Source: Gammaproteobacteria bacterium (GTDB lineage Bacteria; Pseudomonadota; Gammaproteobacteria; Steroidobacterales; Steroidobacteraceae). From it: DNA of 40,359 nt. The notes beneath the pieces were generated by a model. It was given only the letters and a program-made list of their open reading frames with translations, was not told where the DNA came from and made no database searches. Shown here piece by piece: positions 1 through 40,359 of this stretch; position 1 is the first letter of the stretch; every line of letters begins with the position of its first letter. The stretch is from the NCBI GenBank assembly GCA_003132425.1, contig PKXS01000016.1, positions 3,994-44,352 on the forward strand. Reading direction: 5' to 3'. Position numbers and translations under genes: made by a program.

Positions 1-308
1 CGCGATGGGCTGGCGGCGCGCGCGCAGATCTCGTTTACCAGATCCGACAAACGCTTGACGCCGCAAGGGTACGTGAGCGCCATCGACCTGGTGAACGTAG
101 GGTTCAAACATCAAATTCACGCGAACTTATCGGCCGTCGTTACGGTATCGGATATTTTCAACGTCAGATCTTCCGCCGCTTCGTCGGTACCCCCGCGCTG
201 ATCAACCAGTACGAAAGAGAACAGGTGGGACGAGTCGCTTATGTCGGCGTCGTTTATGCGTTCGGGGCACCGAAAAAAAGCAAAACAGATTTCGACTACG
301 AGCAGTAA
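1..308 (+). pseudogene. 3' end of an outer-membrane beta-barrel (TonB-receptor-like) gene with a frameshift
   Basis: The segment runs off the left edge. From base 1 one frame reads beta-strand-like sequence (AQISFTRSDKRLTPQGYV, then NLSAVVTVSDIFN) and stops at 199-201. A second frame continues the same protein (IFRRFVGTPALINQYER, then RVAYVGVVYAFG) to TAA at 306-308. Adding one base near 163-168 joins them as DIFNVQIFRRF, so a single-base loss is the simplest reading. The pattern matches the last strands of outer-membrane barrel proteins of the OMP_b-brl_3 kind, which often end with a short basic/acidic tail as here (KKSKTDFDYEQ). This is a broken gene unless the base loss is an assembly error. 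The first 22 bases recur inverted at 3195-3216. Confidence 0.7.
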
Positions 309-540
309 TAGCGGGGCGGTGCCGCCCGATTGCGATGATTTATCGTTGCGTTGCTGTTACTGCTGTCGTTGTAAAAACACACGTGCGTCTTCGCGTTGAT
401 TGGCAATGGACGCCAGAGATTCGCTATTGGGGAAGCTAAGATCGGAAAGCGGGGATCGGGGACGACTGTAATGTCCTGTAGCACTACGGTAATAAATTCG
501 CAATAAATATTCCGGAACATACGCGGCGTCGCACTTTGTC

Positions 541-2826
541 ATGCAAAGAATAAATATTTCAGCCGGATGCCCCATGTCCACAAATGACTTCGGTAAGAAC
601 TCTTTGGCTCAACTCACGCTCATGGCCGGGCTGCTGATCTGCACCCACTGGGCGCATGCCGATACGGACGATCAGACCGATCAGTCACACGCCCTTGGCA
701 GTCTCGATCCCGTGCTAGTGACCGCGCAGGCGCTGAAAGGGCCCCAACTGGCACCCTCGCAAGGGTCGCTCGTAGCGACGCAGCCACAGTCGATCGTCGG
801 CGGTGACTTCATTCAAGCGAACGACGCACCCGCCGCCAATTACACCGATATCATCAAATTCACCCCGAGCGTGTGGACCGTGGATCCGAATGGCCCTGGT
901 TTGATGGAGAACCTGGGCACCTCAATTCGCGGCTTTCAAGACGGCCAGTTCAACGTTACCTTCGACGGCATTCCATGGGGTGATTCGAACGATTTCACGC
1001 ACCACTCGACCAGCTATTTCATGGCGCAGGATATCGGTAACGTGGTTGTCGACCGCGGCCCGGGCAACGCCGCCACGTTGGGCGATGCAACCTTCGGCGG
1101 AACGGTGTACGTTCAATCCGCCGATCCCAAGAAAGAAATGGGGCTGAATACGCTGCTGAGTTTCGGCAGCTTCAACACGCGTCTCGAGGGTGTTCGCTTC
1201 GATACCGGGGAGGTGAGCCAATGGAGCGATTTGCGGGCCTTCGTCTCGATTAAGCACATCTCATCGGACGGATATCTCACCAACGCCAATCTGGACCGCA
1301 CGAACGGGTTCGTGAAGGTCGTGCAGCCGTTGGGTGATTCCACCGACATCACGCTGGCATCGAACCTCAACAAACTCAATCAAAATCCACCGGTTGGCGC
1401 CACGCCGAACCAGATGGCCCAGTACGCCACCAACTACGCGTACAACACGGATCCGGACAGTCAAGGGTACTTCGGGTACAACCTCGATCGGATAACCACT
1501 GATTACGAATATATTGGGATCAATTCAAGGTTTTCGGGCTGGACCGTCGACAACAAAATCTATACGTATGCGTATTACCATGTTGGCTTGAATGGAGAGG
1601 ATGTGGGCGACGCGCTGCCGAACGGCGTGACCGATGCCGGCGGCTTCCCCAACGGCACGGCCTATGGCGCAAACAACGTCCCGGGACAGGAGCTCATCAA
1701 CAACTATCGTTCCGTGGGCGACATCTTGCGATTCTCGCGCGATCTGGGTCCCGGCGAGGTACAGTTCGGCGGCTGGTTCGACCATCAATCGAATGAGCGT
1801 GCGCTCTACGAAATCGATTTCACCAACAATTCGGCGTTCAATCCGGACCTAACCGTACCGGTCGGAGGTGTGCCGCAAGCAGTGTATACGGACCGATTGC
1901 AGAACAACCAGCTGTTCTCGCGTGAGATATATGCTCAATACGTGTGGCACGCGCTCCCGGGGCTCGATATCACGGGCGGCGATAAATACGTAGACTTCGA
2001 ACGTGTTTTGCACGCGCCGGTCAATCAGGGAACCGAAACCCCGACCGACTATGACCGCAATTGGACTCGTGATCTTCCCTCCTTCGACGCACACTACAAG
2101 ATTGCGGGTAACTGGTCTGTCTACGCGCAGTGGTCAAAAGGATTTTTGGCGCCCAATCTCAACACGCTGTACGTGTTGAATCCGGAAAATAATAAGCTAT
2201 CGCCCGAAGCGACGACGAACGTGCAGGTCGGTACGACTTGGGTGGGCCACGCGCTGACGGTATCTGCCGACGTGTACACGATCAATTTCAGCAACTTCAT
2301 CCAAAAGCAAACGGAAGGCAACCCGAACGATTCGTACTTCTACAATCTGGGCGGCGTCAAGTACAAAGGCGCCGAGGCTGAGGGCACATATGTGGCCGGT
2401 GCCGGATTCAGCGTCTATGCCAACGCCTCCTACAACAGCGCCAGAACGACGGCGGACCAGACGTGGGTACCGCTTACGCCCGACAAGACCGCTGCGCTCG
2501 GTCTGCTCTATATCCAAGGACCGCTGCAGGGTTCGGTAATCGAGAAATATGTGGGCCGACGCTACGGCGATACCGAGGACGCCTACCCGCTCGGTAGTTA
2601 TGCCACCGCCGATGCGGCGATCAACTACACGATCGGACCGCTCGGTAGCACCCTCAAGAACGCCAAGGTAGGGGTGACGCTGCAGAATCTCGCCGACCGC
2701 AAATCGATCTATTTCCTGGCCGGTTATAGTCTCGGCGCAACTCCGCCCAGATACGTTAACGGCAATCCCATGTTCTTTACCGTCCCGGGGCGCAGTATCC
2801 AAGTGAATCTATCGGCTTCATTCTAG
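541..2826 (+). CDS. TonB-dependent outer membrane receptor
   Basis: A 761-residue TonB-dependent receptor that would import a ligand across the outer membrane using TonB energy. The N-terminus has a signal peptide ending near THWAHA, then a TonB-box-like stretch (LDPVLVTAQ) at about residues 55-63. A plug domain follows (about 75-190, with the NYTDIIKFTPSV and IRGFQDGQFNVTFDGIPWGD stretches). The rest is a 22-strand-type barrel ending in a C-terminal Phe (SIQVNLSASF). Full length is normal for the family. A second ATG at 574 leaves a tighter signal peptide and is an equally possible start; neither has a strong ribosome site. The ligand cannot be told from sequence. No Fur box or riboswitch was recognised in 309-540. 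Confidence 0.93.
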   Translation: MQRINISAGCPMSTNDFGKNSLAQLTLMAGLLICTHWAHADTDDQTDQSHALGSLDPVLVTAQALKGPQLAPSQGSLVATQPQSIVGGDFIQANDAPAANYTDIIKFTPSVWTVDPNGPGLMENLGTSIRGFQDGQFNVTFDGIPWGDSNDFTHHSTSYFMAQDIGNVVVDRGPGNAATLGDATFGGTVYVQSADPKKEMGLNTLLSFGSFNTRLEGVRFDTGEVSQWSDLRAFVSIKHISSDGYLTNANLDRTNGFVKVVQPLGDSTDITLASNLNKLNQNPPVGATPNQMAQYATNYAYNTDPDSQGYFGYNLDRITTDYEYIGINSRFSGWTVDNKIYTYAYYHVGLNGEDVGDALPNGVTDAGGFPNGTAYGANNVPGQELINNYRSVGDILRFSRDLGPGEVQFGGWFDHQSNERALYEIDFTNNSAFNPDLTVPVGGVPQAVYTDRLQNNQLFSREIYAQYVWHALPGLDITGGDKYVDFERVLHAPVNQGTETPTDYDRNWTRDLPSFDAHYKIAGNWSVYAQWSKGFLAPNLNTLYVLNPENNKLSPEATTNVQVGTTWVGHALTVSADVYTINFSNFIQKQTEGNPNDSYFYNLGGVKYKGAEAEGTYVAGAGFSVYANASYNSARTTADQTWVPLTPDKTAALGLLYIQGPLQGSVIEKYVGRRYGDTEDAYPLGSYATADAAINYTIGPLGSTLKNAKVGVTLQNLADRKSIYFLAGYSLGATPPRYVNGNPMFFTVPGRSIQVNLSASF

Positions 2827-2860
2827 ACGCGTTCACGTTCACTTGGCGGAATTCGCGTTC

Positions 2861-3306
2861 TCACGGGCCGCGCTGGGAAACTTCCTTCACAGTTTTAATC
2901 GAGCCCGGCCCGTTGACCCGATATCCCGCAAGGCGGGAGACCTCGGCTTGGAATTCTTCGCTGCGCATGATGGCGAGCACCCGCTGCATCGCATCGAGTT
3001 CGAGCAATTCCTTCCGGCAGGCGAAGAAGTAGCCTTCGGTGAGCAAGCGTACAAAATCAAGTTCGAACTGACCGGCAGCGGCTTCGACTCCAAAACTCAC
3101 ATCGACCATATCGCTCGCAACATAGGCTGCCACCGGTGCGTGAATTCGGTCCGCTCGTAGCCGTTGATCTGCGAAGCATCGATGTGGTGTGCTTCGCGCG
3201 CCGCCAGCCCATCGCGCACCCAACCAACGCCCTATCCCCGGTCCCGCAACGTTTGATCGACGCCGCGGCCGATCAGATAGTCGTCTTCAACCAGCAAGAG
3301 TCGCAT
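2861..3306 (-). pseudogene. Chimeric remnant: response-regulator start joined to a molybdate-type PBP domain end
   Basis: Reading leftward from an ATG at 3306, the first 24 codons give an OmpR/QseB-type receiver start (MRLLLVEDDYLIGRGVDQTL). An amber stop follows where Tyr is usual in GY.VDWVRDG, then VRDGLAARE. The same frame then changes family to IDASQINGYERTEFTH. This continues in the next frame as APVAAYVASDMVDVSFGVEA through YFFACRKELLELDAMQRVL, typical of the C-terminal PBP_like domain found in ModE-like molybdate-responsive regulators. The frame change equals loss of one copy of a tandem GCAC at about 3132-3136. Neither parent is complete: no receiver phospho-acceptor region and no helix-turn-helix are present. 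Transcription could still give only a 24-residue peptide. Confidence 0.75.
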
Positions 3307-3404
3307 GATCGTCATCGCTCCGGCGGCGGCATTGTTAGCGCAGCGTGCAACAGCTACGTTAATTCAGAATTAACTCAGCGAGGCGCATGATGGCAATCGC
3401 GGCC

Positions 3405-3572
3405 CTATGACACGTCGTCAGCGTTCGGTGCAACCTTCGGTGCGCGGCGCAGATACTTGAGCATGTCCTTGGGTTTTGCCGTTCCCGCGCGTTCACGCAG
3501 GAAGTCATTCGCAGTGCGCAAGGACCCTACTTTTTCTGCCACCGCCTTCTTCACCGACGTTGGAAGTTTCAT
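3405..3572 (-). CDS. Small basic protein of unknown function, 55 residues
   Basis: A short leftward ORF from ATG 3572 to TAG 3405 begins 25 bases after the stop of the carboxypeptidase gene and is on the same strand, so it may be co-transcribed. The peptide begins MKLPTSVKKAVAEKVGSL, contains RERAGTAKPKDMLKYLRR and ends with acidic residues (NADDVS). It is rich in Lys/Arg, has no membrane segment and no cysteine, and looks helical with an amphipathic first half. The layout (helix, KP linker, second helix, acidic tail) resembles small DNA-binding or antitoxin-like proteins, but I do not recognise the family and no partner toxin is adjacent. No clear ribosome-binding site precedes it. Confidence 0.45.
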   Translation of the reverse strand: MKLPTSVKKAVAEKVGSLRTANDFLRERAGTAKPKDMLKYLRRAPKVAPNADDVS

Positions 3573-3597
3573 AAGTGCCGAATTGGGAACCCGATGC

Positions 3598-4515
3598 TTA
3601 AGTGGTGCTCGCGAGCTTCAATGCCTTCGCGTCAAGCCAGGATTTGATGCGCTGCGCATCGACTAAACGCGTTTGCCCACCGGTTGAGTTCATCAGCACG
3701 ATCACGATCGAGCGGCCCTCGATGATCGCCTTCATCACCAAACACTTACCCGCCTCGGCAATATATCCGGTCTTCTGCAGCACGATGTGCCAATCGGTGT
3801 GAGCGACGAGTTTGTCGGTGGTGTGAAATTCGACCAAGCGACGGCTCAAGGGCACGGCGAATTTCTCATCCGTCGAATAGGCTTGCAGGGTCTGATCGTT
3901 CGAGGCAATGACGACGAGCTTCGACAAATCCTCAGGCGTCGTCACATTAAGCGGCGAGAGCCCTGTCGGCTCAACATACCGGGTCGAGTACATACCAAGC
4001 GCCTCAGCCTTGGCGTTCATTGCCTCGATGCAGGCCGCAAGGCCGCCCGGATAGTAGCGGGCAAGCGCATGCGCGGCGCGGTTCTCACTCGCCATCAGCG
4101 CCAAGTGCAAAAGCTCCGCGCGCGTCAGTAGCGTGCCGCGCTTCAAACGCGAGAAGCTGGGCTTGTCCAGACGCTCATCCGCCTCAGTTATCTCGAGCAT
4201 CTGATCCATTGGCTGATTGGCTTCGAGCACGACGAGCGCCGTCATCAACTTCGTGATCGAGGCCATGGGCTGGACCTGCGAGGCATTCTTCGACAAGAGC
4301 ACGTCGTTCGACTCCTCATCAAGAACCAGTACTTCGCTCGAAGCTAAAAGCGGCACCTGATCGGTGGCGCTGGCGATTGCTTGGGCAATCAAGTCCACTT
4401 CCCTGGCAGTGGCCTTGTGATGCCTCTTGTGATGCGAAGCGTTCGCCGTCAAAGGGAAAACCAATGCGGCGCAACAGACCAATGGGATAAAAATCGAACG
4501 CGAGAGAGCGATCAC
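3598..4515 (-). CDS. pbpG: D-alanyl-D-alanine endopeptidase/carboxypeptidase (PBP7-like, peptidase S11)
   Basis: A 305-residue periplasmic penicillin-binding protein of the S11 family that trims peptidoglycan cross-links or stem peptides. All three active-site motifs are present: SITK (Ser86 to Lys89), SEN (143-145) and KTG (248-250). A signal peptide occupies the first 26 or so residues (hydrophobic IFIPLVCCAALVF, then ANA-S), followed by a His/Lys-rich linker. The GTG start at 4515 is chosen because GAGG lies five bases upstream; an ATG at 4599 would add 28 residues before the signal peptide. Length matches E. coli PBP7 (about 310), and the short C-terminus lacks the membrane-anchoring extension of PBP5 types. 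The small protein at 3405-3572 follows on the same strand. Confidence 0.9.
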   Translation of the reverse strand: MIALSRSIFIPLVCCAALVFPLTANASHHKRHHKATAREVDLIAQAIASATDQVPLLASSEVLVLDEESNDVLLSKNASQVQPMASITKLMTALVVLEANQPMDQMLEITEADERLDKPSFSRLKRGTLLTRAELLHLALMASENRAAHALARYYPGGLAACIEAMNAKAEALGMYSTRYVEPTGLSPLNVTTPEDLSKLVVIASNDQTLQAYSTDEKFAVPLSRRLVEFHTTDKLVAHTDWHIVLQKTGYIAEAGKCLVMKAIIEGRSIVIVLMNSTGGQTRLVDAQRIKSWLDAKALKLASTT

Positions 4516-4779
4516 GAGGGCCTCTTTAGGGGGTAATCCGTAGGGGACGGGATATCTTATATAGGTGAGCGCGGCGGCGGGCTTAGACCGAGGTCTCAAT
4601 TACTCACCCTCCGCTCACTTCCGGGCGCGCCGGCGAGTGACTTTGTGAACGGATGCACTGATTGGGGCGCGGCCGTGGGGCATCGCCTGTCACAGGCAAC
4701 CTTGAGATGCTGATGGCGCACTTCTATTCCGTATACGGTCCGTTCCGGACAGATGGGCAACAGATCATTTCGGCGGTGA

Positions 4780-4998
4780 GTGTCAAGATAGTTGACGCCT
4801 GATTCGGGATTGGGCAGCTTCCTTGTCCGGATTGAGGACCACCAGGCCGACCGGATTCCAGTTTCGGGTCGTCGAAGTCCAGCGGTCAGGATTGGACCGA
4901 CGGGCGGGTTGGTAGAGATCATGCCGGCACCCCAAATGTCGCCCCTTCACGGCCCTGGTGGTGCTGGCCCGCATGGGCTTTCCGTTATCCCAGTGCAG
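4780..4998 (-). mobile_element. IS3-family transposase (OrfB) remnant with the 3' IS end
   Basis: Leftward from 4998 one open frame reads LHWDNGKPMRASTT, the DNG segment of the IS3-type DDE integrase core. After only about 15 residues it reads RRSNPDRWTSTTRNWNPVG and VVLNPDKEAA to a TGA at 4783, the usual C-terminus of these transposases. The roughly 60-80 residues normally between these blocks (including the catalytic Glu) are missing, as is everything upstream of DNG. The outer edge GTGTCAAGATAGTTG at 4780 is probably the terminal-repeat side, because a related sequence recurs at 7288. The element is inactive. Confidence 0.8.
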
Positions 4999-5499
4999 AG
5001 GTCGTCTGTGCGTTCGCGCACAAAGGTATTTACGTACGGGAGCCTGGGATCGCAGCGAAAGCGACGCCGGCCGCCGGAATGTTCGCGAGTGGGCTGTATG
5101 CCAAGACCGTTAATGGTACTCCCCAGGTCGCCATCGGCGTGGCGACGCACAGATGCCACCCAATATCGCATTCGTCCCCCCGTTGTAAACCGGCTTGCAA
5201 CATTTACCAGCGGCTGGTCAAATTTCAGCGCCCATTCATCGTCACGCCGCAGTTTCGCATCAAGACTTGGGCACCCTTTATTAGGTCTGATTCGGCCTTA
5301 TGTGGTCCGTCGCACATACTCTTGTAGAAAATAAGTGGACGGTACACGTAATTGGAAGTTCTTCGCCAAATCGTCGTCGCGATAGATGCGTGTAGCCACG
5401 CCTGGGTCGCCTATGGAATGGACACATTATGAAAACTGCGTTATTCGCCCGAGCTACGACGAGCATAACCGCGCACCATACAAATTCGGGCGGTACACG
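4999..5499. other. Gene-poor, eroded stretch with no recognisable gene
   Basis: About 500 bases between the IS3 fragment and the EAL remnant. Short open frames on both strands show no convincing family signature. A rightward frame near 5360-5410 reads VVAIDACSHAW before a stop, which weakly recalls the start of IS110-type DEDD transposases but is too short to claim. AT content is higher than in the catabolic region to the right. Best read as further decayed DNA. Confidence 0.4.
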
Positions 5500-5796
5500 C
5501 CGGACGATACGGTGAATTCCGCGATGGCGCTCGCGAATCTCACCGCCTTATGCGCCAAGCCATGGGCGTTCCCATGCCTATTAACGACTTCGGCACCGGT
5601 TTCTCTTCGCTCAGGTACCTGGGGAAAATTGCCCTTCCACACGCTAAGGATAGCTCGCCCATTTGTAACCGACATGACAACTGAACCGGAAGGACTTGTG
5701 CTGGCTTCCACCGTTAGCCATCTTGCGCCTTCCGTGAAGCCTAACGTGCTGGCAGAAGGCATCGAAGCCGAACACCAATCGCGTCTCATCGCCTCC
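5500..5796 (+). pseudogene. EAL-domain (cyclic-di-GMP phosphodiesterase) remnant
   Basis: Conserved EAL-domain blocks appear in order but in different frames: LANLTALCA, then MGVPMPINDFGTGFSSLRYL in a second frame (EAL proteins have DDFGTGYSSL). Back in the first frame come LPFHTLRIARPFVTDM (usual: LKIDRSFV) and VLAEGIEAEHQSRLI (usual: VVAEGVET). Two frameshifts are needed, one near 5558-5562 and one in the GGGGAAAA run at about 5621-5628. The catalytic EAL motif and the N-terminal half are absent. The piece ends about 20 bases before the start of the sigma-54-type regulator. It is dead as an enzyme; original family membership is clear from the conserved order of blocks. Confidence 0.8.
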
Positions 5797-5818
5797 CAAA
5801 ATCATTGGAGAGACTCCC

Positions 5819-7255
5819 ATGAATCCTGACTCGCCTCCCATCACAACCTCCCTCGGCTTTGACATTAAACACAGCGGCTCCAGACTCCGCAAGAACGCTG
5901 TCAAGCCGCCGGCGGTTCATCCGCACAAAGCTAGAGTTCTGGTTGTAGACAATGACCCAGCTTTGCGTCGACTCTTGAGTATTCGTCTTGGCGCCGCGAA
6001 CTATGAGGTGGAATCAGTGCATAGTGCGCAAGCGGCACTAGATGCGTGCATGCGATTGCGTCCGAATCTCGTGATTACCGAATTGCGAATGGAGCAGATG
6101 AACGGGCTCGGTCTACTGAAGGAATTGAAGAGCCGTTGGCCGGAATTGAGCGTGATCATCTTGACCGCCTACGGCACGATACCCGAGGCCGTGCAGGCCA
6201 CCCAGTGCGGTGCGTTTGGCTTTCTAGTGAAACCAGTGGATAAATCTGAATTATTAGGACAAGTGCAACGAGCGATTAAGGCCTCGACTTTCACGCACAT
6301 CGAGGGCGACTGGCGGGCGGACATTGTTTCGCGCAGTCAACTCATGGAGGACCGATTAAGACAAGCCAATGGGGCTGCGGGCACCGATGCGCCGGTAATG
6401 TTAATGGGCGAAAGTGGAACCGGAAAAGAACTCTTTGCGCGTGCCATTCACGCCGCAAGTGCGCGTCGCGAGAAACCCTTCATCGCCGTCGCATGTCAAA
6501 CTCTGGTCGAAGGCTTGCTGGAAGCGGAACTCTTCGGCCATGAGACGGGCGCGTCCTGCGGTACGACCGCGTCGGATTTGGGAGCATTTCAAGCAGCGCA
6601 CGGGGGCACATTATTGCTCCATGAAATCGGCAATTTGCCGATTGCGCTGCAAGTTAGGCTCATGCAAGCGTTGCGCGAAGACCACGAACTCAAGGGAGAG
6701 AGTCCAGCGCGTGCCGATGTGCGACTCATCTGCACAACATCTCGCGACCTGAAGCTACTGATAAATAGCGGCCAATTTCGTGAAGATTTATATTACCGAA
6801 TAAACGTTTTGCCGATTGAGGTACCTCCTTTGGGGCGTCGTCGCGAAGACATTCCATTGTTGGTCTCGCACTTTCTGGAGCAAGCCACTGAGGCGAGCGG
6901 CCTCACGAAAATATATTCACCGAAAGCGGTGGAATTGCTTGTGACCACGGATTGGCCCGGGAACGTTCGGCAGCTCTTCGATTTAGTGAAGCAGAACGTT
7001 ATCCTTTCGCAGGGTAAGGTGATGACGGAAGAATTTGTGCAGCAATCGTTGAGAAGCGACTCAACTCGAATCCCTTCCTACGATGATGCGCGCGATGAGT
7101 TCTCGCACGATTACCTTGTAAAGAATTTGCAAAGTACCGCAGGCAATGTAAGCAAATCAGCCCGCCTCGCCAAGCGCAATCGCACCGATTTCTACAAACT
7201 TCTGTCACGCTATCGAGTACTGGCGGAGGACTTTAAGAGGATCCCGCATCTCTAA
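5819..7255 (+). CDS. GlrR/QseF-like sigma-54 activator with degenerate receiver and AAA+ motifs
   Basis: A 478-residue protein with the order receiver (about 38-155), AAA+ domain (about 165-400) and a Fis-type helix-turn-helix ending NRTDFYKLLSRYRVLAEDF, as in GlrR of enterobacteria. Walker A is intact (GESGTGKE, 197-204), as is the arginine region REDLYYR (321-327). Three signature positions differ from the family: the phospho-acceptor Asp is Glu88 (VITELRM); the sigma-54-contacting GAFTGA loop is GASCGT (244-249); and the Walker B Asp is His268 (LLLHEIG). Receiver Thr116 and Lys138 are kept. A ribosome site GGAGAG precedes ATG 5819. No kinase gene is adjacent. It cannot work as a normal bacterial enhancer-binding protein if these residues are essential here, but the reading frame is intact; a sigma-54-independent DNA-binding role is possible. 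Confidence 0.88.
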   Translation: MNPDSPPITTSLGFDIKHSGSRLRKNAVKPPAVHPHKARVLVVDNDPALRRLLSIRLGAANYEVESVHSAQAALDACMRLRPNLVITELRMEQMNGLGLLKELKSRWPELSVIILTAYGTIPEAVQATQCGAFGFLVKPVDKSELLGQVQRAIKASTFTHIEGDWRADIVSRSQLMEDRLRQANGAAGTDAPVMLMGESGTGKELFARAIHAASARREKPFIAVACQTLVEGLLEAELFGHETGASCGTTASDLGAFQAAHGGTLLLHEIGNLPIALQVRLMQALREDHELKGESPARADVRLICTTSRDLKLLINSGQFREDLYYRINVLPIEVPPLGRRREDIPLLVSHFLEQATEASGLTKIYSPKAVELLVTTDWPGNVRQLFDLVKQNVILSQGKVMTEEFVQQSLRSDSTRIPSYDDARDEFSHDYLVKNLQSTAGNVSKSARLAKRNRTDFYKLLSRYRVLAEDFKRIPHL

Positions 7256-7287
7256 ACGCTCACTGGTACGCACGAGATGTCGAAGGA

Positions 7288-7369
7288 GTGTCAAGATCGT
7301 TGTCGCCTGAGTCGGCTCGCTGCTTCGGCAATCTCTATCCTGCGCATTGAGAATCACCAAAGCGAGCGG
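7288..7369 (-). mobile_element. Second IS3-type 3' end remnant
   Basis: GTGTCAAGATCGTTGTCGCC at 7288 matches the IS end at 4780 with about 25 of the first 29 bases identical. After an offset of seven bases, a second block at 7346-7369 matches 4831-4854 with about 18 of 24 identical. Both copies have the same orientation. In the transposase frame this piece reads PLALVILN, against PVGLVVLN in the other copy. It overlaps the last dozen codons of the NCS1 permease. Confidence 0.65.
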
Positions 7370-8840
7370 CGAGATAATACGCCGGGCTCACGACGAGCAA
7401 TCCCACGATCCACGAGAAATCGATGCCGCCCATCGCGCGGGCAATCGGGCCCGTGTAAATATCGCTCGCGATAAATGGAACCTGCACCACTATTCCCAGC
7501 AGATAACAGGCGATGGCCGCGACGTTGTACCTACCGTAGACGCCGCCGTCGGCCGCAAAGAACGAAGGGACGTCGTAATTGCCGTGTCGGATCAGGTAGT
7601 AATCCACCAGGTTCACCGCAGTCCACGGCACCATGAGATAGAGAAGAATCTCGTTGAAGCGTCCGTAAAGCGGCAGGAAATTCGCTGCGCCGACCAGGCC
7701 TATCAAGAGCGCGGCAAAGAAGATGCCCGTGGCGATCAGCACCCGCGCTCGCGAGCTCGCCTGCCAACCCGTCGCAAAGGTTTGAGCCAGCGTGATCACC
7801 GCCAGCGCGCCGCCGTACAGGCAAATGGCGCCCGCGACCGCAACGCCCGGCGCGAACAGCAGCACGATCGCCGTACTCGCGCGGCCGGTGAGCCGTGAGA
7901 TCGCCGCGACGACGTCGCCGTCGATGACGGCCGGCCCGATCAGCGCGCCGAGGATCATCGGCACGACTGCGCCCACGACGGTGCCCCAATAGCAGGACCA
8001 GAAGGCCTGGCGCGGGCCCGTATCGGGCGGCAAGTAGCGCGAATAGTCGGACACATAGGGCGCGTACGAGAGCTGCCAGAATGCGCCGATGGAGACCATC
8101 CCGAAGAACCCGACGGCTGAAAATCCTCCGTGAGTCAGAAATGTGTCGGGCACGCGATTAACGAATAGGATCCAAACGTAGCACAGCAACACGGCGCCGC
8201 CCGCGACGTAGGTCATGAGCCGCGTGCACACGTGGATCAAATCATGTCCGAAGATCGCCGCCGCAAGACTAATGAGGCCGATCGCCACAATGCACGACTG
8301 TTCGCTGACCCCGGGCAGTACGGCGTGAAGGGATTGTCCACCTGTCACCAAGGCGGTCGCGGCATATCCCACGTACATGAATACGACAAGTGCAACGACG
8401 GACGCGGCGCCCCGCGCACCGAACTGGCCCCGGCTTTGCACCATCTGCGGCACGCCGAGCCGCGGGCCCTGCGCGGCATGCAGAGCCATGAAGATGGTGC
8501 CGACGAGGTTCCCGATGACGATGGCGATAGTCCCCCACAGGAACGACTGGCCGAAGAGCGTCGTCGCCAGCGCACCGGTGACGACGGTCAGTACGTTTAT
8601 GTTGGCGCCGAGCCATAGCGTGAATAGGTGGCGCGCCTTGCCGTGCCTCTGATCGAGCGGGATTTGGTAAATCGTGTGCTGTTCGATGCGCGTCGGCCGT
8701 GTTCGGCTGCGCGGCGCCGGCAAACTCATCGCGGCGGATACGCTCGGGTCATTGAGCGGACGAGCGTCGGGCAAATAGCTGTCGCGGCTTCGCATCGTCG
8801 GAAAAACATTGGCTCGAACATCGGCGAGCAGTATAGTCAC
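7335..8840 (-). CDS. NCS1-family nucleobase/hydantoin-type permease
   Basis: A 501-residue inner-membrane transporter of the nucleobase:cation symporter-1 family, with about 12 hydrophobic segments. Typical blocks are the N-terminal HTIYQIPLDQRHGKARHLF followed by LWLGANINVLTVVTGALA, the GGQFGARG-type loop (SRGQFGARGAASVV), and YVSDYSRYLP before the central helices. Substrates in this family are purines, pyrimidines, hydantoins, allantoin or thiamine; the sequence does not decide. The GTG start at 8840 has AAGGA six bases upstream; a later Met at residue 38 would give a more usual N-terminus. The last codons (about RFGDSQCAG) fall in a sequence related to an IS3 end, so the original C-terminus may have been replaced. 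It is divergent from the dimethylformamidase-like gene at 8900, sharing a 59-base promoter region. Confidence 0.88.
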   Translation of the reverse strand: MTILLADVRANVFPTMRSRDSYLPDARPLNDPSVSAAMSLPAPRSRTRPTRIEQHTIYQIPLDQRHGKARHLFTLWLGANINVLTVVTGALATTLFGQSFLWGTIAIVIGNLVGTIFMALHAAQGPRLGVPQMVQSRGQFGARGAASVVALVVFMYVGYAATALVTGGQSLHAVLPGVSEQSCIVAIGLISLAAAIFGHDLIHVCTRLMTYVAGGAVLLCYVWILFVNRVPDTFLTHGGFSAVGFFGMVSIGAFWQLSYAPYVSDYSRYLPPDTGPRQAFWSCYWGTVVGAVVPMILGALIGPAVIDGDVVAAISRLTGRASTAIVLLFAPGVAVAGAICLYGGALAVITLAQTFATGWQASSRARVLIATGIFFAALLIGLVGAANFLPLYGRFNEILLYLMVPWTAVNLVDYYLIRHGNYDVPSFFAADGGVYGRYNVAAIACYLLGIVVQVPFIASDIYTGPIARAMGGIDFSWIVGLLVVSPAYYLAARFGDSQCAG

Positions 8841-8899
8841 AAAACATCCTTAGAGTCGCTCTGCGAGAACCGCGCACGAAGAATGACCCAACTCACGAG

Positions 8900-10528
8900 A
8901 TGACGATCGATTTTCCGGATTTCGGCCTGACCCCCGAACAACGCCGCGAAGCCGTTTTCGGACATCGCTACGAATATCCGGGCATGTACGGCGAACGCGG
9001 CGAGATCTGGTGCTACACCGACGCTTTTGCCTATCCACCGGGCGGCACGCTGCGCCTGCACGTAAGCTCGAGCGCTGCGCGATATCAACTCGCGATCATC
9101 CGCGACGGCGCGATCGCTGCGCTGATGCTGGAGCGCGCTATCTCCGGTGCGCGCTGGCAGGACACTGCGGAGCAATGCTCGGTCCTCGGCTGCGGCTGGG
9201 AAACATCCCTGGAGTTTCGGATCGGGGATGACTGGCCCTCCGGCGCCTATCGCATCACCTTGACGGCGCAGGGCCGCGATGGCACGCCGATTCACGCGCA
9301 GCATCTGTTCATCGTGCGGCCGCTTGCCGGCCCAAAGCCGAGTCGCATCCTGCAGGTCGCGGCGACGGGATCGTGGACCGCGTACAACACCTGGGGCGGC
9401 TCGAACCATTATCAAGGAATCACTGGAGCGCGGCGCAACCAATACGCGACGACGGTCAGTATCGAGCGACCGTGGTGCCGCGGCTTCGTCCTCCTGCCGG
9501 AGGGCGCGCCCCGAGTGCCGCTGGAAATTTCCACCCCGGCCGCCGCAGCACCGCGCTACCCTCACCTGGAATGGGCGTTCGCCAACGGCTATTCCAACAA
9601 GTACGGCTCATCGGGCTGGGCGAGTTACGACAGGCATTTCTTCCACTGGGCTGAGCGCACGGGCTTTGCCGTCGATCTGGCCAGCCAGCACGAATTGCAG
9701 TTCAACCCGGAAATTCTCGACGGCTACGACTGCGTCGTCTTTGTCGGTCACGACGAATACTGGACCTGGGAGATGCGCGACGCGATCGACGCCTATATTG
9801 AGCGCGGCGGACACGTTGCCAGGTTTGCCGGCAATTTCATGTGGCAGACGCGCTTGGAGCGCGGCGGCAAATCGCAGGTTTGCTATAAGTATCGCGCCCG
9901 CGTGGAGGATCCGGTCTACAAGTCCGCTGACCCCTCGCGCACCTCCGGCTCGTGGGAAGCCCGCGAGACCGGACGCCCTGGAGCCATGACCTTCGGTCTT
10001 AACGCGACCAACGGGCTGTATGCCGGCTGGGGCGGCTGCGCGCCGCGCGGCGTCCGCGGTTTTCCCGTTTATCGGCCCGAACACTGGGCGTTTGCCGGTA
10101 CCGGTATCTACTACGGGGACCTACTTGGCGCCGAGGGTCATGCCTTCGGATACGAGGTCGATGGACTGGACTACGTCATCCGCGCCGGCCTGCCCGAGCC
10201 CAGCGAGACGAGCGGAGCGCCGGACGGATTGACAATCCTCGCTCTCGGCCTATCGTCGCTCAAAGAAGAGCGCATCAACCTCGCCTTCGACGATCGATTC
10301 CTCTCCGACGACGATGCGAGATTCGTCGCTGAGACTCTGCTCGGAGATGGCGGCGATGCCGCGGTGGAGCGCGTCAAGCGCGGTGCCGGCATGATTGTCC
10401 ACTTCACGCGCGGCAAGGGCGAAGTGTTTCATGCCGGCAGCTGCGAATGGGTGGCGGCGCTCTCGAGACACGATGCGATGGTTGAACTCGTCACCACAAA
10501 CGTGCTGCGCCGTTATCTTGGCCGTTGA
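8900..10528 (+). CDS. N,N-dimethylformamidase large (beta) subunit-like amidohydrolase
   Basis: A 542-residue homologue of the large subunit of dimethylformamidase, an iron-dependent amidohydrolase that splits N-substituted formamides. The N-terminal half has a lectin-like region (GGTLRLHVSS onward). The catalytic half contains TGSWTAYNTWGGSNHY, YDRHFFHWAER, VGHDEYWTWEMRD and FHAGSCEWVAAL. Known enzymes hold a mononuclear iron with two Tyr and one Glu; Tyr in the YDRHFF and HDEYW segments and Glu in SCEW are candidates, which is inference. No small (alpha) subunit gene is next to it, so the true substrate may be another amide. It starts a rightward group with an alpha/beta hydrolase and an ABM protein and is divergent from a permease, consistent with uptake and hydrolysis of a nitrogenous compound. 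Confidence 0.85.
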   Translation: MTIDFPDFGLTPEQRREAVFGHRYEYPGMYGERGEIWCYTDAFAYPPGGTLRLHVSSSAARYQLAIIRDGAIAALMLERAISGARWQDTAEQCSVLGCGWETSLEFRIGDDWPSGAYRITLTAQGRDGTPIHAQHLFIVRPLAGPKPSRILQVAATGSWTAYNTWGGSNHYQGITGARRNQYATTVSIERPWCRGFVLLPEGAPRVPLEISTPAAAAPRYPHLEWAFANGYSNKYGSSGWASYDRHFFHWAERTGFAVDLASQHELQFNPEILDGYDCVVFVGHDEYWTWEMRDAIDAYIERGGHVARFAGNFMWQTRLERGGKSQVCYKYRARVEDPVYKSADPSRTSGSWEARETGRPGAMTFGLNATNGLYAGWGGCAPRGVRGFPVYRPEHWAFAGTGIYYGDLLGAEGHAFGYEVDGLDYVIRAGLPEPSETSGAPDGLTILALGLSSLKEERINLAFDDRFLSDDDARFVAETLLGDGGDAAVERVKRGAGMIVHFTRGKGEVFHAGSCEWVAALSRHDAMVELVTTNVLRRYLGR

Positions 10529-10676
10529 TGCCCGCATTCTCATCGGGATACTCCACTCTCTTTCTGGGATCGCGTCGCTCGTGTGTGCGCCACCAAACAG
10601 ACCTGGCAGGTTCTAAGTGTATACGGTGCGTAGCGGATCTTGATCCCACAACTCTGCCATTAGCTAAGGCCTTGCA

Positions 10677-11678
10677 ATGAACTTGGAGTTTCCCAAACTC
10701 GACCCGCGTGAAGAGCATTTCCGGATCCCGGGGCCAAACGCGAATCTGGCGCTGTTTCTGAGATATTTGCCGGCTTTACATCCGATTGAGGCAGACCGGC
10801 GTGCCGTTCTTTATGTGCACGGTGCCACCTTTCCCTCCGCGCTCTCGATAGCCCATCGATTCGACGGTGTTTCATGGCGAGATGTCTTGAACGAGGCGGG
10901 ATTTGATGTTTGGGCTCTCGATTTCTACGGATTCGGCTATTCAGATCGCTATGGTGAGATGGAGGAGCCTGCCGAGAAGCACTCGCCGCTTTGCGGCGCT
11001 CAAGACGCGGCCGACCAAGTTGCGGCTGCGGCGCGTTTCATACTCGATCATCAGCGCGTCTCACGATTGTCGTTTGTCTCGCATTCATGGGGATCGATGC
11101 CGGTCGGTCGATACGCCGGCAAATATCCAGCAACCGTTAATTGCTGGGTGTTGTTCGCGCCGATCGCGCGCCGCCCTCCACGGCGTTACGAGATGGCGCC
11201 CACGGGTCCGGCCTGGAGAGTGATTGGGGTAGAAGATCAATGGAAGCGATTTGTCGAAGACGTACCGGCCGGCGAGTCGCCTGTCCTATCGCGGAAACAC
11301 TTCGATGAGTGGGGCGAGCGCTACCTCGACAGCGACCGCGGCAGTCGAACGCGCAACCCGGCAGGGGTGAAAGTCCCTGCCGGGCCGTTCAACGATATCC
11401 TGCGCGCTTGGCATGGTGAGCTTGGTTACGACCCGGCGTTGGTGAAGGCTCCGGCCGCATTGATCAGAGGCGAATGGGATGGCGTCGTCCCGGACGAGGA
11501 CGCTCGCTGGCTGTTCGACGCTTTCAAAGCGTGTCCGGTCAAACGCGATATCAAGATTGGCCGCGGCACGCATCTGATGCACTTTGAAGTGATGCGCTCA
11601 GCCCTTTATTGCGAGACAAATGCCTTCCTGCTGGGCACAGACCAGGCAGCGTCGCCGCAGGTCCCCCGAAGTCGGTAA
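10677..11678 (+). CDS. Alpha/beta hydrolase
   Basis: A 333-residue soluble alpha/beta-hydrolase fold protein. Visible elements are the oxyanion-region LYVHGATF (about 45-52), the strand ALDFYGFGYSDR (80-91), the nucleophile elbow SHSWGS with Ser137 (the usual first Gly of GxSxG is Ser135), an acid in RGEWDGVVPDED, and a His in GRGTHLMHFE. There is no signal peptide. The substrate is unknown: esters, amides or C-C bonds are all possible. It lies 148 bases after the dimethylformamidase-like gene with AAGG just upstream of ATG 10677, and is followed after 27 bases by the ABM gene, suggesting one rightward transcription unit. Confidence 0.88.
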   Translation: MNLEFPKLDPREEHFRIPGPNANLALFLRYLPALHPIEADRRAVLYVHGATFPSALSIAHRFDGVSWRDVLNEAGFDVWALDFYGFGYSDRYGEMEEPAEKHSPLCGAQDAADQVAAAARFILDHQRVSRLSFVSHSWGSMPVGRYAGKYPATVNCWVLFAPIARRPPRRYEMAPTGPAWRVIGVEDQWKRFVEDVPAGESPVLSRKHFDEWGERYLDSDRGSRTRNPAGVKVPAGPFNDILRAWHGELGYDPALVKAPAALIRGEWDGVVPDEDARWLFDAFKACPVKRDIKIGRGTHLMHFEVMRSALYCETNAFLLGTDQAASPQVPRSR

Positions 11679-11705
11679 GTGCACTCGCTCATAGAGGTGA
11701 ACCCA

Positions 11706-12389
11706 ATGTTCGCAGTAATTTTCGAAGTTCATCCGAAGAAAGAGCGCTGGGACGACTATCTCAGTCTCGCAAAACAGCTAAAACCGCAGCTCGAGGCGAT
11801 TGACGGCTTCATCGACAACGAGCGCTTCGCAAGCAAGAAGACCGAGGGACGTGTCCTCTCGCTGTCGATCTGGCGAGACGAGAAGGCGGTCGTGCGCTGG
11901 CGGACGCACGGCGAGCACCATGGCGTCCAGGAAAAAGGCCGCTCCGAAGTATTCGAGGATTATCACTTGCGAGTCGGCGAAATCAGCACCGACAGCCGGC
12001 CGCCGATAGGTCTCACAGGCGAGCAGCAACATTTCGACGCAACTGCCATCGGTGAGGCAAAGATTTGCACAATCACGGAAATCTCGCCGTCTGAAAAATC
12101 GATGCCGACCTTAAGATCCGATCAAGTCCTGGCACAACTGCAACTTGAGCCGCGTGCCCGCGGACTCCTTGACCACGAGGTATTCGAAAGCATTACTAAT
12201 CCCGGCAAACTGCTCATCTTAGGGTCATGGCGCGATGCATCAGCTGCGGATGCCTGGAAACCATTGCCGTTCGACGGCGCGGGCGAAATTCGGCATCGCC
12301 AAGTCCGTATCATTCGTGACTACGGAATGTTCGAACGGCGCGAGGCGCCGCAATTTTATCCCGAGGTCGAGAGGGCTGTTCGCGCGTGA
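11706..12389 (+). CDS. Tandem antibiotic-biosynthesis-monooxygenase (ABM) domain protein
   Basis: A 227-residue protein whose first half (FAVIFEVHPKKERWDDYL through LSLSIWRDEKAVVRWRTHGEHH) is an ABM-type ferredoxin-like domain. The second half (ICTITEISPSEK, then HEVFESI and LLILGSWRDASAADAW) is a diverged second copy, so one chain may mimic the usual ABM dimer. Family members include cofactor-free monooxygenases, heme-degrading proteins and stress proteins; the function here is not known. ATG 11706 is chosen because AGAGGTGA lies five bases upstream; an in-frame GTG at 11679 is less likely. It is the last gene of the rightward group and converges on the cytochrome gene. Confidence 0.8.
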   Translation: MFAVIFEVHPKKERWDDYLSLAKQLKPQLEAIDGFIDNERFASKKTEGRVLSLSIWRDEKAVVRWRTHGEHHGVQEKGRSEVFEDYHLRVGEISTDSRPPIGLTGEQQHFDATAIGEAKICTITEISPSEKSMPTLRSDQVLAQLQLEPRARGLLDHEVFESITNPGKLLILGSWRDASAADAWKPLPFDGAGEIRHRQVRIIRDYGMFERREAPQFYPEVERAVRA

Positions 12390-12598
12390 CGTCCGGAGCG
12401 GCGGCGATGCCGGCGAGAGACAACACTGCGAATACAACGGCAGCCAGCGCGCCGACCTGACGCATCAGCGCAGAGATGCACCCGTGAGCGATGCCATGCG
12501 CGGCGGATTGGCGGTGAACTTCATGTGATGCGGCCGGCCGAGCTGTTCATTACTCTCCCAGGATCGTTGATCAAACTGCATTACCTGCCGTGCAGCGC
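12390..12598. other. Intergenic stretch between convergent genes
   Basis: About 209 bases between the rightward ABM gene and the leftward cytochrome gene. A leftward ORF starting at ATG 12465 would encode a signal-peptide-like start (MRQVGALAAVVFAVLSLAG) but then runs into the antisense of the ABM gene and stops after about 52 codons. It is probably chance or a truncated remnant. No rho-independent terminator was recognised. Confidence 0.3.
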
Positions 12599-13903
12599 TC
12601 AGAGCTGGCGACGGGTCGCCACCTCATCCGCAGTGACCGTGCCCTGCTTGCCGCCAAAATGCTCGATGACGTAATCGGTCATGGCGGCTACCTCGGTATC
12701 CGAATAGGCCATGCCGAACGCCGGCATGAAAACGTCGGTGTTGTCGATCCGCATCTTCGCCCCCTGCAGAATGGCCTGCGTTACATTGGCGCCGCTGATG
12801 TCGTTGACGCCTCGGCTGCCGAGCAGCGATGCATACGGGGTCTGCTGTCCGTTGCCGTTCCACTGATGACAGCTCGCGCACGCGCCCTCGAATAATTTCA
12901 GTCCCTGCGCGTTGGCAGCGACGTTGTCGCCGCCCGGTGCGGCGTCGATCGAGGCCAATGCCGGAGCGGCATTCGCATCAACATCAACCGGATGCTTGCC
13001 CTCGCGGGCCGGCACGCTGCGCAGATACACCACGAGTGCGGAAATGTCGTCTGGGTTCAAGAACTGAAGACTGTGCGCGACCGCCTCACCCATGAGTCCG
13101 GAGGCCGACGCGTGGCCGGCGGCGTGGCCGGTCTGCAAGTACTGCGCGATGTCGCCGTCGCTCCAGGAACCAATGCCGTACTTCGCATCCGAGGTGATGT
13201 TGTAAGCGCGCCAGCCCTGCAGCTCTTCTCCGGCCAGTTCGTTGCCATGCTCGAGGCCGTAGCCCAAGTTGCGCGGAGTATGGCACTCGGCGCAATGCCC
13301 CAATGCAGCGGCGAGATAGGCCCCGCTATTCCATTGCGGCGACTGCGCGGGGTTGGCAACGAATCGCTGGCTGTTGAAGAATGCGGCGTTCCAGAAACCC
13401 ATTGCCCAGCGTTGATTGAACGGAAAAGCGAGATCGTTCGGCCGATTGAGCTGCCGGATCTTGGGTAAGCTGAACAGGTAGGCCTTGATGGCGAGCACGT
13501 CGCTGCGGCTGAGCTGCGTGTACGAGGTGTATGGAAACGCCGGATACAGATGCCGGCCGTCCTTGCGCACGCCCTCGCGCACCGCGCGCACGAACTCCTC
13601 GTCGCTCCAGCCGCCGATGCCGCTTTTGGGATCCGCGGTGATATTGCTCGAGTAGATCGTGCCAAAAGGAAGGCGCAAGGCGACTCCGCCGGCGAACGGT
13701 TTGCCACTATCGGCGACCGTGTGGCAAGCCACGCAGTCGGCTGCCTTGGTAAGGTATTCGCCGCGAGCCAGAAGATCGGACGATGGCGGGGCACCGGCGA
13801 TCGGCGGCGCTGTGCCGTCGGCAACGTCGGTCCGATTGAGCGCCACATAGGCGATCGTGCCGGCCACCAATAACAGCAGCACCGCGATAAAAAAGCGCTT
13901 CAT
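12599..13903 (-). CDS. Membrane-anchored triheme cytochrome c subunit
   Basis: A 434-residue cytochrome with three CxxCH heme-binding motifs in order: CVACH (near residue 60), CAECH (near 205) and CASCH (near 340). Each is followed by a distal Met region (for example YPAFPYTSYTQL and FMPAFGMAYSD). The N-terminus ([22 protein letters not shown]) is an uncleaved anchor or signal. This is the arrangement of cytochrome subunits of periplasmic dehydrogenases such as alcohol, gluconate or isoquinoline-type oxidoreductases, passing electrons to the respiratory chain. The ATG at 13903 overlaps the stop of the molybdenum subunit gene, so it is translationally coupled and is very likely that enzyme's electron acceptor. 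Confidence 0.93.
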   Translation of the reverse strand: MKRFFIAVLLLLVAGTIAYVALNRTDVADGTAPPIAGAPPSSDLLARGEYLTKAADCVACHTVADSGKPFAGGVALRLPFGTIYSSNITADPKSGIGGWSDEEFVRAVREGVRKDGRHLYPAFPYTSYTQLSRSDVLAIKAYLFSLPKIRQLNRPNDLAFPFNQRWAMGFWNAAFFNSQRFVANPAQSPQWNSGAYLAAALGHCAECHTPRNLGYGLEHGNELAGEELQGWRAYNITSDAKYGIGSWSDGDIAQYLQTGHAAGHASASGLMGEAVAHSLQFLNPDDISALVVYLRSVPAREGKHPVDVDANAAPALASIDAAPGGDNVAANAQGLKLFEGACASCHQWNGNGQQTPYASLLGSRGVNDISGANVTQAILQGAKMRIDNTDVFMPAFGMAYSDTEVAAMTDYVIEHFGGKQGTVTADEVATRRQL

Positions 13904-16188
13904 GCCTCGGTCCTCTCATCGGTGGTACTACGGGTGTCGGTGGAGCGTTGCGCGACCGCGTTCTTAAGCGCGCCGGCGTTCTGCACCAATAGACGACGGT
14001 CCACGGGCAGCGAGTGCAGTCGAACACCGGTGGCCGCGAAGATCGCGTTGGCGAGTGCCGGTGCTGCGATCGCCGTGCCCACCTCGCCGAGGCCGCCCGG
14101 CGGCTGTTCGTTCTCGATGCGATGCACCTCGATGAGCGGCGTCTCGTTGATGCGCAGGTTGCGATAGTCGTGGAAGTTGCTCTGCTCGATCGCACCGTGC
14201 TTGACGGTAATACCGCTGTAGATCGCCGCACTGAGCCCGAACAGTAGGCCACCCTGCATTTGCGCCTCCATCGAGCTTGGATTGATAGTAGTGCCGCAGT
14301 CGAGGGCGATCACCGCTCGGCGCATGCGCACCTCGCCCTGCGGTGTGACCTCGGTCTCGACGATGGCGCACACACGGCTGCCGAAGGGCTCGCCGAGGGC
14401 GATGCCACGGCCGACGCGCGCCGGCAGCGCCGTCCCCCAGTCGATCTTTTCGGCCGCGAGATTGAGCACCGCCAGCGTGCGCGGGTTTTTCTGCAGCATG
14501 GTGCGCCGGAATTCGAGCGGATCCTTGCCCGCGGCGTGCGCCAGCTCGTCCATGAAGCTTTCCACCACGAAAAGGTTGTGCGTCGGTCCAACGCCGCGCC
14601 ACCAGCCGACGACTAGGCCATTCGGCATATCGTGGCGAACCCATTCCACCTTGAGGTTGGGGATGTCGTACGGGAGCTCGGCCACGCATTCGACGGCATC
14701 GGAATCCAGACCGTCCTTACCCATGGCCATGGGTGCCCAGCGCCCGAGCACGGTGGCGCTGGTGATGCGATCGGCGAACCAGACCGGCCGGCCGTCGGTA
14801 TCGAGCAACGCCGAGATCCGGTCGTAGTACATCGGTCGAACCACGTCGTGACGAATGTCCTCCTCGCGCGCCCAGATGATCTTGACCGGATAGCGGACCT
14901 GCCTGGCGAAGGCAACGGCCTGCTCCACCGAGTCAGTCTCCAGCCGTCGGCCGAAGCCGCCGCCGAGGTACTGGTTGTGCAACACGACTTTATCTTCCGG
15001 TAGGCCGGCAATCTTCGCCGCCGCGGTCACGCAGCGCGCCGGTACTTGCGTCCCGACCCATATCTCGCATTTCTCGGCAGTGACCCAGACGGTGGTGTTC
15101 AGCGGTTCCATGGTCGCGTGGGCCAGCATTGGCAGCTTATAGACTGCTACTACCGACTTGCCTTCGCTCGGCCGCTTGCCCTCCTCGCGACCGACGATGG
15201 CCGTGCCGCTGCGCGAACTCTGCGCGAGCGCTTCGATCAGTTTCTCGGTCGTCAGATCGGCGTTGGCGCCGAGATCCCACTGGATGTCGAGCGCCTCGAG
15301 CCCTTGCTTGGCCGCCCAGAAATGCTCACCCACGACGGCGACCGCATTGTCGATTCGGATGACGTCGATCACACCGGGCAACGAGCGCGCCCGCTTGTCA
15401 TCGACCGCCGCGAGCTTGCCGCCGAACGTTGGGCAGGCCTTGACCGTGGCCACCTTCATGCCGGGCAGGCGCACGTCGATACCGAACTGGGTGGCGCCCT
15501 TCACCTTGTCCGGTGAATCGACGCGCCGCAATGGCTTGCCGATCAAAGTGAAATCCTGCGGCGCCTTCAGTGCGACTTTGCCGGGCATCGGCAGCGCACC
15601 GGCGGACTTCGCGAGCGCACCGAAGCCGAGGCTGCGGCCCGATCCTGCGTGCGAGACGACGCCGCGCGCAACTTTGCAGGTCGACGCATCGACGTGCCAG
15701 CGCTGGGCCGCCGCCGTGACGAGCATGGTGCGCGCCACCGCGCCGGCCTCGCGCAGTACCTGCCACTGGCCGCGTGTGCTGGTTGAACCGCCGGTGATCT
15801 GGCCGCCCAGTAGCGGCATGCCATAGAGCTCCTCGTTGGGAGGCGCGTGCTCGACTTTGATCTGGTCGAGGCCCACATCGAGTTCTTCGGCCAGCATCAT
15901 GCTGGCGCCCGTATAGGTGCCTTGTCCCATCTCCACACTGGGCATGACTAGACGTATCGATCCATCGGCATCGATACGAATAAACGCGTTGGGCGCGAAC
16001 GGGGCATTGCCGTCGGTCGCCGCAGCCGCTGCATCTGCAGGCTGGCGGCGCGCATTGATGGCAGCGCGAACCGTACCGCTGCCCGCCAGCCACAGAAAGG
16101 CGACGACTAAGCCACTGGACTGAAGGGTGCGGCGTCGACCAACGTCGATGGGCTCCTGCTGCGGCGCTACGGCGCTATGCGGCTTCAT
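13900..16188 (-). CDS. iorB: Molybdopterin large subunit of isoquinoline 1-oxidoreductase-type dehydrogenase
   Basis: A 762-residue xanthine-oxidase-family subunit of the IorB/nicotinate-dehydrogenase-B type. An N-terminal RRRTLQSSG followed by a hydrophobic stretch (VVAFLWLAG) looks like a Tat signal, so the enzyme is probably exported with its cofactor. Family segments include [58 protein letters not shown] and the C-terminal [20 protein letters not shown] with the conserved Glu of the active site. The reaction is hydroxylation of an N-heterocycle or oxidation of an aldehyde; the substrate is not determined by sequence. The ATG at 16188 overlaps the stop of the 2Fe-2S subunit gene (ATGA), and its stop overlaps the cytochrome start. 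Confidence 0.92.
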
Positions 16189-16682
16189 GGCGCGCCTGCT
16201 GCAGGTGCAATGGTCTGCAGGATCTCGGCGCGGCCGGTCGCTGCCTGCTTGATGGCCGCGCGGATTCGGATGTACGTGCCACAGCGGCAGATGTTGCCCG
16301 ACATGGCTGCATCGATATCGGCATCGGTGGGATTCGGCGCGCGTGCCAGCAGCGCCGCCGCCGACATGATTTGACCCGACTGGCAGTACCCGCACTGGAC
16401 CACGTCGACCGCCAGCCACGCCTGTTGGATCTTCTGACCGCTCGCGGTCTGTCCCACCGCCTCAATCGTAGTAATCGCCTTCTCACCGATGGCGCTCACG
16501 GGCAGCACGCACGAGCGCACCGGCTGGCCATCCAAATGCACCGTGCAGGCGCCGCACTGCGCCACGCCGCAACCGAACTTCGTGCCGGTCAGTCCCACCA
16601 CATCGCGCAGCACCCAGAGCAGCGGCATGTCCCCTGGAACGTTCACAGAACGTTTCTCCCCATTGATGCGCAATACAAACAT
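16185..16682 (-). CDS. iorA: 2Fe-2S small subunit of isoquinoline 1-oxidoreductase-type dehydrogenase
   Basis: A 165-residue subunit with two [2Fe-2S] clusters: the plant-ferredoxin-type set Cys38, Cys43, Cys46 and Cys58 ([14 protein letters not shown]), and the C-terminal set Cys97, Cys100, Cys132 and Cys134 (QCGYCQSGQ and NICRCGTY). It transfers electrons from the molybdenum centre in the large subunit to the cytochrome. Length and cysteine spacing are standard. Its gene overlaps the large-subunit gene by four bases. It starts 81 bases after the glutamine amidotransferase gene, a gap large enough for a separate promoter, so co-transcription with the upstream four genes is likely but not certain. 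Confidence 0.93.
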
Positions 16683-16763
16683 ACCTACCTCCGAAATCGC
16701 TCAACGGTGCGAGCGCCGCCGGCCGGCAGCAGATATAAAGTACTACAAATCCGCCGGCGCGGG

Positions 16764-17618
16764 TCAGCCCTGCCGCGTCGCGCGAGGCCGCACAGCCGCC
16801 TGCAGCCAGTTGCGGATTTCGAGGAGGCGCAGCGCCTCGCTACGCACCGCGGGCCCCAGGCCGTACTTCCACAGAAGCGGCGTATTCGACGGGTTCGCCT
16901 GCAAGGCGCGAAGCTCGGCGGCGAACGCTGCGAGCGCCGCTGCATCGCGAAACATCCCCTCGGTCACGAGCGTCTCGCCGTAGCGCTCCGCCGCCGCGGC
17001 AATATCGACGTAGTCGTACTCCGGATGGTATTGCACCCCCCAGAAAGTGCCGCGTCCGTAGGTGAATGACGCCGCTTGCACCCCAAAGTCATTCTGCGCC
17101 AGCGTCGCGGCGCCGGCCGGCAACGCGGTGATTTCATCGCGATGCACCGTGGGCGCCTCGAATGCGTCCGGCTTGCCGGCGAACAGTGGATGTTGCCGGC
17201 CGGTGTCGGTGAGCACGATGCGCCGCGCGAATCCAAACTCACGGCCTCGCGGATTCGCGCGCACCTCGCCGCCCGACGCCGTGACCGCCACCTGCAGGCC
17301 CCAGCAGCTGCCGAAAAACGGCACGCCGGCGGCAAACACCGCTTTGGCAAGTTCGATCTGGCGGGTCACGGGCGCGCCGCCGTTGTAGATATTGAGCGCC
17401 GACCCGGTCATCGTGACGCCGTCGTAGTTCTCGAGGCCGACGCCCGCCGGAATTTCAGCCCCGTCCGCGGCGGTCATGATGTCGATCCGGAGCGAGGAGT
17501 CGATACGCTGCAGCACTCGCGCGTAGCCGTTTCCCGAGTCATACCCGAGCGCGGCAACCTGGCGTGCGCGAATCTCGGCGACGTTGCCGTCGATGATCAA
17601 GATTCGCGGACCCGTCAC
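16764..17618 (-). CDS. Class I glutamine amidotransferase-like protein
   Basis: A 284-residue stand-alone GATase1 domain. The nucleophile Cys105 lies in FFGSCWGLQVA, and the His198/Glu200 pair in GVQYHPEYD completes the triad, so hydrolysis of a gamma-glutamyl bond is expected. No synthetase domain is attached. The GTG start at 17618 overlaps the alcohol dehydrogenase stop (GTGA) and has GGAGAG about six bases upstream. Its place after a glutamine-synthetase-like ligase and two dehydrogenases parallels PuuD, which releases glutamate from gamma-glutamyl-GABA in putrescine breakdown. PuuD itself is a related but distinct peptidase family (C26), so the shared role is inference. Confidence 0.88.
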   Translation of the reverse strand: MTGPRILIIDGNVAEIRARQVAALGYDSGNGYARVLQRIDSSLRIDIMTAADGAEIPAGVGLENYDGVTMTGSALNIYNGGAPVTRQIELAKAVFAAGVPFFGSCWGLQVAVTASGGEVRANPRGREFGFARRIVLTDTGRQHPLFAGKPDAFEAPTVHRDEITALPAGAATLAQNDFGVQAASFTYGRGTFWGVQYHPEYDYVDIAAAAERYGETLVTEGMFRDAAALAAFAAELRALQANPSNTPLLWKYGLGPAVRSEALRLLEIRNWLQAAVRPRATRQG

Positions 17619-18790
17619 GCACCGCTCTCCACGGCGCCGAGCTTCCCGTCCACCGCGGCGCGGAAGATGCGCTCCAGCTTCGCGGCATCGACCGGGATCG
17701 GGTTGCTCCCGGCCGACGGATCGATCGCCGCCTCGCGGCCGATGATCTGCGCCTTGTCGACGCTCACGCCGATTTCGGCCAGCGAATGCGGTATCCCAAG
17801 TTCCCTGCGCATCTCGATCACCGAGTCGAAAAAACCGTCGAAACCGCGCTTGGGTAAGTCGAGCACGCGCGCGATGACCTCTGCCTTGTCGGCGATCGCC
17901 GGTCGGTTGAATAGCATGACGTAGGGAAGGATCACCGCATTCGTCAGTCCGTGATGGGTGTTGAACCATGAACCGACGGGGTGCGCTATCGCATGCACAC
18001 CGCCTAAACCTTTCTGGAAGGCTGTGGCGCCCATCGATGCGGCGGCCAACATCTGCCCGCGTGCTTCGATGTCCTTGCCGTCCGCACAGGCGCGCGGCAG
18101 GTAGCGGTGAATGATCCGCATACCCTCGAGTGCGACGCCGTCCGCCAGCGGATGAAATCCTGGCGCGCAGAATGCCTCGAAGCAGTGGACATAGGCGTCA
18201 ATACCCGTGGCCGCGGTCACCGCGCGCGGCAGACCGACGGTCAGTTCCGGATCGGAAATGACGATGCGCGGCATCATCTGCGGGTGGAAAATGATTTTTT
18301 TCTGGTGCGTCTCCTCGTTGAGGATGACCCCGGCCCGGCCGACTTCCGAGCCGGTGCCGGCGGTGGTCGGCACGGCCACGACCGGCGCGATGCCGGCGGG
18401 GTTCGCCCGGGTCCACCAATCGCCGATGTCCTCGAAATCCCAGAGCGGGCGAGTTTGCCCGGACATGAACGCCACGACCTTCCCCGCGTCGAGCGCCGAT
18501 CCACCGCCGAAGGCGACGACGCCGTCGTGGCCCCCGGCGCGATAGGCTCGCAGGCCCGCCTCGACGTGGCTGCTGGCAGGATTGCCCCTGACGGCGCCGA
18601 ACAGCGCCGAACCCTTCAGCGCCGCGAGCGCATTCTTGATCATCGGAGCGCCCACCAGCCCTTCGTCGGTGACAATGAGCGGCCGTTTGATGCCGGCCGC
18701 GGCGCACGCCGCCGCGAGTTCGGCGATCCGCCCCGGGCCCGCCCAAATCGTCGTCGGATAGTTCCAATTGCCGCACAGAACCTTGCTCAT
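17615..18790 (-). CDS. Iron-containing alcohol dehydrogenase
   Basis: A 391-residue group III (iron-activated) alcohol dehydrogenase. The NAD(P) site GGGSALDAGK (95-104) and PTTAGTGSEV (141-150) are intact. The metal ligands fit Asp198, His202, His266 and His280, with the 14-residue spacing of the last two as in FucO. The reaction is reversible oxidation of a primary alcohol to an aldehyde in the cytoplasm. Its ATG overlaps the aldehyde dehydrogenase stop (ATGA), so alcohol to aldehyde to acid is likely one channelled route. Puu-type clusters have an amine oxidase instead; the presence of an alcohol dehydrogenase points to a hydroxylated substrate. Confidence 0.93.
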   Translation of the reverse strand: MSKVLCGNWNYPTTIWAGPGRIAELAAACAAAGIKRPLIVTDEGLVGAPMIKNALAALKGSALFGAVRGNPASSHVEAGLRAYRAGGHDGVVAFGGGSALDAGKVVAFMSGQTRPLWDFEDIGDWWTRANPAGIAPVVAVPTTAGTGSEVGRAGVILNEETHQKKIIFHPQMMPRIVISDPELTVGLPRAVTAATGIDAYVHCFEAFCAPGFHPLADGVALEGMRIIHRYLPRACADGKDIEARGQMLAAASMGATAFQKGLGGVHAIAHPVGSWFNTHHGLTNAVILPYVMLFNRPAIADKAEVIARVLDLPKRGFDGFFDSVIEMRRELGIPHSLAEIGVSVDKAQIIGREAAIDPSAGSNPIPVDAAKLERIFRAAVDGKLGAVESGA

Positions 18791-20178
18791 GTTGCCATCC
18801 TGAAGTGAAACGACTTCGGCCGCGTAAGCTGCTCATAGCCGATGCGCGACAATGTGCAGCCGCGCCCCGAATTTTTGACCCCGGTCCAGGCGAGCGAGGG
18901 ATCCAGGTAGTCGCACCGATTCAGGAAAACCGTGCCGGTCTCGAGCGCATCGCCGAGCGCCTCGGCGCGCGCCGCATCCGCCGAGAAAATCGCGGCCGTC
19001 AAGCCGAATTCGCTGTCGTTCATCAGCCGCAGAGCTTCTTCGTCCGAAGCGACCTGCATGATGCCGACCGCCGGCCCGAACGTCTCCTCACGCATGATCG
19101 GCATCGAGTGATCGACGCCGACCAGCACTTGCGGCGCGAGGTACGGGGTTCCCGGGACCGAAGCCGTGAACGATGTCTCGTCGATGAGCTGGCGGGCGCC
19201 GCGGGCGACGGCGTCCCGCACTTGGGAGCGGACCGCTGCGGCGGCGGAAGTGCGCACAACGGGCCCGATCGTCGTTTGCGGATCGAGTGGTGATCCCAGG
19301 CGGTACTGCATCGTCAGCTCGACCATGCCGGCGACGAACTCCTCGTAGCAAGAGCCAGCCACGTAGATCCGCTTGATGCCGCAGCAGGACTGGCCGGCGT
19401 TGAAGAAGGCGCCGTCCGTCAGCGTCTCAACTGCCTGTGCGAGGTTCGCATCGCTGCGCACGTAGGCAGGATCCTTGCCGCCCAACTCGAGGCCCGAGGT
19501 TGCAAACCCCAGGGCCGTCGCCGCGACGACCGCGCGCCCTCCCGACACCGAGCCCGTGAAGCAGACGCTCCCGATCCGTCGGTCGCCCATCAGACGCGCC
19601 GTATCATCGTGTGACAGGTGCAAGTATTGGAACACGTTCTGCGCAACGCCGGCGCTCGCAAACGCCTCGCCGAAGCGCTCGGCGCACAGCGGCGTCTGGT
19701 GCGAATGCTTGAGCACTACCGCGTTGCCGGCAATCAGCGCCGGCAGCACGGAATTAACCGCCGTCAAGTAGGGATAATTCCACGGGGCGACGACCGCCAC
19801 CACGCCGAGCGGCACGCGCTTGATCTGGCGCTGGAAGCCGCTCTTGTCGCCGGGCCGCACCGCGGCCAGCGCCTCGGGCGCCACCTTCAGCATGTGGCGC
19901 GCACGCTCTTCGAAGCCGCGGATTTCGCCGGGTGCGTGACTGATGGGGCGTCCCATCTGCCAGGTGATCTCGGGGGCGATCTCGTTGGCCTTGGCGACGA
20001 AGGCGTCGACAGCCCTACCTAAGATTTCGCACCGTGCCGCGAGGGGCAACGAACCCCACGCGCGCTGGGCGGCGCGGGCCAAGTCGAGCGCACGGTCGAT
20101 GCCGGCGGCGGTCTCCAGGGTGCGTTCGACGTAGATCCGGCCGTCGACCGGGCTAACGGTCTTGAGTGTGTCGGTCAT
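18787..20178 (-). CDS. NAD(P)-dependent aldehyde dehydrogenase
   Basis: A 463-residue aldehyde dehydrogenase superfamily member. The substrate-stabilising Asn134 (VVAPWNYP), general base Glu231 (LELGGKDP) and nucleophile Cys265 (GQSCCG) are all present. Length is slightly short of the 480-500 common in the family but no domain is missing. It would oxidise the aldehyde made by the adjacent alcohol dehydrogenase. It begins 10 bases after the glutamine-synthetase-like gene and its stop overlaps the alcohol dehydrogenase start, so the genes are tightly coupled. In Puu clusters the equivalent enzyme (PuuC) acts on gamma-glutamyl-aminobutyraldehyde. Confidence 0.93.
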   Translation of the reverse strand: MTDTLKTVSPVDGRIYVERTLETAAGIDRALDLARAAQRAWGSLPLAARCEILGRAVDAFVAKANEIAPEITWQMGRPISHAPGEIRGFEERARHMLKVAPEALAAVRPGDKSGFQRQIKRVPLGVVAVVAPWNYPYLTAVNSVLPALIAGNAVVLKHSHQTPLCAERFGEAFASAGVAQNVFQYLHLSHDDTARLMGDRRIGSVCFTGSVSGGRAVVAATALGFATSGLELGGKDPAYVRSDANLAQAVETLTDGAFFNAGQSCCGIKRIYVAGSCYEEFVAGMVELTMQYRLGSPLDPQTTIGPVVRTSAAAAVRSQVRDAVARGARQLIDETSFTASVPGTPYLAPQVLVGVDHSMPIMREETFGPAVGIMQVASDEEALRLMNDSEFGLTAAIFSADAARAEALGDALETGTVFLNRCDYLDPSLAWTGVKNSGRGCTLSRIGYEQLTRPKSFHFRMAT

Positions 20179-20187
20179 GCCTTGAGT

Positions 20188-21570
20188 TCAAATGATCTCG
20201 AAGTATCGCGCGAGTTCCCAGTCGGTGATCGCCTTGCGGAATTCGCGCTCTTCCCATTGACGCGTTGCCGCGTAGTGTTCGACGAATTCATCGCCAAACA
20301 GCGCGCGCGCAGCCTTCGAAGCGCTCAGGCGTTCGGCGGCCTCGAATAAGGTCGCAGGCAAGCGACGATGCGGCGGGTGCTCGCGGTCATAGGCGTTACC
20401 CTCGATCGGCGCGTCCGGCTCGATGCGATGCTCGATGCCCCAAAGCCCGGAGCCGATCGCGGCCGCAAGCGCGATGTACGGATTGATGTCCGCGGCGGCG
20501 ATCCGATACTCGACGCGCTGGCTCGACGGGCCGCCGCGAATCACGCGCAGCGCCGTCGTGCGGTTCTCCACCCCCCAGGTCGCGGAAGTCGGCGCCCAGT
20601 ACCCCGGCACGAGGCGCGAGTAGCTGTTCACGGTGCAGGCGATCATGGCGAGCAACTCCGGCATCAGCGCCTGCTGGCCGCCGAGGAACCAGCGCATAGC
20701 GTCCGACATCTCGTACGGCTTCGATGGATCGTGGAATACGCTGTCGCCGTTGCTCGTGCGCAGCGATAGGTGCAGATGGCCGCTCTGGCCCGGAACGCTG
20801 TTGGACCATTTGGCCATGAACGTGGCCATCAGTCCGTGGCGCTGCGCCAGTACCTTGGCGAAGGTCTTGAAAAGTGCCGCGCGATCGGCCGCCTCGAGGG
20901 CCTCGCAGTACGTCAGCGCAGCTTCGAGTACGCCGGGCCCGGTCTCGGTATGCAGCCCCTCGATCGGAAATCGCATGCTCTGACCGAGGTCGAGAAGTTC
21001 GTGGTACAGGTCCGACTGCACGGAGCTGCGCAGCACCGAGTAGCCGAAACTACCGGGCGTCATAGTCTTCAAGTGCCGGTAGCCCTTCCCGCGCACGGAA
21101 GCCGGCGTCTCCTCGAACATGAAGAATTCGAACTCAGCCGCAGCGCTGACCTCGTACCCCATGCCGGCGGCCCGCTCGAGCACGCGCCGCAGCGTGCCGC
21201 GCGGGCAGACCGTTTCGGCACGCCCCGCAAACTCTCCCAGCAGCAGCACGGTCTTCGGCTCGAAGGGGATCTCGCGGCGGGTGGCCGGCAGGACGCGCAC
21301 GGTTGCATCCGGGTAGGCGGTGTGCCAGCCGGTGAACTTGGTATTGTCATACAGCTGATCGTTCGAGTCCCAGCCAAGAATCACGTCGCAGAAACCGAGG
21401 TCCTTCTTGAGTGCGGACAGGAATTTATCGCGACTCAGGTATTTCCCGCGCAAGATCCCGTCGGTATCGAAGACGCCGATCTTGACGTGCTCGATGCCGC
21501 GTTCGGTCAAAAATTTAGCGATTTCGACATCCTGCTTCAAGCGTGTGTACCTCGCGGGAATGTATTGCAA
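20188..21570 (-). CDS. Glutamine synthetase family ligase (gamma-glutamyl-amine synthetase type)
   Basis: A 460-residue GS-III-like/PuuA-type ligase, expected to join glutamate to an amine at the cost of ATP. GS landmarks are present: FDTDGILRGKYL in the N-terminal beta-grasp, AAEFEFFMFEE and LHTETGPGVLEAAL (metal/substrate Glu), GQSGHLHLSL (His of the metal site), ENRTTALRVI and YRIAAADINPYIALAA. It lacks the adenylylation loop tyrosine region of housekeeping GlnA. The start used is TTG 21570; there is no strong ribosome site, so it is uncertain by some tens of bases. It heads the seven-gene leftward set and faces a MFS gene 146 bases away. Which amine it accepts is unknown; the alcohol dehydrogenase downstream suggests an amino-alcohol. 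Confidence 0.88.
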   Translation of the reverse strand: MQYIPARYTRLKQDVEIAKFLTERGIEHVKIGVFDTDGILRGKYLSRDKFLSALKKDLGFCDVILGWDSNDQLYDNTKFTGWHTAYPDATVRVLPATRREIPFEPKTVLLLGEFAGRAETVCPRGTLRRVLERAAGMGYEVSAAAEFEFFMFEETPASVRGKGYRHLKTMTPGSFGYSVLRSSVQSDLYHELLDLGQSMRFPIEGLHTETGPGVLEAALTYCEALEAADRAALFKTFAKVLAQRHGLMATFMAKWSNSVPGQSGHLHLSLRTSNGDSVFHDPSKPYEMSDAMRWFLGGQQALMPELLAMIACTVNSYSRLVPGYWAPTSATWGVENRTTALRVIRGGPSSQRVEYRIAAADINPYIALAAAIGSGLWGIEHRIEPDAPIEGNAYDREHPPHRRLPATLFEAAERLSASKAARALFGDEFVEHYAATRQWEEREFRKAITDWELARYFEII

Positions 21571-21716
21571 CTCGTTGAATCTTATCCGCTGGCGCTCAAT
21601 TTCTCACCCTGCGCGGTGCAATTGTACGAGATCGCCGCCGGCGCCATTGAAAGATCGCGGCGCCGCGTGACGGCACGCGTGTTTTCGCTGCGTGGGGCTC
21701 AGGTAAGCTGGCGCCC

Positions 21717-22955
21717 ATGGAGATGCCCACTCAACCGCGCCGCAAGGCCGCGCTGACCTTCATCTTTGTCACAGTGCTCATCGACATGCTGGCGTTCGGC
21801 ATGATCATTCCCGTGCTGCCCATACTGGTGCAGGACTTTGTCGGCGGCAACGCGGCGCGAGCGGCGGTTATCTACGGATTATTCGGTACTGCCTGGGCGC
21901 TGATGCAATTCATTTTCTCACCGGTGCAGGGCTCGCTCTCGGATCATTTTGGCCGGCGCGCGGTAATCCTCATCTCCTGCGCGGGCCTGGGCTTGGATTT
22001 CATCCTCATGGCGCTGGCGCCAAACCTCTGGTGGCTGCTGGTCGGCAGAGTGATATCGGGTATTACCGCGGCAAGCTTCAGCACCGCCGGCGCGTATATC
22101 TCAGACGTCACTTCACCGGAGAAACGCGCCGCGAGCTTCGGGCTGATCGGTGCGGCATTCGGCGTCGGATTCGTATTGGGACCGGCGCTCGGCGGCCTCC
22201 TCGGCGCCATTTCGCCGCGACTGCCGTTCTGGGCGTCGGCATTCATGGCGCTCGCCAATGTCTGCTGGGGCTTGTTCGTGCTGCCGGAATCACTGCCCAA
22301 GGAAAAACGCGTGCCGTTCGCCTGGAAAAATGCCAATCCCTTAGGAGCTCTCAAGCTGCTGCGTTCGCATCCGATGCTCGCGGGCGTCGCCGGCAGCTAT
22401 TTCCTGGTAAATCTCGCCCATGTGGTATTGCCCAGTATTACCGTGCTGTACATGCATTATCGTTACGGTTGGGATACGCGCGCAGTGGGCATCGTGCTGG
22501 CGGGCGTTGGCATCTGTTCGCTTGTCGTGCAGGGTTTTCTCGTGAAGCCTGTGGTGAGGTGGCTCAAGGAACGGCGTGCGATGGCGGTGGGCCTGACGTT
22601 CGGCGCTGCCGGCTTCGCCATCTACGGGCTCGCACCGACCGGACCGATTTTTTGGATCGGCGTGCCCGTCATGGCCCTTTGGGGTATCGCCACGCCCTCG
22701 TTGCAGACGATCATGACGCAACTGGTGAGCGTCACTGAACAAGGTCGCCTGCAGGGCGCGCTGGCAAGCCTGGTGGGGCTCGCGAGCCTCATCGGCCCCA
22801 TCGTGTTCACCCAGACCTTCGCCGCTTTCATCAGCACGCACGCGGACTTAGGATTGCCGGGCGCACCCTACTTGCTGTCAGCGCTGCTGATCGTCGCCGC
22901 CATTGTGTTGGCCTGGCGCACCACTCGGCCGCCGGCGATCGCCACTGCGACCTAA
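21717..22955 (+). CDS. TetA-like MFS drug:proton antiporter
   Basis: A 412-residue, 12-helix major facilitator of the DHA1/TCR-Tet branch. The first helix reads TFIFVTVLIDMLAFGMIIPV, motif A follows as GSLSDHFGRRAVIL (loop 2-3), and motif C is present (GAAFGVGFVLGPALGG). The second half begins near residue 205. Such proteins export hydrophobic drugs or metabolites; the match to TetA by eye is general and does not prove tetracycline resistance. It is divergent from the glutamine-synthetase-like operon. ATG 21717 is used; ATG 21723 is an alternative. No TetR-type repressor gene is adjacent. Confidence 0.9.
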   Translation: MEMPTQPRRKAALTFIFVTVLIDMLAFGMIIPVLPILVQDFVGGNAARAAVIYGLFGTAWALMQFIFSPVQGSLSDHFGRRAVILISCAGLGLDFILMALAPNLWWLLVGRVISGITAASFSTAGAYISDVTSPEKRAASFGLIGAAFGVGFVLGPALGGLLGAISPRLPFWASAFMALANVCWGLFVLPESLPKEKRVPFAWKNANPLGALKLLRSHPMLAGVAGSYFLVNLAHVVLPSITVLYMHYRYGWDTRAVGIVLAGVGICSLVVQGFLVKPVVRWLKERRAMAVGLTFGAAGFAIYGLAPTGPIFWIGVPVMALWGIATPSLQTIMTQLVSVTEQGRLQGALASLVGLASLIGPIVFTQTFAAFISTHADLGLPGAPYLLSALLIVAAIVLAWRTTRPPAIATAT

Positions 22956-23018
22956 GCCGCGTAGCCACCTTGATGCCCGAGACGCCCGCCACGCCCGCGA
23001 CCGCGACTCCTGTCACGC

Positions 23019-24005
23019 TCAGGATGGATTTCGCATCAGCCTTTGGAGTCGCCGGCCTTCCAACCATTGCCAGGATATCAGCGACGGCATGCCACACAGC
23101 ACTTCGCGCATTCGCTTGGCCATGGACACCGCCAGCGCCAATTCGCTGCTGATGCCCAGCACGTGCCCAAACAGTATCAAGCCGGCTTCTTGCACACCGA
23201 TGCCGGCCGGAACGATGAACGCCAAATGCCGTATCGCCTGAGTCATGCTCTCCAGGATCAGGGCAGTGCCGGCGCTCACCGGATGACCAAAGAGGCGCAG
23301 CGCGAACCAGACTTCGACCGAACCCGATATCAGCGCCACGAGCTGCAGGCTGCCGGCGAGGAACAATCTCCACCCTCGATGAAAGTAGGCTCGGAGCTCA
23401 TGATCCAGCGATGCCGCTCCTTCCGACATTACGTTTTCGTCCACCAGCGGACGTAAAAATCGTTCCAGCCGCTCGAATACCGAGCCGTAGCGCAGCAGCA
23501 GCACCAGCACCGCCGGCACCGGCGCGCTCAGCAGGAATGCCAGCAGCAGCCGACGGTATTCCAGGCCCGTCGTGCTGATCCCGATCAGCAGGAACAGGCC
23601 CAACGCGGTAAATAGGTACGAAACGATCAGCGTCAGCACAATTTCCACGATCACGCTGGCGCCGACCGGCGCCGCGGCGAGGCCGCGCCAACGCAATAAG
23701 CGAACCCCGACTAGGCTGCCCCCGACGCTGGCCACCGGAAGCAGCCGGTCGATCGCTTCGCGCACCGACGTGACCCAAAACACATAGCCGAGCCCGGCGT
23801 GGCGCTGGGGATCGTAAGGGTGAAGAAGATTGAACCAGCCGACGGCATATAGGAGAAAGAACACGGCGCGATAGGGTACCAACCACAGCAGCATCCAACC
23901 GGCTGATCCTAACGTCTGCAGCATCGCGGGAAAGTCCGCGCGAACGACGACAGTGACCAGCAACGCCAGGCCCAGCAGACCGCCGATGTAGGCTGCGATT
24001 CTCAA
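23019..24005 (-). CDS. hpnL: Hopanoid-associated membrane protein HpnL (LPG synthase-like flippase fold)
   Basis: A 328-residue membrane protein with about eight helices of the UPF0104/lysylphosphatidylglycerol-synthase transmembrane type. Recognisable blocks are LLPVASVGGSLVGVRLLRWRG, IRHLAFIVPAGIGVQEAGLI and AVSMAKRMREVLCGMP, the last two typical of HpnL. Together with the two upstream genes it places this locus in late hopanoid synthesis; HpnL is proposed to help move hopanoids or precursors across the membrane. The TTG start at 24005 is preceded by AAGGGGA five bases away, a strong ribosome site. It starts 58 bases after hpnI and converges on the MFS gene. Confidence 0.87.
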   Translation of the reverse strand: MRIAAYIGGLLGLALLVTVVVRADFPAMLQTLGSAGWMLLWLVPYRAVFFLLYAVGWFNLLHPYDPQRHAGLGYVFWVTSVREAIDRLLPVASVGGSLVGVRLLRWRGLAAAPVGASVIVEIVLTLIVSYLFTALGLFLLIGISTTGLEYRRLLLAFLLSAPVPAVLVLLLRYGSVFERLERFLRPLVDENVMSEGAASLDHELRAYFHRGWRLFLAGSLQLVALISGSVEVWFALRLFGHPVSAGTALILESMTQAIRHLAFIVPAGIGVQEAGLILFGHVLGISSELALAVSMAKRMREVLCGMPSLISWQWLEGRRLQRLMRNPS

Positions 24006-24063
24006 ACTGTCCCCTTGCTGATGGATCTAAATTGACACGAAAAGCGCAGGGCGGCGCGGTATT

Positions 24064-25227
24064 TTAGGACAGTTTGCGCATGACGCCGGCGGAATCGACA
24101 TCAAACTCATTGCCCCGCCAGGTGACACGAGAGCCGAGGAAGCTTCGGCACCACACCCAGCAGAGCAACAAGTCTCGCACGGGAAGCAGCCATACATCCG
24201 AGAATGCGGATCGATCGCCGCGCAACCGATGCGCGAGATGCAACCCCAGGCGCGCAATGACGGTGGCTGCGAAAAGGGTCCACGCAGCAATCGAAAACGC
24301 CGACCCCGCGGACGCGAGGGCAATACCAACAATTGCCAGAGGCAGGATGAAGCTCAAGAACATCAGTCGAAAACTGCGGGGCCGCAACATCCGTATCGTG
24401 CGCATCCAGCGTAGCTCATGGCGAATGAGCGAAGCTAAGTCCGGCTCGTGATGCTCAACCCTAATCACATAGGGCGACAAGACGATCCGTAGTCCCAATC
24501 CGCGGACGAGTTCGCCCAACTGGTAGTCGTCGGCAAGCTGGTTCGCGACCGCCTGAAGTCCGCCGATCGCCGCCAGGGTTTCTCGCCGCAGGCATAGCGA
24601 TTGACCGGAGACATAACCCTGGTGACCAAAAAGCCACGCCAATAGCACCGACGGTATGTACCACTCGTTGATGTACATCGCACCGAGCCGCGACCAGATC
24701 CGCCCGGTCGGCACGCCCCGGCATATGCACGTCACCAAGCCCGCGTTGCGATCCAATAGCGGTGCAGTCACCGTCGCGAGGTAATCGGGTCCCACGCAAA
24801 CATCGCTGTCCGCCAGCGCCAGCACATCGTGGCGCGCCCGCGCGAGCATGTTAATGAGGTTGCTGATCTTGCAGCTGCTGCCGTGCTGCTGCGGATTGAC
24901 CACCACGTCGATCGGTATCGCCGGGAATTCCCGCACCAACCGATCGACCACCGAGCGCGCGGGGTCGGACGGATCACGCATGCCGAATACAATCTGAAAC
25001 TCAGGGTATTCCTGCCGGCAGAAGGAGCGCAGCTGCTCGTACAACCCTGGTTCCGCGCCGCATAAAGGCTTGAGCAGCGTCACCGGCGGCAGCTGTGAGG
25101 GATTTTTAGGGGGCGCCTTGCGTAGTTGCCAAGCAAGTATCGCAATGAGATTCAAGATGCCGTAGCCGGCCGCAATACTCAAGCAGGCGAGGCCGACCAT
25201 CGCCGTGAACGGATGAACTAGGGGCAT
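24064..25227 (-). CDS. hpnI: Hopanoid glycosyltransferase HpnI (GT21, ceramide-glucosyltransferase-like)
   Basis: A 387-residue membrane glycosyltransferase of the ceramide-glucosyltransferase type that adds N-acetylglucosamine to bacteriohopanetetrol in known pathways. An N-terminal helix (AMVGLACLSIAAGYGILNLI) precedes the catalytic domain with VTLLKPLCGAEPGLYEQL, DxD-like ALADSDVCVG, CRGVPTGRIWSRLGAMYINE, LADDYQLG and the RHELRWMRT form of the QxxRW motif. C-terminal helices follow. ATG 25227 is chosen for the GAGG five bases upstream and the fit to family length; upstream in-frame sequence overlaps hpnJ. It starts 32 bases after the hpnJ stop. No hpnK-type deacetylase lies next to it in this window. 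Confidence 0.87.
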   Translation of the reverse strand: MPLVHPFTAMVGLACLSIAAGYGILNLIAILAWQLRKAPPKNPSQLPPVTLLKPLCGAEPGLYEQLRSFCRQEYPEFQIVFGMRDPSDPARSVVDRLVREFPAIPIDVVVNPQQHGSSCKISNLINMLARARHDVLALADSDVCVGPDYLATVTAPLLDRNAGLVTCICRGVPTGRIWSRLGAMYINEWYIPSVLLAWLFGHQGYVSGQSLCLRRETLAAIGGLQAVANQLADDYQLGELVRGLGLRIVLSPYVIRVEHHEPDLASLIRHELRWMRTIRMLRPRSFRLMFLSFILPLAIVGIALASAGSAFSIAAWTLFAATVIARLGLHLAHRLRGDRSAFSDVWLLPVRDLLLCWVWCRSFLGSRVTWRGNEFDVDSAGVMRKLS

Positions 25228-25259
25228 CAGTGCCTCACTCGAATGACCGCTGCTATCCC

Positions 25260-26717
25260 TCAGGCCTCGTGCGCGCGCAGAAAGCGGAAGAACTCGACGC
25301 CTTCGCGCAGCCGCCGTTTCATCATGTCCCAGCTCGTCAGCATTTCCTTGACGATCTCCCAAACCTTGCTCGGCCGGAAGTAGAAGCGCCGATAAAAGAC
25401 TTCCATGCTGTGAAAAATTTCCTCTTTCGACAGGTGTGGATAACTGATGGCGGCCAGCTGCACGCCCTTGTCGTTGACCAGATTGACGGCGTCGTTCTCC
25501 TGCAGCCAGCCGTTGTCGATCGCTTGCTTGTACAGCGTGGTGCCCGGATACGGCGCGGCGAGGGACACCTGAATCGTGTGCGGATTGATCTCTTTGGCGA
25601 AATTGATCGTTTTCTCGATCGTTTCCGTAGTCTCACCCGGCAGCCCCAGGATGAAGGTGCCATGGATCAGGATACCGAGTTTGCGGCAATCGTTGGTGAA
25701 GCGCCGCGCAATATCGGTGCGCAGCCCCTTCTTGATGTTGTGCAGGATCTGATCGTCACCCGATTCATAGCCGACCAGCAGCAGGCGCAGACCATTGTCC
25801 TTCATCACCTTCAAGGTGTTGTAGGGCACATTGGCCTTGGCGTTGCAGCTCCAGGTCATGCCGAGCGAGCCCATGCCGCGCGCAATCGCTTCGACGCGCG
25901 GCAAACTGGAGGAGTCGGTGAAGGTATCGTCATCGAACATGATCTCCTTCACTTCCGGCATGTTCTGTTTGATCCACTTCACCTCGGCGATGACGTTCTC
26001 GGCGGAGCGCACCCGGTAGCGGTGGCCGCCGACGGTCTGCGGCCACAGGCAGAACGTGCATTTCGAACGGCAGCCGCGGCCCGTGTAGAAGCTGACGTAA
26101 GGATGCAATAGATAGCCAATGTAGTAGTTTTCGACCTTAAGATCGCGCTGGTAGACCGGAGCGACGAATGGCAGCTCGTCCATGTTCTCGACGATCGCGC
26201 GCGGCAGATTGTGCACGATGCGGCCGTCCTCGCCGCGGTAAGAGAGTCCCTTGATATCCTTCAACGGCAGGCCATCGGCAACTTCCTTGCAGGTGTAGTC
26301 GAATTCCTCCCGGCAGACGAAATCCACCGCGGTAGTGGCATTCAGCGAACCTTCCGGGTCGACCATGGTCTTGGCACCGACAAGGCCGATCCTGATGTTT
26401 GGATTGTCCTGTTTCAGGAGCTCGGCAAACTTGGCATCGGTCGGAAACGACGGGGTGCTCGTGTGCATGATGACGAGGCCGTAGCCGCGCGCGATTTCGC
26501 GGGTCTGCTCGACCGTTAGCTCATCGGCCGGGGCATCGAGCACACGGGAGTTCGGCACCAGCGCAGCCGGCTGCGCCAGCCAGGTCGGAAACCAGAACGA
26601 TTTGACCTCGCGTTTGGCTTGGTAGCGCGAACCCGCGCCGCCGTCGAAGCCGTCAAACGAGGGTGCCTGCAGAAACAGCGTCTTCAGCGCTTGCTCTGAG
26701 GGCGAAGGGGAAGTCAT
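25260..26717 (-). CDS. hpnJ: Hopanoid biosynthesis radical SAM protein HpnJ
   Basis: A 485-residue B12-binding-like/radical SAM enzyme. The N-terminal FLQAPSFDGFDGGAGSRYQ and FWFPTWLAQPAAL are characteristic of HpnJ. The [4Fe-4S] motif is Cys216, Cys220, Cys223 (CRSKCTFC), and MFDDDTFTDS and ILGLPGETTETIEKT are standard radical SAM segments. HpnJ is reported to make the cyclitol ether head group of bacteriohopanepolyols from the ribose-derived precursor. ATG 26717 has GAGG eight bases upstream. It is the first gene of the hpnJ-hpnI-hpnL set, all leftward and closely spaced. Confidence 0.93.
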   Translation of the reverse strand: MTSPSPSEQALKTLFLQAPSFDGFDGGAGSRYQAKREVKSFWFPTWLAQPAALVPNSRVLDAPADELTVEQTREIARGYGLVIMHTSTPSFPTDAKFAELLKQDNPNIRIGLVGAKTMVDPEGSLNATTAVDFVCREEFDYTCKEVADGLPLKDIKGLSYRGEDGRIVHNLPRAIVENMDELPFVAPVYQRDLKVENYYIGYLLHPYVSFYTGRGCRSKCTFCLWPQTVGGHRYRVRSAENVIAEVKWIKQNMPEVKEIMFDDDTFTDSSSLPRVEAIARGMGSLGMTWSCNAKANVPYNTLKVMKDNGLRLLLVGYESGDDQILHNIKKGLRTDIARRFTNDCRKLGILIHGTFILGLPGETTETIEKTINFAKEINPHTIQVSLAAPYPGTTLYKQAIDNGWLQENDAVNLVNDKGVQLAAISYPHLSKEEIFHSMEVFYRRFYFRPSKVWEIVKEMLTSWDMMKRRLREGVEFFRFLRAHEA

Positions 26718-27046
26718 TTACGGGCCTCGCAGGAATTTGGCATCGTGTCACACGGAATTCAAAAAGCTCACACTACAGCTCACTCTCAACTGGAACAGGC
26801 TTTGCCTGCCACCGCGGATACCATGCGTACGGCTTGGTCCAACAAAGTACCCCGGATCATGATGCTAAGCAAGGCGAGCACCGTAGCCTCGGGCAGCCCG
26901 TGCCAGGCGCGCCGGACAGCGCGAAGAAGTCTCTGATAAACAAAGGCTTGTGTTCGGCGGCGCAACGGCACTTCGCCTGATAGACGGAAGTTGAGGCATC
27001 ATATGCGCTTGCCGAACAATCCATTCCCATAAGGGTTAAAACAATC
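26718..27046. other. Intergenic promoter region between hpnJ and the M1 aminopeptidase gene
   Basis: About 330 bases between two divergent genes. A leftward ORF at 26786-26971 (start MPLRRRTQAFVYQR, then a hydrophobic tail) has no family signature and is probably not a gene. AAGGG at about 27031 lies upstream of ATG 27047 at a long spacing. No riboswitch, tRNA or terminator was recognised. Confidence 0.4.
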
Positions 27047-29680
27047 ATGATTAATTTGCTGCGCTATCTACCGCTTGCCGCGTCCTGTCTGGTGCTCGCC
27101 GTGCCTGCCGGAGCTGAGGCGCCGTTTTCATTCGATGCCACCCCCGGACGACTTCCTAAGAACGTGGTGCCTGTCGATTACACGGTCGATATCGTCCCGG
27201 ATGCCAAGGCGCTGACCTTCTCCGGCACCGAGTCGGTGCTGCTGCATTTCCGTGCCTCGACCGCAACGGTGCAGTTCAATTCCCTCAACGAGAAGCTTCA
27301 TGACGTGCGTCTCGACGGCAAGCCGGTCAAGGGCATCGTATCGGACGACGATAAACAACTCACCACGGTGACAATGGCCGCACCAGCATCGATCGGCCGG
27401 CACACGCTGACATTCTCATACACCGGGAAAATAGAAACACAGCCGGTGGGCTTGTTTGCTCAACCCTATTCCGGAGCCAACGGCGCGAAGGGAGCGCTGC
27501 TTTCGACGCAGATGGAGGCAACTGACGCGCGCCGCATGTTCCCCTGCTGGGATGAGCCCGCCTTTCGGGCTACTTTCCAATTGCGCGCCACCGTGCCCGC
27601 TGCGTGGGCAACCGTCTCCAATATGCCGATTGCCACTCGAATCATGCACGGTAACCTCGCCACGACCACGTTCGAGCGTTCTCCAAAGATGCCGTCTTAC
27701 TTGGTCGAATTCACGGCGGGCGACATGGCGCAGATCAGCGCTGAGGTAGGCAAATTCAAATTCGGCGTTTGGGCGGTGCGCGGCCAGGAGAACGAAGGGC
27801 AAACGGCTTTGGCCAATGCAAAGCAAATCCTCGCCGACTACAACGATTATTTTGGCTATCGATTTCCGCTGCCCAAACTTGACTCAATCGCAATTCCGGG
27901 CGGCTTCACGGGAGCTATGGAAAATTGGGGTGCCATCACCTACAACGATCAGCTATTACTGGTGACCCCTGCCAGCACCATCGGCGATAAGCAGCAGGTG
28001 TACGCCGTCCAGGCGCACGAAATGGCGCATCAGTGGAACGGCGATCTGGTCACCATGGCATGGTGGGATGACATCTGGCTCAACGAGAGTTTCGCCTCAT
28101 GGATGGCCGCGAAGGAAACTGCGCTGCGCAATCCGGATTGGAAGTGGTGGGAGAACCAGGACGCGGACAAGGAAGGTGCGATGAATGCCGACGGGCGCGC
28201 GACCTCGCATGCGATTCAGCAGCATGTAAAGGATGAACTACAGGCGATGAACGCTTTCGATCCGCAGATCACTTACAGCAAGGGTCAGGCCATTTTACGC
28301 ATGTTCGAGGCGTACCTGGGCCCCGACGTTTTTCGCAGCGGCATTCGCAGTTACATAAAGGCGCGGGCGTTTTCAAACGCCACCACCGCGGATCTGTGGA
28401 ATGGTCTGAGCGCCGCAAGCGGCAAAAATGTCGGCAAGATCGCAGCCGACTGGACCGAGCAAGCCGGCTTCCCGTTGGTCATGGTCGCCGCTCACTGCGA
28501 TGCCAACGGCGCGCGCACCATCACACTATCGCAAAAGCGGTTTCTGCTGAGCGGGACCGATCCGAGCTCGTCACATTGGAATATCCCGCTGCAGATCCGC
28601 GCGGGAGAGCACGGATCACCGCAGAGCGTGATGCTGTCGAAGGACGGCCAGAGCGCCGCGGCCGGCCGCTGCGATGAACCATTGAGCGTCGATGCCGATG
28701 CGATCGGCTTTTATCGGGTGATGTATGACCCCGCGACACTCGCGGCCAATACGAAGAATTTCGGCCGCCTGGCCGATGCCGATCGCATCGCACTGCTGGA
28801 TGATCAATGGGCGCTGGTCGAATCCGGCGCCGCGCCGTTGCCCACCTATCTGACCCTTGCCTCCTCGATGGGCAAGGATCTGGATACGCGCGCGTGGGAT
28901 CAGATTGCGCACGCTCTCGAGACCGTCGAGTACGCCGAGCGGGGAACCGCAGGACACGATGCATTCGCCGCGTACGCCCGCTCCATTCTCAAGCCAGCAT
29001 TCGAACAAATCGGATGGGATGCAAAGGCCGGCGAAGCTCCCGATGTGCAGGAATTGCGGCGAAAACTCATCGGCGATCTAGGCGTCTGGGGCGACAAAGC
29101 CGTCATCGCCGAGTCGCGTAAGCGCTTCGCCGCATTCGTCACCGATCACAAGGCGATTACGCCGGACAGTCAAGCGGTTATTTTATCGGTGGTCGCGCAC
29201 TATGCCGATGCCGCGACCTTCGACCAGCTTCATGCAGTAGCGAAGGCGGCCGCCAACGAAACCGAGCTGGAGCGTTACTACATGGCAATGATGGATGTCG
29301 GCGATGCGGCTCTGGCCGAGCGCGCCGCAAAGATTGCGCTGTCGTCCGACATTCCGCCGCAGGCGGATTCATTGCGCCTACAGTTGGTCGGGGAGCTGGC
29401 CCGCCAGCACCAGCAATTATCCTGGAAGACCTTTACGGCCAACTCCGACATGTTGATGAAGCCCCAAACCTCCTTTGCGCCGCTGATCATTGCGCAGTAC
29501 ATACCCCCGGGTTACTGGAGCGGCGTGCCGCTGACGGAAGTGGAGAGCTGGGTGCGTGCACACGTGCCGGCGGAGATGTCGCCCGTCGTCGCTCGAGGCA
29601 TGGAAACGGCACGATTCAGGCTGGCTGAGAAGGCCGCTTTGGTACACGAGGCCGATAGCTTTCTTCACAAGGCAAGCTAA
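27047..29680 (+). CDS. Exported M1-family zinc aminopeptidase
   Basis: An 877-residue gluzincin aminopeptidase of the M1 family. A signal peptide (LLRYLPLAASCLVLAVPAGA) predicts export to the periplasm. The substrate-binding GAMEN motif (GGFTGAMENWG) precedes the zinc site HEMAH (His324, Glu325, His328) with the third ligand Glu347 in WLNESFASW, at the exact HExxH-x18-E spacing. The C-terminal half is the ERAP1-like helical domain. It would remove N-terminal residues from periplasmic peptides to feed amino acids. It stands alone between divergent hpnJ and the convergent integron integrase. Confidence 0.95.
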   Translation: MINLLRYLPLAASCLVLAVPAGAEAPFSFDATPGRLPKNVVPVDYTVDIVPDAKALTFSGTESVLLHFRASTATVQFNSLNEKLHDVRLDGKPVKGIVSDDDKQLTTVTMAAPASIGRHTLTFSYTGKIETQPVGLFAQPYSGANGAKGALLSTQMEATDARRMFPCWDEPAFRATFQLRATVPAAWATVSNMPIATRIMHGNLATTTFERSPKMPSYLVEFTAGDMAQISAEVGKFKFGVWAVRGQENEGQTALANAKQILADYNDYFGYRFPLPKLDSIAIPGGFTGAMENWGAITYNDQLLLVTPASTIGDKQQVYAVQAHEMAHQWNGDLVTMAWWDDIWLNESFASWMAAKETALRNPDWKWWENQDADKEGAMNADGRATSHAIQQHVKDELQAMNAFDPQITYSKGQAILRMFEAYLGPDVFRSGIRSYIKARAFSNATTADLWNGLSAASGKNVGKIAADWTEQAGFPLVMVAAHCDANGARTITLSQKRFLLSGTDPSSSHWNIPLQIRAGEHGSPQSVMLSKDGQSAAAGRCDEPLSVDADAIGFYRVMYDPATLAANTKNFGRLADADRIALLDDQWALVESGAAPLPTYLTLASSMGKDLDTRAWDQIAHALETVEYAERGTAGHDAFAAYARSILKPAFEQIGWDAKAGEAPDVQELRRKLIGDLGVWGDKAVIAESRKRFAAFVTDHKAITPDSQAVILSVVAHYADAATFDQLHAVAKAAANETELERYYMAMMDVGDAALAERAAKIALSSDIPPQADSLRLQLVGELARQHQQLSWKTFTANSDMLMKPQTSFAPLIIAQYIPPGYWSGVPLTEVESWVRAHVPAEMSPVVARGMETARFRLAEKAALVHEADSFLHKAS

Positions 29681-29760
29681 TCCGCGGGACGCCGAACCGT
29701 ACACCACTTGCGTCGCCGCGCCGCCCTCGGGCACGGCACTTGGCTCGGGAAGCCGAACGG

Positions 29761-30699
29761 TCATAGTTGCCGGTCCAAGGGACTCTTTACACCCATTGCC
29801 CTCTTTCCCAGGACATGGGTGTAAATCATGGTAGTCCTCACATCGGCGTGACCCAACAATTCCTGCACTGTGCGAATGTCGCAGCCAGCCTCGAGCAGGT
29901 GCGTTGCAAAGCAGTGCCGGAACGTATGACAGCTTGCCGGCTGTAGGATGCCCGCTTTGTGAACGGCAAGCTGCACGGCACGCTGCACGGTCTTTTCATG
30001 CTGATGGTGGCGAGCCGGACGGCCGGTATAAGCATCCTGGCAAAGCGAATCAGCTGGGAACACATACTGCCAACCCCACTGCACGGCGGCATTCGGGTAT
30101 TTACGCGCGAATGCCGTCGGCAGCGTAACGCCCGGCTCGCCTAGTTTGCGTTGCTGTTCGAAACGGACGTGGAGCTTGGCGAGATGCGCGCGAAGCGGAG
30201 CAATGATCATCGAGGGCAACACGGTAACGCGATCCTTACCACCCTTCGCGTCGCGGACAATCACTTCGCCCCGCTCAATGACAAGGTCCTTGATGCGAAG
30301 CCGCACCGCCTCCATCAATCGCAACCCGCTGGCGTAGAGCAAATTCGCAATCAGCCATGAAGTACCGTCAAGCTGAGCCAGCAGCGAGCGCACTTCGGCT
30401 GGACTGAGTACCCCGCGAAGCCGCTTCGGCCGCGACGCCCTAGTGACGTTCACCAGCCACGGCAGGTTCACGTCAAGTACCTGCCGGTCGAGAAATAATA
30501 GCGCCTGAAGCGCCTGGTTTTGCGTAGCCGCACTGACTCTGGCCTCAACCTCCCCCGATCCCATGTCGCGTGGATGCTTACGGCCATGAAACCTCACGTA
30601 GCGTCGAATCCAGTGAAGGTAAGCCTGTTCGGTTCGGAGCGCGAAGTGCCGGGTGCGCGTTTTCTCGCGCGACACCTCGAGCAAACCACGGCCCTCCAC
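29761..30699 (-). CDS. intI: Integron integrase IntI with a short in-frame N-domain gap
   Basis: A 312-residue tyrosine recombinase. Catalytic residues Arg127, Lys155, His258, Arg261, His284 and Tyr293 are present (SGLRLMEAVRL, AKGGKDR, CHTFRHCF, LLGHADVRTTMIYTHVL). The IntI-specific extra domain (LPTAFARKYPNAAVQWGWQYVF, about 193-214) separates it from XerC/D. Against IntI1, GSSEVEA is followed by about ten residues before VSVSTHRQAL; here GSGEVEA is followed by Arg and then VSAATQNQAL, so 9-10 residues of an N-domain helix are missing in frame. The GTG start at 30699 is used; a GTG at 30675 is possible. Its 5' end faces the cassettes as usual. Activity is uncertain because of the gap. Confidence 0.93.
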   Translation of the reverse strand: MEGRGLLEVSREKTRTRHFALRTEQAYLHWIRRYVRFHGRKHPRDMGSGEVEARVSAATQNQALQALLFLDRQVLDVNLPWLVNVTRASRPKRLRGVLSPAEVRSLLAQLDGTSWLIANLLYASGLRLMEAVRLRIKDLVIERGEVIVRDAKGGKDRVTVLPSMIIAPLRAHLAKLHVRFEQQRKLGEPGVTLPTAFARKYPNAAVQWGWQYVFPADSLCQDAYTGRPARHHQHEKTVQRAVQLAVHKAGILQPASCHTFRHCFATHLLEAGCDIRTVQELLGHADVRTTMIYTHVLGKRAMGVKSPLDRQL

Positions 30700-30828
30700 G
30701 ATGTATAATTGCTCCCCGGAGTGCTATGCAACACATTCGCAATCTGACCACAAGGAAATCAGGAAGTTGTCAGAATTCCAAGCACAATATTCAATGCATT
30801 TGACGCGTTTCACCCCCCCGTTTTTGTC

Positions 30829-30847
30829 GTCTAATTAATTGTTAGAC
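30829..30847 (+). other. Integron attI-like core site (cassette insertion point)
   Basis: GTCTAATTAATTGTTAGAC forms a near-perfect inverted repeat of the integrase core boxes (GTCTAAT on the left, GTTAGAC on the right, the latter fitting GTTRRRY). It lies between intI and the first cassette, and the first cassette gene begins five bases after it. Recombination would cut between G30841 and T30842. The rest of attI, upstream to about 30700, shows no clear direct repeats. Confidence 0.75.
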
Positions 30848-30851
30848 CAAC

Positions 30852-31160
30852 GTGAAGACTCGCCTCAAAATTGTTGCGTACTCAAAACGAGCGAAGTGGG
30901 TCATTTACCCAACTGCCATATTGGTAATGATCAATTTCATCGTGTTTGTTGTCGGGAGCGTTTACCTTGGCGGCGATGCTCTAAACGGTTATGTGCAGGC
31001 AGGCCATTATTTCCTGTGCGCACACGGACATTGCACCGAAGTATCGAGTGCAACGTGGCACTACAGTTATTGGCACGCCTACGCCTCAATGGGCGGCATT
31101 TTGCTAATGTTTGGTGAAGTAGCACTATTCTTGAACCTCGGGGACATTGAATGGAAGTAG
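30852..31160 (+). CDS. Cassette 1: small membrane protein of unknown function
   Basis: A 102-residue protein starting with GTG directly after the attI core, as is common for cassette genes. Two hydrophobic segments (WVIYPTAILVMINFIVFVV at about 16-34 and MGGILLMFGEVALFLNL near the end) flank a loop with two cysteines, histidines and aromatic residues (YFLCAHGHCTEVS, then TWHYSYWHAY). No family was recognised. The His/Cys-rich loop might face the periplasm and bind a metal or form a disulfide, which is inference. No promoter was seen; expression may depend on an integron promoter within or near intI. attC1 follows 52 bases after the stop. Confidence 0.7.
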   Translation: MKTRLKIVAYSKRAKWVIYPTAILVMINFIVFVVGSVYLGGDALNGYVQAGHYFLCAHGHCTEVSSATWHYSYWHAYASMGGILLMFGEVALFLNLGDIEWK

Positions 31161-31212
31161 GCTGCCCCGCCGCGAATGCCGTCTTGCAGACCCGCATTGA
31201 CGGTGGCCGTCG

Positions 31213-31340
31213 GTCTAACAATCGGATCGAGCGATCGCGGGTCGCGTCTTCGGTGAGCCAGGGAGGGAGTCGATGATCGGGATAAAGTGCCTTCGTTCGA
31301 GGCCGGTGAAGCCCCGCGTCGCTCAACCTCATCGTTAGTG
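31213..31340 (+). repeat. attC recombination site of cassette 1
   Basis: Starts with the R'' box GTCTAAC and ends with the R' box GTTAGTG (one base off GTTRRRY). The outer arms pair: CTAACAATCGGATCGAGCGA on the left is complementary, with small bulges, to the CGCTCAACCTCATCGTTAG arm on the right. Length is 128 bases. The insertion point is G31334/T31335. Confidence 0.85.
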
Positions 31341-31349
31341 GACGTGAAA

Positions 31350-31832
31350 ATGACCGTCACCGCCCGGATTCGTTTCGCGCTCACCGCGGTGATCCTGGCC
31401 GTGGTCTATTACTATTTGCTCGTTTACCTGGTCGGCTGGACGAGTGCGCAACAACGCCCCGGGTGGTGGCTCGCTGTTTTCCCCACCCGGCGGATTGGTG
31501 TGCTCGGCTGGTTGATCGCGCTTCATACATTCGCCGTTCTGTTGGCGGCCCTTCCTATCGCGGTCGCCGCGGTGGTCATTGCGCGGACAACAGCGGTACT
31601 GTTGGGTTTAACCGCCGCCGTACTCGCGACCGCCGCGGCCGTAGCTCCTTCGCTCAGTTCCGCTATTTGGCCCCTTATCTGGAACAATCATCCAATATTT
31701 TTCGTAACCGACCAAGTCAAGCTCATTGACGCTGTCCCTTTTATCGCCTGGGTGCTTCGGGCCGCGTCCTCTAACAATCGGTTCGAGCGATCGCGGGTGG
31801 CGTCTTCGGTGAGCCAGGGAGGGGGTCGATGA
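31350..31832 (+). CDS. Cassette 2: integral membrane protein whose C-terminus is encoded by attC
   Basis: A 160-residue protein, start ATG 31350 (GTG 31344 is an alternative), ten bases after the preceding attC. Three or four membrane segments are evident: FALTAVILAVVYYYLLVYLV, LGWLIALHTFAVLLAAL continuing into PIAVAAVVIA, and LLGLTAAVLATAAAVA. No known family was recognised. The frame has no stop before the attC and continues about 20 codons into it, giving a hydrophilic tail (SSNNRFERSRVASSVSQGGG) before TGA at 31830. The tail belongs to the recombination site, not the original gene, and similar tails would arise in any cassette gene entering this attC in that frame. Confidence 0.75.
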   Translation: MTVTARIRFALTAVILAVVYYYLLVYLVGWTSAQQRPGWWLAVFPTRRIGVLGWLIALHTFAVLLAALPIAVAAVVIARTTAVLLGLTAAVLATAAAVAPSLSSAIWPLIWNNHPIFFVTDQVKLIDAVPFIAWVLRAASSNNRFERSRVASSVSQGGGR

Positions 31833-31896
31833 TCGAGATAAACCGGTTTCGTTTATCGTCGGCGCATACCCGCGTCGCTCAGCCTCATTGTTAGAC
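31769..31896 (+). repeat. attC recombination site of cassette 2
   Basis: Runs from CTCTAAC (R'', first base off consensus) to GTTAGAC (R', full consensus), 128 bases. The left half is nearly identical to attC1 and attC3 (CTAACAATCGGTTCGAGCGA, then GGCGTCTTCGGTGAGCCA); the central loop side differs. It overlaps the 3' end of the cassette 2 gene. The insertion point is G31890/T31891. Confidence 0.87.
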
Positions 31897-31910
31897 GACC
31901 ATTTAGCGTC

Positions 31911-31938
31911 TTGACGTTATAGCGTTTTCCGGTATATT
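31911..31938 (+). promoter_or_regulatory. Cassette-internal sigma-70-type promoter of the toxin-antitoxin pair
   Basis: TTGACG at 31911-31916 and TATATT at 31933-31938 with a 16-base spacer. The antitoxin ATG begins seven bases after the -10 box, about where transcription would start, so the message may be leaderless. No Shine-Dalgarno sequence fits in between. A promoter inside a cassette is expected for a toxin-antitoxin module, which must be expressed at any array position. Confidence 0.65.
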
Positions 31939-31944
31939 GATGCT

Positions 31945-32175
31945 ATGGAAAACTCTAAGCGCGTAACCGTCTATTTCGATTCCGACGTTCACAAGGCGCT
32001 GCGCCTCCGGGCTGCCGCGTCCGATCGTTCCGTATCGGAAATGGTCAATGACGCAGTGCGTGTGAGCCTTGCGGAAGACGCCTCTGATCTTCACGCTTTT
32101 TCCGAGCGGCGAAACGAAAAGAGTGTCTCGTTTGAGTCCTTCATTAGCGGCATGAAGCGGCGTGGCCAATTATAG
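31945..32175 (+). CDS. Cassette 3: ribbon-helix-helix antitoxin
   Basis: A 76-residue protein with an N-terminal ribbon-helix-helix DNA-binding fold: strand KRVTVYFDSD, then helix HKALRLRAAASDRSVSEMVNDAVRVSL in pieces. This is followed by an acidic/polar C-terminal segment (EDASDLHAFSERRNEKSVSF) that would wrap the toxin. It probably represses its own promoter at 31911-31938. The stop overlaps the start of the RelE/ParE-like gene by 14 bases, the usual antitoxin-first arrangement. It is a CopG-type fold rather than a RelB Phd-like fold, judged by eye. Confidence 0.87.
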   Translation: MENSKRVTVYFDSDVHKALRLRAAASDRSVSEMVNDAVRVSLAEDASDLHAFSERRNEKSVSFESFISGMKRRGQL

Positions 32176-32425
32176 GCTTCTGGTAAAGCCCTCGGCCGCT
32201 AAGGAGATTGAGAAGGTCGGCTCTAAAAACGACCGTCGGCGCATTGTCGAGCAGATCGGGGGTTTGGCCGCGGAACCTCGACCAAGCGGCGCGGAAAAAC
32301 TCGCCGGGTACGACGACCGGTATCGCGCGCGTCAAGGTGACTATCGAATCGTATATTTGATTGACGACTCGCGTTTGGAGGTCACAATATTCAAAGTCGG
32401 ACATCGCAAAGACGTGTACCGTTGA
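32162..32425 (+). CDS. Cassette 3: RelE/ParE-superfamily toxin
   Basis: An 87-residue toxin with the compact RelE/ParE fold: YRLLVKPSAAKEIEKV at the N-terminus, LAGYDDRYRARQGDYRIVYLID in the core and VTIFKVGHRKDVYR at the end. The core Arg (YRARQGDYRIVY) and C-terminal HRKDVYR resemble mRNA-cleaving RelE members more than gyrase-poisoning ParE, so ribosome-dependent mRNA interference is the better guess. The start is GTG 32162, overlapping the antitoxin end, so translation is coupled. attC3 begins three bases after the stop. It is likely to stabilise the cassette array by post-segregational killing, as proposed for other chromosomal integrons. Confidence 0.9.
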   Translation: MANYRLLVKPSAAKEIEKVGSKNDRRRIVEQIGGLAAEPRPSGAEKLAGYDDRYRARQGDYRIVYLIDDSRLEVTIFKVGHRKDVYR

Positions 32426-32428
32426 CTC

Positions 32429-32557
32429 GTCTAACAATCGGTTCGAGCGATCGCGGGGCTGCGTCTTCGGTGGGCCAAGGAGGGAGTGGGTGTTCTAGAT
32501 AAACTGCCTTCGTTTTGGGTCTCCGCAACTTCACGTCGCTCAATCTCATCGTTAGAC
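32429..32557 (+). repeat. attC recombination site of cassette 3
   Basis: Runs from GTCTAAC to GTTAGAC, both full consensus, 129 bases. The left arm CTAACAATCGGTTCGAGCGA equals attC2, and the right arm GTCGCTCAATCTCATCG pairs with it with small bulges. It marks the right end of the recognisable array; no further attC was found between it and the acyl-CoA dehydrogenase gene. Confidence 0.87.
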
Positions 32558-32746
32558 GCCTTATTCGCGTTGACCGGGCCGACGTGCTCTGAAACGATCT
32601 GTTTCTGACATTTGATCGCCTGGTTCAGTTTGAGTATACCAACCATCGCGACGCATGGCAGCGAGATGGCCGCCCACGCGGGTTCTTCTGGCGTGCCAAG
32701 GAGTGCACCTGGTCCAGCGGCATAGCGACGCAGCGGCTTTTGAACC
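32558..32746. other. Integron right flank with a possible leftward gene fragment
   Basis: About 190 bases between attC3 and the acyl-CoA dehydrogenase 3' end. A leftward open frame reads ALLGTPEEPAWAAISLPC, then MVGILKLNQAIKCQKQI, and continues through attC3 to TAG at 32431. Its upstream part has no start and merges into the dehydrogenase region. It may be a truncated, reverse-oriented cassette gene or chance. No attC closes it on the right. Confidence 0.35.
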
Positions 32747-34538
32747 TTAGAACGCTGCTTCCTCGAGCGCCATCATCGACGCCTTACCTGCCTTGATGGC
32801 ATACAGCAGGCCGCCGACTTGCGGCAGAATGCGTTCGATAAAGAACGTCGCGGTCGCACGCTTAGCCTTGTAGAACGCGGCATCTTCGCCGGCGGCGCCC
32901 GGCTGCTTGTCCGCCGCGACCTTCGCCATCCGCACCCACATGAAGCCGAGCGCGACCAGCCCGAACATTCTCAGATAATCAGCGGAGGCGGCGCCCGCCT
33001 CCTCCGGATCATTCAGGCTCTTCTGGGCGATGAATCCGGTCGCGAGCTGCAACGCTCCAAACGCCTTGGCGAAGGGCGCCACCAGCGCGCCGATGTCCGG
33101 ATCCTCGTTATGCGATTCGATGAATGCCGCAACCGGATGAAAGAAGCGCCGCAGCGAGCGTCCTAAATTTGCCGGCATTTTGCGGCCCACCAAATCCAGT
33201 GCCTGCACGCCGTTGGTGCCCTCGTAGATCAAGGCGATGCGCACATCACGCACCAACTGCTCCATGCCATGATCGACGACGTAGCCGTGGCCACCGTAGG
33301 TCTGCAAAGCGAGATTGGTCGTCTCCAAGCCCAGATCGGTAAACAGCGCCTTCACCACCGGCGTCAGCAGCGCGACGAAATCCTCGGCTTCCGTGCGTTC
33401 GGCGGGGTCCTTGACCCGGTCCATGCGATCGAGCGCATTCGCGACCCAACACCCTAGCGCCCGGCAACCCTCGTTGTAGGCTCGCATGGTCATCAGCATA
33501 CGGCGCACGTCGGGATGCACGATTAGGGTCGGCTGATTTCTCCGGATGTTTCGCGCCGCCGAGAGCCCGGCCCTGCAGCCGCTCCTTGGCATAGGCGGCA
33601 GCGCTTTGATACGCCAATTCGCCGACGCCAAGACCCTGAGTGCCCACCGACAAGCGCTCGCTGTTCATCATGACGAACATCGCCTGCATGCCCTTATGCG
33701 GCTCGCCCACCAGCCATCCGGTTGCCTGATCGAAATTCAATTGGCAGGTCGCCGAGCCTTTGATGCCCATTTTATGCTCGATCCCCACGCATCGGACGCC
33801 GTTGCGCGCGCCGACGGAGCCGTCCGCATTCGGCAGAAATTTCGGCACGAGGAACAGGCTGATGCCCTTAACCCCCGGCGCAGCGTCCGGCAGACGCGCC
33901 AGCACCAGATGAATGATGTTCTTAGTCAGGTCATGCTCACCGGCGGAAATGAATATCTTCGAGCCGCTCACGCGGTAGCTGCCGTCCTGCTGCGGCAACG
34001 CTTTGGTGCGCAGCAGACCGAGATCCGTGCCGCAATGCGCCTCGGTCAGGCACATGGTGCCGGACCAACTGCCATCGACCATCTTCGGCAGATAAAGATC
34101 CTTCAGTTCCTTCGAGCCGTGACTCTTGAGTGCCAGATAGGCTCCGTGCGACAGGCCCGGATACAAGCCAAACGCCAGATTGCAGCCGCAGATCATCTCC
34201 TCCACCAGTTTGCTGACGCTTTCGGGCAAGCCCTGGCCGCCATAAGCCGGGTCGGCGTTGAGAGAGCCCCATCCGCCTTCGACAAACGCTTGATATGCGG
34301 CCTTGAACCCGTTGGGTGTACGCACCACGCCGTCCTCGTAGTGGCAACCCTCGGCATCGCCGCCGGCGTTGAGCGGCAGGAGCGTCGCGCCGATGAATTT
34401 CGCGGCTTCCTCGAGAATAGCGTTGAGCAGATCCGGGGTGACTTCCTGCAGTCCCGGTAATTTTGCGAGGTCGGCGCTGTCATGGAGCTCGTGCATTACG
34501 AAGCGCATGTCGCGCAGGGGTGCGGTGTAGGTCTGCAT
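32747..34538 (-). pseudogene. Acyl-CoA dehydrogenase (DmdC-type, about 595 residues) with a frameshift
   Basis: From ATG 34538 the frame encodes the N-terminal and middle domains (LPESVSKLVEEMICGCNLAF, TMCLTEAHCGTDLGLL, ISAGEHDLTKNIIHLVLAR, NSERLSVGTQGLGVGELAYQ) to GAKHPEKSADP. The protein then continues in another frame with LIVHPDVRRMLMTMRAYNEG, the catalytic-Glu segment LIYEGTNGVQALDLVGRKM and the C-terminal domain ending at 32747. The frame breaks near 33525-33532; restoring two bases, or removing one, yields KSADPLIVHPDV as in homologues. Without correction the product is truncated before the catalytic base. It is the third enzyme of the thiolase/FadN-type operon, 15 bases after the FadN-type stop, so the break would cripple the first beta-oxidation step unless it is a sequencing error. 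Confidence 0.88.
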
Positions 34539-34553
34539 GGATCTCTCCCGATC

Positions 34554-36878
34554 CTAATTACGCAACGGCTTGCCGGTCACGAGCAGGTGCTCGATCCGTG
34601 CCAGCGTGCCGCTGGTCTTCATGAGGCGCATGAAGGCTGCGCGTTCGAGCTCCAGCAGTTGGTCTTCGGTGACGAGGTCGACCAGATCGGCAGGACCACC
34701 CGACAGCACCCCGGCCAGCTCATCGGCAACCACCATATCGTGATCGGTGGCGATACCGCGTTTATGGAAGCTCTCTACTGCCATGGTGAAAGCCAGCTTG
34801 CCGGCGGCGCCGGGCAGCTTCAATTCGACCGGCTTCGGCGGCTCGTAATGCTCCGCCAGCGCCAGCGCGCGCGCCTTGGCGTCGGCGAGCAGGCGATAGC
34901 GGTTCATGGTGATGCCGTCGGCCGGCCAAAGGAAAAGCAGCTCCTTCGCTTGCGCGGCGGACTTCGACACCGTCGCCGTGCTCACCGTCTCGAATACCTT
35001 GGACGGCGCGGGCATCGGGCCACGCGGCAGCAATCCGCTCATCGACCAGCGCGACAGCATTTCCTTGCAGCCGCCCCAACCGGGCACCACGCCGACCCCG
35101 CATTCGACCAAACCAATGTAGCTCTCGGCATGCGCTTGTATCGCGTCGCTGTGCAGCAGGATCTCGCAGCCACCGCCTAATGCCATGCCTGCTGGCGCGC
35201 TGACCACCGGAAAGGGCGCGTATTTCAGAGCCTTGTAGGTCTGCTGACCCGCGACGATCAATTTCTCGATCTCACTCCAGGCCGCGATGTTCGCAGCGAA
35301 GATTGCCAGCCCCAAATTGGCGCCGACCGAGAAGTTGCGACCTTCGTTGTAGATGACCAGCGCTTTGTACTTCGCCTGCACCACAGGGATGGTCTTGCCG
35401 AGGAGCGAAATGACTTGATCGTCGAGCGAGTTGCTCTTGCCGGTGAATTCGAAGCACAGCACGCCGTCGCCGATATCCCACACGGCGGCCGAGGCGTTCT
35501 TGAGCACGGGTTTCGAGACCCGCTTGATATCCTCCAGCATGAGCACGCCATCCGGGCGCTGCACATCGTGATAAGCCCCGTCGGTGCCGAGATATTGCCG
35601 GCGTCCGTCCTGCAGCCGATAGAAGCTCTGGTCCTTGGCTGCGCGCAACAACACCGGGACCGCAAGCCCATCCTTCTGCAGCCGATCGGCGAACCAACCG
35701 GCGCCGAGCATGTCGATCAGTTCGAACGGACCCCAGCGCCAGTTGTAGCCGAGGCGCATCGCCTCATCGATCGCATCGATGTCGTCGGCCGCCTCCGGGA
35801 CCAGCCCCGCCGCATACGAGAGCGTCCGGCCGAGCACGCGCCACGCATAGCGTCCGATCTTGTTGTCGGCGGACAGGAGCGCGCGTAGATCCTTCGACGC
35901 CGCCGCGAGCTCGGGCAATTCACTCTTCCGCTCCGGCCGATAGACGCCCGAGACGAGGTCGATCGCCTCTTTGACCTTGCCGCCACCGGCGCGATTCAGC
36001 CGGTAGAATCCACCGTTGCCCTTGCGGCCGGTGTAGCCGTCCGCGATCATTTTCCGGATCAGGGGCAGATCGCGATTGACGGCGTGGAACGCATCGCTCG
36101 GCGCCAGCGCCTTGCTCAAGCTCGCATTGATGTACGGCATGAGGTCGAGCCCGACCAGATCGATCAACCCGAACACGCCTGTCTTTGGAATGCCCATGGG
36201 CTTGCCGATGACGGCGTCGGCCTCCTCGACGGTCAGGCCCGCATCGATCGCCTCGATCACCCCGGTCTGCAGCCAATAAACGCCAAGGCGATTGGCGATA
36301 AATCCAGGGCTATCCTTGCAGCGCACGACGCTCTTGCCGAGCACGCGATCCGCACAGCGGGCGACCGTCTCCGCCAATTGCCCATCGGTATTCTTGCCGG
36401 TCACGATTTCCAAAAGCCGCATGTAGCGCGGCGGGTTGAAGAAATGCGTGATGAGGAAGTCGCGCGCAAAGGCATCGCTCAGGCCTTGGGTCAGCCTCTG
36501 CAGCGCAATGGTAGAGGTATTGGACGACACCGCCGTGCCCGGCCGGCGCACCGCATCGATCTTGGCGTACAGCGACTGCTTCACGTCCAAACGTTCGACC
36601 ACGGCCTCGACGATCCAGTCGCATTCCGTCAGCTGCGAAAGGTGATCCTCGATGTTGCCGGGGGTTACGAGCTTCGCCGCGCGCGCCGACATGAAGGGAG
36701 CCGGCTCCGCTTTCAACATGTTGGCGATCGCGTTCTCCGCGAGCGCGTTGCGGTTGGCGGCGCCCTCGGGAATGATGTCGAGCAGCAGCACCGGCACGCC
36801 GGCATTGGCAAATTGCGCGGCGATGCCGGCGCCCATGACGCCGGCGCCGACGACGGCAGCTTTGTGGATCGCTTGCAT
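34554..36878 (-). CDS. FadN-type 3-hydroxyacyl-CoA dehydrogenase / enoyl-CoA hydratase
   Basis: A 774-residue bifunctional beta-oxidation enzyme in the order dehydrogenase first, crotonase last, as in Bacillus FadN and unlike E. coli FadB. The Rossmann motif is VVGAGVMGAGIAAQF (about 8-22). Dehydrogenase segments are SSNTSTIALQRL, LITHFFNPPRYMRLLEIV and KDSPGFIANRLG. The crotonase part has NFSVGANLG, GMALGGGCEILLHSDA and YIGLVECGVGVVPGWGG with the catalytic Glu. ATG 36878 is chosen because AGGAG lies about ten bases upstream and the Rossmann fold starts at once; longer forms overlap the thiolase gene. It starts 16 bases after the thiolase stop. Confidence 0.93.
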   Translation of the reverse strand: MQAIHKAAVVGAGVMGAGIAAQFANAGVPVLLLDIIPEGAANRNALAENAIANMLKAEPAPFMSARAAKLVTPGNIEDHLSQLTECDWIVEAVVERLDVKQSLYAKIDAVRRPGTAVSSNTSTIALQRLTQGLSDAFARDFLITHFFNPPRYMRLLEIVTGKNTDGQLAETVARCADRVLGKSVVRCKDSPGFIANRLGVYWLQTGVIEAIDAGLTVEEADAVIGKPMGIPKTGVFGLIDLVGLDLMPYINASLSKALAPSDAFHAVNRDLPLIRKMIADGYTGRKGNGGFYRLNRAGGGKVKEAIDLVSGVYRPERKSELPELAAASKDLRALLSADNKIGRYAWRVLGRTLSYAAGLVPEAADDIDAIDEAMRLGYNWRWGPFELIDMLGAGWFADRLQKDGLAVPVLLRAAKDQSFYRLQDGRRQYLGTDGAYHDVQRPDGVLMLEDIKRVSKPVLKNASAAVWDIGDGVLCFEFTGKSNSLDDQVISLLGKTIPVVQAKYKALVIYNEGRNFSVGANLGLAIFAANIAAWSEIEKLIVAGQQTYKALKYAPFPVVSAPAGMALGGGCEILLHSDAIQAHAESYIGLVECGVGVVPGWGGCKEMLSRWSMSGLLPRGPMPAPSKVFETVSTATVSKSAAQAKELLFLWPADGITMNRYRLLADAKARALALAEHYEPPKPVELKLPGAAGKLAFTMAVESFHKRGIATDHDMVVADELAGVLSGGPADLVDLVTEDQLLELERAAFMRLMKTSGTLARIEHLLVTGKPLRN

Positions 36879-36894
36879 TTCGGTGGCGCTCCTC

Positions 36895-38031
36895 TTAGAT
36901 CCGTTCGAGTATCGTCGCGATGCCCTGGCCGCCGCCGATGCATTGGGTGGCGAGCGCATAGCGGCCGCCGACCCGCTGCAACAGGCTCGCTGCCTTGCCG
37001 ACGATGCGGGCGCCGGTGGCGCCGAGCGGATGGCCCAGCGCGATCGCGCCGCCATCGATGTTCAAAGTTGCATCGCGGATGCCCAGATCGCGGACGCAGG
37101 CGAGCGCTTGGCTGGCGAACGCCTCGTTGAGCTCCACCACGTCGATGGCCGATATGTCGAGATTCGCGCGCTGCAACGCCTTGCGACTGGCCCCGATTGG
37201 CCCGATCCCCATAATCTCCGGTGCGCAGCCCGCGACGCCGACGCTGCGGATGCGCGCGAGCGGCGTGAGCCCATTCTTCGCGGCGTACTCTTCGCTGCAG
37301 ACCAGAACCGCCGAAGCGCCGTCGCTCAATGGCGAGGAAGTGCCGGCGGTGACGCCGCCATCTTTGTCGAAAGCCGGCTTCAGCTGCGCCAAGCCCGCGG
37401 CGGTGGTGTCCGGGCGAATGCAGCCATCGCTCTCCACCGTGCCGCCCTTGCTCTTGATCGGCACGAGTTCGGCGGCGAAGTTCCCGGCCTTCGCCGCCGC
37501 TGCCGCGCGCTGCTGGCTGCGCATGGCAAAGGCTTCCTGTTCCACGCGGCTGATGTGCCATTTGCCGGCAACGTTCTCCGCGGTGTCGCCCATCCCGATA
37601 TAGGCGGCCGGCACCTTGGCCTGCAGCGCCGGATTCGGCAGCGGATTGAAACCCATCATGGGCACGCGCGTCATGCTCTCGACGCCGGCAGCGATGAACA
37701 CCTCTCCCGCGCCAAGTTGGATCTGGCCGGCGGAGATATGCACCGACTGCATCGACGAGCCGCAAAAGCGGTTGACGGTCATGCCGGCGACCGACTGCGG
37801 CAGTCCTGCGAGCAGACCGATCAAACGTCCGACATTGAAACCCTGCTCGCCTTCCGGAAATGCGCAGCCGACGATCAGATCCTCGATGTCCTCGGGTCTG
37901 ACCTTGGTGCGTTCGACCAGGGCGCTGACCACCTGCGCGGCCAGATCATCGGGACGCACTCGCGTGAGCGCCCCCTTGTTCGCGAGGGTGAAGGGTGAGC
38001 GGGCGAAGCCCGCGATAACGACGTTCCTCAT
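36895..38031 (-). CDS. Acetyl-CoA acyltransferase (beta-oxidation thiolase)
   Basis: A 378-residue degradative thiolase. The acyl-accepting nucleophile is Cys90 (NRFCGSSMQS); His334 (GGAIALGHPLGATG) and Cys364 (CIGGGQG) complete the active site. ELNEAFA is present. It cleaves 3-ketoacyl-CoA to acetyl-CoA and a shortened acyl-CoA, the last step of the cycle whose other enzymes are the two genes downstream. It begins 32 bases after the MerR-type regulator stop, so all four genes are probably one transcript. Confidence 0.94.
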   Translation of the reverse strand: MRNVVIAGFARSPFTLANKGALTRVRPDDLAAQVVSALVERTKVRPEDIEDLIVGCAFPEGEQGFNVGRLIGLLAGLPQSVAGMTVNRFCGSSMQSVHISAGQIQLGAGEVFIAAGVESMTRVPMMGFNPLPNPALQAKVPAAYIGMGDTAENVAGKWHISRVEQEAFAMRSQQRAAAAAKAGNFAAELVPIKSKGGTVESDGCIRPDTTAAGLAQLKPAFDKDGGVTAGTSSPLSDGASAVLVCSEEYAAKNGLTPLARIRSVGVAGCAPEIMGIGPIGASRKALQRANLDISAIDVVELNEAFASQALACVRDLGIRDATLNIDGGAIALGHPLGATGARIVGKAASLLQRVGGRYALATQCIGGGQGIATILERI

Positions 38032-38063
38032 GCTGTAGCTCCGTTTGCGTCCGAACCGATGAC

Positions 38064-38576
38064 CTAGCCTCTCGCCCGCCGCGAGCCGCTCTGAAGTGTT
38101 GCCAGCGCAGTCTGGGCCTGCGCTTCCACCTCACGAAGCTCAGCGAGGGTCTGGTGCAGCGCAACGCGCTGATCCTCCAACCGCAGAATGCGACTGTGCA
38201 CCGCTTTCAGGAGCAGCCGCACTTGCTTCGCGAGAGTCGGATCGACGTCGTACAGATCGAGATACTCCTTGATCTCGCGCAGCGTGAATCCGAGCCGCTT
38301 GCCGCGCAGGATCAGGATCATCCGAGCGCGATCGCGCTGCGTGTAGACGCGGTTATTGCCGACCCGGCGCGGCGATATCAGCCCCTTGTCTTCGTAGAAG
38401 CGAATCGTGCGCGCGCTCACGCCCAAGTCCTCGCCCAACTGGCTTACGCTATACAGAGCGGCGCCGCCATCAAGACAAACGGCAGCACCGCGAAGAGTGC
38501 GACGAATCGAGTCGCCGATGTCGCAGTCGTTCCCATTGGGCCGCGTCAGGGCGCCGGAAAGGTGAAGAATTCCCAC
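38064..38576 (-). CDS. MerR-family transcriptional regulator of the beta-oxidation operon
   Basis: The core is a MerR winged helix (LYSVSQLGEDLGVSARTIRF, YEDKGLISPRRVGNNRVYTQ), the connecting region with KRLGFTLREIKEYLDLYD, and a C-terminal dimerisation coiled coil (AVHSRILRLEDQRVALHQTL). No cysteine set for metal binding is present, so an acyl-CoA or similar ligand is more likely. Similar regulators (LiuR type) sit at the head of acyl-CoA catabolic operons. The start is uncertain: GTG 38576 gives 170 residues with about 40 untypical N-terminal residues and overlaps the upstream gene by 31 bases, while the conserved domain begins only at CTG 38456 with no standard start codon near it. Confidence 0.85.
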   Translation of the reverse strand: MGILHLSGALTRPNGNDCDIGDSIRRTLRGAAVCLDGGAALYSVSQLGEDLGVSARTIRFYEDKGLISPRRVGNNRVYTQRDRARMILILRGKRLGFTLREIKEYLDLYDVDPTLAKQVRLLLKAVHSRILRLEDQRVALHQTLAELREVEAQAQTALATLQSGSRRARG

Positions 38577-40099
38577 ATTGTCGGTGCCGTTGCCGCGGCG
38601 CCCGGCAAGGAGGTGGTGATGCCCAAGCCCTCCAGCAGCAGGCGCAACGCGCTTTGATGCTGATACAGCGTGGTCGATTGGTACCCGCCCTTCGAGTACT
38701 TCGGGCTAACGATCACCGCTGCAATGCGGCCGCCTCCATTCGTGTTGTCGCTGCCCGACTCGTCGAAGGTGATGATCAGCAGTCCGTCGTCCTTGAACGG
38801 GGCGCTGGTCAGCAGCGACGCGATGTTCGTCTCCAGCCATGTGTCGGCAACATTCAGCCCGCAGTTGTGGGCGTCATCGCAAAGATTCGGCGTGACGAAC
38901 GAGTAATTAGGCAGGTTCCCCGAAGCTAGGTCCGCTGCGAATTGCGTAAAAGGCACGAGCGTCTGCTTGCCGGCCGCGCTGTCTTGTACATCCGTCAGGT
39001 AGGCCAGAGGGACATGGCGCACCGCATAGTTTCCGGTGTCGCCGCCCGTGTATCCAACCGACGGCAGATCTTCGGCGTAAGCCTTCCACGTCTTGCCGTT
39101 CGCCGCCAGCTCGCGCACGGCGTTGTTAGCCGAGACTGGGAAGGATGTGGGCGTTTCACTGTCGTCGTTCGTGAGAACCTGCCCGGTCACGAGCATCAGG
39201 TAGTTGCCGATGGATGGGTGAGTATTGGAGTAGTACTGAGTAGCGAGCCCATACTTGTCGATCAGGGAATTCAGGTACGGCATGCTGGTCGTGTTGCCGA
39301 CCACACTCGCGTAATTCGCATTCTCTTCCACGACGATGACGACGTGCCCGAAAGGCGCGGCAGCAACGGCGGCGCTGATCGATATGCTGGTCGCCAGCGT
39401 TGCCGCGGCACCGGTGGCGTCATGAACACTAAGAGTAAATGAGGAGGTCTCGACCGTCGTCGGCGTACCGGAAATCGTCCCGGCCGTTCCCGACAGTGCG
39501 AGACCGGCCGGTAGCTGACCGATCAACACAGTCCAGGCGTAAGGCGTTTCGCCACCGGTTGCGCGCAAGGTATCGGAGTAGGCGCCCTGAACTATCCCAT
39601 TCGGCAAAGTGGAAGTGGTGATCGTCAGCGGCGATGTGACCACCGGTTTGACGGTGAGCACGGCGTTGTCGCTCGTGACCATGCCGGCGGAGTTTGTCAC
39701 GACGACGCTGAAGCTGGTGCCGTTATCCGACGCGCTCGTTGGCCCAGTCGTATAGCCCGCGGCAGTCGCGCCGGCGATCGGACTGCCGCCTTTGCGCCAC
39801 TGATAAAGTAGCGGCGCGGTGCCGGTTGCAGCGACGGTAAAAGCCGCGGTTTGACCCGCCGTAACGGTCACACTCTGCGGCTGCGCCGAAATGCTCGGGC
39901 GGACCGCGGCGGGTGTGACAGGCGCCGTCGCCGGGTTGCTCGCCGATCCGCCGGAACAGGCGGCGATGAGCTGCAGAAGGAGAATGCCGGCGGCGGATCT
40001 CGCCCAAGCTCTACTGCGCCGCGCGCGAGGTCTCCCGCTGCAGACGGTAAGCGCGCTTATAATTGTAAATATTGCAAAGAGCCTGCCGAGCCTGTGCAT
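38546..40099 (-). CDS. Phosphoesterase-family (acid phosphatase-like) lipoprotein with Ig-like domains
   Basis: About 517 residues from ATG 40099 (an ATG at 40210 is also in frame). A hydrophobic segment ends in a lipobox (LLLQLIAACSGGS), so it is probably a lipoprotein. Then come an Ig-like domain (ISAQPQSVTVTAGQTAAF to AGMVTSDNAVLTV), a putative-Ig domain (LPAGLALSGTAGTISGTP) and a C-terminal phosphoesterase domain of the AcpA/phospholipase C superfamily (HVVIVVEENANYASVVGN, YYSNTHPSIGNYLMLVTGQ, LLIITFDESGSDN). It probably releases phosphate from extracellular esters at the envelope. The motif Thr/Ser-His-Pro-Ser near the active site fits AcpA-like enzymes. It overlaps the MerR-type gene end-to-start and may be only loosely linked to it. 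Confidence 0.85.
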   Translation of the reverse strand: MHRLGRLFAIFTIISALTVCSGRPRARRSRAWARSAAGILLLQLIAACSGGSASNPATAPVTPAAVRPSISAQPQSVTVTAGQTAAFTVAATGTAPLLYQWRKGGSPIAGATAAGYTTGPTSASDNGTSFSVVVTNSAGMVTSDNAVLTVKPVVTSPLTITTSTLPNGIVQGAYSDTLRATGGETPYAWTVLIGQLPAGLALSGTAGTISGTPTTVETSSFTLSVHDATGAAATLATSISISAAVAAAPFGHVVIVVEENANYASVVGNTTSMPYLNSLIDKYGLATQYYSNTHPSIGNYLMLVTGQVLTNDDSETPTSFPVSANNAVRELAANGKTWKAYAEDLPSVGYTGGDTGNYAVRHVPLAYLTDVQDSAAGKQTLVPFTQFAADLASGNLPNYSFVTPNLCDDAHNCGLNVADTWLETNIASLLTSAPFKDDGLLIITFDESGSDNTNGGGRIAAVIVSPKYSKGGYQSTTLYQHQSALRLLLEGLGITTSLPGAAATAPTMWEFFTFPAP

Positions 40100-40263
40100 A
40101 TCGTCACTGATCCCGGCGAGCCCGTCATTCAGATGTGTCATGCACTGCATCGTTTCGCTTTGCGAAGCAAAGTAAACGCAATGGCTGGCCCGATGCAAGT
40201 GTCTTGGCAATGCGACACAGATGGACCCGGTAGGTTAGCCGTTGGCCTGCCGAACGGAAGCTC

Positions 40264-40359
40264 TCAGTAGTGGGGCGGACGTTCCTCTTCCAGCGCGCGC
40301 TCGTTGCCGCCGGACTGAGCAGCCTGCAGGCGCTCCGACACTTGCGCGAGCTTCGCGGC
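40264..40359 (-). CDS. 3' end of an unidentified leftward gene (runs off the window)
   Basis: The last 31 codons of a leftward frame open to the window edge: AAKLAQVSERLQAAQSGGNE, then RALEEERPPHY and TGA at 40264. The helical, charged, coiled-coil-like character is seen at the end of many proteins. The family is not recognisable from this piece. About 50 bases separate it from the longest form of the phosphoesterase gene and about 160 from the preferred start. Confidence 0.45.
   Translation of the reverse strand, partial: AAKLAQVSERLQAAQSGGNERALEEERPPHY

Follow-up and report, generated by a model that had tools for sequence, protein, structure and literature searches.

An orphan GlrR/QseF paralogue, probably uncoupled from sigma-54, in a bacterial family whose GlrR proteins appear to have lost the sigma-54 contact loop repeatedly

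What remains of an enhancer-binding protein once the loop with which it contacts sigma-54 has gone, and is that remainder maintained? The question is raised by a gene at 5819-7255, on the forward strand, of the 40,359-nucleotide stretch of DNA analysed here (the window). Its product resembles GlrR, which in E. coli is an envelope-stress regulator. The original prediction, made from the DNA letters, described a GlrR-like protein with Glu at the receiver's phospho-acceptor position, GASCGT in place of GAFTGA and His where Walker B normally has its Asp, and saw in it a DNA-binding, perhaps constitutively active, protein kept by selection after losing its hold on sigma-54 polymerase.

The gene and its surroundings

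All three substitutions are present in the codons. An alignment of the window protein with the 27 other distinct GlrR copies of its genus, from which the motif positions are taken, places Glu88 at the phospho-acceptor, residues 244-249 (coded GGC GCG TCC TGC GGT ACG) at GAFTGA and His268 at the first acidic residue of Walker B. The frame is uninterrupted, specifies 478 amino acids and has GGAGAG ahead of its ATG start. The features of the locus are as follows.

4778..4807, + strand: left copy of a 30-nt direct repeat
5386..5829, + strand: EAL-domain remnant next to the gene on its upstream side (a weak match: E 0.0011, which misses Pfam's cut-off)
5819..7255, + strand: orphan GlrR (QseF) paralogue with receiver, AAA+, lid and HTH; 478 aa
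5930..6283, + strand: receiver domain, residues 38-155 (Pfam Response_reg 40-149; structure model)
6080..6082, + strand: Glu88 (GAA) at the phospho-acceptor position (alignment, codon)
6407..6430, + strand: Walker A GESGTGKE, residues 197-204, including K203, retained
6548..6565, + strand: GASCGT replacing GAFTGA, the sigma-54 contact loop, residues 244-249 (pLDDT <50)
6620..6622, + strand: His268 (CAT) replacing the Walker B Asp; Glu269 retained
6776..6802, + strand: FREDLYYRI, with both arginine-finger positions, R321 and R327, retained
7142..7210, + strand: C-terminal HTH, residues 442-464; recognition helix core RNRTDFYKLLSR, as in the genome's canonical GlrR
7286..7315, + strand: right copy of the direct repeat, 90% identical to the left

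R321 and R327, whose positions are named from PspF, are taken here to be the arginine fingers; the sensor II Arg is also retained. Pfam recognizes Response_reg (40-149), Sigma54_activat (169-334) and AAA_lid_14 (341-415) in the protein and reports no HTH family at E 0.001. The HTH is supported by the match to the GlrR model, which spans residues 36-473, by the identity of RNRTDFYKLLSR with the genome's other GlrR and by predicted helices at 444-450 and 455-464. An AlphaFold2 model is confident for receiver, AAA+, lid and HTH and falls below pLDDT 50 in the former GAFTGA loop (244-251) and at 288-297; its pTM of 0.52 means that the arrangement of the domains is not reliable. The best fold match is Brucella NtrX (5m7p), followed by NtrC1, NtrC4, LuxO, FleQ and, among the first 20, VpsR (7v2b).

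Among curated families the nearest is GlrR (NF011695), at 460.3 bits against a cut-off of 763, the window protein being the only one scored. Identity with E. coli GlrR is 46.6% over residues 22-473. The gene carries the GlrR HTH signature RNR[TS][DE]FY[KR]LL, which was derived from the alignments of the present analysis, in the form RNRTDFYKLLSR; RNRTDFYKL occurs in 107 of the 114 GlrR copies of the family, 69 of them without the loop motif and 38 with it. What marks a sigma-54 activator is incomplete in the protein: the loop reads GASCGT rather than GAFTGA or a tolerated variant, and K203 and E269 are kept beside a D268-to-His change. A lost loop 1 motif combined with an HTH under selection, in a genome that has rpoN, corresponds instead to the GAFTGA-less, sigma-70-type class.

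In line with the prediction, no GlrK-like kinase gene was found among the window's frames of more than 60 aa, nor was a lipoprotein gene. The IS3 debris said to flank the gene was not borne out, since Pfam found no transposase in the three left-flank frames that were scanned (4599-4922, 4792-5331 and 5389-5826); what was seen there instead is the weak EAL remnant and the direct repeat. The repeat brackets the block formed by the remnant and the glrR paralogue, and its 23-base core (up to three mismatches) occurs at these two places only in the genome; it is possibly the scar of the block's arrival. Genes adjoining this block encode a cytosine/purine permease (7338-8840) and a dimethylformamidase-like protein (8900-10525). 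A purine/cytosine permease next to the paralogue is common to the window and locus L109; across all nine paralogue loci described below, no gene family other than the regulator's own frames occurs in more than two.

A search of 5350-7400 for a consensus sigma-70 promoter returned none (1.2 expected). The GlrR target pattern TGTC-N10-GACA, with one mismatch allowed, was found 8 times in the window against 12.4 expected, and its one exact site lies at 40200-40217. The genome as a whole has 45 single sites, compared with 21 for the reversed pattern, and no GlrR-type clusters, no two of the 45 lying within 200 bases of each other.

Kinase-free paralogues in the genus

A GlrR-type match at E 1e-80, the threshold for counting a genus copy, is present in 19 of the 23 genomes of the genus and absent from four; nine genomes hold two copies. 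On a tree of 98 rows, made by a quick method without the motif columns and leaving 39 of its 95 inner branches open, seven of the second copies join the window gene in one clade (SH-aLRT 100), of which the window gene is the first branch; the ninth paralogue, L041, whose sequence is interrupted by a stretch of N, was omitted. The clade is nested within the GlrR of the genus, apart from 10 more distant rows, in agreement with the description of the protein as GlrR-like. Contamination of the assembly is unlikely, because the window gene groups with paralogues from seven other genomes of the same genus.

None of the 28 GlrR copies found in the genus, 19 of 19 canonical and 9 of 9 paralogous, has a GAFTGA-like motif; a copy from the sister genus (L136) has GAFTGA. 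As the canonical copies lack the motif too, uncoupling from sigma-54 most likely preceded the duplication. The canonical GlrR of the window's own genome (L002), 64% identical to the window protein, illustrates the point: its loop is GAFPGA, so that the motif Thr is lost there as well, and it keeps the phospho-Asp. Two frames precede this gene, one of them akin to the GlrK of sister genomes and the other, a short one, to the lipoprotein gene found there. A GlrK-like gene stands upstream at 16 of the 17 canonical loci scanned in the genus, and the seventeenth (L077) begins at a contig end. A scan of the eight other paralogue loci returned no kinase or lipoprotein gene, the one exception being L054, where the opposite strand gave a weak kinase match (57 bits).

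Two general explanations for the missing motif were ruled out. Sigma-54 itself has not been lost, since rpoN was found throughout the genus (23 of 23 genomes, 22 of them above the cut-off) and in all but one of the 150 family genomes (149, with 147 above it). Nor is GAFTGA lost generally in the genus, as an NtrC-like regulator used as a control retains GAFTGA in 22 and GSFTGA in one of the 23 genomes. In the window's own genome, four other enhancer-binding proteins retain GAFTGA or GSFTGA, and a further regulator, L005 (G000:C125:62341-63681), lacks it (ALFGSERDGRVEF), so that GlrR is not the only one with such a loss. We take L005 to be of the NtrX type, and the gene upstream of it to encode an NtrY-like kinase.

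Among the paralogues, only the window gene combines all three substitutions. Glu at the phospho-acceptor position is found in two of the nine (the window gene and L030, which lie apart on the tree) and in none of the 186 other readable receivers; the remaining seven keep Asp88, which indicates that constitutive activity is not a trait of the clade. Of the seven other paralogues with sequence there, all have lost R327 and four have lost R321, and in L039 the Walker B Asp has become Glu. That different parts of the motor are broken in different paralogues is to be expected if hydrolysis no longer matters. The Walker A Lys is kept in 9 of 9 and the sensor II Arg in all eight with sequence there, and nucleotide binding may therefore still matter.

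Recurrent loss of the loop across the family

The pattern extends well beyond the genus. With retention defined as G[AS][FYW]TGA, 40 of 114 GlrR copies of the family keep the motif and 74 do not, compared with 75 that keep it and 8 that do not among the 83 class copies from outside the family. Copies were counted only above thresholds of E 1e-120 (family) and 1e-105 (class), which 49 of 150 family genomes and 199 of 281 class genomes did not pass. The family set leaves out G088, which has one internal TGA, and the partial G152 and second G146 piece; four class rows (L288, L328, L330 and L333) have another HTH and may not be GlrR. The lost copies include the conservative GAFSGA, which may still work, in three family members (L035, L169 and L186) and in three of the class's eight; the other class losses are three GAFTDA, one NAFTGA and one deletion. 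Several of the family losses are deletions of the whole loop. On a tree of 138 rows, which left out L041, L033, L226 and L227 and kept 28 of the 83 class rows, the trait changes at least eight times, and well-supported branches give seven independent pairs; were loss irreversible, the tree would imply 12 separate losses, 10 of them within the family. A GlrR-like gene of Arenicella (L124, 4001-5338), without GAFTGA and with a degenerate Walker B, sits on a very long branch and is apparently a separate loss.

Much of the system stays in place around these losses. The phospho-Asp is retained in 186 of 186 readable receivers outside the paralogues, and kinase and lipoprotein genes are present at the other loci of the group whether or not GAFTGA is kept, the exceptions (L069, L099 and L110) being loci that start near a contig end. 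The kinase is also present at L112-L115 and L118, which are enteric-like and Oceanospirillales-like loci, with no match there to this lipoprotein. Several hundred bases upstream of glrK, TGTC-N10-GACA sites were seen in an enterobacterium, a Saccharospirillum and a Natronospirillum, as pairs in L112 (828 and 891) and L115 (1131 and 1196) and singly in L114 (1296); they perhaps mark a glmY-like small RNA outside the enterics.

The Walker B Asp survives in all 40 family copies that carry the loop motif and in 45 of the 65 that do not, a difference plain in the raw counts that a test on independent pairs did not find significant (median p 1). Divergence of the AAA+ domain relative to receiver plus HTH has a median ratio of 3.45 in the family without GAFTGA (31 pairs) and 1.86 with it (19 pairs; one-sided p 2.7e-6). 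The same ratio is 0.89 for class copies that keep the motif, at larger distances, and 1.40 for the paralogues (4 pairs), which shows that it depends on distance and makes the within-family comparison the fairer one. From the sequences, the decay would seem to start with the loop and to proceed to Walker B or the arginine fingers, in an order that differs.

Selection, precedents and rival readings

Whether the window gene is maintained was addressed with a branch codon model, written for the present analysis, on GlrR copies. On the gene's own branch the tip omega is 0.085, and omega = 1 is rejected (2dlnL 25.9); synonymous sites are probably near saturation. For comparison, the canonical GlrR of the genus has an omega of 0.015, the background copies with GAFTGA 0.046 and the other paralogues 0.107; with a smaller set of taxa, the whole-gene estimate was 0.079. 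By domain, each compared with 1 and not with one another, omega on this branch is 0.05 for the HTH and 0.047 for the lid (omega = 1 rejected for each, p ~1e-5), 0.052 for the receiver (not quite rejected, p 0.064) and 0.31 for AAA+ (not rejected, p 0.12). Stem-branch values for lid and HTH reached the optimiser's bound and were not used. Purifying selection is thus significant for the gene as a whole, the lid and the HTH, falls just short of significance for the receiver and is not significant for AAA+.

These figures bear directly on the possibility that an old paralogue has been caught early in pseudogenisation, its frame left open so far by luck in a decaying stretch of DNA between repeats. 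The upstream EAL remnant, the missing recognizable promoter, the three altered catalytic or signalling residues, an AAA+ omega indistinguishable from 1 and the marginal p for the receiver all suit it. Yet neutrality is rejected not only for the gene as a whole but also for the lid and the HTH individually, and a GGAGAG still precedes the start codon. Moreover, of 500 randomly substituted copies of the gene per level, 33 stayed open at 0.05 substitutions per base, 8 at 0.1 and none at 0.2, against a fitted tip branch of 0.75 per codon, or about 0.25 per base. We consider pseudogenisation unlikely. Less probable by some way is that the protein still activates sigma-54 and simply tolerates GASCGT and His268. 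It is true that the protein retains Walker A, Glu269, both fingers and the sensor II Arg, that the fold is modelled as a normal enhancer-binding AAA+ and that rpoN is present, but the loop has lost both its Phe and its Thr, and changes at these positions mostly abolish sigma-54 activation (excerpts of PMC3162934). In the other eight paralogues, furthermore, the loop is unrecognizable or deleted, and that of the window protein has an identity of 0.32 with them.

The window protein could also be a dominant-negative partner, forming mixed oligomers with canonical GlrR through receiver and AAA+ and poisoning or tuning it instead of working on DNA by itself. Retained fingers beside a broken Walker B would be the classical pattern of a poison subunit, and on average receiver and lid are 71% and 64% identical to those of canonical GlrR in the genus. 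The loss from the other paralogues of these fingers, which act across the subunit interface, speaks against such a role, as does the constraint on the HTH, which argues for selection on DNA binding itself; we find it about as doubtful as pseudogenisation, perhaps a shade more so.

The reading that we prefer, with a probability of roughly 0.6, is that the gene encodes a DNA-binding regulator that is locked on, works without sigma-54 and acts at promoters of the sigma-70 type. In this lineage GlrR would already have been uncoupled from sigma-54 when duplication gave rise to a kinase-less paralogue. Glu88, which probably corresponds to D56 of QseF, would hold the receiver in a phosphorylated-like form, so that the protein could oligomerise without a kinase and sit permanently on GlrR-type sites. 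If it binds ATP, the AAA+ ring would serve as a scaffold for oligomerisation rather than as a motor, and permanent occupancy would then translate into regulation of sigma-70-type promoters. The most likely route is that it occupies sites belonging to the GlrR of its own genome, or competes for them.

Several known systems bear on this reading. TyrR and DhaR, loop-defective homologues like the window protein, lack a receiver. Excerpts of PMC3162934 name both, along with HupR, as sigma-70-dependent homologues whose loop is defective; they note about 110 homologues with changes of this kind, Pro being favoured where the Thr normally stands, with which the GAFPGA of the genome's canonical GlrR agrees. 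Vibrio cholerae VpsR has a deletion within its GAFTGA sequence (PMC3162934, in part); VpsR and Brucella NtrX differ in belonging to other subfamilies, and VpsR binds c-di-GMP (title of PDB entry 7v2b). Closest in domain order and HTH signature is the Enterobacteriaceae QseE-QseG-QseF system, which the canonical relatives of the window gene also resemble in following kinase and lipoprotein genes; the window gene departs from it in lacking GAFTGA, the Walker B Asp and an adjacent kinase or lipoprotein gene and in having Glu at the phospho-acceptor. The consulted parts of PMC6075780 report that E. coli QseF requires phosphorylation by QseE for activity, and that phosphomimetic QseF-D56E drives very high glmY expression independently of QseG, which is direct precedent for the predicted effect of an Asp-to-Glu change. 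Glu is not phosphomimetic in every response regulator, however, as strains with Caulobacter NtrC D56E or D56A showed wild-type growth in complex medium (PMC10274813, in part). The NtrC proteins of Rhodobacter capsulatus and Caulobacter share an enhancer-binding architecture without the sigma-54 loop and, according to the same excerpts, act at sigma-70 promoters; in contrast with the window protein they belong to the NtrC family and have a phospho-Asp and a kinase, and Caulobacter NtrC still needs its Walker A and B residues (PMC10274813). Together, the QseF-D56E, loop-defect and GAFTGA-less NtrC precedents favour a kinase-independent DNA-binding regulator, be it a repressor or an activator. 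No GAFTGA-less GlrR or QseF is announced in the titles and abstract openings of the literature searched; the supplement of PMC3162934 lists proteins with defective motifs and may include QseF-like ones.

The original prediction was therefore partly supported, right in its core and too local: the loop is lost as described, and uncoupling from sigma-54 is probably not the work of this gene alone, being common to the 28 copies of the genus and recurrent in the family. Judged from sequence, the larger finding is this repeated uncoupling of GlrR within one family. Its fullest form, which we put forward tentatively and at a little under even odds, is that GlrR came apart from sigma-54 again and again in a family where sigma-54 itself persists, and that, as its motor decayed, the kinase, the lipoprotein, the phospho-Asp and the DNA-binding domain stayed. 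One genus would then have produced kinase-free paralogues, two of which independently acquired a phosphomimetic Glu and became permanently "on" competitors of GlrR, a natural stepwise series from an AAA+ motor activator to an ordinary sigma-70 regulator.

Loss of sigma-54 contact has already been documented for particular proteins or orders, such as NtrC, TyrR, HupR and VpsR (as far as the cited excerpts go). Here a single orthologous regulator in a conserved operon has, on the assumption that losses are never reversed, undergone some ten of them independently within one family, alongside related copies that are intact. This combination makes the order of motor decay, and the way in which motor-driven activation is replaced, directly testable. 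It also suggests that names containing "sigma-54-dependent" would mislead for most GlrR copies of the family.
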